From the NCBI RefSeq assembly GCF_025949665.1, contig NZ_JAPDFT010000001.1, positions 496,001 to 560,000 on the forward strand: a DNA stretch of 64,000 bases. The letters run 5' to 3'. This stretch comes from Chryseobacterium viscerum. Lineage in GTDB: Bacteria; Bacteroidota; Bacteroidia; Flavobacteriales; Weeksellaceae. This document shows positions 1 to 64,000 of this stretch, piece by piece. Both the position numbers and the translations under genes were made by a program. The notes beneath the pieces are model-generated. The model was not told the DNA's origin. It did no database searches and was given only the letters and a program-made list of their open reading frames with translations. Positions within the stretch are counted from its first letter, which is position 1. The number at the start of each line of letters is the position of its first letter.

Positions 1-1
1 G

Positions 2-631
2 CAAGGTGCATTCTTAGATGCATCAGGAAGTGCCGGAGGTTTTACAGACAGTGCTAATGACGGAAAAGGACTTGTTTTCCCAAGAACAAATCTAACAACC
101 TTTACATTTGCTACTCCTGTTACTGACGAAGATAACTTCCCAACGGCTTATGATGGGATGATAGTTTACAACACCGCTTCAGGAACTACAGTTTCTGGTG
201 TTGCTACCAATGTTACTCCTGGATATTACTATTTCTCAAATCCTACCGGAGGAACTGCAAATGGATTCGCTACGGCTACAGGTACATGGGTTTCACTTTC
301 TACTTCACCAAAAGTAACTGTAGGAACAGCAGAAACAACTACAAATACTATTATCAATGTAAGCCCGGGTGTTGATAAGCAGCTTTATGCTATCAAAGGA
401 ACTTTCACTGCAAATGGTACTTCTACAGCAGTTAATATCCCAGCTCCTACAGGAATGACTACTATGTATGGTATTACAATCTATAAAGCAGGTACAAACA
501 CTGTTTATGATAGAAGTTTATATTCTTATAATCCGGTTACAACTCCAGGAAATGCAATTACAGGTTCTCCTAGCATGTCTGTAGTTTATCCTAACGGTAC
601 ATACGATTATGTATTAGAATATTTAAAATAG
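2..631 (+). CDS. C-terminal part of a surface/secreted protein (5' end outside window)
   Basis: The reading frame is open from base 2 and runs without a stop to the TAA at 629-631, so the ATG at 158 is internal and this is the 3' part of a longer gene. The visible part is rich in Thr, Ser, Gly and Asn. It holds a segment near its start reading GKGLVFPRTNLTTFTF and later VTPGYYYFSNPTGG, phrases I associate with a family of uncharacterised exported Chryseobacterium proteins. There is no T9SS sorting domain at its end. Function unknown. A strong hairpin terminator follows 24 bases after the stop. Confidence 0.75.
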   Translation, partial: QGAFLDASGSAGGFTDSANDGKGLVFPRTNLTTFTFATPVTDEDNFPTAYDGMIVYNTASGTTVSGVATNVTPGYYYFSNPTGGTANGFATATGTWVSLSTSPKVTVGTAETTTNTIINVSPGVDKQLYAIKGTFTANGTSTAVNIPAPTGMTTMYGITIYKAGTNTVYDRSLYSYNPVTTPGNAITGSPSMSVVYPNGTYDYVLEYLK

Positions 632-654
632 AGAATTAATTTAATTACATAAAT

Positions 655-684
655 AAAAACCAATGAGAGATCATTGGTTTTTTT
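655..684 (+). terminator. Rho-independent terminator
   Basis: Stem CCAATGA / TCATTGG (660-666 with 671-677), GAGA loop, flanked by an A run on the left and a T run on the right. It ends the surface-protein gene. Confidence 0.85.
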
Positions 685-1153
685 ACTTTTAAAAGAGAAG
701 AGATTTATGAATTTATTAGATATTAAAAACAATATTTTAAGCAATTGGTGTTGATATTTAATGAATAAGGAATCAAGTTATAAATTTTAACAGAATATAA
801 AGCTGTTAAAATCTGATCAGGGAAGATGATATTATAAGGGGAAGGACCTTCTATAAGCAGTTTTTTCCAGAATCTGATTTTAAGATTTTTAATTTTTAAA
901 GATCAATTATTAATTCAGATCTTAACATTGTGTGAAACTTAATTGATTGATTATCAGTTATTTTTAAAATTGTTTTTTTAAAATTATGCATAAATTAGTT
1001 AATTATGTTAACTTTTAAAGCTTTTTTTTAACACTTTTTAACAGTGTGGTTTAAAACCCCTATTCATAGGGTGTTGCAAGGTTGATTAAGATTTATTTAA
1101 GGTTTTGTTAACTGTTTTTAACATATGGGATAGGGTTTTATAAAGATTCCTGA
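685..1153. other. AT-rich intergenic stretch, no gene seen
   Basis: About 470 bases, very AT-rich, with many short T and A runs. The short open frames here have no plausible start context. I see no RNA gene. The 3' end may carry control sequences for the RlpA-like gene, but apart from the promoter box at 1154 nothing is recognisable. Confidence 0.6.
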
Positions 1154-1161
1154 TACTTTTG
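1154..1161 (+). promoter_or_regulatory. -7 box TACTTTTG upstream of the RlpA-like gene
   Basis: Exact match to the Bacteroidetes -7 consensus TAnnTTTG, 27 bases before the ATG at 1189. No clear -33 TTG at the right spacing. Confidence 0.5.
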
Positions 1162-1188
1162 TCCCGTCAAAACCAATAAAAGTTCAAA

Positions 1189-1560
1189 ATGATGAAAAGA
1201 TTCATTCTCGTAATCATAATGATGATTTCAACCTTAGGTGTTTATTCTTTTACGAGTAATGCCTTAGATGCGAAAAAAACAAGTTATGCATCGTACTACC
1301 ACGATAAATTTAACGGTAGAAAAACTGCTAGCGGAGAAATCTTTGATAACTCAAAGTTTACTGCGGCAAACAGAACGCTTCCATTTGGAACAAACGTTAA
1401 GGTTACTAACCTTAAAAATGGTAAAGAGGTAATAGTGAGAATTAATGACAGAGGGCCTTACCATTCATCAAGATCTTTAGATATGTCTAAAGCTGCGTTC
1501 GATGAGATTGGAGATATCAGTCATGGTACAATTCCGGTCGAATATGAAATTGTCGATTAA
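1189..1560 (+). CDS. RlpA-like double-psi beta-barrel secreted protein
   Basis: 123 residues. An N-terminal signal peptide (residues 1-25, MMKRF followed by a hydrophobic core) precedes a single double-psi beta-barrel domain (about 32-122) with the RlpA hallmarks ASYYHDKFNGRKTASGE and INDRGPY. In RlpA proteins this domain cleaves or binds glycan strands of peptidoglycan that lack stem peptides; the Asp of NDRGP is the likely catalytic residue. It lacks the SPOR domain of E. coli RlpA, so septal targeting cannot be assumed. ATG codons at 1189 and 1192 are both possible starts. Monocistronic between a promoter box and a strong terminator. Confidence 0.85.
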   Translation: MMKRFILVIIMMISTLGVYSFTSNALDAKKTSYASYYHDKFNGRKTASGEIFDNSKFTAANRTLPFGTNVKVTNLKNGKEVIVRINDRGPYHSSRSLDMSKAAFDEIGDISHGTIPVEYEIVD

Positions 1561-1580
1561 TTTTATGATTTAAATTAAAA

Positions 1581-1608
1581 AAAAGCCAGCTGATTCAGCT
1601 GGCTTTTT
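1581..1608. terminator. Bidirectional terminator between the RlpA-like gene and xth
   Basis: Perfect stem GCCAGCTG / CAGCTGGC (1585-1592 with 1596-1603), ATT loop, A run on the left and T run on the right. It serves both convergent genes. Confidence 0.9.
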
Positions 1609-1629
1609 GTATGGATACATATCAAACGT

Positions 1630-2394
1630 CTATACATCCAATTCCAATAAAGCAGGACAATGGTCAGAATGCACTGCTTCTTTTAAAATAACGGCTCTGG
1701 AGAGCTTGTCCTTTAAACTGTAAGAGGTGAAGTTGTAATCCAGTCTCCATCCTTTGTTTCTGGCTCTGGAATTTTGTCTGTAGCTCCACCATGTATAATT
1801 GTCCGGATCATTATTGAAAAACCTGAAACTATCTATCAGTTCACATTCATTGATGAAATTGGTCATCCATTCCCTTTCCATAGGAAGAAACCCTGAAACA
1901 TTCTTTAAACCTTCAGGATTGTGAATATCGATCGCTTCGTGGCAAATATTAAAGTCACCGGATATAATCAGGTTAGGAATTTCTTTCTTTAAATTTTTGA
2001 TATACTCCAGGAAGTCATGACAGAACTGCATTTTAAAATCCAGTCTCTCAATATTAGATGCAGAAGGAACATATACAGAAATAGCTGAAAAGCCATCAAA
2101 ATCTGCACGAATGATTCTCCCCTCATTATCATAGCTTTCAATGCCACATCCATACTCTACATGATTGGGTTTGATTTTTGAGGCAATTCCGACCCCGCTG
2201 TATCCTTTTCTTACTGCTGAGTGCCAGTAACTGTGATAACCTAATTTTTCAAGGCTTTCGATGTCTATCTGATCGTTTCCGGCTTTACTCTCCTGAATAC
2301 AGATGATATCCGGATCAGCAGTTTTTAGCCAACCCAGGAAATCTTTTGTAAAAGCGGCTCTGATTCCATTGACGTTGTATGTGATTAATTTCAT
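1630..2394 (-). CDS. xth: Exodeoxyribonuclease III
   Basis: 254 residues, the usual length. Apurinic/apyrimidinic endonuclease and 3'-5' exonuclease of base-excision repair. All motifs of the exonuclease III/EEP family are present: YNVNGIRAA at the N-terminus, metal-binding Glu35 in IQESKA, SGDFNICH (Asp and Asn) in the middle, LDYNFTS, and the C-terminal SDHCPALLEL with the catalytic His near 245. Its ATG overlaps the stop of the upstream YciI-like gene by one base (TAATG), so the two are co-transcribed and probably translationally coupled. Confidence 0.95.
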   Translation of the reverse strand: MKLITYNVNGIRAAFTKDFLGWLKTADPDIICIQESKAGNDQIDIESLEKLGYHSYWHSAVRKGYSGVGIASKIKPNHVEYGCGIESYDNEGRIIRADFDGFSAISVYVPSASNIERLDFKMQFCHDFLEYIKNLKKEIPNLIISGDFNICHEAIDIHNPEGLKNVSGFLPMEREWMTNFINECELIDSFRFFNNDPDNYTWWSYRQNSRARNKGWRLDYNFTSYSLKDKLSRAVILKEAVHSDHCPALLELDV

Positions 2395-2684
2395 TAGTCT
2401 TCTATAAAAAGTTTAAAATTTTCATTGTATTTCGAAGGGATAAACTCCGTGATGTCATAATCTGCGATTTGATGAATATAAAAAGGATCTTCAGAAATGA
2501 TCTGCTCAATTTCATGTTTAGATTCTGCATTAGCTATGATGATACCTCCCGTTCTGGGTTCTTTTCTTCCCGAAGCAATAAACTTCCCGGATTCATAATG
2601 CTTATTAAGGAAAATATTATGCTGGGGAATAAGACGTTCTACATTTTCAAAAGAACTCTTATAGGTAAGCGAAATAATAAACAT
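2394..2684 (-). CDS. YciI family protein
   Basis: 96 residues covering one YCII domain, a small ferredoxin-like fold: MFIISLTYKSS, then HNIFLNKHYESGKFIASGRKE, GGIIIA, and DPFYIHQIADYDITEF. The conserved His and Asp of the family (His in the HNIFLNKHY region, Asp in SEDPF) are present. The molecular function of most YCII proteins is unknown; some have enzymatic roles. First gene of a two-gene unit with xth. Confidence 0.85.
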   Translation of the reverse strand: MFIISLTYKSSFENVERLIPQHNIFLNKHYESGKFIASGRKEPRTGGIIIANAESKHEIEQIISEDPFYIHQIADYDITEFIPSKYNENFKLFIED

Positions 2685-2711
2685 GATTTATTTTTTTACG
2701 AAGATATGAAC

Positions 2712-2753
2712 TATAAAAAAGAAGCGGAAAAAATCATTCGATTTTTTCCGCTT
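2712..2753 (-). terminator. Terminator of porX
   Basis: Perfect 14-bp stem (2722-2735 with 2740-2753), ATTC loop. On the minus strand it is followed by a T-rich run. It lies 32 bases after the porX stop. Confidence 0.9.
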
Positions 2754-2785
2754 TAAACCCAAAATTAAATAAACTATGAAAAAAA

Positions 2786-4330
2786 CTACTTGGGTTCTAA
2801 AATGCTGATAGGAATGATACACTCTTCCAGTGAAATTCCTCCATGCTGGTAGGTTTCTTTATAGTAATTAACGAAATGATTGTAATTTTTAGGATAAGCC
2901 AGGAATATATTGTTTTTAGCAAAAATATATTTCGAGCTTAAGTTTCCTTTTGGAAGGAAAAGTTTTTCAGGATTCGTAATCGCCCATACATCACTGTCGT
3001 CATACGTTAAACTTTTACCTGTTTTATATCGGATATTAGTAGAAGTTTCTCTGTCTCCTACCACTTTGCTTGGCTTTTTCACATATACCGTTCCGTGGTC
3101 CGTAGTGATGACCAGTTTATAGCCGTTTTCTGCCGCTGTTTTTATAATCTTCAGCAAAGAAGAGTTTTCAAACCAGTTGAAGGTAAGAGAGCGGAAGGTT
3201 TTATCATCACGGATCAGCTGATCTACGATGTGGTTGTCTGTTTTTGCGTGGGAAAGAATATCAATGAAGTTGTATACGATAACCAGCAGATCATTATTTT
3301 TATGCTGATTGAAATCATCATAGATCTTTCTTTCAAAATCGGCATTCAGTACTTTAAGATACTTCATAGATTTTGAGCCCAAACCTATTCTCTTCATTTG
3401 GTCTTCCAGGAAGTCACGCTCAAATTCATTTTTGTTTCCTTCTTCATTATCATTAAACCATTTATCCGGAAAACGTTTTTCAATTTCAGACGGCATTAAT
3501 CCCGCAAAGAAAGAATTTCTCGCATACTGAGTAGCGGTAGGAAGGATACTGTAGTAATAGTCTTCTGAAATCTTGTTGTAGTATTTTGTAAATAAAGGTT
3601 CAATCACTTTCCATTGGTCATAACGAAGGTTATCTACCATCAGTAAAAGAACTTTTTCTTTTTCAACTTCAGGTTTTACTTTTTCTTTGAAAAGTGTATG
3701 GCTCATTAAAGGTTTGTCAGAATCAACCAGCCAGTCTGTGTAATTTTTTTCAATAAACTTGGCAAACTGAATGTTGGCTTCTTCTTTCTGAGACTGCAGA
3801 AGGTCTGCAAATTCATTATCTGCAACCTTATCAAATTTGATCTCCCAACTAAGAATTTTTTTATAATATTCCGCCCATTCCTGATACGTTCTCAGGTATG
3901 AAAGTTCCATAGAAAGGTTTCTGAATTCCTGTTGGTACTGTAGAATGGTTTTTTGTTCCACCAGGTTATCTTCCTGAAGGTTTTTTTTGAGGGAAAGTAA
4001 TATCTGATTAGGATTTACGGGCTTTAATATATAATCGGCAATCTGAGATCCGATAGCCTCTTCCATAATGTGTTCTTCTTCGCTTTTGGTAACCATTACA
4101 ATTTTTAGGGAATTATCTTTTTCCTTAATCATTGGGATGGCTTCCAGTCCGGAGATACCCGGCATGTTTTCGTCAATTAACGTTAAAGCAAATTTCTCTG
4201 AATCCATAAGTTCCAAAGCCTCGTTCACATTATTTACAGGGGTTACCTGATAACCCTTCTTTTCTAAAAATACGATATGAGGTTTAAGTAAATCTATTTC
4301 ATCATCTATCCATAATATCTTTTCTGACAT
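2786..4330 (-). CDS. porX: PorX: response regulator with PglZ-type phosphatase domain (T9SS regulator)
   Basis: 514 residues. Residues 1-120 form a receiver domain: WIDDEIDLL acidic pocket, phospho-acceptor Asp53 in LIDENMPG, MVTKSEE and the LKPVNP Lys. The C-terminal part is a PglZ/alkaline-phosphatase-like domain with VDNLRYDQW and the metal-binding TTDHGTVYVKKPS segment. This architecture is that of PorX, which with the kinase PorY and an ECF sigma factor controls type IX secretion genes in Porphyromonas and gliding flavobacteria; the PglZ domain of PorX has been described as an oligonucleotide phosphodiesterase. PorY is not in this window. Two T9SS-sorted proteins are (16848-17198 and 57010-60048). 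No TAnnTTTG box is visible upstream. Confidence 0.93.
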   Translation of the reverse strand: MSEKILWIDDEIDLLKPHIVFLEKKGYQVTPVNNVNEALELMDSEKFALTLIDENMPGISGLEAIPMIKEKDNSLKIVMVTKSEEEHIMEEAIGSQIADYILKPVNPNQILLSLKKNLQEDNLVEQKTILQYQQEFRNLSMELSYLRTYQEWAEYYKKILSWEIKFDKVADNEFADLLQSQKEEANIQFAKFIEKNYTDWLVDSDKPLMSHTLFKEKVKPEVEKEKVLLLMVDNLRYDQWKVIEPLFTKYYNKISEDYYYSILPTATQYARNSFFAGLMPSEIEKRFPDKWFNDNEEGNKNEFERDFLEDQMKRIGLGSKSMKYLKVLNADFERKIYDDFNQHKNNDLLVIVYNFIDILSHAKTDNHIVDQLIRDDKTFRSLTFNWFENSSLLKIIKTAAENGYKLVITTDHGTVYVKKPSKVVGDRETSTNIRYKTGKSLTYDDSDVWAITNPEKLFLPKGNLSSKYIFAKNNIFLAYPKNYNHFVNYYKETYQHGGISLEECIIPISILEPK

Positions 4331-4462
4331 AATTTATTTTTTACACGGTTATTCTATCAAAATGTTGACCAAATCCTTTTAAAATCTCACAAAATAGAAA
4401 TATTAAAAGTTAAATATTAGTTAAATGAAAATACCGCTTGATATTTCACATTTTTGTTTACT

Positions 4463-6103
4463 TTAATCAGTGGTTTTTATATATTCTAAAGCTTTTTCCA
4501 GAACTTCATCTTTTCTGTTTTTAAGGCCTTCCACAGTCGGTTTCACAAGAATGTCTGGAGTGATGCCGATTCTCTGTGTCTCCCTTCCGTCCGGATAATA
4601 AGCACCCAGACCTGAAAACCGGGTGTCAAGATCTGCAATTTTAAACATAATGACATCTCCGTTGGCTCCCGAAGTATTGCTTCCAATGATTTTAGACTTA
4701 GGATGCTGCCTGAACATTATTGTGGTTGTCTCGGCCTGGCTTTGTGTATTCTCATCTACTAAAACGATTACATTCCCTTTATAGTATCCGGGATTCTTCC
4801 TGCCTATACTATTTTTCCTGCTGTAAAATTTTCCGGGATAGCTGGTGTCCGGAAAAGTAAACTGATAATAAACTGAAGACTCCGGAAGAAGAAGATAACT
4901 TAAAGGTCTGATAGTCTGCTTAGGATAATTTCTAAGATCAAAGATAATTGACTTGGCAGATTGTAAGCTGCTGTACATTTCATTCAGATCTTCCTTCTCT
5001 ATAATTCCCATATTGACATAGCCGGTTTTCTTTTCATGATCAATGAATTTCCATTTCTTGGGAGGCGTCATTTTTTCCTGAATAATATCTTTCGCAAAAT
5101 AAGTTTTGGTTTTTATTTCCAGATTTTGGCCTTCTCTTTCAATTTTTACAGTAATAGAATCACTGTTGCTGAAAAGAAGTTTGCTTTTTGCTTTGTTGAA
5201 TTTACCCCAGGAATTAGAAGCTGGAATATATTTTCCAAAGCTGTTCACTATTTGCGGAATCGTTTTACCTTCAATATCATAAATAACATCCCCTACATGA
5301 AGCGGGCTTTTATCCCTGAATCTTGTAGCATTGATCTTTGTAACCACAAGTTTTCCTTCCGCATAGGAATACTCCGCAGGCACTCTTCGGTTTCCGTATT
5401 GATGAAACAGGATTTCCTTTGATGAAAGATAGGCATGGGAATCATCCGTTTTGGCAACCAGTTCTGCCAATGCTAAATGATAACTTTCATCACGATCAAT
5501 CATAAGGAACTTGGGAATCATTTCTGTAAGAACATCATTCCAGTTCTGATCAGTTTCATATTTATAAGGAAAAAAGTACTCTACATAATTCCAATATCTG
5601 AATAGCTCCAATAAACTGACGGTTTTTGATGTGAATTTTGAACCGTAGGACCTTTCATTTCTGAAATATATTTTTCTTCCGCCTTTTCCGAAATAATGAT
5701 TATCTCCAAGATTCCGGTTATTTTCAATATAATGAAGTTCTTGAGACAGATCTCTGGTGAAAATTTGACGATTGTCTATCCAGCTCAGATCAAAATTCTT
5801 AAGAAAATATACTTTATCTTCCTTTACTGAACATTCTTTGCAAGGGGTAACTTCTCCGAGACTCCCGATCCAGTCAGAATAAAAATTATTTAACGCCTGT
5901 ATATCATTAATAGAGTCAAGTTCATCAATCTTCTGAAAAAGCTGTTTGTCCCAGTTCAGATTTCCTTTTGCTACATGAGGATGGTAATATTTTAAGAATC
6001 CCCAAATCCGACAGAGAGATTCCAGTTTTTGGGTCTCGGATAGAATTTGTGCAGAAAAATTTAAACTTAAAAGTAATAAGAGGAAAAGAGAATATTTTCT
6101 CAT
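4463..6103 (-). CDS. Secreted S41 family (C-terminal processing) peptidase
   Basis: 546 residues with a signal peptide (MRKYSLFLLLLLSLNFSAQ). The N-terminal half contains two similar segments, IWGFLKYYHPHVAKGNLNW (about 33-51) and YWNYVEYFFPYKYETDQNW further on, typical of Bacteroidetes S41 proteins. A PDZ-like segment follows (LHVGDVIYDIEGKTI). The C-terminal catalytic domain has VLVDENTQSQAETT, where the Ser near 455 is the likely nucleophile, then the GSNTSGANGD loop and GITPDI. It probably acts in the periplasm or at the surface; its substrate is unknown. A well-spaced promoter lies upstream. Confidence 0.88.
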   Translation of the reverse strand: MRKYSLFLLLLLSLNFSAQILSETQKLESLCRIWGFLKYYHPHVAKGNLNWDKQLFQKIDELDSINDIQALNNFYSDWIGSLGEVTPCKECSVKEDKVYFLKNFDLSWIDNRQIFTRDLSQELHYIENNRNLGDNHYFGKGGRKIYFRNERSYGSKFTSKTVSLLELFRYWNYVEYFFPYKYETDQNWNDVLTEMIPKFLMIDRDESYHLALAELVAKTDDSHAYLSSKEILFHQYGNRRVPAEYSYAEGKLVVTKINATRFRDKSPLHVGDVIYDIEGKTIPQIVNSFGKYIPASNSWGKFNKAKSKLLFSNSDSITVKIEREGQNLEIKTKTYFAKDIIQEKMTPPKKWKFIDHEKKTGYVNMGIIEKEDLNEMYSSLQSAKSIIFDLRNYPKQTIRPLSYLLLPESSVYYQFTFPDTSYPGKFYSRKNSIGRKNPGYYKGNVIVLVDENTQSQAETTTIMFRQHPKSKIIGSNTSGANGDVIMFKIADLDTRFSGLGAYYPDGRETQRIGITPDILVKPTVEGLKNRKDEVLEKALEYIKTTD

Positions 6104-6123
6104 TAAGGGTTATCGTGTTTTCT

Positions 6124-6155
6124 CTCAAAGGTAGTCCTTTGCTGCAACAACTGCA
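6124..6155 (-). promoter_or_regulatory. Promoter of the S41 peptidase: TTTG-N20-TACCTTTG
   Basis: On the minus strand, -33 TTTG (6152-6155) and -7 TACCTTTG (6124-6131) are separated by 20 bases, within the 17-23 known for Flavobacterium promoters. The -7 box lies 20 bases before the ATG. Confidence 0.65.
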
Positions 6156-6312
6156 AAAGGTTTTCAAAAAAATATGAATTAAAAATAAAAATGAGTCAGA
6201 GAGATTTTCAATAGTATTAAAAAGGTATTATTTGTTAAAAACATGAGTGTTATCCGTTTTTAAGCCGTATATTTTAATAGTAATTTAATAAAAGCCTAAA
6301 CTTTAAAATGCC

Positions 6313-6320
6313 TAACTTTG
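6313..6320 (+). promoter_or_regulatory. -7 box TAACTTTG of the HD-domain gene
   Basis: Exact TAnnTTTG match, 21 bases before the ATG at 6342. The TTG that could be taken as a start (6318) is the last part of this box. No obvious -33 TTG. Confidence 0.6.
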
Positions 6321-6341
6321 TTTGCTAATATTGACGTTTCA

Positions 6342-7568
6342 ATGCAGAATAAGCTAAAAATCATCAACGATCCTGTTCATGGATTCATCAAAATTCCCCA
6401 CGAAATTTTATTTGATATCATTGAGCATCCTTACTTTCAGAGATTAAGAAGAATCGGGCAGACCGGACTTCTGAACCTGATATTTCCAGGAGCTACTCAT
6501 ACAAGATTTCATCATGCTTTGGGAGCAATGCATCTGATGTTTACTGCATTGGAAACATTAAAGCAGAAAGGAGTAAAAATTTCTGAAGAAGAGGAAAAAG
6601 GAGCGATGCTGGCTATTCTGATGCATGATATTGGTCATGGTCCGTTTTCTCATGCGCTTGAAAGTATGCTGATGGATGACTGGCATCATGAAAACCTTTC
6701 TTTACTTCTTATGAATAAGCTAAATGAGGAGTTTGATGGGCAGTTATCTATGGCTATTGAAATGTTTCAGGGGAAATATCATAGAAAATTTTTCAACCAA
6801 TTGATCTCTTCCCAGCTGGATGTTGACCGTCTGGATTATCTGAAAAGAGACAGCTTTTTTACCGGTGTATCGGAAGGAAATATTAATACCCAGAGAATTA
6901 TTTCCATGATGAATGTCTGTGAAGAAGGTGAACTGGTAATTGATGCAAAAGGAATTTATTCTATTGAAAATTTTCTGACAGCCAGAATGTTCATGTACTG
7001 GCAGGTGTATTACCATAAAACTTCAGCATTGGCAGAATTTCTTTTGGTTAAGATCCTTGAAAGAGCAAAATATCTGATTTCCCAGGGAACAGAGCTTCCT
7101 GCAGCCGAGAATCTGAAATATTTTTTATACCGCGAAAAGAGTGCAGCAACGGATGAAGATATAGAGAGATTTACAAGCCTTGATGATAATGATGTGATCC
7201 AGGCGATGAAAGAGTGGCAGAATACGGATGATTTTGTGTTGTCATATTGGTGTAAATGTGTAATTCAGAGAAATTTACCTAAAACAATTATTTCATCGCA
7301 TCAATTTGGAAAGGAAATAATTGATGAAAAAATAAAAAACACCAATGAATTTTTCAAAATCAACAATGGAAAAGAATTGGTTCATGAAATAAAAAGAAAA
7401 CTTTTACCCTATCATGCGGAGAAGCAGCCAATCTATTTATTGCATAAAAATGGTAAAAGAACGAGGCTTCATGAGTCAGAAGATCAGCTTTTATCGGGGT
7501 TAATTGTAAATAAGACAACCCGCTATATCCTTATGTTTCCAAGAGATATCTCCGGGCTAGACTCTTAA
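6342..7568 (+). CDS. HD-domain phosphohydrolase (dGTPase/SAMHD1-like)
   Basis: 408 residues from the ATG at 6342. The frame also opens at a TTG at 6318, but that codon sits inside the promoter box, and the conserved N-terminus IINDPVHGFIKIP starts right after the ATG. The HD domain (about 40-200) shows FPGATHTRFHHALGAMHL, the metal-binding MHDIGHGPFSHALE and the later DVDRLDYLKRD. The fold is that of dGTP triphosphohydrolases and SAMHD1-like proteins; substrate unknown but a nucleotide is likely. It is followed closely by the lpxD promoter, so it is probably its own transcript. Confidence 0.87.
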   Translation: MQNKLKIINDPVHGFIKIPHEILFDIIEHPYFQRLRRIGQTGLLNLIFPGATHTRFHHALGAMHLMFTALETLKQKGVKISEEEEKGAMLAILMHDIGHGPFSHALESMLMDDWHHENLSLLLMNKLNEEFDGQLSMAIEMFQGKYHRKFFNQLISSQLDVDRLDYLKRDSFFTGVSEGNINTQRIISMMNVCEEGELVIDAKGIYSIENFLTARMFMYWQVYYHKTSALAEFLLVKILERAKYLISQGTELPAAENLKYFLYREKSAATDEDIERFTSLDDNDVIQAMKEWQNTDDFVLSYWCKCVIQRNLPKTIISSHQFGKEIIDEKIKNTNEFFKINNGKELVHEIKRKLLPYHAEKQPIYLLHKNGKRTRLHESEDQLLSGLIVNKTTRYILMFPRDISGLDS

Positions 7569-7604
7569 ATAATATTAAAATTTACGATCTGAAACCAAAA
7601 AATG

Positions 7605-7633
7605 TTTGCAAATTCTAGAATTTCTTATCTTTG
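7605..7633 (+). promoter_or_regulatory. Promoter of the lpx operon: TTTG-N17-TATCTTTG
   Basis: -33 TTTG (7605-7608) and -7 TATCTTTG (7626-7633) with 17-base spacing, a full match to the Bacteroidetes consensus. The -7 box ends only six bases before the lpxD ATG (7640), so the transcript should have almost no leader. Confidence 0.8.
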
Positions 7634-7639
7634 CAGAAT

Positions 7640-8671
7640 ATGGAATTTACAGCTTCGCAAATTGCAAGTTTTATTGACGGAAAAATAATAGGTGACGAGA
7701 ATGCACTTATTACAGGGGTTTCACCAATTGAAAATGGGGAATCAGGACATCTTTCTTTTATAGCACAAGATAGATTTTCTCATTTCTTGGATACCTCACG
7801 ATGCTCTGTTATCATCATTTCGGAAAAACTTCTGGAGAAAAATAATTATAACCCTACCTTAATCGTTGTAAAAGATGCCTATCTTTCTTTTCAGATTCTG
7901 ATGAATTTATATCAGGAAATGCAGGGAAGAAAAGAAGGTATAGAAAATGGTTCTTCCATTCATGATACGGCTGTCATAGGAGATAAAGCCTATATCGGAG
8001 CATTTACTTATGTTTCTGAGAAAGCTAAAATTGGGGAAGGGTCACAGATCTATCCGCATGTATATATAGGAAAAGGAGTGAAAATTGGTAAAAACTGTAA
8101 GATAGACAGTGGAGCCAGAATTTACGACTATTGTATTATTGGGGATAACTGTGTGATTCATTCCAATACGGTAATTGGAGGTGACGGTTTTGGTTTCCAG
8201 CCAACAGCCGAAGGTTTCAAAAAGATACCGCAGCTTGGAAATGTAATTATTGAAGACGATGTTGAGATCGGCTCAAACTGTAGTATTGACAGAGCAACAA
8301 TAGGCTCTACCATTATAGGAAAGGGAACCAAAATTGATAACCTGATTCAGATTGCCCATAATGTGAAAATAGGTCAGAACAACGTAATTGCAGCACAAGC
8401 GGGAATTGCAGGTTCTACTACAATTGGAGACTGGAATCAGATTGGAGGCCAGGTAGGCGTCGTAGGACATATCAAAATAGGAAATCAGGTGAAAATTCAG
8501 GCTCAGAGTGGTGTGAATTCCAGCGTTAATGATAGAGAAACATTGTATGGCTCACCAGCCATCAGCTATAATGACTATTTGAGGAGTTATGTTCATTTCA
8601 GGAATCTGCCTGGAATCGTAAATAGAATAAATAATCTTGAGAATAACTCAAAAGATAATACTAATGAGTGA
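7640..8671 (+). CDS. lpxD: UDP-3-O-acylglucosamine N-acyltransferase LpxD
   Basis: 343 residues. Transfers the 3-hydroxyacyl chain from acyl-ACP to the 2-amino group of UDP-3-O-acyl-glucosamine, third step of lipid A synthesis. The N-terminal LpxD domain (1-100, [13 protein letters not shown] and GHLSFIAQ) is followed by a left-handed beta-helix of hexapeptide repeats (about 105-320). The catalytic His240 lies in [12 protein letters not shown]. The frame can be opened at a TTG (7631), but that codon is part of the -7 promoter box; the ATG at 7640 is the supported start. First gene of the lipid A operon; its last eight bases overlap lpxC-fabZ. Confidence 0.95.
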
Positions 8672-10061
8672 TATGCAAAAAACACTTCAGCAAGAGGTAA
8701 CTCTTTCTGGAATTGGCCTTCATACGGGTAAAGAAGTAAAACTTACCATTAAACCTGCTAAAGAAAATACAGGTTTTGTATTTGTAAGAACAGACTTGGA
8801 GGGACATCCTCAGGTAGAAGCAGATGTAAATTATGTTGTAGCAACAGAAAGAGGAACTACATTAGAAAAATTAGGGGTAAAAATTACCACTTGCGAACAC
8901 CTTTTGGCAGCTCTTGTGGGTTGTGATATTGATAACGCGGTCTTAGAAATGGATGCCTCTGAGCCACCTATTCTGGATGGATCTTCAAAATATTTTGTTG
9001 AAGCTATTGAAAGCGTTGGTGTTGCAGAACAGGGGGTAGCGAGAGAATATCTGGTTGTAAAAGAAGTTCTTACTTACAGTGATCCGGCAACAGGTTCGGA
9101 AATCACAATTATTCCTTCAGATACTTACGAAGTAACAACAATGGTAGATTTTGGGACTAAAGTATTAGGTACTCAGAATGCCACTCTTAAAAATATTTCA
9201 GAATTTAAAGACGAAATCTCATCAGCAAGAACATTTAGCTTCCTGCATGAATTGGAAATGCTTTTAGATCACGGTTTGATCAAAGGTGGAGATATTTCCA
9301 ATGCCATTGTATATGTAGATAAAGATCTTACTCCTGAAACTACAGAAAAATTAAAGAAAGCTTTTGGTAAAGATAATGTATCCATCAGACCAAACGGTAT
9401 TCTTGATAATCTTAATTTAAACTATCCTAACGAAGCCGCAAGACACAAATTACTGGATGTAATCGGTGACCTGGCTTTGGCAGGTGTAAAAATAAAAGGT
9501 AAAGTTATTGCCAACAAACCGGGACACTTTGTGAATACTCAGTTTGCGAAAAAACTAAACCGCCAGTGGAAATTGCAGAAAAAGAAAAACGTTCCGGATT
9601 TTGACCTGACAAAAGAACCAGTATTCGATATCAACGGAATAATGAAGCTTATGCCTCACAGACCCCCGTTCTTATTGATTGATAAAGTTCTTGAGCTTTC
9701 AGACTCTCATGTAGTAGGTTTGAAAAACGTGACGATGAACGAACCATTCTTCGTTGGACACTTCCCTAAAGAACCTGTAATGCCTGGAGTACTTCAGGTA
9801 GAAGCATTAGCACAGACAGGAGGTATCCTGGTACTGGCTAGCGTTCCGGATCCTGAGAACTATTCTACTTATTTCATCAAAATTGATAAGGTGAAATTCA
9901 AGAGAAAAGTAATTCCTGGAGATACGCTAATATTCAAAATTGAATTGATAGAGCCTATCAGAAGAGGAATTGTTCATATGCAGGGGTATGGATACGTAGG
10001 AGATACAGTAGCAGTAGAAGCAGAGCTTATGGCTCAAGTTGCAAAAAATAAAGTTGATTAA
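8664..10061 (+). CDS. lpxC: Bifunctional LpxC deacetylase / FabZ dehydratase
   Basis: 465 residues. The N-terminal part (about 1-300) is the zinc-dependent UDP-3-O-acyl-GlcNAc deacetylase, the committed step of lipid A synthesis: [25 protein letters not shown] and [19 protein letters not shown] with zinc and catalytic residues. The C-terminal part (about 315-465) is 3-hydroxyacyl-ACP dehydratase Fab[14 protein letters not shown] and [20 protein letters not shown] with the His/Glu pair. The fusion is normal in Bacteroidetes. The ATG at 8664 overlaps the lpxD stop (ATGAGTGA); a second ATG at 8673 is also possible. The upstream TTG (8637) would add residues with no family match. Confidence 0.95.
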
Positions 10062-10856
10062 ATGATTCATCAATTAGCAGCCGTAGATAAACGCGCGAAA
10101 ATCAGCAAAAATGTAATCGTAGAACCATTTACTACTATTGCAGGGGACGTAGAAATTGGAGAAGGAACCTGGATTGGTCCTAACGTTACCATTATGGATG
10201 GTGCAAGAATAGGAAAAAACTGTAGGATTTTTCCTGGGACTGTAATCTCTGCAATTCCCCAGGATCTGAAATTTGATGGTGAAGATACTCAGGTAATTAT
10301 CGGTGATGATACAACAATCAGAGAATGTGTTACAGTAAACAGAGGTACAAAAGCTCTAGGATATACTAAAATAGGAGCGAACTGCCTTATTATGGCTACT
10401 TCACATATTGCCCATGATTGCGTTATCGGAGATCACGTTATCATTGTAAACGGTTGTGGTATTGCAGGACATGTGGAGATTGGAGATTATACGGTAATGG
10501 GAGGCTTATCTGCTGTTCACCAATTTGGTAAAATCGGAAAACATGTCATGATTTCCGGAGGTACTTTGGTAAGAAAAGATATTCCACCTTACGTAAAGGT
10601 TGCAAGAGAGCCTATGTCTTATGCAGGTATCAATTCTGTTGGATTAAGAAGAAGAGGATTTACCAATGAGAAAATCTTTGAAATCCAGAAAATCTACAGA
10701 GCAATATTCCAGATGAAAATGAACGTTTCTCAGGCTATTTCCCATATTGAAAAAGAAATGCTTCCAACGGCTGAAAGAGATGAAATCTTACAGTTTATTC
10801 AAAACTCACCTAGAGGTATCGTAAAAGGATATGGTACCGGAAAGGAAAGAGAGTAA
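10062..10856 (+). CDS. lpxA: Acyl-ACP--UDP-N-acetylglucosamine O-acyltransferase LpxA
   Basis: 264 residues. First step of lipid A synthesis: moves a 3-hydroxyacyl chain from ACP to the 3-OH of UDP-GlcNAc. A left-handed beta-helix built from hexapeptide repeats covers residues 1-190, followed by the alpha-helical C-terminal domain. The catalytic His is His118 in SHIAHDC. GINSVGLRRRGF is the LpxA signature after the helix. The start codon follows the lpxC-fabZ stop directly (TAAATG), so coupling is likely. lpxB is not in the window. Confidence 0.96.
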   Translation: MIHQLAAVDKRAKISKNVIVEPFTTIAGDVEIGEGTWIGPNVTIMDGARIGKNCRIFPGTVISAIPQDLKFDGEDTQVIIGDDTTIRECVTVNRGTKALGYTKIGANCLIMATSHIAHDCVIGDHVIIVNGCGIAGHVEIGDYTVMGGLSAVHQFGKIGKHVMISGGTLVRKDIPPYVKVAREPMSYAGINSVGLRRRGFTNEKIFEIQKIYRAIFQMKMNVSQAISHIEKEMLPTAERDEILQFIQNSPRGIVKGYGTGKERE

Positions 10857-10879
10857 TTAATGATAAATACTATCAGACA

Positions 10880-11215
10880 ATGAAAAGTTTAATTGTACTT
10901 ACGGCGCTTTCTGCAACTTCTTTTTTGTTTGCACAGCAGACGGAAAAGCCTGAAACTGGAAAAAAGGAAAACCCCTTTACCATAGAAAGAAAACTTTCCG
11001 AAGTATCTAATGATAGTATTGCAAAGAATAACGTAAATAGTATTCTGAAACAGAAAAATACCGGAAGTTCAATTTTAGGAACAACCGATCAATATAAAAC
11101 TGATCTTCAGATGAATGTAAACAGATTGAATAATAATGTGAATACGTTCAATAATAATACATTTAACAGAATGATGCCGCAAGGGCAAGGAATACAGTTT
11201 AATAAAAGAAAATAA
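10880..11215 (+). CDS. Small secreted Asn-rich protein, unknown function
   Basis: 111 residues. A signal peptide (MKSLIVLTALSATSFLFAQ) precedes a hydrophilic mature part with no fold I recognise. The C-terminal half is very rich in Asn (LNNNVNTFNNNTFNR) and ends in a basic tail. It lies 23 bases after lpxA and 15 before efp, so it is part of the lipid A/efp operon and probably works in the periplasm or envelope. No function can be given. Confidence 0.75.
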   Translation: MKSLIVLTALSATSFLFAQQTEKPETGKKENPFTIERKLSEVSNDSIAKNNVNSILKQKNTGSSILGTTDQYKTDLQMNVNRLNNNVNTFNNNTFNRMMPQGQGIQFNKRK

Positions 11216-11230
11216 ATATTTACAAAATTA

Positions 11231-11794
11231 ATGGCAACAAGTAACGATATCAGAAAAGGTCTTTGCATCGAATATAGCAATGATATTTTTAAAGTAATCG
11301 AGTTCCTTCACGTAAAACCAGGAAAAGGACCTGCTTTCGTAAGAACAAAATTAAAATCAGTGACTAACGGTAAAGTAATTGATAATACTTTCTCTGCAGG
11401 ACACAAAATTGATGAAGTAAAAGTAATCACTAGAAAGTTCCAGTATCTGTATGATGATGAGAACGGATTCCACTTCATGAACAATGATGACTTCTCTCAA
11501 TTATACATCAATAAAGAAATGATTGAAAACGCTCAGTTCATGAAAGCTGGTGAAGAAGTAACAATCATTCTGAAAGAAGCTGATGAGACTCCGCTTTCTG
11601 CTGAACTTCCACAGTCAGTATATCTGGATGTTATCGAAGCTGATCCGGGTGTAAAAGGAAACACGGCAACTAACGCTCTTAAAAACGCAATCGTTGAAAC
11701 AGGAGCAAGAGTAATGGTTCCTTTGTTCATTGAACCGGGAGACAGAATTAAAGTAAGCACTGAAGACGGCAGCTACTTAGAAAGAGTGAAATAA
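11231..11794 (+). CDS. efp: Translation elongation factor P
   Basis: 187 residues, full length. Relieves ribosome stalling at polyproline stretches. N-terminal KOW-like domain, then two OB-fold domains, ending in the family signature DGSYLERVK. The loop residue that is modified in many bacteria is Lys32, in KPGKGPAF. No gene for a modifying enzyme (EpmA, EpmB, EarP) is nearby. Located inside the lipid A operon, upstream of the second lpxD-like gene. Confidence 0.97.
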   Translation: MATSNDIRKGLCIEYSNDIFKVIEFLHVKPGKGPAFVRTKLKSVTNGKVIDNTFSAGHKIDEVKVITRKFQYLYDDENGFHFMNNDDFSQLYINKEMIENAQFMKAGEEVTIILKEADETPLSAELPQSVYLDVIEADPGVKGNTATNALKNAIVETGARVMVPLFIEPGDRIKVSTEDGSYLERVK

Positions 11795-11810
11795 TAAATA
11801 AAATTTACAT

Positions 11811-11842
11811 AAATTCGGTTTGCATTAGCAGTCCGAATTTTG
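11811..11842 (+). terminator. Weak hairpin after efp, possible partial terminator
   Basis: Stem AAATTCGG / CCGAATTT (11811-11818 with 11833-11840) with a 14-base loop and a short T-rich tail. It may only reduce read-through into the lpxD-like gene. Confidence 0.4.
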
Positions 11843-11864
11843 TTTTATAAGAAAATCTATTGTT

Positions 11865-12767
11865 ATGAGATTCCATTCTCCGCAAAAGCTTAAAACGATT
11901 GCAGATTTAATAGGCTCAGCATTTGTTGGTCCGGAAGACTTTGAAGTATTGGGAACTAATGAAATTCATATGGTAAAGCCAGGTGATATCGTTTTTGTGA
12001 ACCACCCTAAATATTATGACAAAGCATTAAACTCTGCAGCGACTATTATTTTAATTGATAAAGAAGTAGAGTGCCCGGAAGGCAAAGCGCTTTTAGTTTC
12101 TGATGATCCTTTCAGAGACTTTAATAAAATCAATACTCATTTTACCAGAATATATAATTTCACAGAAGAACTTCACGATGTTGAAATAGGAGAGGGTACA
12201 AGGATTCACTCTTCAGCAGTAATCGGAAACAATGTGAAAATCGGAAAAAATACCCTTATCTTCCCTAATGTAGTGATCGGTGATCGTACGGAAATCGGAG
12301 ATAATGTTATTATTCAATCCAACACCGTTTTAGGAGGTGACGCATTTTATTACAGAAAATTAAATGGAAACTTTGACCGCCTGATTTCTGTAGGAAATGT
12401 TGTTATTGAAAACAATGTGGAGATCGGAAATGGCTGCACCATAGACAGAGGTGTTACAGATTCTACCATCATTGGAGAAGGTTCTGTTTTGGATAACCAG
12501 ATTCAGGTGGGACATGATACCGTTATCGGGAAAAAATGTCTTATTGCTTCTCAGGTAGGAATTGCAGGATGCTGCATCATTGGAGATGAGGTGACATTAT
12601 GGGGACAGGTAGGAATCGCTTCCGGTAATAAAATTGAGGCAGGATCTGTAATTTTGGGAAAAACAGGAGTAAACAGAGATCTGGAAAAAGGTATCTATAT
12701 CGGGATGTTTGCCGAAGATTTCAAAACTTATCTCAAAAAAGAAGTAAAGCTGAGAAATCTCAAATAA
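11865..12767 (+). CDS. Second LpxD-like acyltransferase (paralogue)
   Basis: 300 residues. Same layout as LpxD: an N-terminal uridine-binding-type domain (1-100, [13 protein letters not shown] and [14 protein letters not shown]) and a left-handed beta-helix (about 105-280), with a His in the catalytic position (His217 in [12 protein letters not shown]). It is shorter than the lpxD at 7640 and diverged from it. It could be an N-acyltransferase with another acyl-chain choice or act on another sugar nucleotide. Position after efp in the same direction suggests it belongs to the lipid A transcription unit. Function as a true LpxD is not proven. Confidence 0.85.
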
Positions 12768-12807
12768 ACTATTCCAAAGGTTTTATCTAAAATCAAAGAA
12801 ATTTAAG

Positions 12808-12815
12808 TAAATTTG
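12808..12815 (+). promoter_or_regulatory. -7 box TAAATTTG upstream of sucD
   Basis: Exact TAnnTTTG match, 42 bases before the ATG; no clear -33 element. Confidence 0.5.
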
Positions 12816-12857
12816 TGAGCATTAATAAAATAATAAATAAATTAAAACAACAATAAA

Positions 12858-13730
12858 ATGTCAATTTTAGTAAACAAAGATTCTAAAGTAATTGTACAAG
12901 GATTTACAGGGAACGAAGGAACTTTCCACGCTGGTCAGATGATTGAATACGGAACAAATGTAGTAGGTGGTGTTACTCCAGGAAAAGGAGGTAGCGAGCA
13001 CTTAGGAAAACCGGTATTTAATACAGTGGCTGATGCTGTTGAAAAAGCAGGAGCAAACGTAAGTATCATTTTCGTACCACCGGCATTTGCAGCAGACGCT
13101 ATCATGGAAGCTGCTGAAGCAGGTATCAAAGTGATTGTATGTATTACGGAAGGTATTCCTGTAGCTGATATGGTAAAAGTAAAATCTTATATTGCTGACA
13201 GAGACTGCAGATTAATCGGACCAAACTGCCCTGGAATCATTACTTCTGAAGAAGCTAAAATTGGTATTATGCCAGGTTTCGTTTTCAAAAAAGGTAAAGT
13301 AGGTATCGTTTCAAAATCAGGTACCCTTACTTACGAAGCTGCTGACCAGGTAGTAAGAGCAGGTTACGGTATTTCTACCGCTATCGGTATTGGTGGTGAC
13401 CCAATCATTGGAACAACTACAAGAGAAGCATTAGAATTATTTATCAATGACCCTGAAACTGAAGCTGTTGTAATGATCGGTGAAATTGGTGGAGGTCTTG
13501 AAGCTGAAGCTGCAAGATGGTACAAAGCAAGTGGTTCTAATAAACCAGTTGTAGGGTTCATCGCTGGGCAAACAGCTCCAAAAGGAAGAACAATGGGACA
13601 CGCAGGTGCTATCGTAGGTGGTGCTGAAGATACAGCTCAGGCAAAAATGGAAATCATGAGAGAAAACGGTATCAACGTTGTAGACTCTCCTGCTGATATT
13701 GGTGCTACTGTAGCAAAAATTCTAGGATAA
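12858..13730 (+). CDS. sucD: Succinate--CoA ligase, alpha subunit
   Basis: 290 residues. TCA-cycle enzyme making succinate and ATP/GTP from succinyl-CoA. The N-terminal CoA-binding Rossmann domain ([21 protein letters not shown]) is followed by the ligase domain with the phosphohistidine His248 in [13 protein letters not shown] and the SKSGTLTYE phosphate loop. The beta subunit (sucC) is not adjacent, which is common in Bacteroidetes. A beta-barrel gene follows 16 bases downstream and may be co-transcribed. Confidence 0.97.
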
Positions 13731-13746
13731 TATAAAACCACATCAT

Positions 13747-14415
13747 ATGAAAAAACTTTTATTAGCCTCAGCTTTGACGCTTTCTGCATTATCTTTTGCA
13801 CAGGTGCAATGGAATAATACAAGATTTGGTCTTACAGCAGGTTTAAACTACTCAAGAGTAGCAAATGCCCACAATCCCTCTGGCCCAAGATTTACCTTCC
13901 AAGGTGGAGCTTTGGCTTTGATCCCCGTAGGGAAGGCAAACCAATTCTTTATACAACCCGAAGTTTTGTACTATGGTGCAGGAGAAACCGGGAAAGATAA
14001 AGACGCTAAAGGAAAAGATGGTTATGATGCAGTATATGCAAACAACTATCTGAGTGTACCACTTTATTTCAAAGGATACTTTTCAGAAGCTGAATCGGAA
14101 TTCTTTGGATTGATTGGACCTAGATTTAACTTTTTAGTAAGTCAGGACGTAAAGAATGCTCCTATAAGCAGACCTTATTATGATCCGGACGTTACTGATC
14201 CTACACAACCAGGAGTAGACGGAAAAGCAAAAAGCTTTAACTGGGGACTTGGACTAGGCGTAGGATATAGCTATAAGAGACAACTTGAAGTAGCTTTAAA
14301 ATATGATTTAGGACTTTCTGATACTTACCCTGGTCTTGCAAAAGAAAAAGGCGGTAGTGATAAGAAAAAATCAGAACAGGTAATTGCACTTACCTTAAGC
14401 TATATATTCAAATAG
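13747..14415 (+). CDS. Outer-membrane beta-barrel protein (porin/PorT-like family)
   Basis: 222 residues. Signal peptide (MKKLLLASALTLSALSFAQ), then about 200 residues of alternating aromatic/polar beta strands ending in LTLSYIFK with the terminal aromatic residue typical of barrel proteins. Fits the OMP_b-brl_2/PorT-type family (GLTAGLNYSRV near the N-terminus, FFIQPEVLYYGAG). The family name does not imply the T9SS role of PorT itself. Function unknown; possible co-transcription with sucD, from which it is 16 bases away. Confidence 0.8.
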   Translation: MKKLLLASALTLSALSFAQVQWNNTRFGLTAGLNYSRVANAHNPSGPRFTFQGGALALIPVGKANQFFIQPEVLYYGAGETGKDKDAKGKDGYDAVYANNYLSVPLYFKGYFSEAESEFFGLIGPRFNFLVSQDVKNAPISRPYYDPDVTDPTQPGVDGKAKSFNWGLGLGVGYSYKRQLEVALKYDLGLSDTYPGLAKEKGGSDKKKSEQVIALTLSYIFK

Positions 14416-14430
14416 AATAGCTCTCAATAT

Positions 14431-14466
14431 AAAAAATCTCGGAAACTAAGTTTCCGGGATTTTTTA
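14431..14466. terminator. Bidirectional terminator
   Basis: CGGAAAC / GTTTCCG stem extended by a G-T pair and outer CTA/TAG-like pairs (14436-14446 with 14450-14460), TAA loop, A run left and T run right. Ends the barrel gene and the convergent ABC permease gene. Confidence 0.85.
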
Positions 14467-14511
14467 TTTTTAATTGTAAAAGAGCTTTATACTCTTCAGC
14501 CCTTTCGTTTA

Positions 14512-15822
14512 TTATCCTTTAATCCACTTCCAAAGCTCTTTTAAAGTAGCTTTATTACCGTACATCAAGATACCTACACGATAGATTTTTCCGGCCAGGA
14601 AGATCATAAAAATAGTTGTCGCCAGCAATAATGCAATAGACAGTGCAATCTGCCAGGCAGGAACTCCAAATGGGATTCTTGCAATCATCGCAACCGGTGA
14701 AGTAAACGGAATGATGGACAGCCAGAAGCCTAATGGCCCGTCCGGATTGTTCATCAGGGTAAAACTTCCATACATCCCCAATGTCAATGGCAAAATGGCA
14801 AATAAAGTAAATTGTTGGGTTTCTGTTTCGTTATCTACTGCAGAACCAATTGCTGCATAAATAGAACTGTAAAAAATATATCCTAAAAGGAAGAAAACGA
14901 TGAATACAAAAATGATCAGTGGAAAATTCAATTCCAGCAAACTGTGAGAGATCTGGGTAGCGAGCTGTCCCACATCCAGTTTACTTGCAATCTCATCATT
15001 TCCACCCGGAATATTTTTCTGAAGAGGTGAGAAGCCTGTATTCAGAACTAATGCTCCGATGACAGACATCGTGATCCAGATCAGAAACTGTGTCAGTGCA
15101 ACCATAGTTACCCCCAGAATCTTACCCATCATCAGTTCAAAAGGTTTTACAGAAGAAATAATGATCTCCACAACACGGTTGTTCTTTTCCTCAAGTACAC
15201 TTCGCATTACCCTTACACCATATATAATGATAAACATAAAGGTGACATACATCAGGATCATACTCAGCCCTGATTTAACCCCAAAAGCAAGATCAGAATC
15301 CTCTTTATTATTATCCGTAACATTAATGGTCTTTAATGTAAAGCTTTTATCAAGATCAATTAACTGAGTCTCCTGAATGCCCAGTTGTTTAATTTTTTCT
15401 TTTTTAACAACATTGCTGATGTCAGAAACAATTTGCTGCTTTGTATCGAATCCTATTTTGCTGTTGATCACCAGCCTTGCCTCTTTTTCAAGCGCATCGA
15501 AATTCTGATTTTTCAATTCCGGAAGAATCAAAATACCATCCAGGGATTCATTTCCTTTTAAATTGTTGATCTTGGATTTTTCATCTGCAGCCGAAACAAA
15601 AACGTAATTTAATTTATCATTAGATTTCAGCTGATTCATAAACAATCCGCTTTTATCAACCACTTCTATAATACTGTGTGACTCATTCGCCTTAAACATT
15701 AATCCAACCACAGCCCCAAAAGCAATAATCATTATGGGCGCCAGCAGTGTTAATATGATAAAGGATTTTTTCTTAACCTGTGTAAGAAATTCTCTCTTGG
15801 TAATTAAAAAAATATTATTCAT
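14512..15822 (-). CDS. ABC-2 type exporter permease (NatB-like)
   Basis: 436 residues. One TM segment near residues 20-42, a large extracytoplasmic domain (about 45-180), then five or six TM segments from about 185 to the end, the layout of NatB and related ABC-2 permeases. TQVKKKSFIILTLLAPI at the N-terminus and VMRSVLEEKNNRVVEIIISSVKPFELMMGK before the main TM bundle are family hallmarks. It follows its ATPase by five bases. Substrate unknown; NatAB exports sodium in Bacillus, but this cannot be inferred here. Confidence 0.88.
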   Translation of the reverse strand: MNNIFLITKREFLTQVKKKSFIILTLLAPIMIIAFGAVVGLMFKANESHSIIEVVDKSGLFMNQLKSNDKLNYVFVSAADEKSKINNLKGNESLDGILILPELKNQNFDALEKEARLVINSKIGFDTKQQIVSDISNVVKKEKIKQLGIQETQLIDLDKSFTLKTINVTDNNKEDSDLAFGVKSGLSMILMYVTFMFIIIYGVRVMRSVLEEKNNRVVEIIISSVKPFELMMGKILGVTMVALTQFLIWITMSVIGALVLNTGFSPLQKNIPGGNDEIASKLDVGQLATQISHSLLELNFPLIIFVFIVFFLLGYIFYSSIYAAIGSAVDNETETQQFTLFAILPLTLGMYGSFTLMNNPDGPLGFWLSIIPFTSPVAMIARIPFGVPAWQIALSIALLLATTIFMIFLAGKIYRVGILMYGNKATLKELWKWIKG

Positions 15823-15827
15823 AAAAT

Positions 15828-16739
15828 TTAAGGATGGTTACTTACAGCATTAATAAATACTTCATTCATGCTAGGAATTCTTTCATCGAATGATCTCACT
15901 TTACCCACTTGTACAAGATCTAGAAGAACATTATTCTGACTCTCTTCATTTTTCAGGTCAAAAGAAACAAGATTATTTTCATTCGATAAATTGAAGATGT
16001 CATACTTATTCTTGAAATAATCAAACTGATCGCTGCTGACATCAGAAAGTGTAACTCCAAAAATATTTTTCTTAAATTTTTCCCTTACATCAAAAACCCT
16101 TCCGTCAATGATTTTTTTAGAATTGTTGATCAAAGCAACATAATCACACATTTCTTCCACACTTTCCATTCTGTGGGTAGAAAGGATGATGGTTGTTCCG
16201 TTATTTTTAAGATCAATGATCTGATCTTTGATTAAGTTGGCATTTACAGGGTCAAAACCCGAAAAAGGTTCATCAAGAATCAAAAGATGAGGTCTGTGAA
16301 GAACCGTTACTACAAACTGGATCTTTTGTGCCATCCCTTTAGATAGTTCAGAGAGTTTTTTCTTCCACCATTGGTCGATATTCAGTTTTTCAAACCATTT
16401 TTTGGCTTCATTCAGGGCATCGCTTTTACTCATTCCCTTTAGTTCCCCGAAATATAAAATCTGATCGCCAACACTCATGTTTTTGTACAATCCTCTTTCT
16501 TCGGGCATGTAGCCAATGTCTTTAATATGATCCGGGTTCAGTTTTTGTCCGTTGATAAAGATATCTCCGGAATCTGCCTGAGTAATTTGATTAATGATGC
16601 GGATAAAAGAAGTTTTTCCGGCTCCGTTGGGTCCTAAAAGGCCGTAAATACTACCTTTGGGAACATGGATGCTGAAATCATCCAGGGCGACCTTTTTTCC
16701 GGCATTGTAGGTCTTTTTAATATGTTCGGCTTTTAGCAT
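15828..16739 (-). CDS. ABC transporter ATP-binding protein (NatA-like)
   Basis: 303 residues. Walker A GPNGAGKTS near 38-46, Q-loop region YMPEERGLYKNMSV, signature LSKGMAQKIQ, Walker B LLILDEPFSGFDP and the switch His in LSTHRMESVEE. The last 80 residues form a DUF4162-type C-terminal domain found in NatA-like ATPases. Forms a two-gene operon with the permease downstream. Substrate unknown. Confidence 0.92.
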   Translation of the reverse strand: MLKAEHIKKTYNAGKKVALDDFSIHVPKGSIYGLLGPNGAGKTSFIRIINQITQADSGDIFINGQKLNPDHIKDIGYMPEERGLYKNMSVGDQILYFGELKGMSKSDALNEAKKWFEKLNIDQWWKKKLSELSKGMAQKIQFVVTVLHRPHLLILDEPFSGFDPVNANLIKDQIIDLKNNGTTIILSTHRMESVEEMCDYVALINNSKKIIDGRVFDVREKFKKNIFGVTLSDVSSDQFDYFKNKYDIFNLSNENNLVSFDLKNEESQNNVLLDLVQVGKVRSFDERIPSMNEVFINAVSNHP

Positions 16740-16814
16740 TAAAATTATTCTTTTTACAATTAGTATAAAAAGATCCCGAAAGTTACGGAAATATTAAAAC
16801 AGAATTAATGTAAA

Positions 16815-16842
16815 AGAAAAAATCCTGATGATTATCAGGATT
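16815..16842 (-). terminator. Terminator of the small T9SS-sorted protein gene
   Basis: Perfect 9-bp stem (16821-16829 with 16834-16842), GATT loop, followed on the minus strand by a T-rich run. Confidence 0.85.
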
Positions 16843-16847
16843 GTAAT

Positions 16848-17198
16848 TTATTGTTTCACGATTTGAGTAACTTTCTGCGTGTTGTCACTTAAAATATAAC
16901 GGATCATATACTTTCCGGGTTTCAATTTTTCAATATTAATCTCACCGGAATTCATATTTACTGTATAATTAGCGACCTGCATACCCAAAATAGAATAAAA
17001 AGTCACACTTTTGATTCTTAAAGAAGAATCTTTTGCCTTAATGATAAGGAAATCCTTTGCAGGATTTGGATAAGCAAGCAATACCCCATCATCTGCTTTC
17101 TGAGTGATGGAACTCGGCTCTCTAAGCTGAGCTTTTAAATTGTTGGAAAATCCAACAAAAGTGCCTACAAATAGAAATAAAAGTAAAAGTTTTTTCAT
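16848..17198 (-). CDS. Minimal T9SS type A sorting-domain protein
   Basis: 116 residues from the ATG at 17198; the frame extends upstream to 17258, but the signal peptide MKKLLLLFLFVGTFVGF starts here and a promoter lies inside the extension. After cleavage (LKAQ) only about 15 residues precede a typical type A C-terminal sorting domain (about 43-116): AYPNPAKDFLIIKA, SILGMQV, LKPGKYMIRY and a basic end. The protein is thus almost only a T9SS sorting signal. It may be a small surface peptide carrier, or the remnant of a larger cargo. Confidence 0.85.
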   Translation of the reverse strand: MKKLLLLFLFVGTFVGFSNNLKAQLREPSSITQKADDGVLLAYPNPAKDFLIIKAKDSSLRIKSVTFYSILGMQVANYTVNMNSGEINIEKLKPGKYMIRYILSDNTQKVTQIVKQ

Positions 17199-17227
17199 CA
17201 AATTTATAATTTCTCGAATATATATAA

Positions 17228-17258
17228 CAAATGTAATACATTCTACAATTTCATACAA
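17228..17258 (-). promoter_or_regulatory. Promoter of the small T9SS gene: TTG-N20-TACATTTG
   Basis: Minus-strand -33 TTG (17256-17258) and -7 TACATTTG (17228-17235), 20 bases apart, 29 bases before the ATG at 17198. Confidence 0.65.
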
Positions 17259-17280
17259 TAGTTTTTTGTAGAACTTATAT

Positions 17281-17288
17281 TAAATTTG
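17281..17288 (+). promoter_or_regulatory. -7 box TAAATTTG upstream of hemB
   Basis: Exact TAnnTTTG match 28 bases before the hemB ATG. A TTTG at 17265-17268 is too close (12 bases) for a normal -33 element. Confidence 0.5.
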
Positions 17289-17316
17289 TAGAAACTTATT
17301 CAAAAAGTATTCCAAA

Positions 17317-18306
17317 ATGATACATTCAAGAAATAGAAGACTTAGAGTTAATGAATCTATCAGAAGTTTGGTAAGAGAAAATGTGCTTACAACTGATGAT
17401 TTTGTAATGCCGATCTTCGTAATGGAGGGCGAAAACAAGCAGGAGGCAATCCCATCTATGCCGGGAATTTTTAGGCGGAGTATAGATTTAACCGTGAAGG
17501 AATGTAAGGAATTATTTTCTTTGGGAGTAAAAGCTGTCAATTTGTACATGAAAGTGTCAGAAGATCTGAAAGACAATACAGGAAAAGAAGCCTGGAATAA
17601 AGACGGACTGATGCAGCGTACAATCAAAGCAATTAAAGATGCCGTTCCGGGAATGATTGTTATGCCTGATGTAGCTTTAGATCCTTATTCAATTTACGGA
17701 CATGACGGGATCATTGAGAACGGAAAAGTGATAAATGATGCTACCAACGATGCTCTGGCAAGAATGTCAGTATCTCATGCTGAAGCAGGAGCAGATCTTG
17801 TGGCACCAAGTGATATGATGGACGGAAGGGTACAAGTCATTCGTGAAGCGTTGGAAGAAAGCGGTTTTACAGACGTAGGAATTGTAAGTTATGCTGCTAA
17901 ATATGCGAGTTCTTTCTACGGACCTTTCAGAAGTGCTTTAGACAGCGCTCCGAAAGATAATATGGAAATTCCGAAAGATAAAAAAACATATCAGATGGAC
18001 TTCCACAACACCCGTGAAGCATTGAATGAAGTATTTAAAGATATTGACGAAGGGGCCGATGTTATCATGATCAAACCGGGACTTCCTTATCTGGATATCG
18101 TTTCTAAAGTACGTGAAGCCATTGACCTTCCGATTGCAGTATACAACGTAAGTGGAGAATATGCTATGGTAAAAGCGGCGGCTCAGAACGGTTGGCTGGA
18201 TAATGACAAAACGATAATTGAAAGCCTTACTTGCTTCAAAAGAGCGGGAGCAGACATGATCTTTACTTATTTTGCAAAAGAAGCTGCTATCCTTTTAAAT
18301 AAATAA
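17317..18306 (+). CDS. hemB: Delta-aminolevulinate dehydratase (porphobilinogen synthase)
   Basis: 329 residues. Condenses two 5-aminolevulinate molecules to porphobilinogen in heme synthesis. The two Schiff-base lysines are Lys195 (YAAKYASSFYGPFR) and Lys253 (VIMIKPGLPYLD). The cysteine-rich zinc site of human and yeast enzymes is replaced by DVALDPYSIYGHDG with Asp in place of Cys, the pattern of magnesium-type enzymes. APSDMMDGRV is present. No other heme gene is adjacent. Terminates before the small double-glycine peptide gene without a clear hairpin. Confidence 0.97.
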   Translation: MIHSRNRRLRVNESIRSLVRENVLTTDDFVMPIFVMEGENKQEAIPSMPGIFRRSIDLTVKECKELFSLGVKAVNLYMKVSEDLKDNTGKEAWNKDGLMQRTIKAIKDAVPGMIVMPDVALDPYSIYGHDGIIENGKVINDATNDALARMSVSHAEAGADLVAPSDMMDGRVQVIREALEESGFTDVGIVSYAAKYASSFYGPFRSALDSAPKDNMEIPKDKKTYQMDFHNTREALNEVFKDIDEGADVIMIKPGLPYLDIVSKVREAIDLPIAVYNVSGEYAMVKAAAQNGWLDNDKTIIESLTCFKRAGADMIFTYFAKEAAILLNK

Positions 18307-18388
18307 AGGTAAACAATCTTGATCCGGACACCAACGTTAATGTTATGTTAATGGTCTGAATGGATGACTTCCGAGTAAATAAAAAAGT

Positions 18389-18396
18389 TACTTTTG
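18389..18396 (+). promoter_or_regulatory. -7 box TACTTTTG upstream of the double-glycine peptide gene
   Basis: Exact TAnnTTTG match, 54 bases before the ATG at 18451; no good -33 TTG. It suggests the peptide gene has its own promoter. Confidence 0.5.
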
Positions 18397-18450
18397 AGTA
18401 AAGCTAATTTCGAGAAACGAAAATAATTAAAACATCAAAAGAATTTATTT

Positions 18451-18597
18451 ATGAGAAATCTTAAAAAGATTGAAAGAAATCAATTGAAGGAAATCAAAGG
18501 AGGAGAAGTGATTATTGATGATCCGAATTGCGGAACATGGTGCAAAGGAATCTGGCATCCATGTACAATTAATCATTTAGCTTGTCCACCGGACTAA
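18451..18597 (+). CDS. Double-glycine-leader, Cys-rich peptide precursor (bacteriocin-like)
   Basis: 48 residues, short and easily missed. The leader MRNLKKIERNQLKEIKGG has the features of GG-type leaders that are cut after Gly-Gly by peptidase-containing ABC transporters (C39): basic start, LxxIxGG end. The predicted core is 30 residues, starting EVIIDD and containing four Cys (27, 31, 38, 45; spacing C-X3-C-X6-C-X6-C), two Trp and two His, with an acidic start. It resembles the bacteriocin-like peptides often seen in Chryseobacterium. Flanked by its own promoter box and a strong terminator. No C39 transporter, modification enzyme or immunity gene is adjacent. Activity unknown. Confidence 0.8.
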   Translation: MRNLKKIERNQLKEIKGGEVIIDDPNCGTWCKGIWHPCTINHLACPPD

Positions 18598-18611
18598 TCA
18601 TTTCAGTATAA

Positions 18612-18650
18612 AATAAACAGGCTGTTCTCACCGAACAGCCTGTTTTATTT
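18612..18650. terminator. Strong bidirectional terminator after the peptide gene
   Basis: Stem of about 13 bp (18615-18627 with 18633-18645, core ACAGGCTGTTC / GAACAGCCTGT), five-base loop, A-rich left and T-rich right side. Serves the peptide gene and the convergent TM2 gene. Confidence 0.92.
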
Positions 18651-18675
18651 TCAAACGGACAGGTGGTTTATTATT

Positions 18676-18969
18676 TTATAACCAACCTTTTTTACCGTAA
18701 ACGTAAGTATCATCAAACTGCTTATCACTCATGAAAAGATATAAAATACCTTCAATAAAAGGGATAACAGAAGCTGCTCCTAAAGTAACAACATTCAGAA
18801 CCAGCTGGATGATTCCCTCTTTCGTATATCCCAGATAAAATTTATTTAACGCGAGCCAGCCTACAAGAATTCCCAATAAAGCTGCAGGAATTTTCTTTTC
18901 CGAACGGTAAGGAACGTTGCTTTGCTGGTTTTCTGCATTTTCTGTTTTTGTGTAACCGTAATTTTCCAT
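18676..18969 (-). CDS. TM2 domain-containing protein
   Basis: 97 residues. A polar N-terminus of 28 residues with KTENAENQQSN is followed by a TM2 domain: IPAALLGILVGWLALNKFYLG forms the first helix with the conserved NKFYLG turn, and IIQLVLNVVTLGAASVIPFIEGI the second. These two-helix proteins occur in many bacteria with unknown function. Convergent with the double-glycine peptide gene. Confidence 0.85.
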   Translation of the reverse strand: MENYGYTKTENAENQQSNVPYRSEKKIPAALLGILVGWLALNKFYLGYTKEGIIQLVLNVVTLGAASVIPFIEGILYLFMSDKQFDDTYVYGKKGWL

Positions 18970-19101
18970 TTCTTAATGATTGTAATTGATTGAGATGTTT
19001 TACGATAAGTAGTTTAAAATGATAAAAAGTTACAATGATTTGGAAGTGAATAAGTTTACAATTAAATCAACAAGTTGATATTAACATATAAGTGAAGTTT
19101 A

Positions 19102-19118
19102 TATTTTTGATATATTTG
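19102..19118 (+). promoter_or_regulatory. Two overlapping-range -7 boxes just before lptB
   Basis: TATTTTTG (19102-19109) and TATATTTG (19111-19118) both match TAnnTTTG. The second ends four bases before the ATG at 19123, the first thirteen, so the lptB transcript should be leaderless or nearly so. Confidence 0.6.
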
Positions 19119-19122
19119 CCCT

Positions 19123-20184
19123 ATGATTTTACGAGGAGAAAACTTAATCAAGGAATACGGTCCTAAAAAAGTTGTAAAAGGCGTTTCTGTACAGGTTCAA
19201 CAGGGAGAAATTGTTGGTTTGCTGGGTCCGAACGGAGCAGGAAAAACCACATCGTTTTATATGATCGTAGGGTTGGTTAAGCCCACTTCAGGAAAAATTT
19301 TCCTGGATAAACAGGAGATTACTACTGATGCAATGTACCGAAGAGCCCAAAAAGGAATCGGATACCTGGCTCAGGAAGCTTCCGTTTTCAGAAAACTTTC
19401 CGTGGAAGAAAACATTATGGGAGTATTGCAGCTGACCAAGCTTTCAAAGCGTGAGCAGCAGATCAAATGTGATGAACTGATTGAAGAATTTTCTTTACAG
19501 CACGTCCGTAAAAACAGAGGAGATCTTCTTTCCGGAGGAGAGAGACGTAGAACCGAAATTGCACGCTGCCTTGCTACAAGCCCGAATTTTATTCTTTTGG
19601 ATGAACCTTTCGCAGGGGTTGACCCAATTGCTGTAGAAGATATTCAGAAAATTGTACGAAGCCTTGTTGATAAAAATATCGGAATTCTGATTACCGACCA
19701 CAACGTACAACAGACGTTGGCGATTACCAACAAAACTTATATTATGTTTGAAGGAAAGATCCTGAAAGAAGGACTTCCGGAAGACCTTGCGAATGATCCG
19801 CAGGTAAGAGAAGCCTATCTTGGTGAAAACTTTGTCTATCAGAGCATTTTAGACAAACCTAAAAAGAAAAAATACGCTTACAATATCTGGGCGGGTAATT
19901 TTGATTCAAAAGCGCAGCTTCAAGGTTTTGCAGATGAAAACTTCAAGCAGTTTGATGATCTGAGACTGATGTATGGTTTTGAAGATATCAGCTTTGCTTC
20001 ATTAGCAAACTCTGAAATTGAACATATCTTTAATGATGTGGTAGATAAAAATGCAAACAACTCATTTGTTTTCCAGAAAAAGGAAATCAATTCACAATAC
20101 TCTATGGAGCAGGCAGAAGCAGAGTCTAAAGAAGCCAGCAGAAAAGAACTGCATTACCTTACGACTTATCTGTTTGAAGGATAA
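19123..20184 (+). CDS. lptB: LPS export ATPase LptB with an extra C-terminal Imm22-like domain
   Basis: 353 residues against about 240 for LptB. Residues 1-240 are a complete LptB: Walker A GPNGAGKTT, Q-loop AQEASVFRKLSV, signature LSGGERRRTEIAR, Walker B LLDEPFAGVDP, switch TDHNV, and the end PQVREAYLGENF. It would energise the LptBFGC pump moving LPS from the inner membrane. After a Lys-rich linker (KPKKKK) come about 105 extra residues beginning NIWAGNFDSKAQLQGF. This start resembles the Imm22/DUF4284 immunity-protein family as I remember it; the match is weak. An 83-residue gene starts right after the stop. Confidence 0.9.
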   Translation: MILRGENLIKEYGPKKVVKGVSVQVQQGEIVGLLGPNGAGKTTSFYMIVGLVKPTSGKIFLDKQEITTDAMYRRAQKGIGYLAQEASVFRKLSVEENIMGVLQLTKLSKREQQIKCDELIEEFSLQHVRKNRGDLLSGGERRRTEIARCLATSPNFILLDEPFAGVDPIAVEDIQKIVRSLVDKNIGILITDHNVQQTLAITNKTYIMFEGKILKEGLPEDLANDPQVREAYLGENFVYQSILDKPKKKKYAYNIWAGNFDSKAQLQGFADENFKQFDDLRLMYGFEDISFASLANSEIEHIFNDVVDKNANNSFVFQKKEINSQYSMEQAEAESKEASRKELHYLTTYLFEG

Positions 20185-20436
20185 ATGGATGATCCCTATA
20201 AATATGAAGATTTTCAAGTAGGAACCAAAATTTTTTTGGATGATGAATACGGTATTATAGTGAATTTAAAGTTTCATAAAAGTTCAACAGTAGTCCGTTG
20301 GGATACATCGGTTGAAAATGATTTTGAAGATTGGTCAGGAATGTGGGGCTCTTTTGTACAAATGGGCGGAAAGATAATTGATCCAAACTATCAATTCAAA
20401 TACATCAATGACGATGGTACATTGAAAGATTCTTAA
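20185..20436 (+). CDS. Small acidic protein coupled to lptB, unknown
   Basis: 83 residues. Its ATG follows the lptB stop directly (TAAATG), so it is almost surely in the same transcript and translationally coupled. No signal peptide or TM segment. Predicted mostly beta: DFQVGTKIFLDDEYGIIVNL, then STVVRWDTS, and a Trp-rich patch DWSGMWGSFVQ. It looks like a small beta-barrel, but I do not recognise a family. The Trp content and acidic charge would fit a binding or immunity-type protein; this is inference only. Confidence 0.7.
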   Translation: MDDPYKYEDFQVGTKIFLDDEYGIIVNLKFHKSSTVVRWDTSVENDFEDWSGMWGSFVQMGGKIIDPNYQFKYINDDGTLKDS

Positions 20437-20468
20437 ATATATCTTAGATGACCAGTTTAATAATAATT

Positions 20469-20503
20469 CGTACCTTTTTCTTTTGAAAGCGGTACGTTTT
20501 TCA
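20469..20503 (+). terminator. Terminator of the lptB unit
   Basis: Stem CGTACC / GGTACG (20469-20474 with 20491-20496) continued by CTTTT-type pairs inside, TTTT loop, T-rich tail. It separates lptB from the next exporter gene. Confidence 0.75.
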
Positions 20504-20510
20504 TTTAAAA

Positions 20511-22328
20511 ATGATTTCTATGGCCAAACCTTTTAACAGAACAGTCACCTTGTTCGGAATTTATAAACAGCTTGTCCCCTTTATCAGACCTTACCGGCTA
20601 ATGATTTACGGAACATTGTTTCTTACTTTTCTGGGAGCCCTCGCAGCACAGGTAAACCCGATTGTTTTAAAATACACCGTAGATGAGGTTACCAAGCTTA
20701 CCCATCTTCCGCATCCAATGTCAGAAGGAATACATATTCTCATCATTATTTCCATTATTTTACTTGGAAAAGAACTTCTGAATATCTTTATCAACTTTGG
20801 ACAGAAATTTTATGGAGAAAAAATCAGGATTAATGTAAGTTCTGTATTGGCACAATCCGCGATTGATAAAATTCTGACCTATAGAGTTGCTTATTTTAAT
20901 GATGAAAACCATGAATCCGGGAAATTACAGATCAGAATAGACCGTGGGATAGAAAGCTTAACCAGACTGGTGCAGAATTTTTTTATTGATATTCTGCCGC
21001 TTTTTTCCAACGCTATTATTGCATTGATCATTATGTATATGCAGAATGTGTATGTAGGGCTTGTTTCAACAATCATTGTTCCGATTTATTTTTACATCAG
21101 TTCTCTGCAGGCCAAAAAACTCGGGGGAGTGCGCCGTCAGCTTAGAAATCAGAGAGAAAAAAAGACCTCCGGACTTTTGAATCTGATCAATTCCATTATG
21201 GTGATTAAAAGTTTTGTCCGCGAAAAATTTGAAGGAAAAAAACAGTACGATCTTCAGATGGAACTGATGGAAAGCCAGATGATCACAAGAAGAACCAACT
21301 TTATTTATGATGGTTTAAAAACGTTTATTGAACAGTTCGGAGTTGTTCTGATCATTCTTTTAACCGTTTATCTCGTTCTTGACCAGCAAATGACCATCGG
21401 TGCAATTATGCTTCATATTATGCTTTTCAACAATGTCTCTGCACCTATCCGCCAACTACACAGAATCTATGATGATATGAACGATGCCATGATCTATGCT
21501 GAAGGCTATTTTGATATTCTGAATGCAGATAACGAAACCGAGTCGAACGGAAGTTTTGTGGAAAAGGAAATCAAAGGAAATTTTGAATTGAAAAATGTTG
21601 ATTTTACTTATCCCAACGGTACAAAGGCTTTACATGATGTTTCCATGAAAATTGAAAACGGAAAAACTACGGCTTTGGTAGGGCTGAGCGGTGCAGGAAA
21701 GTCAACGGTTATTAATCTCTTGTGTAAATTTTATTTTCCGGATTCCGGAGAGATTCTTCTGGATGGAGTAAATCTTAATGAATTTGACAATACTTTTCTG
21801 AGAAGTGATCTTGGACTGGTGCTTCAGAGAAACCATATCTTTCAGGGAAGTATTGAAGATAATATCCGCTATGGAGATATGAATGCAAGTTTTGAAAAAA
21901 TTCAGGAAGCCGCCAAAAAAGCTTATCTGCATGAACAGATTATAGATCTTCCGGATCAATATCAGCATGATGCCACTCAGCTCTCCGGAGGACAGCAGCA
22001 GAGAATTGCCATTGCCAGACTGTTTCTGAAAAACCCTCCGATCATCTTTTTGGATGAACCTACAGCCAGTCTTGATGCCATTGCCACAGAACAGATCAAG
22101 AATTCTCTGGATGCCATAAAAGAAGGAAGGACGGTTGTCATCATTTCCCATTCCCTGTCGCAGATTCTGGATTCTGATATCATCTATGTGATGAAAAAAG
22201 GAAGAGTAGTAGAAAATGGAACTCATGATGAACTTTATAATAAAGAGGGCACTTACCGGGAGATCTTTGACGCATCAGCCCGCAGTCTGAATCTCGATAA
22301 ACTAGTGAATACTTTTAAAGAAAATTAA
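20511..22328 (+). CDS. MsbA-type ABC exporter (permease-ATPase half transporter)
   Basis: 605 residues. Six TM helices in the N-terminal half (about 25-315), nucleotide-binding domain from about 350: Walker A GLSGAGKST, signature LSGGQQQRIAIAR, Walker B IIFLDEPTASLD, switch ISHSLSQI. Such half transporters work as homodimers and export lipids, peptides or drugs; the position after lptB makes a lipid or LPS-linked substrate thinkable but not shown. ATGs at 20511 and 20520 are both possible starts. It starts only eight bases after a terminator hairpin, so its own promoter must lie inside or before that hairpin. Confidence 0.9.
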   Translation: MISMAKPFNRTVTLFGIYKQLVPFIRPYRLMIYGTLFLTFLGALAAQVNPIVLKYTVDEVTKLTHLPHPMSEGIHILIIISIILLGKELLNIFINFGQKFYGEKIRINVSSVLAQSAIDKILTYRVAYFNDENHESGKLQIRIDRGIESLTRLVQNFFIDILPLFSNAIIALIIMYMQNVYVGLVSTIIVPIYFYISSLQAKKLGGVRRQLRNQREKKTSGLLNLINSIMVIKSFVREKFEGKKQYDLQMELMESQMITRRTNFIYDGLKTFIEQFGVVLIILLTVYLVLDQQMTIGAIMLHIMLFNNVSAPIRQLHRIYDDMNDAMIYAEGYFDILNADNETESNGSFVEKEIKGNFELKNVDFTYPNGTKALHDVSMKIENGKTTALVGLSGAGKSTVINLLCKFYFPDSGEILLDGVNLNEFDNTFLRSDLGLVLQRNHIFQGSIEDNIRYGDMNASFEKIQEAAKKAYLHEQIIDLPDQYQHDATQLSGGQQQRIAIARLFLKNPPIIFLDEPTASLDAIATEQIKNSLDAIKEGRTVVIISHSLSQILDSDIIYVMKKGRVVENGTHDELYNKEGTYREIFDASARSLNLDKLVNTFKEN

Positions 22329-22329
22329 A

Positions 22330-22361
22330 TAAAAAAACTCAGCGGACGGCTGAGTTTTTTA
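22330..22361. terminator. Bidirectional terminator
   Basis: Stem ACTCAGC / GCTGAGT (22337-22343 with 22349-22355), A run and T run on the two sides. Shared by the exporter and the convergent AhpD-like gene. Confidence 0.9.
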
Positions 22362-22377
22362 TCTTCATAATAATTGT

Positions 22378-22842
22378 TTAATGCGCTTTTTCAGGAACCT
22401 GATAAGTACCTACATCTGCTCCGAAAGCAATATTAATTCTGTTGTAGCTGTTGATAGCAATAACAGCCATTGTTAAATCTACTATTTCAGTTTCAGAAAA
22501 GTAATGACTTACCTTAGCATAAATTTCATCATTCACTTCTTTACCATTTAAGGCTGTTAAAGTTTCAGCCCATAGTAGCCCTGCCTTTTCTTTATCCGTA
22601 TAAAACGAACATTCTCTCCAGGCGCTTACCAGAAATATTCTCTGTTCAGTTTCACCTTTTGCTCTTAATTCTTTGGAATGCATATCCAGGCAGAAAGCAC
22701 ATCCGTTCATTTGTGAAACCCTGAAATACATCAGTTCAAGAAATGAATTGTCCAGTGATGAATTCTGTACCTGAAATCCCATGTTGTGAAGTGAATTTAC
22801 GGCCTTGTTTCCGATTGCAAATGCATTGATTCTTTGTGACAT
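22378..22842 (-). CDS. AhpD-like carboxymuconolactone decarboxylase family protein
   Basis: 154 residues, all alpha. The redox motif NGCAFCLDMHSKE (Cys48, Cys51, His55) is that of AhpD-like alkylhydroperoxidases, so a peroxidase or thiol-redox role is likely. FRVSQMNGCAFC and AINSYNRINIAFG are family signatures. Its upstream neighbour on the same strand is a Crp/Fnr regulator 169 bases away, a plausible controller. Physiological substrate unknown. Confidence 0.88.
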   Translation of the reverse strand: MSQRINAFAIGNKAVNSLHNMGFQVQNSSLDNSFLELMYFRVSQMNGCAFCLDMHSKELRAKGETEQRIFLVSAWRECSFYTDKEKAGLLWAETLTALNGKEVNDEIYAKVSHYFSETEIVDLTMAVIAINSYNRINIAFGADVGTYQVPEKAH

Positions 22843-23011
22843 AATATTTGTTTTTTTGATTAATTATGTGACAAATGTATAGCTGTATTTTTCTGATTTT
22901 TTTTACAAATGATAAATTTTATAAGGAAAGATTTTTGAAGCTGGAGGCTGGAAGTTACTATTAGGCAGATGATATCTATTCGGTCTTCAATAACTTCCCT
23001 CATCCATTCCC

Positions 23012-23584
23012 TTAAAGCTTCTGTGCTCTGATTCTGCTTAAAGAAACCTGAGTGATCCCGATATAGTCTGCCAGATCTCCAAGGCTGATGCGCTGGGTAA
23101 GATCAGGCCTTTGTTTCATGAAATTATGATAACGCTTTTTACCATCGTCTTCCAGCATTTCACTGATCCTTCCCATCATATTCACCGGAGCTTTTGAATA
23201 AAGCTTGCTGAAAAGTGTTTCTGCAGTGTGATATTTTTTGCATAACCCTTCAACTACATCTCTGTGTACACGGAGAACTTCAGTAGGTTCCAGGGCAACG
23301 ATCATATATTTTGAGGGCTGTCCGGTAAGAAAACCACTCAGTTCAGTGAAAAAAGCATTTTCAGCAAAAAATGTCATGATAAAATCCTTGTCACCATTGT
23401 CAAAAAAAAGTTTGACAAGTCCTTTTTCGATAAAATAAAAATACCTGCAGGTTTCATCAGCCTTTAACAGAAAATCTCCTTTTCTGTAAGTTTTGGATTC
23501 CAGATGAGAAACAAGTTCATCCATGACTGCTTGCTCTGGTTTTAAAACTTTTTCAATAGACTGTACAAAATGAGTATGACGCAT
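23012..23584 (-). CDS. Crp/Fnr family transcriptional regulator
   Basis: 190 residues. An N-terminal cyclic-nucleotide-binding-type barrel (about 20-120: GDFLLKADETCRYFYFIEKGLVKLFF) is followed by a C-terminal helix-turn-helix (LGDLADYIGITQVSLSRIRAQ). It lacks the Arg/Ser cAMP contact pattern of true Crp as far as I can see, and no Cys cluster for Fe-S, so its signal is unknown. Divergent from the WYL regulator across 95 bases; upstream of the AhpD-like gene, which may be its target. Confidence 0.88.
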   Translation of the reverse strand: MRHTHFVQSIEKVLKPEQAVMDELVSHLESKTYRKGDFLLKADETCRYFYFIEKGLVKLFFDNGDKDFIMTFFAENAFFTELSGFLTGQPSKYMIVALEPTEVLRVHRDVVEGLCKKYHTAETLFSKLYSKAPVNMMGRISEMLEDDGKKRYHNFMKQRPDLTQRISLGDLADYIGITQVSLSRIRAQKL

Positions 23585-23664
23585 AAAGAAGAAACTGTTT
23601 TGTGAAAAATAAAATTAATAAAAAAAGCAGTCCCATTGATAAGACATACCTCGAAAAAGAATTT

Positions 23665-23672
23665 TAGCTTTG
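23665..23672 (+). promoter_or_regulatory. -7 box TAGCTTTG just before the WYL regulator
   Basis: Exact TAnnTTTG match ending seven bases before the ATG at 23680. A TTG at 23636-23638 is 26 bases away, slightly long. A near-leaderless mRNA is implied. Confidence 0.5.
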
Positions 23673-23679
23673 CTACATC

Positions 23680-24633
23680 ATGAACGATCACTATCTTAAA
23701 AAACTCGATCGGGTAACCGCTATTCTTACCCAATTACAGTCTAAACCTGTTGTCCGGGCACAGGATCTGGCTGAAAAGTTCGATGTAAGTATCAGAACCA
23801 TTTATCGTGATGTAAAAACCTTGGAAAATGCCGGTATTCCTATTGTAGGTGAAGCAGGTAATGGCTATTCTTTAATGGACGGGTACAAGCTTCCTCCCAT
23901 TATGTTTACCAAAGAAGAGGTCTTAAGTTTCATTACCGCTGAAAAGCTGATGCAGAAATTTTCTCATCAAAGTTTAGGAAACCATTATCAGGCAGCCATG
24001 GAAAAAGTGCGCTCAGTATTGCGGAATTCTGATAAAAATCTGATCCAGAATATTGAAAAACAGATTGATGTTTTTAGTTTTCATACCGATTCCGGAGATT
24101 CTCTCAAAAATGTAATTCCTATTATTTTAGAAAGCATTGCAGACAAAACCCAATTGAACATAAGATATCAGACGGTAGATGGAAGGGTAGACAACAGAAC
24201 TATTGAAACTGTCGGGATGTTCTTTGAGTTTAATTTTTGGTACATCATGGCATTCTGTACGTTGAGAAAAGATTTCAGGCAATTTCGGATAGACCGAATT
24301 TTAGAGATCTCAAAAACCCAGAATCCCTTTTTACAGGAGTACGGACAGGTGAATGATTACCGTAAAAAATCAAACGGAAATAAAGTCACAGCCAAACTTT
24401 TGGTAGACAAAAAAATAATGTCTCATCTGGTGAATTCCAAAAAATATTACGGACTGATAGAAGAAGTAGAAACTGAACAAGGAGTAGAACTTACTTTTGA
24501 AACAGAATGGATCAGTGATGGATTTCCCCGCTGGCTTATTACTTTCGCAGATTATGCTACTGTTCTGGAGCCGGAAAGTCTCCGCGCCAGGCTAAACGAA
24601 CTGCTTGTAAAAATGACAGAAAGACATCAATAA
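23680..24633 (+). CDS. HTH/WYL-domain transcriptional regulator (YafY-like)
   Basis: 317 residues. N-terminal HTH_11-type winged helix (about 8-65: VRAQDLAEKFDVSIRTIYRDVKTLENAGIPIVG), then a WYL domain in the second half (GMFFEFNFWYIMAFCTLRKDFRQFRIDRI) that senses a ligand, possibly a nucleic acid or nucleotide, and a WCX-type C-terminal extension. Such regulators often sit beside a DinB-family gene, as here (24862-25353, convergent), and may control it. Near-leaderless by promoter position. Confidence 0.9.
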   Translation: MNDHYLKKLDRVTAILTQLQSKPVVRAQDLAEKFDVSIRTIYRDVKTLENAGIPIVGEAGNGYSLMDGYKLPPIMFTKEEVLSFITAEKLMQKFSHQSLGNHYQAAMEKVRSVLRNSDKNLIQNIEKQIDVFSFHTDSGDSLKNVIPIILESIADKTQLNIRYQTVDGRVDNRTIETVGMFFEFNFWYIMAFCTLRKDFRQFRIDRILEISKTQNPFLQEYGQVNDYRKKSNGNKVTAKLLVDKKIMSHLVNSKKYYGLIEEVETEQGVELTFETEWISDGFPRWLITFADYATVLEPESLRARLNELLVKMTERHQ

Positions 24634-24634
24634 G

Positions 24635-24663
24635 AAACCTCAACAAGACAGCTGTTGAGGTTA
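24635..24663 (+). terminator. Hairpin after the WYL regulator
   Basis: Perfect 10-bp stem AACCTCAACA / TGTTGAGGTT (24636-24645 with 24653-24662), seven-base loop; the T tail is poor. Confidence 0.6.
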
Positions 24664-24861
24664 AAGACTTAATTGAGGCGAATAAATGAAATGGTTAATA
24701 AGCCAGAGGCAAGATCGCAAAAAAGCTAAATTTGTTTTGTCGCAAAAAATGATATAAGTTGTTTAGATTGAATTGAGAAAATCACTATTAATAAATGACA
24801 TTGCAGATGTAATTTTTTCTCAGGGTTTTCTCCTTTTTGCAATCTTACCTCTTCGCTTTTA

Positions 24862-25353
24862 TTAAAATCTTTCCCAGAAGAAAGGAGGTTCAATTCCCAA
24901 AGCTCTCAGATAAACATATCCTTGCCCACGGTGGTGAACCTCGTTATCTACAAAATAAAGGATGTTCTGATATACCGGAAATTCATATTCTCCAAACAAA
25001 TTGAAAGTTTCCTGGAAACGTTCCTCAGAAATCAGATTAAAATAGTGATTAATCACTTCTGTTTCTTCATCCCACTTTTTTAAAAGCTCTTCTTTTGTTT
25101 TTGGATTAAAAGCTTCTTCATTGTAAGCTTCGATAGTTCCTTCAACAATTCCCTTTAAAGCAGGACCGCCAATGCCAATCAGCTCAACTGCCAGTTTTGC
25201 AAACGGTCTCATCCCGCCAATTGAAAATTCAAACAAATCTTTTTCAGGAAAAGATTCAATTACTCTTCTTGTCAGACTTCTGTGTCCCTGCCAGTCGTTT
25301 AATAACTGCTCAGAAGTCATGAATTGTTTAGTGGCTGTTGCTGTAGTTGTCAT
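24862..25353 (-). CDS. DinB family protein
   Basis: 163 residues, four-helix bundle type. DinB/YfiT-like proteins carry a metal site made by three His; candidates here are His24 (DWQGHRSLTRR) and the HH pair in NEVHHRGQGYVYLRALG, a clear DinB signature. Members are metal-dependent thiol transferases or of unknown function, often induced by DNA damage or stress. Convergent with the WYL regulator; a good promoter box lies upstream on the minus strand. Confidence 0.87.
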   Translation of the reverse strand: MTTTATATKQFMTSEQLLNDWQGHRSLTRRVIESFPEKDLFEFSIGGMRPFAKLAVELIGIGGPALKGIVEGTIEAYNEEAFNPKTKEELLKKWDEETEVINHYFNLISEERFQETFNLFGEYEFPVYQNILYFVDNEVHHRGQGYVYLRALGIEPPFFWERF

Positions 25354-25381
25354 AATGTTTTGTTTTTGTTTGTTGTTGATA

Positions 25382-25389
25382 CAAAGGTA
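25382..25389 (-). promoter_or_regulatory. -7 box TACCTTTG of the DinB-family gene
   Basis: Minus-strand TAnnTTTG match 28 bases before the ATG at 25353. A possible TTG at 25404-25406 is only 14 bases away. Confidence 0.5.
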
Positions 25390-25516
25390 AGACAGGGTTA
25401 TGACAACAGTTTGTCAGCAGGATTTTTGATATTGAAAAAATATTTTTTTCTTTGCTAAAATATCCTGACCTGTTTTTGCGTTAGAAGGATGGATATTAAT
25501 AACAAAAATCGCTATT

Positions 25517-26101
25517 ATGAAGAAGTATATTTTGCCTGTTGTCACCACTTTTTTATTAGTATCATGCAATAAGATTGAAGAAAAAATTGATCAGACTGTT
25601 CAAAAAACAACCGAAACTGTGCAGCAGAAAGCACAGCAGGCTGTAGAAGAAACAGTGAAGAAAACGGTCAATGAATCTGTGAATTCTTTAATTAATTCCG
25701 AAGACGTTAAGTTTAATACTGTTTTTCCCGGTGAAGGTGCTGACATTGTATCTGAAGAAAAAGGGAAAAAAATTAAAATCCCGGGAAGATCAGAAGGTTA
25801 CATTTTTAAATACAAAGCAGACATTGCAGTATTACTCCCATTTTTAGAGGGACAGCCTACTTCTAATGAAAGTAAATCAGAAAAGAAAGCCCGCAAAATT
25901 GATGGGCAAAACATCATTGATAAAATAAGTCTTTTATCAAAATTTCTTCCTGATAATACCTTTGATGCCAGTATTCTGGAAGATATAAAATCCGATAAAA
26001 ACATTCAATATTATAAATTGAAAAGGTTTCCCAACAGTAGTACAATTATCTACAACCCAAAAAATCAGACCATCATACAATACGTAGAGGTAAATAAATA
26101 A
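25517..26101 (+). CDS. Lipoprotein of unknown function
   Basis: 194 residues. Signal peptide with lipobox LVSC (Cys17), so anchored in a membrane by lipid. The next 45 residues are a charged Gln/Thr/Val-rich heptad-like helix (KIEEKIDQTVQKTTETVQQ), probably coiled coil. The rest is a mixed domain with no family I know; it contains Cys only in the lipobox. Monocistronic, followed by a perfect terminator. Confidence 0.75.
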   Translation: MKKYILPVVTTFLLVSCNKIEEKIDQTVQKTTETVQQKAQQAVEETVKKTVNESVNSLINSEDVKFNTVFPGEGADIVSEEKGKKIKIPGRSEGYIFKYKADIAVLLPFLEGQPTSNESKSEKKARKIDGQNIIDKISLLSKFLPDNTFDASILEDIKSDKNIQYYKLKRFPNSSTIIYNPKNQTIIQYVEVNK

Positions 26102-26106
26102 TTTGG

Positions 26107-26134
26107 ATATGGCCGTTTCAACGGCCATTTTTTG
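26107..26134 (+). terminator. Terminator after the lipoprotein gene
   Basis: Perfect stem ATGGCCGT / ACGGCCAT (26109-26116 with 26121-26128), TTCA loop, T run. Confidence 0.92.
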
Positions 26135-26142
26135 TATACAGC

Positions 26143-26170
26143 CATTGCGAGCTATAGGTGAAGCAATCTC
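26143..26170. repeat. Dispersed element CATTGCGAG...GAAGCAATCTC
   Basis: Has the form CATTGCGAG-x-GAAGCAATCTC, a dispersed intergenic motif known from many genomes. A related copy in reverse orientation lies at 61191-61223. The rest of the 26135-26433 stretch is AT-rich with nothing else I recognise except the unseen promoter of the receptor gene. Confidence 0.5.
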
Positions 26171-26433
26171 AAGCTACGAAAACTACTTTTCAGAAAGAAT
26201 GAAATCATATTTATTTCCTAATGTAAGTTAATCACTTTTCCAGACATAATTAGGAAATTATTACTACGTTTCTTTTAATATTATTAATAAATTACTTGAT
26301 GTTTGTGAATTTGCTTCTATTTTGTAAATAAATACTATTTGTGGATTTATGGAATATTATTCATACCATATGGTTTATTTTTATGTTTAATATTAATATT
26401 TTCATTAGATTTATTGAATAATTATCAAATCAC

Positions 26434-28854
26434 ATGAAAGAGAAATCATTTAATAAAAAAATCTGTGTATTAGTATTAAGCGGAGCTGGTGCAATGGGAT
26501 ATGCTCAGGACAGCATAAAACAAAATAAAATAGATGAAGTTGTGGTTACAACGGGTAGAACTAAGCCCAGAACCATTATTACCTCAGCAATTCCTATTGA
26601 TAATATTTCTGCTGTACAATTAAAATCCACAGGGCAAACTACTTTTGATAAAGCCTTAACCTACGCTGTTCCATCTTTTAATTCGTCACAGCAAACCGTT
26701 TCTGATGCAACGGCTCATTTTGATCCGGCAGATTTAAGAGGATTAGGGCCATCCAGAACATTAGTGTTAGTCAATAATAAAAGAAAAAATCAAAGCGCTC
26801 TCATTTATGTCAATGATACACCGGGAAAAGGTGAGGTAGGTACGGATCTGAAAAGTATTCCATCTGCTGCCTTACAGAATGTAGAGGTATTGAGAGATGG
26901 TGCATCTGCACAGTATGGTTCTGATGCTATTGCAGGAGTGATCAATATTATTCTTAAGAACAGCGTTGGAAAAAGTACAGTCAATCTTTTTTCAGGTATT
27001 ACTTCAAAAGGAGATGGTTTTAATATCGGAGCAGATTTTAATACAGGAATCAAGGTTGCAAAAAATGGAAGTCTGAACCTTACCTTAGGATTTTCATCCC
27101 AAAATAGAACAAACCGTGCAGGTTCTGTTACAAAAGATGAACTTTTTGGTGTGGATAATGCCTGGACACAAGCTAATCCTGGTTTAGGAATGATTATAGG
27201 GCAGCCGGACACAAAAGTTGCTAATATGTTTGTCAATTTTGAGTTGCCAACAAGTGAAACAGGTAAATTTTATGCTTTTGGTGGTACAACTTACAGGAAT
27301 GGGACCAGTTATGGTTTGTATAGAACACCTTATTGGGTAACTTCCGATTTTGGTTTATTAACTCCAAAAGGACAACCTTACAATGGATTTCAGCCTGAAT
27401 TTAAAACGGATGTTTATGATTATAATTTAACCTCAGGCTGGAAAGGTATGTTTGGAAAATGGAGCTTTGATGGGAGTGCAACTTTTGGTTCTAATGCAGT
27501 AGACTATGTTGTGGGAAATACCATTAATGTTTCTTTGGGTGCAAATTCACCAACCAGTTTTAAAGCAGGTGGACACCAGTTCAGTAATATTATAGGAAAC
27601 ATAGATGTCAGCCGGGATTTTGGTGCGCTTGTTTTAGGAGCTGGAGCAGAAGTGCGCAATGAAAATTATCAAGCAAGGGCAGGGGAAGAGGCATCTTATA
27701 TAGGAAGTGGTGCTGAATCATTTCCAGGACTGCAGTCTCAAAATGAAGTTAATAAAAATCGTCAGAATATTGGAGCTTATATGAATGCTGAATGGGATAT
27801 TACGAAAAACCTGTTGATTGGAGGAACTGTGAGATATGAAAACTTTAGTGATTTTGGAAATAATGTTTCCTGGAAAGGAAATGCGAGGTATAAATTGTTG
27901 GATGATAAATTAGTTTTCCGCGGGTCTGTTTCTACAGGATTCCGAGCACCCTCATTACACCAGATTTATTATTCCAATGTTCAAACCAAAATTACAGGGA
28001 ATACTGTAGCTAATCAGGGTACTTTTAATAATGACTCTCAAATTGTAAGATCGGATCTTGGTGTACCCAAATTAAATGCTGAAAAAGCCTTTAACATTAC
28101 TGGAGGATTTGCTGTAAAACCTTTTAAAAACCTTACGATTACAGCAGATTATTACAGAATAAAAATTAAAGACAGGGTACTTTTCTCGGGAGATATTGGT
28201 TACAAAACAGGTGCTCCTGGGAGTCCGGATCTAACAAACCCTGTGGAAGTAATATTAGACAATAATAAAATAACTTCCCTGAAGTTTTTCACCAATGCTG
28301 TAAATACAGTTACCCAGGGGGTAGATTTCGTTGCAAATTATTATACTTCCGCCATTGGTAAAGGAAGATTGGGAGTTATTGCAGCTTTCAATTATAACGA
28401 AACTAAAATAGTAGATAATATTGCCGTTCCGAATATTTTGGCTGAAAATGGGTACTCAGAAAACTTTTTTGATAGAAAAGAACAATCAAGAATTACCTCT
28501 GCAAGACCCAAAACAAAAACTATACTTAGTCTTTCGTATGACATTTCAAAGTTTAATTTTAACCTTAATAATACTTACTTTGGGTCTGTTACCTGGCAGC
28601 ATGCAACTGATCCTGCTAAAGATCAGACATTTTCTGGAAAGGTCATTACAGACATAGTTTTAACCTATAAAATCACCAAAGATCTTAAAGTTTCCGGAGT
28701 TGTAAATAATCTATTTAATATTTATCCGGATGTCATAGACAGCAAAGGAGATATAGTAACAGATCTTGGAGGAAGATTTAAGTATCCTTGGGAGGTGAAT
28801 CAGTTCGGATTTAACGGAACAACTTTTCAGCTCAATGTTAATTATACTTTTTAA
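26434..28854 (+). CDS. TonB-dependent receptor
   Basis: 806 residues. Signal peptide (about 1-24, ending GYAQ), TonB-box-like KIDEVVVTTG at 30-39, plug domain to about 170 (LRGLGPSRTLVLVNNKR and VEVLRDGASAQYGSDAIAGVINIILK), then a 22-stranded barrel ending LNVNYTF. No carboxypeptidase-type N-terminal domain and no SusD partner, so it is more likely a receptor for an iron complex, vitamin or other small compound than a polysaccharide system. Substrate not derivable. The cobalamin adenosyltransferase downstream is separated by a terminator. Confidence 0.92.
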   Translation: MKEKSFNKKICVLVLSGAGAMGYAQDSIKQNKIDEVVVTTGRTKPRTIITSAIPIDNISAVQLKSTGQTTFDKALTYAVPSFNSSQQTVSDATAHFDPADLRGLGPSRTLVLVNNKRKNQSALIYVNDTPGKGEVGTDLKSIPSAALQNVEVLRDGASAQYGSDAIAGVINIILKNSVGKSTVNLFSGITSKGDGFNIGADFNTGIKVAKNGSLNLTLGFSSQNRTNRAGSVTKDELFGVDNAWTQANPGLGMIIGQPDTKVANMFVNFELPTSETGKFYAFGGTTYRNGTSYGLYRTPYWVTSDFGLLTPKGQPYNGFQPEFKTDVYDYNLTSGWKGMFGKWSFDGSATFGSNAVDYVVGNTINVSLGANSPTSFKAGGHQFSNIIGNIDVSRDFGALVLGAGAEVRNENYQARAGEEASYIGSGAESFPGLQSQNEVNKNRQNIGAYMNAEWDITKNLLIGGTVRYENFSDFGNNVSWKGNARYKLLDDKLVFRGSVSTGFRAPSLHQIYYSNVQTKITGNTVANQGTFNNDSQIVRSDLGVPKLNAEKAFNITGGFAVKPFKNLTITADYYRIKIKDRVLFSGDIGYKTGAPGSPDLTNPVEVILDNNKITSLKFFTNAVNTVTQGVDFVANYYTSAIGKGRLGVIAAFNYNETKIVDNIAVPNILAENGYSENFFDRKEQSRITSARPKTKTILSLSYDISKFNFNLNNTYFGSVTWQHATDPAKDQTFSGKVITDIVLTYKITKDLKVSGVVNNLFNIYPDVIDSKGDIVTDLGGRFKYPWEVNQFGFNGTTFQLNVNYTF

Positions 28855-28938
28855 TCTCTAAATAAGAGAATTAACATTTGCTTTGTCATACTTAAAAAGG
28901 ACAGGTAATTTCAAAAGATATAAAACCCACCTACAAAT

Positions 28939-28979
28939 ATTAGCTGACATTAGAATTAATGTCAGCTAATTATTTTTTC
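28939..28979 (+). terminator. Very strong terminator of the TonB receptor gene
   Basis: Perfect 14-bp stem (28939-28952 with 28957-28970), GAAT loop, followed by TATTTTTT. Confidence 0.93.
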
Positions 28980-29046
28980 AGGCAGAATAGGCAGTTATTG
29001 GTACTTTTTACATTGTACTTTATACAAAAAAAGGTATTTTAGTACT

Positions 29047-29616
29047 ATGAAAATTTATACGAAAACAGGAGATAAAGGTCAGACGGCATTATATGGCGGA
29101 ACAAGAGTTTCTAAAGCCAGTGCCAGAGTAGACAGTTATGGAAATATAGATGAGCTGAATTCATTCATCGGGATTGCCAAAAGTCATATCGCAGATGAAG
29201 AAGTTTTAAAACAACTTAAGAAAATACAGTTTGATTTGTTTACTGTAGGTTCCGAGGCTGCTACGCCAACAGATAAACTGATGCTGGCAAACGGAAAATC
29301 ACGCCTTCCGATTATTATTTCAGAAACAGAAATCGAAGAGCTGGAACAGTGGATGGATGCTTTTGAAGACAAACTGGAGCCACTTCAGTATTTTATTCTT
29401 CCCGGAGGTGGAAAATCTGCCACTTTTTTACATGCTGCAAGAACCATCTGCAGAAGAGCAGAACGCTCATTGGTATTTTTGAATGAATCCGAAGAAGTGC
29501 GTCCTGAATTGATTAAATATTTAAACAGACTTTCAGATTATCTTTTTGTGTTGGCAAGATATATTTCAAAACTGAACAACGAACCGGAAGAATACTGGAA
29601 CCCGAATGAGAGATAA
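29047..29616 (+). CDS. Cob(I)yrinic acid a,c-diamide adenosyltransferase (PduO type)
   Basis: 189 residues. Makes adenosylcobalamin from ATP and cob(I)alamin. N-terminal ATP-binding motif TKTGDKGQTALYGG, then SYGNIDELNSFIG, FILPGGGKSATFLHAARTICRRAER and the C-terminal LNRLSDYLFVLARY, all classic for PduO-type enzymes. The gene overlaps the next (thiamine pyrophosphokinase) by 11 bases, so a cofactor operon. Confidence 0.94.
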   Translation: MKIYTKTGDKGQTALYGGTRVSKASARVDSYGNIDELNSFIGIAKSHIADEEVLKQLKKIQFDLFTVGSEAATPTDKLMLANGKSRLPIIISETEIEELEQWMDAFEDKLEPLQYFILPGGGKSATFLHAARTICRRAERSLVFLNESEEVRPELIKYLNRLSDYLFVLARYISKLNNEPEEYWNPNER

Positions 29617-30253
29617 AGCATTACTTTTCATCAACGGAGATGCTCCAAAATCGCTACCCAATCCGGAAAACTATAGTTTGATTGCCTGTACAGACGGTGC
29701 TTTTCATTATTTAAAAAGAATGAATTTTCCTCTGGGTAAGCTGGATTTTATATCCGGGGATTTTGATTCACATTCCGGATCAGATGAAGATATGTATCAG
29801 GGAAAATTTATCCTTACATTGGATCAGGAGAAAACAGATTTTCATAAAGCTTTGGAAATCATTTTGGAAAAAGGCTTTTTGGAGATTGATGTTTTCGGAG
29901 GAAGTGGAGGTGAACAGGATCACTTTCTGGGAAATCTTACCGTTGCCTATGCATTCAAAGACCGGATGAACATTAAATTTTATGACGAATTTTCAGAATA
30001 TTATTTTATTCCCAATTATTTTAAATTAGAAGGAGTGAAAAATAGAATGATTTCTCTCTATCCATTTCCATCAGTGAATAATATTACAACAAAAGGACTC
30101 AACTGGCCTTTGACAAATGAAATCCTAAGTATTACCTCGAGAATAGGAACCCGGAATTTTGCCGTTGAAGATGAAGTTTCCATAGAATATGAATCGGGTG
30201 ATGTCTTGTTATTTGTAGGAATCAATGAAATAGAATATCCTGCAATCTATTAA
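29606..30253 (+). CDS. Thiamine diphosphokinase
   Basis: 215 residues. Transfers pyrophosphate from ATP to thiamine, giving the coenzyme ThDP. Motifs: CTDGAFHYL, SGDFDSHSG, LDQEKTDFHKALE and GGSGGEQDHFLGNL in the catalytic domain, then the thiamine-binding C-terminal beta-barrel. Starts inside the end of the adenosyltransferase gene (ATGAGAGATAA), so translation is coupled. Confidence 0.93.
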   Translation: MRDKALLFINGDAPKSLPNPENYSLIACTDGAFHYLKRMNFPLGKLDFISGDFDSHSGSDEDMYQGKFILTLDQEKTDFHKALEIILEKGFLEIDVFGGSGGEQDHFLGNLTVAYAFKDRMNIKFYDEFSEYYFIPNYFKLEGVKNRMISLYPFPSVNNITTKGLNWPLTNEILSITSRIGTRNFAVEDEVSIEYESGDVLLFVGINEIEYPAIY

Positions 30254-30277
30254 AGTTTTTTATCGAGCAGTTACCCA

Positions 30278-30310
30278 ATCAATAGAAACGGGCTTTAGCC
30301 AAAACTTAGA
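30278..30310 (+). repeat. Paired-palindrome repeat, copy A (short form)
   Basis: ATCAATAGAAAC followed by GGGCTTTAGCC and AAAACTTA. It seems a deleted copy keeping the left flank of the first half and the right flank of the second half of the full repeat (compare 32771-32842). 24 bases after the thiamine diphosphokinase stop. Confidence 0.7.
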
Positions 30311-30371
30311 AAGTTGGCAAATGAAAAGATTTTACAGGCTTGTTACTAATTCTCACATAAAATAAAAATTA

Positions 30372-31247
30372 TTGAATAAACTAATCAAAATATCAGTTTT
30401 CACCATTTCATTATGCAGTGTTTTCTCATGCAAAACACAGCATTTTGAAACCCCTGAATATGGAAAAAGTGAGACTGAAAAAGTGATTCATATCAAGAAA
30501 GTAACCAATTTCCGGACGGTAGGAAATATTAAAAATACAGAAGGAAGAACACTGAAGGAAGGAAAACTTTACCGAAGTGCCCATCTTAATAAACTTAAAA
30601 GGAAATCTTTTGACGATCTTGAAAAATTGGGAATCAAAGAAATTATTGATCTTAGAAATTCAAAGGAAATTGCTCAGAAACCTGATCAGCTTCCTTCACG
30701 TACAGTTTACAAAAAATATTCAGCGTTTGAAGATGAGGGAGATCAGCTGGCCCAGGCAAAAAAACTGGTTCTGAAAGGTAAAGTGAATGCTTCTGATGCA
30801 GACAAGAGAATGATAGATTTCTATCGGGAATACGTTACGGAAAACCCGGAAATCATAAAGAAAATCATCACTGAGATACTGGAATCTGAAGATCCTGTTT
30901 TGTACCACTGTACTGCAGGAAAAGATAGAACAGGAATTACCACAGCGCTCATCTTAACTATACTGAAGTTTGATAAAGAGACTATTTATAATGAATATCT
31001 TCTATCCAACAACTATAGAAAAGATATGGTTCAGAAAAGACTTCGCCTTGCCAATAGCTTACATTTTATCTATCCAAAGATGGATTTACAGGTGCTGGAA
31101 AAACTGAGCTGGGTAGAAAAAAGATACCTTGATGCCGCTTTTGGTGAGATTGATAAAAAATATGGTTCCACAGATGCCTATATTCAGCAGGTATTAGGAA
31201 TTTCAGATATCAAAAGAACAGAGTATATTCAAAAGTTTACCTATTGA
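30372..31247 (+). CDS. Tyrosine-phosphatase-like lipoprotein (TTG start)
   Basis: 291 residues. Signal peptide with lipobox VFSC (Cys20). The phosphatase domain has FRTVGNI, KLYRSAHL, IIDLRNSKE and the active-site P-loop HCTAGKDRTG with Cys and Arg, as in bacterial tyrosine/dual-specificity phosphatases of the Y_phosphatase3 type. The TTG at 30372 is the only possible start: there is an in-frame stop nine bases upstream and no Met before the catalytic domain, and starting here gives a proper lipoprotein signal. Monocistronic. Substrate unknown. Confidence 0.85.
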   Translation: MNKLIKISVFTISLCSVFSCKTQHFETPEYGKSETEKVIHIKKVTNFRTVGNIKNTEGRTLKEGKLYRSAHLNKLKRKSFDDLEKLGIKEIIDLRNSKEIAQKPDQLPSRTVYKKYSAFEDEGDQLAQAKKLVLKGKVNASDADKRMIDFYREYVTENPEIIKKIITEILESEDPVLYHCTAGKDRTGITTALILTILKFDKETIYNEYLLSNNYRKDMVQKRLRLANSLHFIYPKMDLQVLEKLSWVEKRYLDAAFGEIDKKYGSTDAYIQQVLGISDIKRTEYIQKFTY

Positions 31248-31369
31248 TTATCAGAGATAAATTTTTGCAAGATACAATATTGGGTCTTTATTTAAAATTA
31301 TAATAATTTTAACACCCGAAAATCAAACTTTTTTAGCAATTTTGCATTTCTTAATTCACTTGTTTAGAA

Positions 31370-32764
31370 ATGAAAATAAAGTACTCGGAACTTATTGATC
31401 AGACATTATATTTTCCTACGGAGGAATTTAATGTATCTGAGAACAATTTGTTGTTTCACGACGTTCCATTGATGGATGTAGTTGAACAATTTGGCACTCC
31501 GCTAAAGATTAGCTATCTGCCGAGAATTTCTCAAAATATTCAGAAGGCCAAAAGCTGGTTTAAAGAAGCTTTTGAAAAAACCGGATATAAAAAGAATTAT
31601 ACCTACTGCTATTGCACAAAATCCAGTCATTTCAATTTCGTATTGGAGGAAGCTCTGAAGAATGATATTTCGATAGAAACCTCTTCTGCTTATGACATGG
31701 ATATTGTAAAATCCCTTTACGAAAAAGGGAAAGTAGATAAAAACATTGAAGTAATCTGTAATGGTTTTAAAACAGATGATTATCTGACAAATATTTCAGA
31801 TATGATCAACAATGGTTTTGAAAATATTACCCCGATTCTTGATAATTACAGAGAATTAGATAAACTTACGGAAAGTATTGATTCTACCTTCAATATCGGG
31901 ATCAGAATTGCATCAGAGGAAGAACCGAAATTCGAATTCTATACCTCAAGATTAGGAATCGGATACAAAGATATTATTCCTTATTACAGCCAGAAGATTG
32001 CCGAACACCCGAATGCAAGATTGAAAATGCTTCACTTCTTCATCAATACCGGGATCAAAGATACTTCTTACTACTGGAACGAATTGTATAAATGTCTTCG
32101 TGTATACGCACGTTTGAAAAAAATTGCTCCGGAAGTAAATTCATTGAATATCGGAGGTGGTTTTCCAATCAAAACTTCTTTGAATTTTGATTACGACTAT
32201 CAGTATATGGTAGAAGAGATCGTTTCTCAGATCAAAAAATTCTGTGAAGAAGAAGGTGTAGAAGAACCTAATATCTATACAGAATTCGGAAGCTTTACTG
32301 TAGGAGAAAGCGGAGCGAATCTTTATAAAATCATTTCTCAGAAACGTCAGAATGACAGGGAGAAATGGAATATGATTGACTCTTCTTTCATGACCACTCT
32401 TCCTGATACATGGGCGATTTCAAGACACTTTATCATGCTTCCGCTTAACCGTTGGGAAGATTCTTATGAAAGGGTATTCTTAGGAGGACTGACGTGTGAT
32501 TCAGATGATTATTATAACTCCGAACAGCATACCAACGCAATTTATTTACCGGTTTTCAGTGATACTAAGCCATTGTATATTGGATTCTTCCATACTGGAG
32601 CTTATCAGGAAACAATTGGAGGATATGGTGGAGTACATCATTGTCTGATGCCTCAGCCGAGACACGTCCTGATTCAAAAGGATGAAAATGGGGAATTACA
32701 ATATGAAATTTTCCGTGAGAAGCAGGAACCGGAAGATATCCTGAAAATTCTTGGGTATAAATAA
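31370..32764 (+). CDS. speA: Biosynthetic-type arginine decarboxylase
   Basis: 464 residues, shorter than E. coli SpeA (about 650). PLP-dependent fold type III decarboxylase giving agmatine. PLP lysine in YCYCTKSSHF, Gly-rich phosphate loop NIGGGFPIK, and the substrate-side motif LGGLTCDSDDYY with the catalytic Cys. GIGYKD, FHTGAYQETIGGYGG near the C-terminus. With speB downstream (33732) it makes the arginine to agmatine to putrescine route. A repeat copy and a terminator follow. Confidence 0.9.
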   Translation: MKIKYSELIDQTLYFPTEEFNVSENNLLFHDVPLMDVVEQFGTPLKISYLPRISQNIQKAKSWFKEAFEKTGYKKNYTYCYCTKSSHFNFVLEEALKNDISIETSSAYDMDIVKSLYEKGKVDKNIEVICNGFKTDDYLTNISDMINNGFENITPILDNYRELDKLTESIDSTFNIGIRIASEEEPKFEFYTSRLGIGYKDIIPYYSQKIAEHPNARLKMLHFFINTGIKDTSYYWNELYKCLRVYARLKKIAPEVNSLNIGGGFPIKTSLNFDYDYQYMVEEIVSQIKKFCEEEGVEEPNIYTEFGSFTVGESGANLYKIISQKRQNDREKWNMIDSSFMTTLPDTWAISRHFIMLPLNRWEDSYERVFLGGLTCDSDDYYNSEQHTNAIYLPVFSDTKPLYIGFFHTGAYQETIGGYGGVHHCLMPQPRHVLIQKDENGELQYEIFREKQEPEDILKILGYK

Positions 32765-32770
32765 TTTATG

Positions 32771-32842
32771 ATCAATAGGAATGGGCTTTAGCCCATTTAC
32801 AATCAATAGAAAAGTCAATTGGCTTTAGCCAAAACTTATAAA
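32771..32842 (+). repeat. Paired-palindrome repeat, copy B (full form)
   Basis: First half ATCAATAGGAATGGGCTTTAGCCCATT, second half with TTGGCTTTAGCCAAAACTTA. Each half holds a GGCT-TT-AGCC palindrome. Lies between the speA stop and the shared terminator. Confidence 0.85.
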
Positions 32843-32844
32843 AC

Positions 32845-32874
32845 AAAAGCTCTCAGATTCTGAGAGCTTTTTAT
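32845..32874. terminator. Bidirectional terminator between speA and the HAD gene
   Basis: Stem AAAAGCTCTCAG / CTGAGAGCTTTT (32845-32856 with 32860-32871), ATT loop. Confidence 0.92.
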
Positions 32875-33534
32875 TTAAAAATATTTTGAGATCTTATCCA
32901 GTTCTAATTCTTCATAATCAGTAACTACAGTATCTGCCAGCGTATAATCCTGATTTTTTGAATGAGGACTTCTGTAAGCTGCACAGAAAATTTTGGCTCT
33001 GTGTGCAGCAAGAATTCCATTGGTAGAATCTTCAATCACCATACAGTTTTCAACAGGTTCTTCTGCCATTTCTGCAGCCAGTAAAAAAACTTCAGGATGA
33101 GGTTTTGATTCTTTTAAATCGGCACCGCTGATCTTTCCGCTGAAATATTTTTCCAACCCGAATTTTTCAAAAACCATATTGATTGTTACCATGGTGGCTG
33201 AAGAAGCCAGAATAAGCTTTATTCCATTTTCATGATAATGTTCGATCAGTTTTCTTACCCCTGGGATTAAATCAAATTCATCATCATTATAAAAATAATC
33301 TTTGAAATGAGACCTTTTGATTCCCGCAATGGATTCATAAGTCTGATTTAAATTAAATTCATTGATCAAAGTTTCAGAAACTCTTTTGGTGGAAGCCCCG
33401 GTAAAAGAGGTATACAGTTCTTCGGAAACAGCAATTTCCAATTCATCAAACGTTTTGAAATAAGCTTTTCTATGCAATGGCTCTGTATCTACAATCACTC
33501 CATCCATATCGAAAAGAACAGCTTTTAAAGGCAT
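32875..33534 (-). CDS. HAD family hydrolase (beta-phosphoglucomutase/phosphatase type)
   Basis: 219 residues from the ATG at 33534. Core motifs: nucleophile DMDGVIVDTEP (motif I), SSATM (motif II region), K in ESKPHPEVF (motif III), and EDSTNGILAAHRA (motif IV), with an alpha-helical cap between. Typical for small-molecule phosphatases or sugar-phosphate mutases of the HAD subfamily I. The frame extends to a TTG at 33552, but that TTG lies in the -7 promoter box, so the ATG is the better start. It lies on the minus strand between speA and speB; role in polyamine metabolism is not shown. Confidence 0.9.
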   Translation of the reverse strand: MPLKAVLFDMDGVIVDTEPLHRKAYFKTFDELEIAVSEELYTSFTGASTKRVSETLINEFNLNQTYESIAGIKRSHFKDYFYNDDEFDLIPGVRKLIEHYHENGIKLILASSATMVTINMVFEKFGLEKYFSGKISGADLKESKPHPEVFLLAAEMAEEPVENCMVIEDSTNGILAAHRAKIFCAAYRSPHSKNQDYTLADTVVTDYEELELDKISKYF

Positions 33535-33549
33535 ATAATGAGTTTTGTA

Positions 33550-33557
33550 CAAAAATA
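33550..33557 (-). promoter_or_regulatory. -7 box TATTTTTG of the HAD gene
   Basis: Minus-strand match to TAnnTTTG, 15 bases before the ATG at 33534. Contains the false TTG start. Confidence 0.55.
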
Positions 33558-33585
33558 ACTATTTGAGCTGAGAATGGAAAATGAA

Positions 33586-33670
33586 TAAAGGTAATAGATG
33601 ATAGGTAGTAGGTAGCAGGTTTGTAACTCACAAACTCTCCGACACTCTTACTCTCCAACTCATAAACTCT
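33586..33670. repeat. Low-complexity degenerate repeat tract
   Basis: Purine-rich imperfect repeats (GGTAATAGATGATAGGTAG, GTAGGTAGCAGG) switch to a CT/A-rich half (ACTCACAAACTCTCC, ACTCTTACTCTCC, AACTCATAAACTC). Such tracts occur between genes of related genomes. No coding sense. Confidence 0.5.
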
Positions 33671-33673
33671 TTG

Positions 33674-33681
33674 TATCTTTG
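33674..33681 (+). promoter_or_regulatory. -7 box TATCTTTG upstream of speB
   Basis: Exact TAnnTTTG match 50 bases before the ATG at 33732. No clear -33 TTG. Confidence 0.5.
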
Positions 33682-33731
33682 TGGAATCTATTAATTTTTC
33701 AATCATTTAATTTTTTAATTAATAATTATAT

Positions 33732-34589
33732 ATGAAAACATACGCAGGAATTCCCGAGGAAAACGCAACGCTAGAGAATTCGAAAGTAATGTTGGTAACT
33801 GTTCCTTATGATGGAACTTCAACATGGGGAAAAGGAGCTGATAAAGGTCCTGAATTATTCTTAAACGCTTCTGAAAACATGGAGCTTTATGATATTGAAA
33901 CCCAAACAGAACCTTATCTTCAGGGAGTATATCTGGCAGGAGAAGTTTCTGAAAATTCAAGCCCGGAAGCAATGACAGAAGCTGTTTACCAGAAAACAAA
34001 AGAACTTTTGAACAATGAAGGGAAAGTATTTACTTTATTTGGAGGTGAACACTCTGTGTCTATCGGTTCTATCCGTGCAGTAGGAGAGAAATTTGAAAAC
34101 CTTACCGTTCTTCAGTTAGATGCTCATACAGATTTACGTCCTGAGTTCCATGGTTCTACTTCTAATCATGCTTGTGCTGTATTTGAAGCGAACCAGAAAC
34201 ATAACTTGGTTCAGGTGGGAATCCGTTCTATGGATGCTGAAGAAGCTCAATATCTACCGGAAGGAAGAGTATTCTTTGCTCACGAGATTGCGAACAACGA
34301 GAACTGGGTGAATGATGTATTGGAAAAAGTTTCAGGAAACGTTTATATCACGATTGATTTAGATGCTTTTGATCCTTCCATTGCTCCTTCTACAGGAACT
34401 CCTGAACCAGGTGGATTACAATGGTATCCAACACTGGAATTATTAAGAAAAGTATTTGAAAAATGTAATGTAGTAGCATTTGACATTGTAGAATTAATGG
34501 ATTCCCCAATGGCTAAGCCAACAGCTTTCCTTGCCGCTAAGTTATATTATAAAATGCTTGCTTATAACGATATTTATAACAACAACTAA
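33732..34589 (+). CDS. speB: Agmatinase (ureohydrolase family)
   Basis: 285 residues. Dinuclear manganese ureohydrolase with all ligand motifs: GGEHS, LDAHTDLR, DLDAFDPSIAPSTGTPEPGG and the C-terminal FDIVELMDSP. Hydrolyses agmatine to putrescine and urea; agmatinase rather than arginase is chosen because of the arginine decarboxylase nearby and the overall size, not from a diagnostic residue. It has its own promoter. Confidence 0.88.
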   Translation: MKTYAGIPEENATLENSKVMLVTVPYDGTSTWGKGADKGPELFLNASENMELYDIETQTEPYLQGVYLAGEVSENSSPEAMTEAVYQKTKELLNNEGKVFTLFGGEHSVSIGSIRAVGEKFENLTVLQLDAHTDLRPEFHGSTSNHACAVFEANQKHNLVQVGIRSMDAEEAQYLPEGRVFFAHEIANNENWVNDVLEKVSGNVYITIDLDAFDPSIAPSTGTPEPGGLQWYPTLELLRKVFEKCNVVAFDIVELMDSPMAKPTAFLAAKLYYKMLAYNDIYNNN

Positions 34590-34658
34590 TATTCCGCAAG
34601 AATCGGATTTTTTCTGCCGTATATTCTTTGGAAATTTGTGAGGTAAAATAATAATACA

Positions 34659-35501
34659 ATGTCCACACAAAATCAGATAGATTATAACAGAATTGCTAAG
34701 GCGATAGAATATATCCAGAGCAATTTCAGGCTTCAGCCAAGTTTGGAGGAAGTGGCAGAGAATATTCACTTAAGTCCCGCCCATTTTCAGAAAATCTTTA
34801 CAGATTGGGCAGGAACAAGTCCGAAAAAGTTTTTGCAGTTCATTAGTCTTGAACACGCTAAAAACCTATTGAAGGAAGAAAAAGCAAGTTTGTTTGATAC
34901 CGCTTACGAGACAGGGTTTTCCAGTACCAGCAGGCTTCATGACCTGTTTGTAAAGGTAGAAGGAATGTCTCCGGCAGAATATAAAAATGGCGGAAAAAGC
35001 CTTAGTATTCATTACAGTTTTTCTGAAAGTCCTTTCGGAAATATAATAGTAGCTTCTACAGAAAAAGGAATCTGCTATATGGCTTTTGAAGACAATAAAG
35101 AAACAGCATTAGGGGAGCTGAAACAGAAGTTCCCCAATGCTTCTTTTACTGAACTGCAAGATGACCTTCAAAAGAATGCACTGTCCATATTTGATAAAGA
35201 CTGGACAAAACTCAATACTATAAAATTACATTTAAAAGGAACCGATTTCCAGCTTAAAGTCTGGGAAAGCCTGTTGACAATCCCCATGGGAAAATTGTCT
35301 ACTTATGGCAGCCTTGCCGAAAAAATAGGAAACCCTAAAGCATCCAGAGCGGTGGGAACAGCTATTGGAAGTAACCCTGTTGCATTTCTTATTCCATGCC
35401 ACCGTGTGATCCAGTCTACCGGACATCTCGGCGGATACCGTTGGGGAAGTGACAGGAAACAGCTGATTGTAGGTTGGGAAGGTTCACATATTTATTCTTA
35501 A
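34659..35501 (+). CDS. Ada-like AraC regulator fused to O6-alkylguanine methyltransferase
   Basis: 280 residues. AraC-type HTH at 8-105 (LEEVAENIHLSPAHFQKIFTDW, FDTAYETGFSSTSRLHDLF), then a methylated-DNA--protein-cysteine methyltransferase domain (about 115-280) with the acceptor motif PCHRV and YGSLAEKIG, GNPKASRAVG. It lacks the N-terminal zinc/Cys domain with which E. coli Ada senses methyl phosphotriesters. So it repairs O6-alkylguanine and may regulate, but its switch must differ. The AlkB-like gene downstream completes an alkylation-repair pair. Confidence 0.92.
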   Translation: MSTQNQIDYNRIAKAIEYIQSNFRLQPSLEEVAENIHLSPAHFQKIFTDWAGTSPKKFLQFISLEHAKNLLKEEKASLFDTAYETGFSSTSRLHDLFVKVEGMSPAEYKNGGKSLSIHYSFSESPFGNIIVASTEKGICYMAFEDNKETALGELKQKFPNASFTELQDDLQKNALSIFDKDWTKLNTIKLHLKGTDFQLKVWESLLTIPMGKLSTYGSLAEKIGNPKASRAVGTAIGSNPVAFLIPCHRVIQSTGHLGGYRWGSDRKQLIVGWEGSHIYS

Positions 35502-35510
35502 AATACCATG

Positions 35511-35584
35511 TATTGATAGGTTTTGGCTAAAGCCAATGTGTTTCTTGTTCCTGATTAAACGGGCTAAAACCCATTCCTATTGAT
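35511..35584 (-). repeat. Paired-palindrome repeat, copy C (reverse orientation)
   Basis: Read on the minus strand: ATCAATAGGAATGGG, TTTTAGCCCG, spacer, then TTGGCTTTAGCCAAAACCTATCAATA. The first palindrome has one change. Lies 9 bases after the ada-like stop. Confidence 0.8.
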
Positions 35585-35650
35585 GAATTCTACTGTGTCA
35601 TTTGTGAAAAATATTGGTGTAATTTGTGTTTAACTATAAGAATAATAAAT

Positions 35651-35680
35651 ACATTTTACATTGTACTTTTTACAAAATAA
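35651..35680. repeat. Dispersed motif ATTTTACATTGTACTTTTTAC
   Basis: Nearly the same sequence occurs at 29001-29032 before the cobalamin adenosyltransferase gene (ACTTTTTACATTGTACTTTATAC). Both sit within 15-50 bases of a start codon. Confidence 0.45.
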
Positions 35681-35699
35681 AGCATTTAATTAAAAAACT

Positions 35700-36311
35700 A
35701 TGATGAGCCTCTTTGAAGAAATATCAGACTATCCGATCAATATACTTCCACATGACGGAACTGTTCATTATTACGGAAAGGTTTTTTCTAAAGAACTTTC
35801 AGATTCTTTTTATACCTATTTACTGAAACAGATTCCATGGGAAAATGATGAAGCAATCATCTTTGGAAAACTGATTTTAACCAAAAGAAAAGTGGCCTGG
35901 TTCGGAGAAAAACCTTTTGAATATACATATTCTAAACGGACAAAATATGCAAAATTCTGGACTCCGGAATTATTGGAACTGAAGAAAAAATGTGAGGAAG
36001 TTTCAGGAGAAACCTACAATTCATGTCTACTCAATTTATATCATGACGGAAGTGAAGGAATGGCCTACCACAGTGATGGTGAAACAGATCTGAAAAAACA
36101 CGGAGCCATTGCTTCTCTGACTTTCGGAGCGGAAAGAAAGTTTTTATTTAAACATAAAACATCCAAAGAAAAGACAGAAGTATTCCTGGAAAACGGAAGC
36201 TTATTAATTATGAAAGGAACTACACAGGATAACTGGCTTCACAGGCTTCCGCCCACGACAAAGGTGAAAACTCCCAGAGTAAACCTGACCTTTAGAACCA
36301 TTGAAGAATAA
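35700..36311 (+). CDS. AlkB-like 2OG-Fe(II) dioxygenase
   Basis: 203 residues. Fe-ligands HxD in AYHSDGE and the distal His in WLHRLP, 2-oxoglutarate Arg and signature RVNLTFR at the C-terminus; KRKVAWFGEKPFEYTYS and SCLLNLYHDGSEGMAYHSD are classical for AlkB homologues of the ALKBH2/3 type. Oxidative demethylation of 1-meA/3-meC in nucleic acids is the expected activity. ATGs at 35700 and 35703. Works with the Ada-like gene upstream in alkylation repair. Confidence 0.92.
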   Translation: MMSLFEEISDYPINILPHDGTVHYYGKVFSKELSDSFYTYLLKQIPWENDEAIIFGKLILTKRKVAWFGEKPFEYTYSKRTKYAKFWTPELLELKKKCEEVSGETYNSCLLNLYHDGSEGMAYHSDGETDLKKHGAIASLTFGAERKFLFKHKTSKEKTEVFLENGSLLIMKGTTQDNWLHRLPPTTKVKTPRVNLTFRTIEE

Positions 36312-36328
36312 TTTATTTTCAGGATTTT

Positions 36329-36398
36329 ATCAATAAGAGTGGGCTTTAGCCCACTTAAATAAAAAAACAGATTCATCTGGCTTTAGCCGAAACCTAAA
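36329..36398 (+). repeat. Paired-palindrome repeat, copy D
   Basis: ATCAATAAGAGTGGGCTTTAGCCCACTT, A-rich spacer, then TCTGGCTTTAGCCGAAACCTA. Lies between the AlkB-like stop and the shared terminator. Confidence 0.85.
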
Positions 36399-36415
36399 AA
36401 ACAGTTCCTAAAAAC

Positions 36416-36445
36416 AAAAAAGCTGTTCAGACGAACAGCTTTTTC
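36416..36445. terminator. Bidirectional terminator
   Basis: Stem AGCTGTTC / GAACAGCT (36421-36428 with 36433-36440), AGAC loop, A run and T run. Shared by the AlkB-like gene and the convergent hydrolase gene. Confidence 0.92.
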
Positions 36446-36448
36446 AAT

Positions 36449-38308
36449 TTATTTTAAAACTTCAGCTTCAATGGAGCTGTCATCATATATTTTAATAAAT
36501 GCCTTGGTATAATCCTCTTTGTTGGCAAAATTCGGATTGTCCATAAATTTCTGAGGATTGATTGCAAAAAGCGGGAACCACGTACTGCTGATCTGAATCT
36601 GGATTTTATGTCCTTTTTTGAAGGTGTGAACCACATCCTGAAGTCTGAAATTAACAGCCGTTTTCTGATTAGGAATCAAAGCCTCTCCCTTTTCTCTCGT
36701 ATTTCTGAATCTGGCAGGCATTATTTCACTTCTTACCATCTGATGATAGTTACCATATATAACACCATCTTTCTTTTCTGCAGGTTTAAAATCTTCAGGG
36801 TAAACGTCAATTAGTTTTACGGCAAAATCGGCATCTGTAGAAGTGGATGCAATGTTCAGTTTGGCCATAATCTCTCCTGCAAATGCAATATCTTCTGTCA
36901 GAACATCTGTTGTGAAAGTCAATACATCAGGTCTTCCTACAGCAAATCTCTGATCTTCCGACATGTAATTTTTCGGAGTAAAGCCATTGAAATCTTTTAA
37001 GTGATCTGAGCTTACAACAGGATTGTTAGGATCACTGTAATATTCTGAATATCCTTGTCCGGAAGTTTTTTTCAAGGTTTTATCAGCTAAATAAAAATTA
37101 ACTTTCTGAGCATTTTTAGGTGGATAAGAAGCAAATTCTTTCCATTCTTTAGCTCCGGTGTCATACATTAGCGCTTCAGGAAGTCCTGCATCTTCTTTTG
37201 TGTTGCCTTTCAAATAATGATTGAAGAATCTGGTTTCAATATTTTTCTGATAATAGGTTGCAATACTGTCACCAAAATAGGTTTCGCTGTGGAAATGTTT
37301 ACCCTGCTCCTGAGACCAGCCACCATGGGAGAAAGGTCCCATTACAATTGTATTTTTAGCTTTAGGACTTGTTTTTTCGATAGTTTTATAAATATTCAAA
37401 GGACCGGAAAGATCTTCTGCATCAAACCATCCTCCAACAGTCATTACAGCATGATTGATATTCTTCAGATGAGGAAGAAGCCCTCTTTTCTGCCAGAATT
37501 CATCATAATTGGTATGATTCATAATTTCTGTCATGAAGAAATTATTTTTGTAATATTTTTCATATCCGTCCTTTAGAGTACCCATATCTCTGTAGAACTT
37601 TAATCCGTCTTCAGAAGTCTGTTTAACGAAAGAATCCATATACCAAGCCTGTTTCTCAGGTTGTGTTTTCTGAACTCCAAAAACTGGAAATGTTCTGAAA
37701 TAGCCTAACATAAATCTTCCGTTGTGAAGGAAATCATCATTCCAGAAATCTGAGATAGGGGCCTGAGGGGAAGAAGCTACCAGTGCGGGATGTTGTGACA
37801 ACGTTCCTACAGCAGTATAGAACCCAGGATAAGAGGTTCCGAACTGACCGGCTTTTCCATTATTATCTTTGATGTTTTTCAAAAGCCATTCGATGGTATC
37901 ATAAGTATCTGTACTTTCATCAACATCTTTTTTTGTTTTTCTCTCTACCTGAGGAGTCATATTGGTAAAAGTACCTTCACTCATATATCTTCCGCGTACA
38001 TCCTGGTACACAAAAATATACTTGTCTTTCATCAGATAGGTGTTGGGACCTACCTTTGTTTTATATTCATTCTCTCCGTATGGGGCAATGCTGTAGCAGG
38101 TTCTCTGCATCAGAAACGGATATTTGTTTTTGTTTGATATATCTTTCGGGATATATACGGCTGTGAAAAGTTTCACTCCATCACGCATCGGAATATAAAA
38201 TTCTTTCTTGGTGAAATTGTCTTTAACGAAAGTATCTTTCTGTTCCGTCTTCTGAGCTTTTCCAAGAATGAAAAAAAGAATACATAATACTGAAATATGG
38301 ATTTTCAT
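36449..38308 (-). CDS. Secreted CocE/NonD family hydrolase (alpha-amino-acid ester hydrolase type)
   Basis: 619 residues. Signal peptide (1-18, ending GKAQ). Peptidase S15-type alpha/beta hydrolase with nucleophile Ser159 in FGTSYPGF, the acid in GGWFDAEDLSGP and catalytic His in GPFSHGGWS; C-terminal jelly-roll domain (about 380-619) as in X-Pro dipeptidyl peptidases and cocaine esterase. The family splits amide or ester bonds next to alpha-amino groups, including beta-lactam precursors. Native substrate unknown; probably periplasmic or exported. Confidence 0.92.
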   Translation of the reverse strand: MKIHISVLCILFFILGKAQKTEQKDTFVKDNFTKKEFYIPMRDGVKLFTAVYIPKDISNKNKYPFLMQRTCYSIAPYGENEYKTKVGPNTYLMKDKYIFVYQDVRGRYMSEGTFTNMTPQVERKTKKDVDESTDTYDTIEWLLKNIKDNNGKAGQFGTSYPGFYTAVGTLSQHPALVASSPQAPISDFWNDDFLHNGRFMLGYFRTFPVFGVQKTQPEKQAWYMDSFVKQTSEDGLKFYRDMGTLKDGYEKYYKNNFFMTEIMNHTNYDEFWQKRGLLPHLKNINHAVMTVGGWFDAEDLSGPLNIYKTIEKTSPKAKNTIVMGPFSHGGWSQEQGKHFHSETYFGDSIATYYQKNIETRFFNHYLKGNTKEDAGLPEALMYDTGAKEWKEFASYPPKNAQKVNFYLADKTLKKTSGQGYSEYYSDPNNPVVSSDHLKDFNGFTPKNYMSEDQRFAVGRPDVLTFTTDVLTEDIAFAGEIMAKLNIASTSTDADFAVKLIDVYPEDFKPAEKKDGVIYGNYHQMVRSEIMPARFRNTREKGEALIPNQKTAVNFRLQDVVHTFKKGHKIQIQISSTWFPLFAINPQKFMDNPNFANKEDYTKAFIKIYDDSSIEAEVLK

Positions 38309-38371
38309 AAAAAAAATTTGCTGCTAATTTAAAAATAAAAACACGTTTATTGATACATCTTGGTTGTATTC

Positions 38372-38396
38372 ATAAAAATAGCCGGAAAGATCCGGC
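38372..38396 (-). terminator. Terminator of the outer-membrane receptor gene
   Basis: Stem GCCGGA / TCCGGC (38381-38386 with 38391-38396), AAGA loop, T-rich on the minus strand. Confidence 0.75.
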
Positions 38397-38437
38397 CATT
38401 ATCAAAAATATATATATAAAAGTATGGTGTTGTATTA

Positions 38438-41203
38438 TTACATTTTTTTACCTGCAAACTTATTCAGCTTCATGCTGATAGAGAACATGATGTATCGTTT
38501 CAGAATCAGGTCTTCACGGTCTTCAAAATAAGAATCTGTGATGGTTCTTTTTACGCTTTGGTTTTGATTTAATACATCATAGACCTTCACTTTTGCTGTA
38601 AACTGTTTTTTATAGAATGAGTACCCAAGGCTGGTATTCCAGAAATAAAAATCCTTTTTAAAGCCCGGAGCAATATTTGAGCTGGTATTATATTCAAAGT
38701 CATTTCCAAATACAAATCTGCCCTTCAGCATGTAATTGGTCAATTCCAGTTTTAATGACTGATTAGCCGTATTTACTCTGCTTATATTATAATTGGTGTA
38801 GTTTGAGAAGCTGTACCCAAGTCTGTAAGAGGGTTTAATCGTCATTTTATCCTTGATTTCATAGACCAGGTTAAGTCCCGGATTAAGATTGTATGAATTG
38901 CTGGTGAACGATTGGCCGTCGATAAAACCATTATTATAGGCATAATTCATACTGAACCTTGGACTGATGGTAAGTTTGTTGTTGTTCCATTTCAGGGTTT
39001 TGCTTAATCCTCCGCTGGCGTTAATGCTTTTATTTCCGCTCACGTTATCATAAGTAACAATTTGTTTTCCTGCATTATCATATTTCGTAAAATTGATGAT
39101 ATCATTGTTTCTGTAGGTAAAGCCCACATTGATATAATAGCTGAGATCTTTTACCTTGTTATAATTGCTGAAATATAGAGAAAGATTGTTGGTCCAAGTG
39201 TTTTTCAGATCAGGATTTCCCTGATAGGTTGCCAAAGGATTGGTTTCATCCTTATATGGAGTAAGCTGTTCTGCCGTTGGGATCGTGTAATTGGAGGAGT
39301 TGTAAATACTTAGGTTTTTTCCTTCACCAAGCTGGTAGTAAAGGTTTAGATCATATTCAGGCAGTACAAAATTTTTCTGCAGATCATATTGTTGTCCGTT
39401 AAAGATAGAATTTACTTTCATATCCGAAATATTAAGATGCACAGAAGCCCAGAAGTTGAGTTTGTTTTTGTTGATCTGATAAGCTAGTTCAGGAGAGATT
39501 TGATTGATTCTCTGCCTCATATTGTTGGATAAAAGTTGATTATATTTGGTGTAATCACCTGTTGCATTATCAAAATCATTTACATTTCTAAGATCTCTGG
39601 ATGATCTTGTTTCATATTTTACTTCAAAACTTACACTGGACGAATCGGAAATGGGTTCTGTATATCCCGCATTGAAATTAAACGTATTATTCTGATTTTT
39701 ATTTTTGGCTAACTGATCTCTGTTGTCAACAGTAGTGCCGCTTTGCTGATAGAAGGTGTTCTGAGACTGATTCAGATTATCCCTTTTAGATTCAGAAATA
39801 GAACTGTTTATATTAGCTGAAACAGAACGTCCTTTTTTCTTGAATCTTCTTGAAAAATAGATGTTTGGATTAAATGAATTATTTTCAGAATCATTACTTG
39901 AATATGAATTACTTTCATTCAGAAGGCTGCCATTCTTTAAAGAAGATGATCGTGAGTTATTAAAACTAAAGCTGCTGTTTTTTGAAAATCTTGGAGAAAA
40001 ATAAATACTTGTCAGGGAATCCAGTTTAACGTTTACTGAAGTATCAAAGCTGTATTGTTTGGATTCATTTTCTCCATTACTCTCAGAATTGGTCTGAAGG
40101 GTATAATCCGGTAGAAGGGTAGATCTTGAAATTTTGGATCTTGTTTCTGTATTAGAATCGGAATGCATCAGACTGAAAGAATCCAGATCAGCATCTTTTC
40201 CCATTTTATCACTGTAATTCAATCCTATGGTTGTAGATCTTTGAATCCCTTTTGTACCGCCTCCCTGATTGTAATACGTCGTACTTCCTACCGTTGAGAC
40301 TGATCCGCCCTGCATCATCCATGCATTCCGGCCGCTTCCCATACTGTCAAAAACCTCATCTCTGGAAAATCCCTGTGAATTGATATTGTTGGAAGAAGCA
40401 AGGATGCTTACTTTTGTGTCCCCTTTAAAATAACTGGCCAATCCGCTTGCTTCATACCGCTTATCTGATCCGTAACCAACTGTAAGTCTTGTCAGCAATC
40501 CTTTATTTTTCTTTTCGTCAATATTAAAGTTGATGGTGGTATTCTGAGATTTGGGTGCTTTCCCGCTAAGTTCTTCTTCCTTTGTTTTGGTTGTTGTAAA
40601 CTGAATATTCTTGATGATATCTGCAGGTAAATTCTGAAGGGCAATTTTGCCATCTTTATCAAAGAAAGGTTTACCATTGATCATAATCTGATCCACTTCC
40701 TTCCCGTTAACCGTAATTTTTCCCTCATTGCTGATCTCAACACCAGGAATCTGCTTCAGCAGCTCCTCTATTTTACTGTCAGGCCGTACTTTGATTGCAG
40801 ACGCACTGAACTCAATGGTATCTTTTTTAATTTTTACCGGTGATGCCGTGATTTTTATCTCATCAATATTGTTGATAATACTTTGTTTTTCAAGCTGAAT
40901 ATCTCCTAAAGATATAGACTGATCTATTTTCTCAAATTTTTTCGAATAAGGAGACTGTTTCTCGGCATCAATTTTTAGAATGGAAGGCTCTTTCATATCA
41001 TCAATCTTCAGTGAGAATTTACCTTCTTTATTAGTTGCCGTGTAATTGACAATGGATGAATCTTTTTCTTTCAAAAGATAAACAGTGGCATTTTGTACCG
41101 CTTTCTTTTCAGAATCTGATATTTTTCCATCGATGTGTAATTTTTGTGCATGCAGAATAAATGCTGTGAACATCAAAGCCAGTAGCAACAGAGTTTTCTT
41201 CAT
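38438..41203 (-). CDS. Outer-membrane beta-barrel receptor (OMP_b-brl_3, CarboxypepD_reg-like N-terminus)
   Basis: 921 residues. Signal peptide (1-19), a carboxypeptidase-regulatory-like domain (about 21-110: DGKISDSEKKAVQNATVYLL), a plug-like region (about 125-225: LLKQIPGVEISNEGKITVNGKEVDQIMINGKPF) and a large barrel very rich in Asn and Ser with the end ISMKLNKF. These proteins are TonB-receptor relatives with unknown ligands. A hairpin terminator lies only 25 bases upstream of its start, so how it is expressed is unclear. Confidence 0.88.
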   Translation of the reverse strand: MKKTLLLLALMFTAFILHAQKLHIDGKISDSEKKAVQNATVYLLKEKDSSIVNYTATNKEGKFSLKIDDMKEPSILKIDAEKQSPYSKKFEKIDQSISLGDIQLEKQSIINNIDEIKITASPVKIKKDTIEFSASAIKVRPDSKIEELLKQIPGVEISNEGKITVNGKEVDQIMINGKPFFDKDGKIALQNLPADIIKNIQFTTTKTKEEELSGKAPKSQNTTINFNIDEKKNKGLLTRLTVGYGSDKRYEASGLASYFKGDTKVSILASSNNINSQGFSRDEVFDSMGSGRNAWMMQGGSVSTVGSTTYYNQGGGTKGIQRSTTIGLNYSDKMGKDADLDSFSLMHSDSNTETRSKISRSTLLPDYTLQTNSESNGENESKQYSFDTSVNVKLDSLTSIYFSPRFSKNSSFSFNNSRSSSLKNGSLLNESNSYSSNDSENNSFNPNIYFSRRFKKKGRSVSANINSSISESKRDNLNQSQNTFYQQSGTTVDNRDQLAKNKNQNNTFNFNAGYTEPISDSSSVSFEVKYETRSSRDLRNVNDFDNATGDYTKYNQLLSNNMRQRINQISPELAYQINKNKLNFWASVHLNISDMKVNSIFNGQQYDLQKNFVLPEYDLNLYYQLGEGKNLSIYNSSNYTIPTAEQLTPYKDETNPLATYQGNPDLKNTWTNNLSLYFSNYNKVKDLSYYINVGFTYRNNDIINFTKYDNAGKQIVTYDNVSGNKSINASGGLSKTLKWNNNKLTISPRFSMNYAYNNGFIDGQSFTSNSYNLNPGLNLVYEIKDKMTIKPSYRLGYSFSNYTNYNISRVNTANQSLKLELTNYMLKGRFVFGNDFEYNTSSNIAPGFKKDFYFWNTSLGYSFYKKQFTAKVKVYDVLNQNQSVKRTITDSYFEDREDLILKRYIMFSISMKLNKFAGKKM

Positions 41204-41227
41204 TGTTTTTTTCCAGGACGGTAAAAA

Positions 41228-41256
41228 TATAAAAACATCCCAAAGGTGGGATGTTT
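41228..41256 (-). terminator. Terminator of the BON/SH3 operon, close to the next start
   Basis: Perfect stem AAACATCCCA / TGGGATGTTT (41233-41242 with 41247-41256), AAGG loop, T-rich minus-strand tail. The receptor gene starts at 41203, 25 bases further. Confidence 0.85.
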
Positions 41257-41297
41257 CTATGCTTTTTTTATGAAAATTTATTATATTTTAATAGAAA

Positions 41298-41717
41298 TTA
41301 TGCTCTTAAATATCTTGAATAAGCATATCCTTCCTGACCTTCAGCTGTTTTCACTTTCCACCAGTCATCAGAAGTTTGTTCAATTAGAGTTACAGAAGAA
41401 CCTTTAGCCGCTTTACCTACTACAGCAGCTTCAGTAGAAGGTTCCTGTCTGATATTCAGATTAGAATCTTCCGTTGCTACTGTTAAAGAAGCTCCTGAAG
41501 TAAGACCTGCAACCTGTACATCAATATTGATATCTGAAGCAGAATAAGTAGAATCAATAGCTCCTAAAGCATTCCATACAGCATCTTTAGCCGCAGTATT
41601 GGAAGCGTTTCCGGAAACATAAAGAATCCCGTCCTGCTCCTGAACCTGAAGATTTGAAATCCCTGCAGACTGTGCCGCTGAAACTACGCTTGAATATTTA
41701 TCTTGTAATTCGCTCAT
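41298..41717 (-). CDS. BON-like plus SH3 domain protein
   Basis: 139 residues. Residues 1-65 resemble a BON domain (DKYSSVVSAAQSAGISNLQVQEQDGILYVSGNAS read in parts), residues 77-139 form a bacterial SH3 domain (SNLNIRQEPSTEAAVVGKAAKGSSV, WWKVKTAEGQEGYAYSRYL) of the type that binds cell wall. There is no signal peptide, unlike the partner upstream, so its place in the cell is uncertain. The gene lies six bases after the BON lipoprotein gene and shares its promoter. Confidence 0.83.
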   Translation of the reverse strand: MSELQDKYSSVVSAAQSAGISNLQVQEQDGILYVSGNASNTAAKDAVWNALGAIDSTYSASDINIDVQVAGLTSGASLTVATEDSNLNIRQEPSTEAAVVGKAAKGSSVTLIEQTSDDWWKVKTAEGQEGYAYSRYLRA

Positions 41718-41723
41718 TTTAAA

Positions 41724-42218
41724 TTATTTTACGATTAGGTTGTTGTTATACTTTCCGATTTTCAAAGCATCTACGGATTCTTTGATTTTTCTAGCCTGAA
41801 GGCCGGAAACATTTCCTGTAAGAGTAAGCTGTCCGTTTACAACTTCTACCTTTACAGAAGGGAAATCCTTCACCGCATCCTGAACTTTTTTCTGAACAGC
41901 AGGATCTATAGCAGAAGTGGTTTCAACAGGTGCAGGAGCAGGAGCAGGAGCAGCTGCTACAGTAGACATATCCATTACGTCTTTTACTCCGTTGATCGCT
42001 TTTAGTTTTGCGATCATCGCATCTTTAGACTGCTGATCTGCGAAAGTACCGCTTAAGTGAGCTACACCTTCTTTTACTTCAACAGAAGCATTGGGATTAG
42101 AAGTTACTACCGTTGTAGCCTGAGTCTGAAGATCGGCATCAGAAATTTTCTTTTTACAAGAAATAGCACCGAAAGATACAGCTACAGCTAATGCAGCCAT
42201 TGCAATAGTTTTTTTCAT
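41724..42218 (-). CDS. Lipoprotein with two BON domains
   Basis: 164 residues. Lipobox AISC (Cys21). Two BON-type modules (about 28-85 and 108-163: VEVKEGVAHLSGTFADQQ and VKVEVVNGQLTLTGNVSG) are joined by an Ala/Pro/Val linker (AAAPAPAPAPVE). BON domains bind phospholipid or envelope components and occur in stress-related proteins such as OsmY. Promoter with good spacing upstream; operon with the BON/SH3 gene. Confidence 0.87.
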   Translation of the reverse strand: MKKTIAMAALAVAVSFGAISCKKKISDADLQTQATTVVTSNPNASVEVKEGVAHLSGTFADQQSKDAMIAKLKAINGVKDVMDMSTVAAAPAPAPAPVETTSAIDPAVQKKVQDAVKDFPSVKVEVVNGQLTLTGNVSGLQARKIKESVDALKIGKYNNNLIVK

Positions 42219-42248
42219 ATTGTATATTTATTAATGTTGTTATACAAT

Positions 42249-42276
42249 CAAATGTAATAATAAAATTTGTACCAAA
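42249..42276 (-). promoter_or_regulatory. Promoter of the BON operon: TTTG-N16-TACATTTG
   Basis: Minus-strand -33 TTTG (42273-42276), -7 TACATTTG (42249-42256), 30 bases before the ATG. Confidence 0.6.
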
Positions 42277-42411
42277 AGAATAAAAATTCAATAAATGTTT
42301 CTTAATTTTTTTACAATATTTTCTAAACCAGGCTTTTAATTTTTAGGTATTAAAAACTTAATGTAAAATTAATGCTCATTGAAGAAAATCTTCTGCCAAT
42401 TGAAAAACCAT

Positions 42412-42419
42412 TATATTTG
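42412..42419 (+). promoter_or_regulatory. -7 box TATATTTG of the symporter gene
   Basis: Exact TAnnTTTG match 19 bases before the ATG at 42439. Confidence 0.55.
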
Positions 42420-42438
42420 CGCAAATTGAACTATATAT

Positions 42439-43689
42439 ATGAAAGGACAGAATAAACTTTTTATAGCAATTATCATTGCCCTTCTTGTGGGAGTTGGAAT
42501 TGGAGGTATTGTACACGTGAAATATCCTGAGAATGCAGAACCTTTTTCCAAGAACATAAAACTGTTAGGAACGGTTTTTATCAGATTGGTACAGATGATT
42601 ATTGCTCCATTGGTTTTTACGACATTAGTAGTGGGAATTGCCAAAATGAGTGATATCAAAATGATTGGAAGAGTAGGAACAAAAGCAATGCTTTGGTTTA
42701 TTTCCGCTTCTCTGATTTCCCTTTTCATCGGGTTGATTCTCGTTAACTGGCTGGAGCCGGGACATGTCACAAAACTACCGATTCAGGACGTATCTTCTGC
42801 TGATGAGCTTCTTAAAAGCAGTAAAAGTTTTTCCATGGAAGACTTTGTTAAGCATATGATTCCTAAAAGTTTATTTGAAGCCTTTGCTACCAATGAAGTA
42901 TTGCAAATCGTGATATTTGCGGTGATGTTTGGAGTTGCACTTGCGAATTTGGGAGAAGAATATTCTAAACCTGTGGTGAAGCTTTTTGATATCATTGCTC
43001 ATGCGATTCTTAAAATGGTAGGGTATATTATGTGGTTTGCTCCACTTGGAGTATTGGGAGCTATTGCAGCAGTAGTGGCAACCAATGGTTTTGAAATCTT
43101 TAAAGTATATGCTATTTACCTGAGAGACTTCTTCTTTGCTATAGGAGTTCTTTGGCTGGTACTTTTACTGGTAGGATATTTTATCTTAGGAAATCGTCTT
43201 TTTGACCTTTTAAAAAGAATTAAAGAGCCATTACTGATCGCTTTCTCTACAACTAGCTCAGAAGCAGTGTTCCCGAAATTGGTAGAAGAGCTTGAAAAAT
43301 TTGGGTGTAACAGCAGAGTAGTATCCTTTATTTTACCTTTAGGATATTCATTCAATCTGGATGGAAGTATGATGTATATGACATTTGCCTCCATCTTTAT
43401 TGCACAGATTTACGGTATAGAAATGAGCCTTGGACAGCAGATTACAATGCTATTGGTATTAATGCTTACCTCAAAAGGAATTGCGGGAGTGCCGAGAGCT
43501 TCTCTGGTAATTATTGTGGCAACGTGTTCCATGTTCGGTATTCCACCGGAAGGAATTGCTTTGATCTTACCAATTGACCATTTCTGTGATATGGGAAGAA
43601 GTATGACTAACGTATTAGGAAATACATTGGCCACTTCAGCGGTTTCGAAATGGGAAGGACAATTGACAGAGCCATTAGACAAAATTTAA
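42439..43689 (+). CDS. Dicarboxylate/amino acid:cation symporter (DAACS family)
   Basis: 416 residues, eight TM segments plus two re-entrant loops. Family motifs: FIRLVQMIIAPLVFTTLVVGIA, the serine-rich tip TTSSEAVFPKL, the NLDGSMMYM segment and the TSKGIAGVPRASLV region before the last helix, with LPIDHFCDMGRSMTNVLGN. Takes up C4-dicarboxylates or glutamate/aspartate with H+ or Na+. The PhyH-type gene starts nine bases after its stop, so one transcript is likely. Confidence 0.94.
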   Translation: MKGQNKLFIAIIIALLVGVGIGGIVHVKYPENAEPFSKNIKLLGTVFIRLVQMIIAPLVFTTLVVGIAKMSDIKMIGRVGTKAMLWFISASLISLFIGLILVNWLEPGHVTKLPIQDVSSADELLKSSKSFSMEDFVKHMIPKSLFEAFATNEVLQIVIFAVMFGVALANLGEEYSKPVVKLFDIIAHAILKMVGYIMWFAPLGVLGAIAAVVATNGFEIFKVYAIYLRDFFFAIGVLWLVLLLVGYFILGNRLFDLLKRIKEPLLIAFSTTSSEAVFPKLVEELEKFGCNSRVVSFILPLGYSFNLDGSMMYMTFASIFIAQIYGIEMSLGQQITMLLVLMLTSKGIAGVPRASLVIIVATCSMFGIPPEGIALILPIDHFCDMGRSMTNVLGNTLATSAVSKWEGQLTEPLDKI

Positions 43690-43697
43690 ATAGCTCA

Positions 43698-44420
43698 ATG
43701 AGTTTAAATAATTTTAAAAATAATAAAAGCCATATTCTTGAATATGGCTTTGCTGTTATCAATAATGTATTTTCACAGAAAGAGCTTGAAGAAATAAACC
43801 TTGTTCTTCAAAATATAGATACTTCAAAAGAGAATTTCAGAAAGTCTGAAGACCTTTTTGCCATAAGACAGTTTTTAAAAGAAGTTCCGGAAATCAAAGA
43901 CCTGATTTTTAATGAAAACATTCAGAAAGTAGTCAAAGAAATCTTCGGAGAAAAATATTTTGTGGTCAAAAGTATTTATTTTGATAAGCCTGAAACTTCC
44001 AACTGGTATGTAGCCTATCATCAGGACCTGACTATTTCTGTTGATAAAAAATTGGATCTTCCCGGTTTTGGTCCATGGACAACTAAAAAGAATCAGTTTG
44101 CAGTACAGCCTCCACTGAATATTTTGGAAAACATTTATACTATCAGAATCCATCTGGATGATACCGATGAAAATAACGGAGCTTTGAAAGTAGTTCCCAC
44201 ATCTCATACAAAAGGTATTTACAGACCGGAAACCATCGACTGGACTGTAGAAACAGAAGAAATCTGCAACGTTGAAAAAGGCGGAATCATGATCATGAAG
44301 CCGTTAACTCTTCATGGTTCAAAACGGACAACCAACGGAAAGAAAAGGAGAGTCATCCACATCGAATTTTCTGATATTGAACTTCCGGAAGTTCTGCAAT
44401 GGTCCGAAAGAATGAATTGA
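43698..44420 (+). CDS. Phytanoyl-CoA dioxygenase (PhyH) family protein
   Basis: 240 residues from the ATG at 43698. An in-frame ATG at 43650 lies inside the symporter gene and adds residues without family match. Fe(II)/2-oxoglutarate oxygenase of the PhyH group: HxD in AYHQDLTISV, distal His in LTLHGSKRTT, Arg in the following KKRRVIHIEF. N-terminal YGFAVINNVFSQKEL is typical. Substrate unknown; coupling to a dicarboxylate symporter is suggestive since 2-oxoglutarate and succinate are its co-substrate and product, but this is only inference. Confidence 0.87.
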   Translation: MSLNNFKNNKSHILEYGFAVINNVFSQKELEEINLVLQNIDTSKENFRKSEDLFAIRQFLKEVPEIKDLIFNENIQKVVKEIFGEKYFVVKSIYFDKPETSNWYVAYHQDLTISVDKKLDLPGFGPWTTKKNQFAVQPPLNILENIYTIRIHLDDTDENNGALKVVPTSHTKGIYRPETIDWTVETEEICNVEKGGIMIMKPLTLHGSKRTTNGKKRRVIHIEFSDIELPEVLQWSERMN

Positions 44421-44421
44421 T

Positions 44422-44461
44422 AAAAAACGTGCCCTTCGAATTTTCGAAGGGCACGTTTTTT
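44422..44461. terminator. Very strong bidirectional terminator
   Basis: Long stem AACGTGCCCTTCGAA / TTCGAAGGGCACGTT with AT-rich loop, A and T runs at the ends. Shared by the PhyH-type gene and the convergent TIMP-like gene. Confidence 0.95.
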
Positions 44462-44490
44462 ATGGTTGAATGCTGAAAGAATGAATTATT

Positions 44491-45261
44491 TTAGTCACAA
44501 GATATGACTTCACCGTATGGGTCATTTATATTTTCTTTGTTGTAAGAGAGAAAGAGCAGAGCTTCTTTTGGGTTGGGATTCCAGAAAGATACAGGCGTGG
44601 AGACGATCATATTAGTTTTCAGTATCTTTTCTATCGTACTATCCTTACTTCCAAAAGTTGTAACAGAAGTAATTTCCTGAATTTTTGATCTTTCATTTAT
44701 TTTTACTTTATAAATCGCAAAAGGCTGCTTAGGTTTAAATCCACTGATTTTTGATAGATCAGATCGATATTCAGTTTGGAATTCATCATAGCAACGGGTA
44801 AACTGTAAGCCCATAAACCTGAATTTATTATTATCTAAGTAGGTAAAGACTTTTTCCTGATTTTTAAGCCACGATTTTTCAGCTTTTGTTGGTCTATTTC
44901 CCAATTTTGATTTTGGAGTACAGGATGAGATGGAGTAGGTGTTATTGGATTGGTTTAAAAAGATCAAATATCTTTCATTGGGCAATACATCAACTTCACA
45001 AGCTCCGGAATAGGAGTTTCCAATTAGCCCTCTTACATTCATTGTTTTAAATGTTGTTGTTCCCTTATATACTTTTTCAAATTCAATATCTGCTTTATAT
45101 GTTCTTTGCTCGGTGTTTTCATCATACACTCTTACAATTTTAATAATGCCCACAATGCTGGCATTTAAATAATTCTGTGATAATGTTTCATATACACATT
45201 TACAGGCTGAAACTTTTATGGTACTTAAAAGTAAAAAGAGTAGTAATGATAATTTTTTCAT
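44491..45261 (-). CDS. Secreted TIMP/netrin-like protein, unknown function
   Basis: 256 residues from the ATG at 45261 (an in-frame ATG at 45273 precedes it). Signal peptide MKKLSLLLFLLLSTIKVSA, then ACKCVYETLSQNYLNASIVG, a Cys-x-Cys start followed by a beta-barrel with CEVDVLPNERYLIFL and SSCTPKSKL; this pattern resembles the OB-fold of TIMP/netrin-like domains. The C-terminal half is unassigned. It follows the GH92 mannosidase gene by four bases, so they form an operon. Function unknown. Confidence 0.75.
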   Translation of the reverse strand: MKKLSLLLFLLLSTIKVSACKCVYETLSQNYLNASIVGIIKIVRVYDENTEQRTYKADIEFEKVYKGTTTFKTMNVRGLIGNSYSGACEVDVLPNERYLIFLNQSNNTYSISSCTPKSKLGNRPTKAEKSWLKNQEKVFTYLDNNKFRFMGLQFTRCYDEFQTEYRSDLSKISGFKPKQPFAIYKVKINERSKIQEITSVTTFGSKDSTIEKILKTNMIVSTPVSFWNPNPKEALLFLSYNKENINDPYGEVISCD

Positions 45262-45277
45262 AGGTGTTTTCATTGTT

Positions 45278-48079
45278 TTATTTCACAGCAATCTCATCAA
45301 TAAAGATATAAGCATCTCCTCCTGCTCCCTGGTGCCATTCCGGAAGTTTTCCGAAGTAGTAAGCTTTTACTTTAACATATCGGGCTTCGGTAGGAAGAAT
45401 TTCCGTAGAAAAATCTTTGATCTGTACTTTTTCATCCTTAGGATCAATATCATTGTCAATGGTCTTCAGAAGGATAAAATCTTTTCCGTTCATGGAAGCG
45501 TAATATTCTACTTTTTTAGGCATCAGAATCCATGCTCTGCTGTCCTGAAGGTAAGTGGAAGATAAAGATTTTATGTTCTGAGGGGACTTAAGATCAATAA
45601 TAGCTTCAAAATTTTGTCCCTGATATCCCTGCCATTCTCCTTTTCTCCAGTTGACATCACCTCTGATTCCGTCAATAAGAGCAAGATTTCCGGTAGCGCT
45701 GTACTGCGGAGTCACTTTTGACAGAATATTAATATCCCAGTAATTAGGTCTTCTGTTAAATTGAGCAATGGTGACAGAGCTTTTTTCTCCGCTTCTTTCA
45801 GCATAAGCCATTACCTGAGTGGTTTTGGTGATAGAAAACGGTCCTTTGTAAGAAGAGAACGTCTTTCTTTTATTGCTGTCGCTTTCATCCATGGTCATAT
45901 AATACACCTTGTCATTTGGATGTAAAGGAGTGATTTCAACTTTGGTAGAAAAATCGAAAATTCTGTCTGCAGCAATTACTGGTGAAGCTGTTTTCTCTGA
46001 ATATTTAAAGTCCTTAGAAGGTTTTACATTTTCAAAACCAAGTTTCTTAAGCTCAGCTCTGCTGGTATTTTTGGTAATTGTTTTTGTAGTACCGTCTTCA
46101 AGGTGAATTTTAATTTCATCAAAATAAGGTGTAGTTGTTTCCCATTCCGGTAATCCTGGAGTCACAGAGTAAATTCCCATAGAACTTAGAATATACCATG
46201 CACTCATCTGGCCGCAGTCTTCATTTCCGATCAGTCCGTCAGGCGTATTTTTATAAAAATTATCAAGGATATATTTTATTTTGACATCTGTTTTTTCTGG
46301 TTTGTCTACAAAATTGTACAGGTAAGCGATGTGGTGGCTTGGCTCATTTCCCTGAGCATATTGTCCCATCAATCCCGTGATATCTACCTGTTCTCTACCT
46401 GTTGTTTTATCAGGAGCAGTGAAGATGGCATCAATGAACTGTTCAAATTTTTCTTTTCCGCCATGTGCAGCAATAAGTCCCGGAATATCCTGCTGCACGG
46501 AATAAGAATAATGCCATGAATTCCCTTCTGTATAATTGTTGTTTACTTCTCTCGGATCAAATGGTTCATACCAGTTTCCATTCTTTCTTGGCTGCATAAA
46601 CCCGGTTTTAGGATTGTAAAGGTTTTTCCAGTTTTGAGAACGCTTCATGAAATACTGATAGTCTTCTTTTTTGCCTAAAATTTTTGCCATCTGAGCAATG
46701 CACCAGTCATCATAAGCATATTCTACGGTTTTGGAAACACTTTCATGCTCATCATCTATGCTGATATAATTATTCTGCTTATAAGCATTCAATCCGAAAA
46801 TATCCTGCATTGCAGAGCCTTTGGCAGCCTGAAATGCTTTTTCATAATCAAACCCCTGAATTCCCTTGGCCATAGCATCCGCAATCACAGAAACGGAGTG
46901 ATAGCCAATCATACATTCCGTTTCATTGGAAGCCAGTTCCCATACCGGAAGTTTTCCGCCCTGTTCGTATTGTTTGATGAAGGTGTTGATAAAATCTGCG
47001 GTTCTTTTTCGGTCAATTAAAGTCATCAGCGGATGAGCCCCTCTGAAAGTATCCCAAAGTGAGAAAACGGTATAATAATCAAAACCGTTTGCGTTATACA
47101 GCTTGTTGTCTCTGCCTCTGTATTTTCCGTCAACATCCATATTGATGTTCGGTTGTGTAAAAACATGATAAAGAGCAGTGTAAAAAACGGCTAGTTTATT
47201 TTTATCATCAGACTTCACTTCAATTTTTGAAAGCTCTTTGTCCCAATTAGCTTCTGCCTGTTTTCTTACAGCATCAAAATCCTTTGATTGTCCTTCTGCC
47301 AGCATATTTTTGCCTGCTCCTTCATATCCTGTGGGAGAAATAGAAACTTTCACATTAATTTTTTCTCCTTTTTTGACATTGGTTGAAAATGCCAGCGTAA
47401 GCTTTGTTCCGGTAAAAAGATGGTTTTCCTGTTTTCCGTTGACTTCTTTTTTTGAAATTTTCATAGGTTTTGAAAACTCAATTCTGGCGTAGATATACTG
47501 GTTGGTAGCCCAGGCTTCACTTCTTCTGAAAACTTCAATGGTTTTATCATCAATGATTTTTACTTCACCTTCCAGAAGCTTATCCCTGTGGTTGAGGTCT
47601 AAAATAATATTGGCATCACCTGCATTGTTGAAGGTGTATTCATGATAACCAACTCTTTTTGTTGTTGTAAGGCGTACTCCAATATTATGTTTATCTAATT
47701 TAACAGTATAATATCCGGCGGTTGCCTTTTCATTTTTATGTGAAAACTTTGAGGAATAATCTTTGCTGTTCAGATTTGGATTTCCCATTGTGGGCATCAG
47801 CATAATGTCTCCGTAATCTGAAACTCCGGTTCCGTTCAGATGGGTATGAGAAAAACCATAGATCACAGAATCTGAATAATGATATCCGCTGCATCCGTCC
47901 CAGCTTCCGTCTATTCTTGTATCGGGAGAAAGCTGCACCATTCCGAATGGAACAATAGCACCGGGAAAAGTGTGGCCATGCCCCCCGGTTCCTATCATTG
48001 GATTGACATATTGAGAATAATTCTGTGCGGAAATGATCTGAGTAATAAATATTGAAAATGCAATAAGCCCTTTTTTCAT
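45278..48079 (-). CDS. GH92 family alpha-mannosidase, secreted
   Basis: 933 residues. Signal peptide (1-18). GH92 core from about 20 to 700: YVNPMIGTGGHGHTFPGA, PFGMVQLSPDTR, GCSGYHYSD, GFSHTHLNGTG and GNEDCGQMSAWYILSSMG are diagnostic. Then a chitobiase-C/FN3-like module (about 705-775) and a C-terminal F5/8-type beta-sandwich (about 785-933). GH92 enzymes are calcium-dependent exo-alpha-mannosidases acting on host or fungal N-glycans. It has no sus genes beside it. Partner gene: TIMP-like protein. Confidence 0.95.
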   Translation of the reverse strand: MKKGLIAFSIFITQIISAQNYSQYVNPMIGTGGHGHTFPGAIVPFGMVQLSPDTRIDGSWDGCSGYHYSDSVIYGFSHTHLNGTGVSDYGDIMLMPTMGNPNLNSKDYSSKFSHKNEKATAGYYTVKLDKHNIGVRLTTTKRVGYHEYTFNNAGDANIILDLNHRDKLLEGEVKIIDDKTIEVFRRSEAWATNQYIYARIEFSKPMKISKKEVNGKQENHLFTGTKLTLAFSTNVKKGEKINVKVSISPTGYEGAGKNMLAEGQSKDFDAVRKQAEANWDKELSKIEVKSDDKNKLAVFYTALYHVFTQPNINMDVDGKYRGRDNKLYNANGFDYYTVFSLWDTFRGAHPLMTLIDRKRTADFINTFIKQYEQGGKLPVWELASNETECMIGYHSVSVIADAMAKGIQGFDYEKAFQAAKGSAMQDIFGLNAYKQNNYISIDDEHESVSKTVEYAYDDWCIAQMAKILGKKEDYQYFMKRSQNWKNLYNPKTGFMQPRKNGNWYEPFDPREVNNNYTEGNSWHYSYSVQQDIPGLIAAHGGKEKFEQFIDAIFTAPDKTTGREQVDITGLMGQYAQGNEPSHHIAYLYNFVDKPEKTDVKIKYILDNFYKNTPDGLIGNEDCGQMSAWYILSSMGIYSVTPGLPEWETTTPYFDEIKIHLEDGTTKTITKNTSRAELKKLGFENVKPSKDFKYSEKTASPVIAADRIFDFSTKVEITPLHPNDKVYYMTMDESDSNKRKTFSSYKGPFSITKTTQVMAYAERSGEKSSVTIAQFNRRPNYWDINILSKVTPQYSATGNLALIDGIRGDVNWRKGEWQGYQGQNFEAIIDLKSPQNIKSLSSTYLQDSRAWILMPKKVEYYASMNGKDFILLKTIDNDIDPKDEKVQIKDFSTEILPTEARYVKVKAYYFGKLPEWHQGAGGDAYIFIDEIAVK

Positions 48080-48173
48080 GTTCTGATTTTATAATAGCGA
48101 AGATATTGAAAAACAGTAAAAGAGATGTAATAAAAGTCGATTACGGCTTGTCTTATTAAAAACGATATAATTC

Positions 48174-50516
48174 ATGAAGAAGACGTTACTTGCTGTAATC
48201 ATGCTGTTACCGGCAGCTGCATTTGCCCAGATGATAACAGGAAAGATTACCCAAACCGGAAAGGCTGTTCCTTACGTTGAGGTGGTTGCAGAAAAAAATC
48301 AGAAGAAGCAGACAGCTATTTCGGACGAAAAAGGAAATTACTCACTGAAACTTTCGGAAAACGGGAACTACCATATTAAGCTTATCCAGGACGGTGTAGA
48401 AATATCTAATAATGAATTGACGGTAAATGGTGAGATGAAACACGATTTTTTTATCGAAAAAAAGAAAGAAAAACAGATAGAAGGCGTTACACTTACCGCC
48501 AGAAAAAAGCTGATTGAGAGAAAAGCAGACAGATTAGTTTTCAATGTTTCCAATTCCGTGGCTTCACAGGGAATGGATGGAGCAGATGCTCTTGCAACGA
48601 CGCCTCTGGTAAAAGTAGATGACAATACCGGAGTTTCCATTGTCGGAAAAAGTGGTGTAGCAGTAATGATCAATGACAGGATTCTGAATTTGTCAGATGC
48701 AGAACTCGTTACTTACCTGAAAAGTCTCAGATCCGAAAATATAGAAAAAATTGAAGTCATTACCTCACCTCCCGCCAAATATGAAGCGCAGGGAAACAGC
48801 GGCCTGATCAATATTGTTTTAAAGAAAAATCAGAATCTGGGATGGAGTGGAAGTCTTACCTCTAGCCTTCAGCAGCAGACCTATACCGGGAATTCAAATA
48901 GTGTAACCTTGAATTATCAGAATGAAAAACTGCACACTTCATTGAAATTAAGACAGAATAAAAATGAAAAACATTCTTATGAAAATTACTGGATAGAAGG
49001 AGCAGACGGCCTTAAAAGCAATGATAACAGAAGAGATTTTGGCGATGGGCTGGGTGCCAATTTAAGTCTGGATTATCAGTTGGGTAAGCGTTCCAATATC
49101 GGATTTATTTATGATTTCGGATTTGGACATTCCAATATGGATATTACCAACACTTCGGACTATTTTCAAAATGGAAACTATACTAATACCTTACTCACTT
49201 ATGCGGAACACAGAGCTACAGGTAAACAGCATACGGCAAGTGCTTACTATGATCTTAAATTCGGGAAACAGGATAATAAACTGAGTATTACCGGAAATTA
49301 TTTTTCCAATACTCCGGAAACGATCATTGATTTTACCACCACAGAAAGTTCCGGAGACCGCTTTATCGTAAAATCACCATCCATGGTGGATTATAAAATT
49401 TATTCCGGGCAGGCAGATCTTACACTGCCTTATCAGTTTGCGAAAACAGAAACAGGAGTGAAGTTCACAAATTTTGATAATAACTCCAATATCTTTTATC
49501 AGAATTTAAAGAACGGACAATATATCACAGATCCCCTGAAGAGCAATGAGTTTGAGTACAATGAAAAAAACTACGCCGCTTATATCAGTTTTGAAAAATC
49601 ATTTAGCGAAAAATGGTCGGCAAAGGCAGGTTTACGTTACGAATATTCTGTAGTCAACGGAAATTCTTTAACATCCGGGCAGCAGACCGAAAATTCTTAC
49701 GGGAAGTTTTTTCCAACAGCTTATATCAGCTATAAAAGCAATGAAAATCATACGTTCAACCTGAATTATTCCAAAAGAATCAACAGACCGGGGTTTCGTG
49801 CAATTAATCCATACCGCTGGTACATCAACATCAATTCCTATTTTACCGGAAATCCTTTCCTGAAGCCGTCTATCAATCATAATTTTGAATTTTCTTATGT
49901 TTATAAAGGAAAACTCTCAGCGTCTGCTTATTTTCAGAGATCAGTGGATGCATTTGGCCAGCTCGCTAATCTGAAAGGGGAAAACAGGGTGAGTACCTTT
50001 GAAAATTACTACAATCAGAACAGTTTGGGTGTTTCGCTTAATTACTCAGATACTTTTTTCAAAAAATGGGAAGCTAATTACTCGGCCAATTATTCTTATA
50101 TGAATACCGATGTTTTTGCAACGGATGCTCTTTCCAGAAAAGGAAACAGCTATGATTTCGATTTTCAGAATAATATATCACTCAATTCAAGCAAAACCAT
50201 ACAGCTGATTCTGAACTACTGGTTCCGTCTGCCTTCCAACTCAGGAAATTCATATATGAAGTTTGCCGGGAATTTTACATCTGGACTGAAACTAAACCTT
50301 ATGGAAAAAAGCCTTCAGCTGAATGTATTTGTTTCTGATATTTTGAAGCAAGGGAAAAGCCAGGGTGAAATCTATTATACCACAGGAACACACTCTTATA
50401 ATAATTATTACGATGCAAGAAGACTTACCGTATCCGCAACCTATACTTTCGGAAATAAAAAAGTAAAAGGAATGGACCGTAATGTAAAGTTTGATGAAAA
50501 AAACAGAGCCAATTAG
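48174..50516 (+). CDS. Outer-membrane beta-barrel receptor (OMP_b-brl_3 type)
   Basis: 780 residues. Signal peptide (1-18), carboxypeptidase-regulatory-like domain (19-95), plug-like region (VEVITSPPAKYEAQGNSGLINIVLKK around 195-220) and a barrel (to about 765) rich in Asn, Tyr and Ser: a relative of TonB-dependent receptors. Similar in build to the gene at 38438. Ligand unknown. Divergent from the GH92 gene, with which it shares 94 bases upstream. Confidence 0.88.
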   Translation: MKKTLLAVIMLLPAAAFAQMITGKITQTGKAVPYVEVVAEKNQKKQTAISDEKGNYSLKLSENGNYHIKLIQDGVEISNNELTVNGEMKHDFFIEKKKEKQIEGVTLTARKKLIERKADRLVFNVSNSVASQGMDGADALATTPLVKVDDNTGVSIVGKSGVAVMINDRILNLSDAELVTYLKSLRSENIEKIEVITSPPAKYEAQGNSGLINIVLKKNQNLGWSGSLTSSLQQQTYTGNSNSVTLNYQNEKLHTSLKLRQNKNEKHSYENYWIEGADGLKSNDNRRDFGDGLGANLSLDYQLGKRSNIGFIYDFGFGHSNMDITNTSDYFQNGNYTNTLLTYAEHRATGKQHTASAYYDLKFGKQDNKLSITGNYFSNTPETIIDFTTTESSGDRFIVKSPSMVDYKIYSGQADLTLPYQFAKTETGVKFTNFDNNSNIFYQNLKNGQYITDPLKSNEFEYNEKNYAAYISFEKSFSEKWSAKAGLRYEYSVVNGNSLTSGQQTENSYGKFFPTAYISYKSNENHTFNLNYSKRINRPGFRAINPYRWYININSYFTGNPFLKPSINHNFEFSYVYKGKLSASAYFQRSVDAFGQLANLKGENRVSTFENYYNQNSLGVSLNYSDTFFKKWEANYSANYSYMNTDVFATDALSRKGNSYDFDFQNNISLNSSKTIQLILNYWFRLPSNSGNSYMKFAGNFTSGLKLNLMEKSLQLNVFVSDILKQGKSQGEIYYTTGTHSYNNYYDARRLTVSATYTFGNKKVKGMDRNVKFDEKNRAN

Positions 50517-50550
50517 TACTCTGAATTTAAAATTGTTTTTATGCCTTATG

Positions 50551-50619
50551 TCATTCTGAATGAAACGGAGTGGAATGAAGAATCTCTTCTTTTATAAGAT
50601 TCTTCATTCGTCAGAATGG
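50551..50619. repeat. Imperfect inverted repeat (REP-like)
   Basis: Left arm CATTCTGA-ATGAAACGGAGTG-GAATGAAGAATCT (50552-50585) and right arm, reversed, CATTCTGA-C-GAATGAAGAATCT (50597-50618). The same halves with a spare insert of about 12 bases in the left arm. A family of such elements is widespread in Bacteroidetes. Confidence 0.7.
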
Positions 50620-50631
50620 CAATGTAAATAC

Positions 50632-51087
50632 TTACACTTCCCCTTCAAAGACAGCATTGAGATATTCCTCTTTGTCTTTTTCTTCCCGTCCGGAGCCAAG
50701 ATATTTTTTCCAGGACTGGGATTCATGATAAACAATACCCATTTCCCAGACACAGTAAGTAGGGAGGTGGGTTTTGCTTCTGTCCCATATTTCAAAGTTG
50801 CCGGAACCGTCATAATAAACACTTTCCCATAATTCATTTTCACTTCGCCATGTACATACTAGGAGAAGATAGTTTTCTCCGCAACGATGCATGATGACAA
50901 ATCCCAGATCATCAATATTCTGAAAGTCTTCTTCTGCATATTCAATACACAGCCGGGCATTATGGATGTCCTGTGGAGAAATTTCGGCCGGATCATCAGC
51001 CAGATCGTACCATTTGAATTTCGTTTTTCCAACGGTGAAAATTCCTTTTGGTAGTGCATGTTTGGAAGGGTAGGTGTTGGTTTTCAT
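50632..51087 (-). CDS. Hypothetical protein, conserved-looking cytosolic
   Basis: 151 residues, no signal peptide or TM segment. Trp- and Glu-rich: KTKFKWYDLADDPAEISPQD, CTWRSENELWESVYYDGSGNFEIWDRS, YCVWEMGIVYHESQSW. I do not recognise the family. Single gene between two REP/AT-rich stretches. No neighbour suggests a role. Confidence 0.65.
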   Translation of the reverse strand: MKTNTYPSKHALPKGIFTVGKTKFKWYDLADDPAEISPQDIHNARLCIEYAEEDFQNIDDLGFVIMHRCGENYLLLVCTWRSENELWESVYYDGSGNFEIWDRSKTHLPTYCVWEMGIVYHESQSWKKYLGSGREEKDKEEYLNAVFEGEV

Positions 51088-51216
51088 AATAATTGTTTTG
51101 CAATGATAATGGTGTCAATAAATCTAATTATTTTATTTTAAATACCTACTCATAAATATTTTTATCAACGAATAAAATACCACAAAAGTGTTATATGAAT
51201 CGAATTTCAAATTTCG

Positions 51217-51224
51217 TAAATTTG
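51217..51224 (+). promoter_or_regulatory. -7 box TAAATTTG upstream of the phosphoesterase gene
   Basis: Exact TAnnTTTG match 87 bases before the ATG at 51312. The remaining 51088-51311 spacer shows nothing else I can name. Confidence 0.4.
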
Positions 51225-51311
51225 ATTATAAACTAATAATTTCTGGTGTGACAGGCTAAAGAAGTTCCTTAATGTCAAAAGCATTGGGAACATCAATACA
51301 AACTCAATAAC

Positions 51312-53267
51312 ATGATGGAAACACTGCTTTTTTACCTTTTGCTGCTTGCTGCAGCTGCGTTTCTGATTTTTTACTTTAAAGACAGTCTGTACACTGCTAA
51401 AAAAGTGAAAATATTCAAAGATATTGATGAGAAATATCCTTATTACTTTATTCCCAGAAAACCTGTCAAATGGTTTGATTTTACAGGGCTTATGAATAGT
51501 TTCAGAATGGTTTCTCTTTCTGCAGATATCCTTTCTATCATTGATAAAAGAGAAATGCAGACCGCTTTGGGAAAAGATACGGGAAGAGAGCTGACAGAGA
51601 ATAACTGTGATGAACCGGAAGATGAATTCTGGTTTGATTTCATTGCAGATACCGGCGATGGCTTTGATGCAACTACCAGTATTTTTTACCATTTGACACG
51701 AGACAGCTATACCTATTCTTTTAAAAATGAATTCAACAGAGATGTTGAGGATGAGGTTGAAATCAGGTTGAAAAGGGGATCTGTTTTGGTAGTAGGAGGC
51801 GATCTGGTATATCCCGTAGGTTCTGAAATCAATTACAGAGACCGCTTCAAAGGACCGCTGAGGCTTGTTGCTCCTGATACAAAAAAGGCAGGCCCAATAC
51901 TGATTGCCACACCAGGAAATCATGACTGGTATGACGGTTTGAGTGCATTTTTCAGGCTGATGTGCCAGAAAAGTAAAATCAGTGACTACAGAACGGTACA
52001 GAACAGAAGTTATTTCGCCTATTCACTAAGGGAGAATGTTCACTTAATGGGTATTGACAATCAGCTGCTGGGGGATATTGATATTCCTCAGATGACTTTT
52101 TTTACGGAATATGTAGAGAAAATATCAAAAGGAAATGATACCAACCACATTATCCTGCTCATTGCAGAACCGTACTGGTACAATTATCAGATAAAAGACA
52201 GACACAAGAGAAGACAGCGTATGGATAGTCTGGAATATATCATCAGAACGATGAAAGAAGCTGTGAGAAAATTAGAGGCAAGTAATATAAAGTCGGAAAT
52301 TATTTTTGATGTCGTGCTTACAGGAGATATTCATCATTATTCACATTACAAATTGGATGAAAATGAGAAAGGCTATGATAAAGAAATCAAACATTATATT
52401 ACATCAGGAGGAGGAGGTGCTTTCGGACATATTACCGATTTTTTAAAAGAGACAATCACTCTTCCCATCCTGCAGAATACAACGACTACAGAACTCACAT
52501 ATCAACTGGATGGCAGATATCCGTCCAAAGAAAAATCCGGTAAAAAAACATTCTGGAACCTCATTTTCTTTATCATCAATTATGAATTTACCGTATTGTT
52601 GTTTTTGCTCTCTTTAATCGTTACCTATACCCATTGTTACTCAGATTCTATTTTGAAAGGTTTAATTTTATTGTTAATTCCTGTGATTTTTCATTTTACC
52701 ATCACCAAAGTCACCAATACAGAATGTTCCGAAAAGGAAAAATGGACAAGTAAAATTCTGAGGGGATTTTTGTTTGTGTTATCGTTTGCTGTTCAGTGGT
52801 TTGTATATATGAAACTTCCCACTTATGGATTTGCTTTTTTAGAGGACAGTCATTTGTCTTTTATCCATATTAATGAAATAAAAAGTTTCTTTAAAATTCC
52901 TGCGGGCTGTAATTATTTTGTCTCTCAGCTGATCATTTCCGCTCTTTTGCAATCCATGCTTTTTGGATGGTATATTCTTTTCGGATATCATTTTTTTAAA
53001 TTGTATGTCACCGAAATTTCATCAGGGAAAATAAATACAGGAAATAAAAACTTTCTGAAGTTTAAAATAACAGATAAAGAAATCGTCATCTATGTAGTTG
53101 CCATAAAAAAAACATACCAATGGATGAATTTATTAAAAAAGAAACAGGTTTCCAGTCTGCAAAAAGAGATGCTTACCGAGGATCCAAAGAAATTTATCAA
53201 AAACAATTTCAAGCTGGATCCGGACAAAAATGTGAAAATTATTGATAAAATAACAATTTCATTATAA
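51312..53267 (+). CDS. Membrane-bound calcineurin-like metallophosphoesterase
   Basis: 651 residues. N-terminal TM anchor (3-22), metallophosphoesterase domain (about 108-400): DFIADTGDGFD, GGDLVYP, PGNHDWYDG and LTGDIHHYSH give the metal ligands. The C-terminal third has about five TM helices (from 425 on) and a final cytosolic tail. A fusion of phosphoesterase and polytopic membrane part. Substrate unknown. Followed after 40 bases by a six-TM protein gene, likely a partner. Confidence 0.85.
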   Translation: MMETLLFYLLLLAAAAFLIFYFKDSLYTAKKVKIFKDIDEKYPYYFIPRKPVKWFDFTGLMNSFRMVSLSADILSIIDKREMQTALGKDTGRELTENNCDEPEDEFWFDFIADTGDGFDATTSIFYHLTRDSYTYSFKNEFNRDVEDEVEIRLKRGSVLVVGGDLVYPVGSEINYRDRFKGPLRLVAPDTKKAGPILIATPGNHDWYDGLSAFFRLMCQKSKISDYRTVQNRSYFAYSLRENVHLMGIDNQLLGDIDIPQMTFFTEYVEKISKGNDTNHIILLIAEPYWYNYQIKDRHKRRQRMDSLEYIIRTMKEAVRKLEASNIKSEIIFDVVLTGDIHHYSHYKLDENEKGYDKEIKHYITSGGGGAFGHITDFLKETITLPILQNTTTTELTYQLDGRYPSKEKSGKKTFWNLIFFIINYEFTVLLFLLSLIVTYTHCYSDSILKGLILLLIPVIFHFTITKVTNTECSEKEKWTSKILRGFLFVLSFAVQWFVYMKLPTYGFAFLEDSHLSFIHINEIKSFFKIPAGCNYFVSQLIISALLQSMLFGWYILFGYHFFKLYVTEISSGKINTGNKNFLKFKITDKEIVIYVVAIKKTYQWMNLLKKKQVSSLQKEMLTEDPKKFIKNNFKLDPDKNVKIIDKITISL

Positions 53268-53307
53268 CCTCAGCTTCTAAACAACGATAACCTCAAAAAC
53301 GAACCTC

Positions 53308-54054
53308 ATGGAAACTAACTTAAAAAAAACGGCTCAGGATGATAATAACGGAGTATTGATCTCTTATTACCAACTTCGAATGTTTATCGGATTACTTGGA
53401 TTTCTTCTTTCATTCCTTCTTTTTTCGACGACCTATTTCCTGAATGATGAACATCCGCTCAAAGTAAGTATCAGCCATTATTACTACAGTTTCGGACACA
53501 TAATTTTCGTAGGAACATTATGTATTCTGGGTGGATTGTTTGCCACTTACAGAGGAAAAGATAAATATGAAAATATGCTTTCAAATTTTGCCGGAGTAAT
53601 GGCGGTGTTGGTTGCTGTATTCCCAACCAGATTTCAAGGGTATGGAGGGAATATTTATATTACGATAGACAAAGCGAATTATCAGGAATGGTTCAGCTGG
53701 GTACACTATATCAGTGCAGGGCTGCTTTTCTTGTCTTTTGCCGTTTTTTGTCTCTATTTCTTTCAGAAAAGTGATAAAGAACAGGATGGTGAACCTGTTT
53801 CCGAAGAAGAAGCGCTTAAGAAAAGCCGCAGAAATCTGTATTATAAAATTTGTGGCTGGGGAATACTCATCAGTCTAGCGTGTATTGGGCTTATTGCTAT
53901 TTTAGGGGATGATTCAGCTTCTGCCAATCAATTTTTAACCTATTCTACTCTTATTTTTGAAACCACATCCTTGTTTTTCTTTTCTACCTCCTGGCTGCTA
54001 AAATCCAGTGAATTCTGGAATAAAAATATTCCGTTAGTAACCTATTTCAGATAA
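53308..54054 (+). CDS. Six-TM membrane protein, unknown function
   Basis: 248 residues. Six predicted TM helices (about 22-42, 58-80, 90-105, 130-152, 185-205, 218-238). HYYYSFGHIIFVGTLCILGG and FPTRFQGYGG are conserved-looking. Loop of charged residues before the fifth helix (EEEALKKSRRN). No enzyme motif. 40 bases after the membrane phosphoesterase gene; the two probably act together. Confidence 0.7.
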   Translation: METNLKKTAQDDNNGVLISYYQLRMFIGLLGFLLSFLLFSTTYFLNDEHPLKVSISHYYYSFGHIIFVGTLCILGGLFATYRGKDKYENMLSNFAGVMAVLVAVFPTRFQGYGGNIYITIDKANYQEWFSWVHYISAGLLFLSFAVFCLYFFQKSDKEQDGEPVSEEEALKKSRRNLYYKICGWGILISLACIGLIAILGDDSASANQFLTYSTLIFETTSLFFFSTSWLLKSSEFWNKNIPLVTYFR

Positions 54055-54146
54055 TAATTGCCGATATATAAAGGGCTGAAGGTCTGTGTTTACAAAAGAA
54101 TTTATCTATGATTGTGTTTACTTATTCTAAATAGGTGAAAAATGCG

Positions 54147-54154
54147 TAAATTTG
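54147..54154 (+). promoter_or_regulatory. -7 box TAAATTTG of the mrp gene
   Basis: Exact TAnnTTTG match 18 bases before the ATG at 54173. Confidence 0.55.
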
Positions 54155-54172
54155 TAAACAATTTATATTTAT

Positions 54173-55279
54173 ATGTTGACGAAAGAAAAGGTTCAGGATT
54201 TCCTTAAAGAAATAGAAGTAGACGATTTGGTGAATAATCTTCAGATTATGGGTGATGATGTTTATATTGACATGACTGCTCATTCGCCTGCAATGCACGA
54301 AAAGAAAAAACTGGAGGCTGCAATGAAACAGGCTTTTGCCAGTGAGTTTGGAGAAAACGTTCATTTAAAACTTAAAATCGTTTCTCCGGAGCCTAGTGAA
54401 ATTCAGCAAAGTCAGATCAAAGGAAAACAAATTCCGGGAATTCAAAATATTATTGCTATTGCTTCCGGTAAAGGAGGAGTAGGAAAATCTACGGTTTCTG
54501 CAAATATGGCAGTAACGTTAGCTAAAATGGGCTTTAAAGTAGGATTATTAGATGCTGATATCTATGGTCCTTCAGTTCCTACCATGTTTGATACAGAGGG
54601 GCAAAAGCCAATTTCTGTGGAAGTGAATGGTAAGAATCTTATGAAACCTATCGAGAACTATGGGGTAAAAATGCTTTCAATAGGATACTTCTCAGGAGCT
54701 AATCAGGCTGTAGTATGGAGAGGCCCGATGGCTTCAAAAGCTTTGAACCAGATGATCAGAGATGCTGCATGGGGAGAACTGGATTTCTTATTGATAGACC
54801 TTCCTCCGGGAACGGGTGACATTCACTTGTCTATCATTCAGGAAGTACCTGTAACAGGTGCGGTGATTGTAAGTACACCTCAGCATGTTGCATTGGCAGA
54901 TGTAAGAAAGGGTATTGCAATGTTCCAGATGGAAAGTATCAATATTCCTGTTCTTGGATTAATAGAAAATATGGCATATTTTACACCGGAAGAACTTCCT
55001 GAAAATAAATATTATATCTTTGGAAACCAGGGAGCACAATATTTAGCTGAAGATCTTGGAATTCCTGTATTAGGAGAAATTCCATTAATCCAAAGCATCA
55101 GAGAAGCAGGAGATGTAGGAAGACCAGCCGCGCTTCAGGAAGGATCAAAAATTGCAGATATCTACACAGAAACGGCAAGAAAAATGGTGGAGAGTTTAGT
55201 GGAAAGAAACAAAAGTCTTCCTCCTACTGAAGCGGTAAAGATTTCAACAATGGCAGGATGCTCACCAAAAGCAAAATAA
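54173..55279 (+). CDS. apbC: Mrp/NBP35-type Fe-S carrier ATPase
   Basis: 368 residues. N-terminal MIP18/DUF59-like domain (1-75), P-loop ATPase with the deviant Walker A IASGKGGVGKST (97-108), LDADIYGPS, and IDLPPGTGDIHLS. Carries or assembles Fe-S clusters. The CxxC motif in the last part of the ATPase that binds the bridging cluster in E. coli ApbC and NBP35 is missing: the corresponding segment reads NMAYFTPEELPENKYY. Its only C-terminal Cys is in GCSPKAK. A NifU-C gene with a CxxC follows after 46 bases. Confidence 0.92.
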   Translation: MLTKEKVQDFLKEIEVDDLVNNLQIMGDDVYIDMTAHSPAMHEKKKLEAAMKQAFASEFGENVHLKLKIVSPEPSEIQQSQIKGKQIPGIQNIIAIASGKGGVGKSTVSANMAVTLAKMGFKVGLLDADIYGPSVPTMFDTEGQKPISVEVNGKNLMKPIENYGVKMLSIGYFSGANQAVVWRGPMASKALNQMIRDAAWGELDFLLIDLPPGTGDIHLSIIQEVPVTGAVIVSTPQHVALADVRKGIAMFQMESINIPVLGLIENMAYFTPEELPENKYYIFGNQGAQYLAEDLGIPVLGEIPLIQSIREAGDVGRPAALQEGSKIADIYTETARKMVESLVERNKSLPPTEAVKISTMAGCSPKAK

Positions 55280-55325
55280 TAATACCTTTCAATACATTTG
55301 AAAGAACCAAATTGAACTGAAAAAT

Positions 55326-55574
55326 ATGGAAACAAACATAACGCACGAAGATACAGTAACAAGAGTAATGGAAGCTCTGGAAAGCATCAGACCGTTTTTG
55401 AATAAAGACGGTGGTGATATTGAGCTTATTGATGTGAAAGATAATCAGGTGTTTGTGAAACTTTTGGGTAACTGTTCCGGATGTTCGTTGAATTTTTCAA
55501 CCCTGAAACTAGGTGTTGAAAATACCATCAAACAACATGCACCGGAAATCGAAAAGGTAATCAACGTAGAGTAA
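55326..55574 (+). CDS. NifU C-terminal domain protein (Fe-S scaffold)
   Basis: 82 residues, a single NifU-C domain: RPFLNKDGGDIELIDV and the CxxC of NCSGCSLNFSTLK that holds a 4Fe-4S cluster. Acts as scaffold or carrier for Fe-S clusters with Mrp, with which it forms an operon. Confidence 0.93.
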   Translation: METNITHEDTVTRVMEALESIRPFLNKDGGDIELIDVKDNQVFVKLLGNCSGCSLNFSTLKLGVENTIKQHAPEIEKVINVE

Positions 55575-55593
55575 AATTATATCTGAGATATTT

Positions 55594-55630
55594 TTAAAAA
55601 GACAGGCTTGTTTAAGACCTGTCTTTTTTT
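55594..55630 (+). terminator. Terminator of the mrp operon
   Basis: Stem AAAAAGACAGG / CCTGTCTTTTT (55596-55606 with 55618-55628), inner CTT/AAG pairs, T run. Confidence 0.88.
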
Positions 55631-55661
55631 GTTGAAATAATAAGTGAAATATAAATTAAAT

Positions 55662-55686
55662 CTAACAGGTTTTTAAAACCTGTTAG
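55662..55686. repeat. Perfect palindrome CTAACAGGTTTT-T-AAAACCTGTTAG
   Basis: 12-bp arms with one central base. This element (ACCTAACAGG...CCTGTTAGGT) is often seen between genes in flavobacteria. It lies between the mrp operon and the convergent barstar-like gene; could act as terminator or REP-type element. Confidence 0.75.
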
Positions 55687-55702
55687 GTTTTTGATGACAA
55701 AA

Positions 55703-56410
55703 TTAGTTCAGCAGAACTTTGACATTGTGATCTTCAAAAATCTCAACGATCTGGGTAAATTTTGTTTTCAGTATTGTTTTACTTCTTTTATGATTGATCC
55801 AGTTGAGTTCTGAAATGGATTCTACTCCGAAATCTCCATGGAGACAATCATACAATGCATATAGATTACGTCCGAAGTATCCCAGAATTCCGTGAATTTC
55901 TTCTCCCAGAGTGCAAAAAAAACCATCTAAGCTGTGAAATTCATTTCCATCGATCTGAATGTTGATGTTTTGCCTGTTTATTTCAGGATTCTGAGAATGT
56001 AAAGCATAAACAAGCCATCCCTGTAGTTCATCTTTTCTGAAACTTTTCCAGATATTCTTTTCATTAATTTCATTATTGAGTTTCATATCCAGAGCTTTTT
56101 GATACCCTTTTGGACTTGTCCACGCAAAACCGGTTAGAATAATATTTTTTTTGGACTTACTTATTTTAATGCTGGTGATAAAAGTACTTGATATAATATT
56201 GTTTTGTGGCTCAAGTTTACAAATAAAACCATTATTCTGGTAAATTTTAGAGGCATTTTCTATAGCAGAAATCAGGTTGGAAATGTTATGAACATTCACC
56301 AGCCTAATTTTTTTATAAGCAATAGGATTAGATCCTTCAATATTCTTTACCTGATCTATTAATGTAATGATTTCAGGATCATTTCCAGTATCTAATGCAA
56401 ATCCAAACAT
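55703..56410 (-). CDS. Barstar-family (RNase inhibitor-like) protein with unknown N-terminal domain
   Basis: 235 residues, no signal peptide. Residues 150-235 match barstar in order: IQIDGNEFHSLDGFF, LGEEIHGILGYFGRNLYALYDCLHG (read in parts), LNWINHKRS and a final beta strand VKVLLN. In barstar the binding helix is YYGENLDALWDCL; here the residues equal to barnase-contacting Asp35 and Trp38 are Tyr, while Asp39 is kept. The first 150 residues are unassigned. It is an immunity-type protein; no barnase-like toxin gene is seen nearby. Likely co-transcribed with the DUF3060-like gene upstream (24 bases). Confidence 0.75.
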   Translation of the reverse strand: MFGFALDTGNDPEIITLIDQVKNIEGSNPIAYKKIRLVNVHNISNLISAIENASKIYQNNGFICKLEPQNNIISSTFITSIKISKSKKNIILTGFAWTSPKGYQKALDMKLNNEINEKNIWKSFRKDELQGWLVYALHSQNPEINRQNINIQIDGNEFHSLDGFFCTLGEEIHGILGYFGRNLYALYDCLHGDFGVESISELNWINHKRSKTILKTKFTQIVEIFEDHNVKVLLN

Positions 56411-56434
56411 GCAACTAATCTTTTCTAATTATTT

Positions 56435-56827
56435 TTATTGTTTTACAACTTTGTTTCCTACCCCTTCAATAGAGACATCAGGTTTTCCTGATTTTGTTCC
56501 GGAAGTTCGGTAGAAGACTATATTGCCGCCTCCTTCCATGGATATTTTATCCACTTTGTCGATGTATACTTTATTACCAGTCCCCGAAACAGTAATTTTT
56601 TTTGCACTTCCTTTGACTGTTAATGTATTATCACCACCTTCTACCTCAACAACGCCTCCACTAAGGGCATAATTGAGTGTATGACCTACACCTTCTACAT
56701 GTACGACTTTATTACTTTCTGTTTTTTCTACTCCTTTTACAGATTCTACTTTTCTGGATTGTGAAAAAGCTGTTCCTGTTCCGAATAAAAGGAAAGCCAG
56801 AATTCCAGCAGTTTTAATATTTTTCAT
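56435..56827 (-). CDS. Secreted DUF3060-like protein
   Basis: 130 residues. Signal peptide (1-22, ending AFSQ), then repeating short beta strands rich in Gly, Val and Asn: GVGHTLNY, VVEVEGGDNTLTVKG, ITVSGTGNKVYIDKV, EGGGNIVFYRT, SIEGVGNKVV. This regular pattern is that of DUF3060 proteins, a beta-solenoid-like fold of unknown function. First gene before the barstar-like gene on this strand. Confidence 0.8.
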   Translation of the reverse strand: MKNIKTAGILAFLLFGTGTAFSQSRKVESVKGVEKTESNKVVHVEGVGHTLNYALSGGVVEVEGGDNTLTVKGSAKKITVSGTGNKVYIDKVDKISMEGGGNIVFYRTSGTKSGKPDVSIEGVGNKVVKQ

Positions 56828-56948
56828 TATGAATTTGGTTTTGTTGAAGGTAAATATAGAAATAAAATGATTTTTTCTGGCATGTCAAAAAGTTAAATCA
56901 TCTTAAATAATGAGTTTTATATTTTAGCTGACTTCAAATTTTTCAATA

Positions 56949-56978
56949 ACAAAAAAGCTCCGGAAAATCCGAAGCTTT
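56949..56978 (-). terminator. Terminator of the choice-of-anchor I gene
   Basis: AAAGCTCCGGA / TCCGAAGCTTT (56954-56964 with 56968-56978) with one mismatch, followed on the minus strand by a T run. Confidence 0.75.
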
Positions 56979-57009
56979 AACTAAATAGAATGTATACCGT
57001 AATTTATGT

Positions 57010-60000
57010 TTACTTTACAATGACTCTTTTGATCTGTCCTTCTGAAGTTTTTACAAGATAAACTCCGGTAGAAAGATTAGATGTGCTTATTGTTAAAGCA
57101 TTTTTTTCCTTTGCGATTAACTTTCCGGACATATCATACAATTCGTAATCCTGTTTTCTGTTAAAGTAAAGTGTATTTCCTTTGTTGACAGGATTTGGGA
57201 ATACGTTGAAGGTTGCCTGTTCAGTTTTTATCTCACCTGTTCCAAGTGTAGCCGGCATTGCCACTTCATACATGGATAGAGTTCCGCTGATTTCATTGGC
57301 AACAATCACATAACCTTTATTGGTGGTTGTATTTTCAGGAGCGATGTAGATAATTCCTTCAGGACCGTTGTCACCTCCGTAAGCTGAAGTAGAACGGGAA
57401 TGTTTATAATCGGTGAAAGTAGGGGTGTTAGGGTCTGTGATATTGTACACCATAACTCCTCCGGTTCTTTCTAATGTGATGAAAGCATAAGTCTGTCCGT
57501 TGATGTTTCCCAGTGCTACCCCTTCCGGCTCAGGACCTTTTGCACGGCTTCTGTTTTTAGCTCCGTTGGATTCATTATCTGCATTGAAAATTAACGGGTG
57601 ATTAGCTGCAATATATCGCTCAAACTGATCCCCGCTATCATATACAATCTGTTTGGTGTCAGTATTGAAAATAGAGAACGAACGTGCCCCTAAAGCGGCC
57701 ATTTCTTCAAATTCTGCATCTCCGTCTGTATTTCCTGTGGCAGATGAAACCCTGAATCTTCCCAGATTATAGGATGCCTTTAAAATACTTGAATTCGGGA
57801 ACAGTACAGGATCTAAAATATAGCTGTTTGCCCCTACAGTGGTTCTCTCACTGAATCCTGAAAGGTCTTTTTCATCACCTTCGTTGGCTGTTACAATATA
57901 ATGGGTGCTTCCTACCTTATAATTCTGTACCGCATCCGGAACATAATAAGCTTTTACCGGCCAGTTGGCAATTAAAACCTCTCCATTATTATCTGAAGCA
58001 TCAAAGCCATTACCCGGAAGGCTCATATCTTTCTTACCTAATCCCCAGATTCCTGTGATGGTTTTAGTGACCAGGTTAATTTCAGCAATGGCATTGTTCT
58101 CCTGTAGTGTTACCCATGCTTTCTGACTATCTGCACTGATGGTAACGTATTCAGGTTCCAGATCCTGGGAAAGCGTATTGTTGGTTCTTACTTTTCTTAA
58201 GCCGGTAGACGTTAACGCTGCCAACTGAGAATCAAAACTGTTGAAATTAAGAGTCGTTACATTACTTTGTGTAAGGTTTCCAATACCGCCGGAGATGTCA
58301 ATAATACTGATTGTTCCTTCTGGATCTACGGTGTAAGTGTCATTAGGCTCTCCTTCATTTGCGGTAACCACTTTTGTTCCGTCAGGGGAGAAGGTAATCA
58401 TATCCGGTAATGCTCCTACATTTACCTGTTTCAGGAAGTTTCCGTTAATATCAAAGAATACCACAGAACCGTTTTGCTGTGGATCAGTATTGGGAGAAGC
58501 GGCTGCAATGATTCCGTTTTTTACAGCAATACTTGTGATACCGCCATAAGGAGCCATATTCACTGTTTTTACTACTGATGGAATTGCCGGATTACTGAAA
58601 TCAATGATATCAAAAACATCCGTAATGGAACTGATTGTGAATAAACGTTGTGTTGACGGATCATGAACCACAATTTCCGTAGAACTGTTATTGTTTCCTG
58701 AAGGATCAAAACTTAGGAGATAATTCAATTGGATCTGATTGGAAGGAACCGGTGCCGGTTTATCATTATCTACAATATAAACCGTTGCAGAATTGTCTCC
58801 TGAAATAGTTGCTCCTGCAGGGGTTTCAAGGCTTACAACAAAATATTCGGCTTGCTGCTCTGCCACGGTGTCATCAATAATCGGAATGTTAACTGTATAA
58901 CTTGTTGTAGATGGAGTGATGTTAATAGTCTGGTTGGCTAAAGTAAAATCATTAGCATCAGCTGTACTGAATGGTGCTGGTTTTACCACAAGATTTACCG
59001 TAGCTGTTGAAGGATTGGTGATATTGATTTTAAATGCAAGATTTCCTGAGTTTTCATTGACCTTGATGAAATTCTTTTCCAAAGAAATTGTTGTTCCGGC
59101 TGTAGTGAAAGTACTGGATGTAGCGGCAGTAACCCCATTATCACTAAAGTCTTCTACTGTATTGGGTTTAAGCGCAACATAATAAGTTTGTCCCGGTATC
59201 AGCCCTGAAGTTGGAATCACGGTAATGATATTGTTGCTGAAAGTTGTTGTAAAAGGAATTGGTGTGCCTGAAGCATTCCCAAGGCGGAGCTCTATAAGGT
59301 TTTGAGCATTAGAATTATTGATCGCAGAATTATCTGTTAATCTTATATTTTCATTAAAAGATAATGTAGGATTTACAGTAGTTGAAGCGTTATTGGTATT
59401 ATTAGCAGGAAGATAGGCAACGGTTGGTGGGGTGATATCAGAACCACCGGCAGGAGTTGCATCTACCGTAAAGTTATCAAAACGATTATTTCCTCCTGTT
59501 CCGCCTCCTGTTGCTGAGAATTCAACTTTTAATTTAAAATTGGGGTTGTTATTGGCTCCCTGTATGTTAGAAAAATCAAGAGTAATCAACTGAGGATTGG
59601 CATCCTGAGGATTCACAGTCTGAAACTGCACAAAAGTAGTTCCGTCTGTTGAATAAGACCATGTCTGGGTACCTGCTCCCTGGCCGGATCTTCTGGTAGT
59701 AAATTTAATAATGACATTATTGTATCCTGTGGTAGGCAGATTAAACTGTAATCCTCCTCCAATCGGATTATTGAACCTTAAATGGGTTCCGGCTGCATCT
59801 CCATTTCTGGCATTTAAATTTTCATCACTAAAATTCTGTCCGGTACCCCCGGCAAAATCTATTACACTTGTTCCTCCTGCTATAGCTGTAAGAGAACCAT
59901 TTACCATAGTAGAAGAAGGTGTAGTGACTGTGGCGGCAGAAGTATTGTTATTAAAATTCCAGTAATGAATCAGTGTCTGTCCGAAAAGACCGCTCTGAAA

Positions 60001-60048
60001 AAAGAATGCGGCAATCACAGACCCTTTTAATAGGTAGTTGTTGATCAT
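57010..60048 (-). CDS. T9SS-sorted choice-of-anchor I family protein
   Basis: 1012 residues. Signal peptide (1-23), an N-terminal beta-sandwich (HYWNFNNNTSA), an Ig-like Big_5 domain (about 205-320), a Calx-beta domain (about 325-430, VNENSGNLAFKINI, IIDDTVAEQQAEYFVV), and a large beta-propeller-like choice-of-anchor I domain (about 440-925: FSPDGTKVVTANEGEPNDTY, GPEPEGVALGNINGQTYAFI, GPEGIIYIAPENT). It ends in a type A T9SS sorting domain (VFPNPVNKGNTLYFNR, YELYDMSGKLIAKE, LSTGVYLVK). So it is exported by T9SS to the surface or outside; function (adhesion or phosphatase/phytase-like) unknown. Confidence 0.92.
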   Translation of the reverse strand: MINNYLLKGSVIAAFFFQSGLFGQTLIHYWNFNNNTSAATVTTPSSTMVNGSLTAIAGGTSVIDFAGGTGQNFSDENLNARNGDAAGTHLRFNNPIGGGLQFNLPTTGYNNVIIKFTTRRSGQGAGTQTWSYSTDGTTFVQFQTVNPQDANPQLITLDFSNIQGANNNPNFKLKVEFSATGGGTGGNNRFDNFTVDATPAGGSDITPPTVAYLPANNTNNASTTVNPTLSFNENIRLTDNSAINNSNAQNLIELRLGNASGTPIPFTTTFSNNIITVIPTSGLIPGQTYYVALKPNTVEDFSDNGVTAATSSTFTTAGTTISLEKNFIKVNENSGNLAFKINITNPSTATVNLVVKPAPFSTADANDFTLANQTINITPSTTSYTVNIPIIDDTVAEQQAEYFVVSLETPAGATISGDNSATVYIVDNDKPAPVPSNQIQLNYLLSFDPSGNNNSSTEIVVHDPSTQRLFTISSITDVFDIIDFSNPAIPSVVKTVNMAPYGGITSIAVKNGIIAAASPNTDPQQNGSVVFFDINGNFLKQVNVGALPDMITFSPDGTKVVTANEGEPNDTYTVDPEGTISIIDISGGIGNLTQSNVTTLNFNSFDSQLAALTSTGLRKVRTNNTLSQDLEPEYVTISADSQKAWVTLQENNAIAEINLVTKTITGIWGLGKKDMSLPGNGFDASDNNGEVLIANWPVKAYYVPDAVQNYKVGSTHYIVTANEGDEKDLSGFSERTTVGANSYILDPVLFPNSSILKASYNLGRFRVSSATGNTDGDAEFEEMAALGARSFSIFNTDTKQIVYDSGDQFERYIAANHPLIFNADNESNGAKNRSRAKGPEPEGVALGNINGQTYAFITLERTGGVMVYNITDPNTPTFTDYKHSRSTSAYGGDNGPEGIIYIAPENTTTNKGYVIVANEISGTLSMYEVAMPATLGTGEIKTEQATFNVFPNPVNKGNTLYFNRKQDYELYDMSGKLIAKEKNALTISTSNLSTGVYLVKTSEGQIKRVIVK

Positions 60049-60188
60049 TTTTACTTTAATTAGTTAAATGCAAAAATGAACTTTATGTTTCGCAACTATC
60101 TTAATGGAATTTTAAGAAATGTTTAAAAAATAGGTTTGTTTCCGATAAAAGATAAAATAATGTTTAGATGAAGGCTCGTAGGATGTAT

Positions 60189-60338
60189 TTATTTTCCTGA
60201 TTTTCCTGAAAAATTTAAAATTGTTCCGGACTTATTCCCTTCCAATGGATGTTTCTGCATATAAAAATATCCTGAAACAGCAGTCACAAGCAAGAGTACA
60301 AAAATAACCAGAATAATCCTTCTTAACATGTCTCTCAT
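60189..60338 (-). CDS. Small membrane protein translationally coupled to the Rossmann protein
   Basis: 49 residues: MRDMLRRIILVIFVLLLV begins a single TM helix (about 6-26), then a polar tail of about 22 residues (MQKHPLEGNKSG, GKSGK at the end). Its ATG overlaps the stop of the upstream gene on the same strand (ATGA), the classic sign of coupling. Not similar to anything I can name; the segment YMQKHPL resembles the anchor of some membrane-bound MBL-fold hydrolases, so a truncated remnant is also possible. Confidence 0.65.
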   Translation of the reverse strand: MRDMLRRIILVIFVLLLVTAVSGYFYMQKHPLEGNKSGTILNFSGKSGK

Positions 60339-60988
60339 ATCGCTAAATTTTTAATATCTCTAATTTCTAAAGTAGATGTAGGGTATCCTTTTTTTGTCAC
60401 ATTGATCATTGCTCTACCCACTTCCTGTAAAGTTAAGGATTTTGATTGGAAAAAAACAGGAAAAATCCAAATAAAAGGTTTAAAAAACCATTTTACATTC
60501 AATTGACCGTCAACAGGTTTCATAAATCCGGGACGGAAATTGTACGCTCCTTTGAAATTCATTTTTTTCAAATCATTTTCGGTTCTGCCTTTTACTCTTG
60601 CCCACATCATTTTTCCGCTCTCTGTGCTGTCTGTGCTTGCCCCTGAAACATAACTGAAAACCATATCCGGATTTTGGTTCAAAACAGCTTTTGCAAAGTG
60701 TAAGGTTGTATCGTAGGTGATTCTGGTGTAATCTTCTTCATTCATGCCTACACTGCTGATTCCTGCACAGAAAAAACAGGCATCATAGCCTTTCAGTTTT
60801 TCATCATGAATGTCTATGGATAAAAAGTCCGGTACAAGGTATTCTTTCAGTTTGGGATGTGATCTTCCACAAGGTTTTCTGCTTATGCTGAGGATTTCAG
60901 AAACATTGGGATTCTCAAGACATTCCATTAAAACGCCTTCGCCTACCATCCCTGTAGCTCCTGTAAGAATTATTTTGATTGGATTCAT
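60335..60988 (-). CDS. NAD(P)-binding Rossmann protein (atypical SDR/epimerase)
   Basis: 217 residues. Dinucleotide-binding motif TGATGMVGEGV (9-19), then SISRKPCGRSHPKL, CFFCAGISSVGM and SYVSGASTDSTESG. Member of the NAD(P)H-binding atypical SDR group (YbjT/HSCARG-like), which includes NADPH sensors and small reductases. The YxxxK catalytic pair of classical SDRs is not seen, so enzymatic activity is open. Coupled to the small membrane protein by an ATGA overlap. Confidence 0.85.
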   Translation of the reverse strand: MNPIKIILTGATGMVGEGVLMECLENPNVSEILSISRKPCGRSHPKLKEYLVPDFLSIDIHDEKLKGYDACFFCAGISSVGMNEEDYTRITYDTTLHFAKAVLNQNPDMVFSYVSGASTDSTESGKMMWARVKGRTENDLKKMNFKGAYNFRPGFMKPVDGQLNVKWFFKPFIWIFPVFFQSKSLTLQEVGRAMINVTKKGYPTSTLEIRDIKNLAI

Positions 60989-61084
60989 TGTTTTGCTATT
61001 GATAATGGTATGACGAATGGGGACGGGGTTTTACTTTAAAATTTATAAAAGTTTTTATTAAAAAGTAAAAAATTGTTGCTAAAT

Positions 61085-61149
61085 TTCAATAGGGGTGGGC
61101 TTTAGCCTGCCTGTACACTAATCTTCCACTGGCTTTAGCCAAAACTTAA
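61085..61149 (+). repeat. Paired-palindrome repeat, copy E
   Basis: TCAATAGGGGTGGGCTTTAGCC, spacer, ACTGGCTTTAGCCAAAACTTAAC. Same layout as copies B and D, about 25 kb away from them. Confidence 0.8.
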
Positions 61150-61190
61150 CAACAGAAACACATTTTATATGAAAATACATGTGAAAATCC

Positions 61191-61223
61191 AGAGATTGCT
61201 TCGTCGCGTTGTTCCTCGAAATG
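61191..61223 (-). repeat. Dispersed element, reverse copy of the 26143 type
   Basis: Reverse strand reads GCATTTCGAGGAAC, then GACGAAGCAATCTC, the family CATTGCGAG-GAAGCAATCTC with changes. The rest of the 60989-61302 spacer holds repeat E, a terminator and AT-rich DNA. Confidence 0.45.
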
Positions 61224-61255
61224 CTAATATGTTGGAAAGATGAAAACAGCTCCCC

Positions 61256-61283
61256 AAAATAAAACCAGCTCAATGGCTGGTTT
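61256..61283 (-). terminator. Terminator of the ppk-ppx unit
   Basis: Stem AAACCAGC / GCTGGTTT (about 61262-61269 with 61276-61283), TCAATG loop, T-rich minus-strand tail. Confidence 0.8.
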
Positions 61284-61302
61284 ACAATATTGTGATTTGT
61301 TG

Positions 61303-62187
61303 TTACTTTTTGTGTTGTAACTGACTGTAAATATTATGGATCAATCCGTCTGCTACAGATATTTTAGGAACAAAAATTCTGTTGATATCAGACCATGACA
61401 TCACATTGTTGAAGATGCTCAGGGCATGTACCAACACATCAGCACGGTCTTCCCTAAGGTTGTAATTGGTCATCCTTTCTTCCACAGACAACTCATTGAA
61501 TTCTTTATAGACCTTTTTCAGGTGAGATAATGACATTGGTTTCCCGTCTTTGGTTTTGCTCATGGAAAACACCTTATTGATGTTTCCCCCTGATCCAATG
61601 GCTACAATTGGTTTTTTACTGACGATATTTTTATTGATCTCGTCCTTCATCTCTTTCCAGTTATCCATTGTAACCAGGTTGTTGAGAAGACGGATCGTTC
61701 CGATATTGAATGATTTTTCGTAAACCATTTTACCGTTTTCATAGAAGGTAAGTTCTGTAGAACCTCCACCAACGTCGATGTATAGGTAGGCGAATTCTTT
61801 ATCAAGGCCTTCAGCAACATGGTTTTCATAGACCAGGGTAGCTTCTTCGTCACCGGAAATGATTTCGATGTTGATTCCGGATGTTTCTTTTACGAGGCCG
61901 ATAATTTCATTACCATTGGCAGCATCACGCATAGCACTGGTAGCACAGGCTCTGTAATGATCCACTTTATATATTTTCATAAGATCACTGAAAATTTTCA
62001 TGGAATCAATGACCATTTTTTCTCTTTCGGGACCTATTTTTCCGATGGTAAAAACATCCATTCCCAGTCTCAGAGGAATTCTGAGAAGGTTGAGTTTAAT
62101 GAATTCAGGTTTTCTGTTATTAATCTTAACTTCATTGATAAGAAGGCGGGCTGCATTACTCCCTATGTCTATCGCTGCTATCTTCAT
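61303..62187 (-). CDS. ppx: Ppx/GppA-type exopolyphosphatase
   Basis: 294 residues, shorter than E. coli Ppx (513) because only the two ASKHA-type domains are present. Motifs: AAIDIGSNAARLLI (ATP/phosphate loop 1), CATSAMRDAANG, ISGDEEA, DVGGGSTELTFY and GSGGNINKV. Cleaves terminal phosphate from polyphosphate or acts on pppGpp; the ppk gene directly upstream, overlapping by four bases (ATGA), supports the polyphosphate role. Confidence 0.92.
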   Translation of the reverse strand: MKIAAIDIGSNAARLLINEVKINNRKPEFIKLNLLRIPLRLGMDVFTIGKIGPEREKMVIDSMKIFSDLMKIYKVDHYRACATSAMRDAANGNEIIGLVKETSGINIEIISGDEEATLVYENHVAEGLDKEFAYLYIDVGGGSTELTFYENGKMVYEKSFNIGTIRLLNNLVTMDNWKEMKDEINKNIVSKKPIVAIGSGGNINKVFSMSKTKDGKPMSLSHLKKVYKEFNELSVEERMTNYNLREDRADVLVHALSIFNNVMSWSDINRIFVPKISVADGLIHNIYSQLQHKK

Positions 62188-64000
62188 TTTTTGCTTGTTT
62201 TAGCTTTTAAATATTTATAGGTTTCTATTTGTGAACGGCATTCTTTTTTATCATTTCTTATGTATTCATTGCTGAGTTTTTTATCCAGAATTCTGGCTTT
62301 TACATTATCCCTAAGCTGAATATCAAGAATATCTTTTAATTCTTTTTTAAGGTTCTTGTCTGTGATTTTAGCAGCGGCTTCAATCCTGTAATCCAGGTTT
62401 CTGGTCATCCAGTCAGCGGAAGAAATGTACATGTCTTCTGTTCCTTTATTGTAGAAATACATTACTCTGGCATGCTCCAGGTATTCATCTACAATACTTA
62501 TAGCTTTTATTTTTTCTTTAAATTCTTTCTGGTTTACGGCACAATAGATTCCTCTTACGATGAGTCTGATTACCACACCAGCTTTAGCAGCCTCATATAG
62601 CTTTTCTATCAGCAGTCTGTCGCTCATAGAATTTACCTTGATGATAATCTCTGCTTTTCGGCCTGCTTTGGCTTCTTCGATTTCTTTATCAATATGGTGA
62701 ACAATCTTTTCACGCATAAACTGAGGGCAAACTAATAAATTTTTACAAGTTTTCAAAATCGGAATAAAATCATCCTTCGGTTTTTTCAGCACATTGAATA
62801 CTTTATTGATATCTGCCATGATGCCGCGATCGGCTGTAAGGAGCAGATGATCACCATATATTCTTGCCGTTTTTTCGTTGAAATTTCCAGTACTTACAAA
62901 TCCATATTGGATGGTTTTATTATGCGCTCTCTTTTTGATAACACATAGTTTAGCATGTACTTTTTTGTTGGGAATTCCCACAAGAACTGTAATTCCCTCC
63001 GGTTCAAGCATATCTTTCCATTTCAAATTGGATTCTTCATCAAACCTTGCCTGAAGTTCCAGCATTACAGTCACTTCTTTACCATTTCTGGCGGCATAGA
63101 TGAGCGCGTTGATAATTTTTGAACTGCTTGCCATACGGTAAGCGGTGATCTGTATAGATTTTACATCCGGATCCATTGCTGCTTCACGGAGAAGATCAAT
63201 CACTGGATTATATTTGTGATAAGGAAAACTAAGAAGCACATCTTCTTTTAAGATAACATCTGTCACTCTTTCACCATGTTCAAATGCCTGATGCGTAAAA
63301 GAGCTTCTTTCCACAGGTCTTTCATAGGCTTCAAAAACGTCTGGAAAATCCATGAAATGCTTGAAGTTATGAATTTTTCCTCCCGGAATAATGCTGTCTT
63401 TTTTCGTTAAATTCAGTTTTCTGATAAGGAGTTCCAGCAGCGCTTTATCCATATCTTTATCAAAAACGAAACGGGTAGGTTTTCCCTTTCTTCTGTTTTT
63501 GAGTCCTTTTTCTATTTTTTCTGCGAAGTTGGTTCTGATGTCATTGTCCAGATCCAGTTCTGCATCTTTTGTTACTTTAAAAGCATTAGCAGAAAATTCA
63601 TCATATCCGAAATAAGAGAATATGTGCGGAAGATTGAAAGTGATCACATCTTCCAGAAGCATTACATTTTTCTCTTCAGGATCTTCTGTTGGAAGCAATA
63701 CAAATCTCCCTACAAAACGGGAGGGAATCTCAATAATAGCATAATTGCTGGAATACTGCCAGTCTTTTTTTCTCATCGCTACCCCCAGATAAAGACTTTT
63801 GTCTCTTAAATAGGGCATTGGTGTATTTTCATGAAGAAGAATAGGAATTACATTGGATTCTACCACTTCATCAAAATATTGTCTGACAAATTCTTTTTGT
63901 CCTGTTGTCAGGTTTTTGGAATTTTTAATGAAAACTTTATGATCAGCCATTTCGGTTTGGATCTTTTTCCAGGTTTTATCGAAATTCAGCTGCTGTCTCA
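62184..64000 (-). CDS. ppk1: Polyphosphate kinase 1 (5' end outside window)
   Basis: The frame is open to the window edge; the ATG at 63950 is internal (16 more codons read QQLNFDKTWKKIQTE before it). At least 604 residues seen of about 690. Makes polyphosphate from ATP, reversible. Middle domain to about 300, then two phospholipase-D-like catalytic domains: NKKVHAKLCVIKKR carries the histidine of the HxK motif, thought to be phosphorylated in this family, and STGNFNEKTARIYGDHLLLTA. YISSADWMTRNLDYRIEAA and a Lys-rich tail complete it. Overlaps ppx by four bases. Confidence 0.95.
   Translation of the reverse strand, partial: RQQLNFDKTWKKIQTEMADHKVFIKNSKNLTTGQKEFVRQYFDEVVESNVIPILLHENTPMPYLRDKSLYLGVAMRKKDWQYSSNYAIIEIPSRFVGRFVLLPTEDPEEKNVMLLEDVITFNLPHIFSYFGYDEFSANAFKVTKDAELDLDNDIRTNFAEKIEKGLKNRRKGKPTRFVFDKDMDKALLELLIRKLNLTKKDSIIPGGKIHNFKHFMDFPDVFEAYERPVERSSFTHQAFEHGERVTDVILKEDVLLSFPYHKYNPVIDLLREAAMDPDVKSIQITAYRMASSSKIINALIYAARNGKEVTVMLELQARFDEESNLKWKDMLEPEGITVLVGIPNKKVHAKLCVIKKRAHNKTIQYGFVSTGNFNEKTARIYGDHLLLTADRGIMADINKVFNVLKKPKDDFIPILKTCKNLLVCPQFMREKIVHHIDKEIEEAKAGRKAEIIIKVNSMSDRLLIEKLYEAAKAGVVIRLIVRGIYCAVNQKEFKEKIKAISIVDEYLEHARVMYFYNKGTEDMYISSADWMTRNLDYRIEAAAKITDKNLKKELKDILDIQLRDNVKARILDKKLSNEYIRNDKKECRSQIETYKYLKAKTSKK

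Follow-up and report, generated by a model that had tools for sequence, protein, structure and literature searches.

A gene for a 48-residue double-glycine-leader peptide with four cysteines lies at 18451-18597 on the forward strand of the window, i.e., the whole stretch of 64,000 nucleotides from Chryseobacterium viscerum analyzed here. The open reading frame (ORF) is confirmed as a real gene. Judging from its sequence and that of its relatives, the product is probably a secreted, disulfide-bonded peptide that is trimmed and exported by a shared C39 machine; antagonism is the likeliest of its possible roles, though a speculative one. This orphan small gene and nearly sixty others like it appear tied to one specific export and disulfide-forming machine, and could be tested together by a single gene deletion. 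If the peptides are active, the genus secretes disulfide-rich peptides in large and little-explored variety, and gene-neighborhood mining would overlook them because most do not adjoin their exporter.

The peptide gene and its surroundings

The ORF was recovered at exactly the positions given by the original prediction and translates into the leader MRNLKKIERNQLKEIKGG followed by the core EVIIDDPNCGTWCKGIWHPCTINHLACPPD. The GG-type leader and the 30-residue core with a C-X3-C-X6-C-X6-C pattern, both claimed earlier, are present as described. The 18-residue leader (18451-18504, forward strand) ends in Gly-Gly, with C39 cleavage predicted after residue 18; residues 1-18 match the NCBIfam model NF047798.1 (leader_Chryseo, bacteriocin-like protein) with 30.8 bits, above the curated cut-off of 23.5. 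The model has 18 positions and covers the leader only, and its name and description give neither an exporter nor a tested function. As the leader is already an NCBIfam family, the window gene constitutes a new member only; since NCBI has a model for the leader, its annotation may well include the gene already. The acidic core (18505-18594, forward strand; calculated net charge -3) carries the cysteines at positions 27, 31, 38, and 45 (seen in an alignment of 20 sequences), and its predicted monoisotopic mass is about 3342.47 Da in the oxidized form with two disulfides and 3346.50 Da in the reduced form.

Of the 91 ORFs of matching size in the six frames of the window, the window gene alone encodes a GG-type leader and therefore exceeds chance. 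Against a leader HMM trained on peptides of its own genome (the window peptide included), it scores 32.0 bits, compared with 2.6 for the next-best ORF. A Pfam search of the peptide gave no match over threshold; PF10439 (Class IIc bacteriocin) reached 12.1 bits over residues 1-35, below the gathering score of 27.1. No match to the sequences of solved structures was found at E <= 1, and the AlphaFold model is too poor for use (pLDDT 60, pTM 0.26). Phage origin is unsupported, as PHROGs gave no match at E <= 1. A zinc ribbon identity is likewise unsupported: the Pfam match (14.1 bits, cut-off 29.1) spans residues 7-28, mostly in the leader.

The peptide is matched at E <= 1e-5 in 45 of 148 Chryseobacterium genomes, while intact orthologues with at least 70% identity occur in only 21 of them (its own genome included; read by eye and recounted). 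A more distant relative (53%) is found downstream of hemB in G118. For the 19 orthologues located downstream of hemB (G080 and G100 omitted), dN/dS is 0.091 overall, 0.073 in the leader, and 0.099 in the core (0.036 in hemB); the orthologues are under purifying selection. In these 19, the hemB stop and the orthologue start codon are 132-146 bases apart; in G080, an additional ORF lies between hemB and the orthologue (L294). Leader residues L4, K5, K6, L12, G17, and G18 are invariant in 20 aligned sequences, and across the window orthologues and operon paralogues (20 aligned) the residues G17, G18, C27, G28, C31, P37, C38, H42, and C45 do not vary. The leader and the four-cysteine pattern are hence kept in relatives, and the lack of conservation that would have spoken against the prediction was not observed. 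A scan of named organisms gave 17 loci. Eleven relatives of full or nearly full length and three fragments of the core all come from Chryseobacterium; the rest are a match to the leader only, a match of 45%, and a short match in Hyphomicrobium. The hosts include C. sediminis, C. rhizoplanae, C. culicis, and C. jejuense.

It is hardly credible that the ORF is not a gene or is a decaying relic. Downstream of hemB in G088 (L132), G124 (L127), and G110 (L061), the core persists and the leader is gone, so that some lineages are losing the gene; its intact state in 21 of 148 genomes, the dN/dS of 0.09, and the conserved terminator argue against this reading.

The Bacteroidota -7 consensus is TAnnTTTG. 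The putative promoter box TACTTTTG (18389-18396, forward strand) fits it and is kept in 14 of the 19 orthologue upstream regions; the remaining five read TATATTAG at this position. Of the claim that the gene has its own promoter box, the fit and the conservation stand, whereas the motif by itself is weak evidence, since it occurs at chance frequency (77 times in the window versus 82.6 expected). No sigma-70-type promoter was detected on the forward strand within 18300-18720. Downstream, the very strong terminator claimed earlier corresponds to a hairpin at 18615-18645 with a 13-bp stem (fold z = -6.7), in the interval that separates the peptide gene from the convergent TM2 gene. Because it is detected on both strands, it may also serve the latter. 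The hairpin is readable, with altered arms, in the aligned downstream regions of the orthologues.

The upstream neighbor is hemB, encoding delta-aminolevulinic acid dehydratase (17317-18306, forward strand; PF00490, E 3.6e-137), to which the peptide gene is not thought to be functionally linked. The convergent neighbor encodes a TM2-domain protein (18676-18969, reverse strand; PF05154, E 9.8e-11). With these two genes as neighbors, neither a transporter nor a maturase adjoins the window gene, in agreement with the prediction; no immunity gene and no sensor gene were recognized beside it either. Immunity proteins are frequently unrecognizable from sequence. The TM2 gene was considered as a partner or immunity gene and rejected as a fixed partner, as each is found without the other: it is present in 75 of 121 hemB-downstream stretches, 52 of them without a peptide match, and G022 and G100 have a peptide match without a TM2 gene within the fetched stretch.

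Another family of GG peptides, whose core (MKKLTKKDLKNINGG...) is unrelated, is found downstream of hemB in 37 of the 121 genomes (e.g., L147 and L294:1058-1237), on the strand opposite hemB in every case listed. GG peptides have thus settled at this site repeatedly.

The candidate exporter operon and the peptide repertoire

The absence of any C39 peptidase from the genome would have counted against the prediction; a PF03412 search revealed two C39-peptidase ABC transporters (C7:21417 and C1:2313299). The closest paralogue of the window peptide (C7:23662-23805; 56% over 48 residues, E 1.7e-15) is located inside the operon of the former (G000:C7:19699-25200, read in L069), which encodes, in order, a VKOR and Thioredoxin_4 fusion of 504 residues, the C39-peptidase ABC transporter (731 residues), the paralogous peptide (64 residues), and an HlyD-type adaptor (432 residues). 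The window gene therefore appears to be an orphan copy of a peptide gene linked to an exporter. The leader of the paralogue scores 20.8 bits against NF047798.1, under the cut-off of 23.5. In the ABC protein, the expected C39 motifs contain Cys16, His90, and Asp107, which we take to be the active-site residues, and the VKOR-thioredoxin protein contains the cysteine pairs C256-R-V-C259, C175/C189, and C368-G-F-C371. In 38 of 148 genomes, one contig carries both a C39 domain and, 2.0-2.5 kb away from it, a relative with 47-58% identity; 19 of the 21 genomes with an intact orthologue also hold such a C39-near relative.

The second C39 exporter is matched at E <= 1e-40 in only nine of 148 genomes (its own included) and was rejected as the general exporter on this basis; it may still serve single peptides. 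About 2 kb from this C39 ABC/HlyD pair (L070:6241-12429, G000:C1), on the other strand, lies the gene for a 224-residue protein that has a DUF6973 domain and begins with a GG-like N-terminus; this protein is possibly cargo of the pair. Two more VKOR-like proteins, with about 30% identity to the operon VKOR, are encoded at L278:7014-9603 (G000:C3) and L279:7197-9885 (G000:C2). Each has next to it a GG-type peptide rich in cysteines and a protein of the GLPGLI family (TIGR01200); the two stretches contain no C39 transporter, the PF03412 matches being located elsewhere.

The leader model gave 60 matches at E <= 10 in the own genome, 35 of them over the cut-off. Two matches inside long ORFs were discarded, so that the search for other GG peptides proposed with the prediction yielded 58 readable small ORFs, the leaders of 23 scoring under the curated cut-off. 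By comparison of the cores only, the 58 peptides group into 48 clusters; the cores appear mostly unrelated and Cys-rich. The number of cysteines is 4, 6, or 8 in 57 peptides and 5 in one, and thus even in 57 of 58 (p = 2e-16); 47 of the 48 clusters are all even (p = 1.7e-13). As a control, at least four cysteines after residue 18 are found in five of the 91 size-matched window ORFs. The cores are net negative in 40 of the 58. The peptide genes are scattered singly or in small clusters, and no second C39 exporter was seen in nine of the surrounding stretches, whose larger ORFs were judged by eye. A regulatory motif common to these genes was sought and rejected. Only TAnnTTTG looked enriched, occurring upstream of 13 of the 58 genes (mononucleotide shuffles: mean 4.0, sd 2.0, maximum of 500 shuffles 11), and 45 of 58 are without it within 110 bases. 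The sole peptide with an odd cysteine number (G000:C4:264828-264881) has five-cysteine relatives beside the operon in two other genomes (L255 and L256), and perhaps forms a dimer or carries a free thiol.

Comparison of 45 operons (the own genome and 44 others) revealed the gene order VKOR, zero to four peptides, ABC, zero to three peptides, and HlyD, with peptides preceding VKOR in L259 and L260. HlyD was found in 44 operons; for L257, the fetched stretch stops close to the ABC gene. Between VKOR and HlyD, 35 of the operons encode one or more GG peptides, some of them short or degenerate, and the other ten encode none. Among the 78 peptides in or beside the operons, 54 have six cysteines, 17 have four, and seven have 0, 2, 3, or 5; with four odd numbers and three of 0 or 2, the even rule is looser here. 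At E <= 1e-3, nine of the 58 cores of the own genome find counterparts among the peptides located in or next to the operons of other species. In seven cases, as read by eye, the counterpart is encoded between VKOR and HlyD. These cases comprise the window peptide, the peptide of the own operon, and four other orphans, whose homologues there are close (69-87% identity over 26-31 residues); the seventh match is short and weak.

Of the 148 Chryseobacterium genomes, 136 have the leader family, 139 the VKOR protein, and 145 a C39 domain. All 136 genomes with the leader family are among the 139 with the VKOR protein, and none of the nine without this protein has the family (Fisher p = 3e-12, a value that is too small because the genomes are related); the association of the leader with any C39 domain is weaker (p = 4e-4). 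The hemB tree, a single-gene tree with weakly supported branches, covers 121 of the 148 genomes, among them 11 of the 12 that have no leader; G052 was scored as VKOR-less. It requires eight changes for leader absence and seven for VKOR absence, and the absence thus seems to have more than one origin. The VKOR-positive genomes without a leader are G029, G089, and G052, the VKOR match of the last being distant. In G029 (L253) and G089 (L254), the VKOR-C39-HlyD operon is present and no leader_Chryseo peptide was found in the genome; outside the large genes, no small Cys-rich ORF was seen in G029, and one antisense-looking ORF with three or more cysteines was seen in G089. In a survey of 246 genomes of the family, the leader was found in 107 and the VKOR protein in 111. 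Outside the genus, our own count in the same survey gave 16 genomes with the leader, 19 with VKOR (some matches distant), and 13 with both; the three leader-only genomes have weak matches (E 2e-4 to 6e-4).

The 56% paralogue inside the operon and the joint absence of leader and VKOR across the genus support the earlier suggestion that the window peptide may be an orphan substrate of a shared exporter. Export of the window peptide via the operon at G000:C7:19699-25200 appears highly probable on these grounds. Counting against the overall reading are the 23 leaders under the cut-off, the peptides with odd or low cysteine numbers, the ten operons with no GG peptide between VKOR and HlyD, the operon-bearing genomes that yielded no leader, and the restriction of intact orthologues to 21 of 148 genomes. 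The 18-residue leader would steer the peptide to this exporter, whose C39 domain would cleave after Gly-Gly. The 30-residue core would leave the cell by an ABC/HlyD type I route and some outer-membrane channel, and the VKOR-thioredoxin fusion encoded in the operon would probably oxidize its four cysteines, giving two disulfides. The window gene represents an orphan paralogue of the operon-resident peptide and one of 58 readable leader peptides in its own genome.

Possible roles of the exported peptides

Antagonism of related bacteria, as exerted by bacteroidetocins, is the likeliest role, although this is a guess with somewhat less than an even chance of being right; the lack of a recognized immunity gene and the predominance of net-negative cores speak against it. 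The former would suit an exported signaling peptide (a pheromone or induction factor) that uses the same machine and is not a weapon. The conserved core (dN/dS 0.10), the acidic cores, and a sub-threshold match of the leader to EntF, an induction factor for bacteriocins (17.3 bits against a cut-off of 35), are consistent with a signal, but the EntF match is restricted to the leader, no sensor gene was recognized beside the window gene, and 58 peptides with mostly unrelated cores per genome would demand many receptors. Such a signal is rather unlikely.

A secreted peptide that is not antibacterial (an enzyme inhibitor, a metal ligand, or a component of the surface or matrix) is unlikely as well. 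The four cysteines together with the invariant His42, the acidic cores, and again the unrecognized immunity gene fit this possibility; however, the even cysteine number and the VKOR-thioredoxin partner favor disulfides, and the zinc-ribbon match of 14.1 bits mentioned above is below its cut-off and mostly in the leader.

A bolder picture would give Chryseobacterium an arsenal in the manner of conotoxins. Dozens of peptides, each framed by disulfides, would share a conserved leader but have unrelated cores; their genes would be scattered singly or in small clusters, and one dedicated VKOR-C39-HlyD machine would export them all. Peptides would enter and leave its operon between species, and each core would have its own target and no linked immunity gene. 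This picture is speculative and rather doubtful.

Comparison with known systems

No paper naming the leader family, or describing its large repertoire in the title or the start of the abstract, was found in the open-licence literature. Nor did this literature yield an account of a dispersed repertoire that depends on one VKOR-C39-HlyD operon; such a repertoire is rated as a variant of the C39-exported disulfide peptides. The window peptide resembles C39-exported double-glycine peptides in its GG leader and short core, and the genome encodes a C39-peptidase ABC transporter. Class II microcins of Gram-negative bacteria have a GG leader and are exported by a C39 ABC transporter with an HlyD-type adaptor. 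The Chryseobacterium system shares these three elements but differs in its disulfide-type partner enzyme, its dispersed repertoire, and the lack of a recognized adjacent immunity gene.

Two ribosomally synthesized and post-translationally modified peptides (RiPPs), chryseobasin (ChrA) and chryseoviridin, are known from the same genus, and their precursors are likewise small and, in ChrA, Cys-containing (PMC10214503, PMC8939145). The window core could similarly be modified by an enzyme encoded elsewhere (to a thioether, heterocycle, or graspetide) and then exported. This is improbable: no maturase was recognized at the window locus, nor in the paralogue operon apart from the VKOR-thioredoxin protein. 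The two known peptides need DUF692 or ATP-grasp maturases, and ChrA ends in a CPACGMG motif that the window core does not have.

According to PMC6671954, bacteroidetocin loci comprise genes for a GG peptide, a C39 ABC transporter, a transmembrane protein, and usually a thiol oxidoreductase; deletion of the thiol oxidoreductase or transmembrane protein gene reduces toxin activity. The peptides are described there as having a leader of 15-16 residues ending in GG, four cysteines in the core (at least two), and no obvious immunity gene, and as killing Bacteroidales; the two that were studied have net charges of +2 and +6. Measured against this description, the window leader is longer (18 residues), the gene is located away from the exporter and flanked by hemB and the TM2-domain gene, and the core is acidic (-3). 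Chryseobacterium genomes encode many peptides each, and their operon contains HlyD and a VKOR-thioredoxin fusion. Given the leader length, the gene location, and the 40 of 58 net-negative cores, the window peptide is not filed as a bacteroidetocin. The GG leader, the four cysteines, and the lack of an obvious immunity gene are common to both, as are the C39 ABC transporter and the thiol oxidoreductase, found here in the paralogue operon. Given this locus composition, with a GG peptide, a C39 ABC transporter, and a thiol oxidoreductase, and given the effect of the deletions, the bacteroidetocins constitute the known system that would work most alike.
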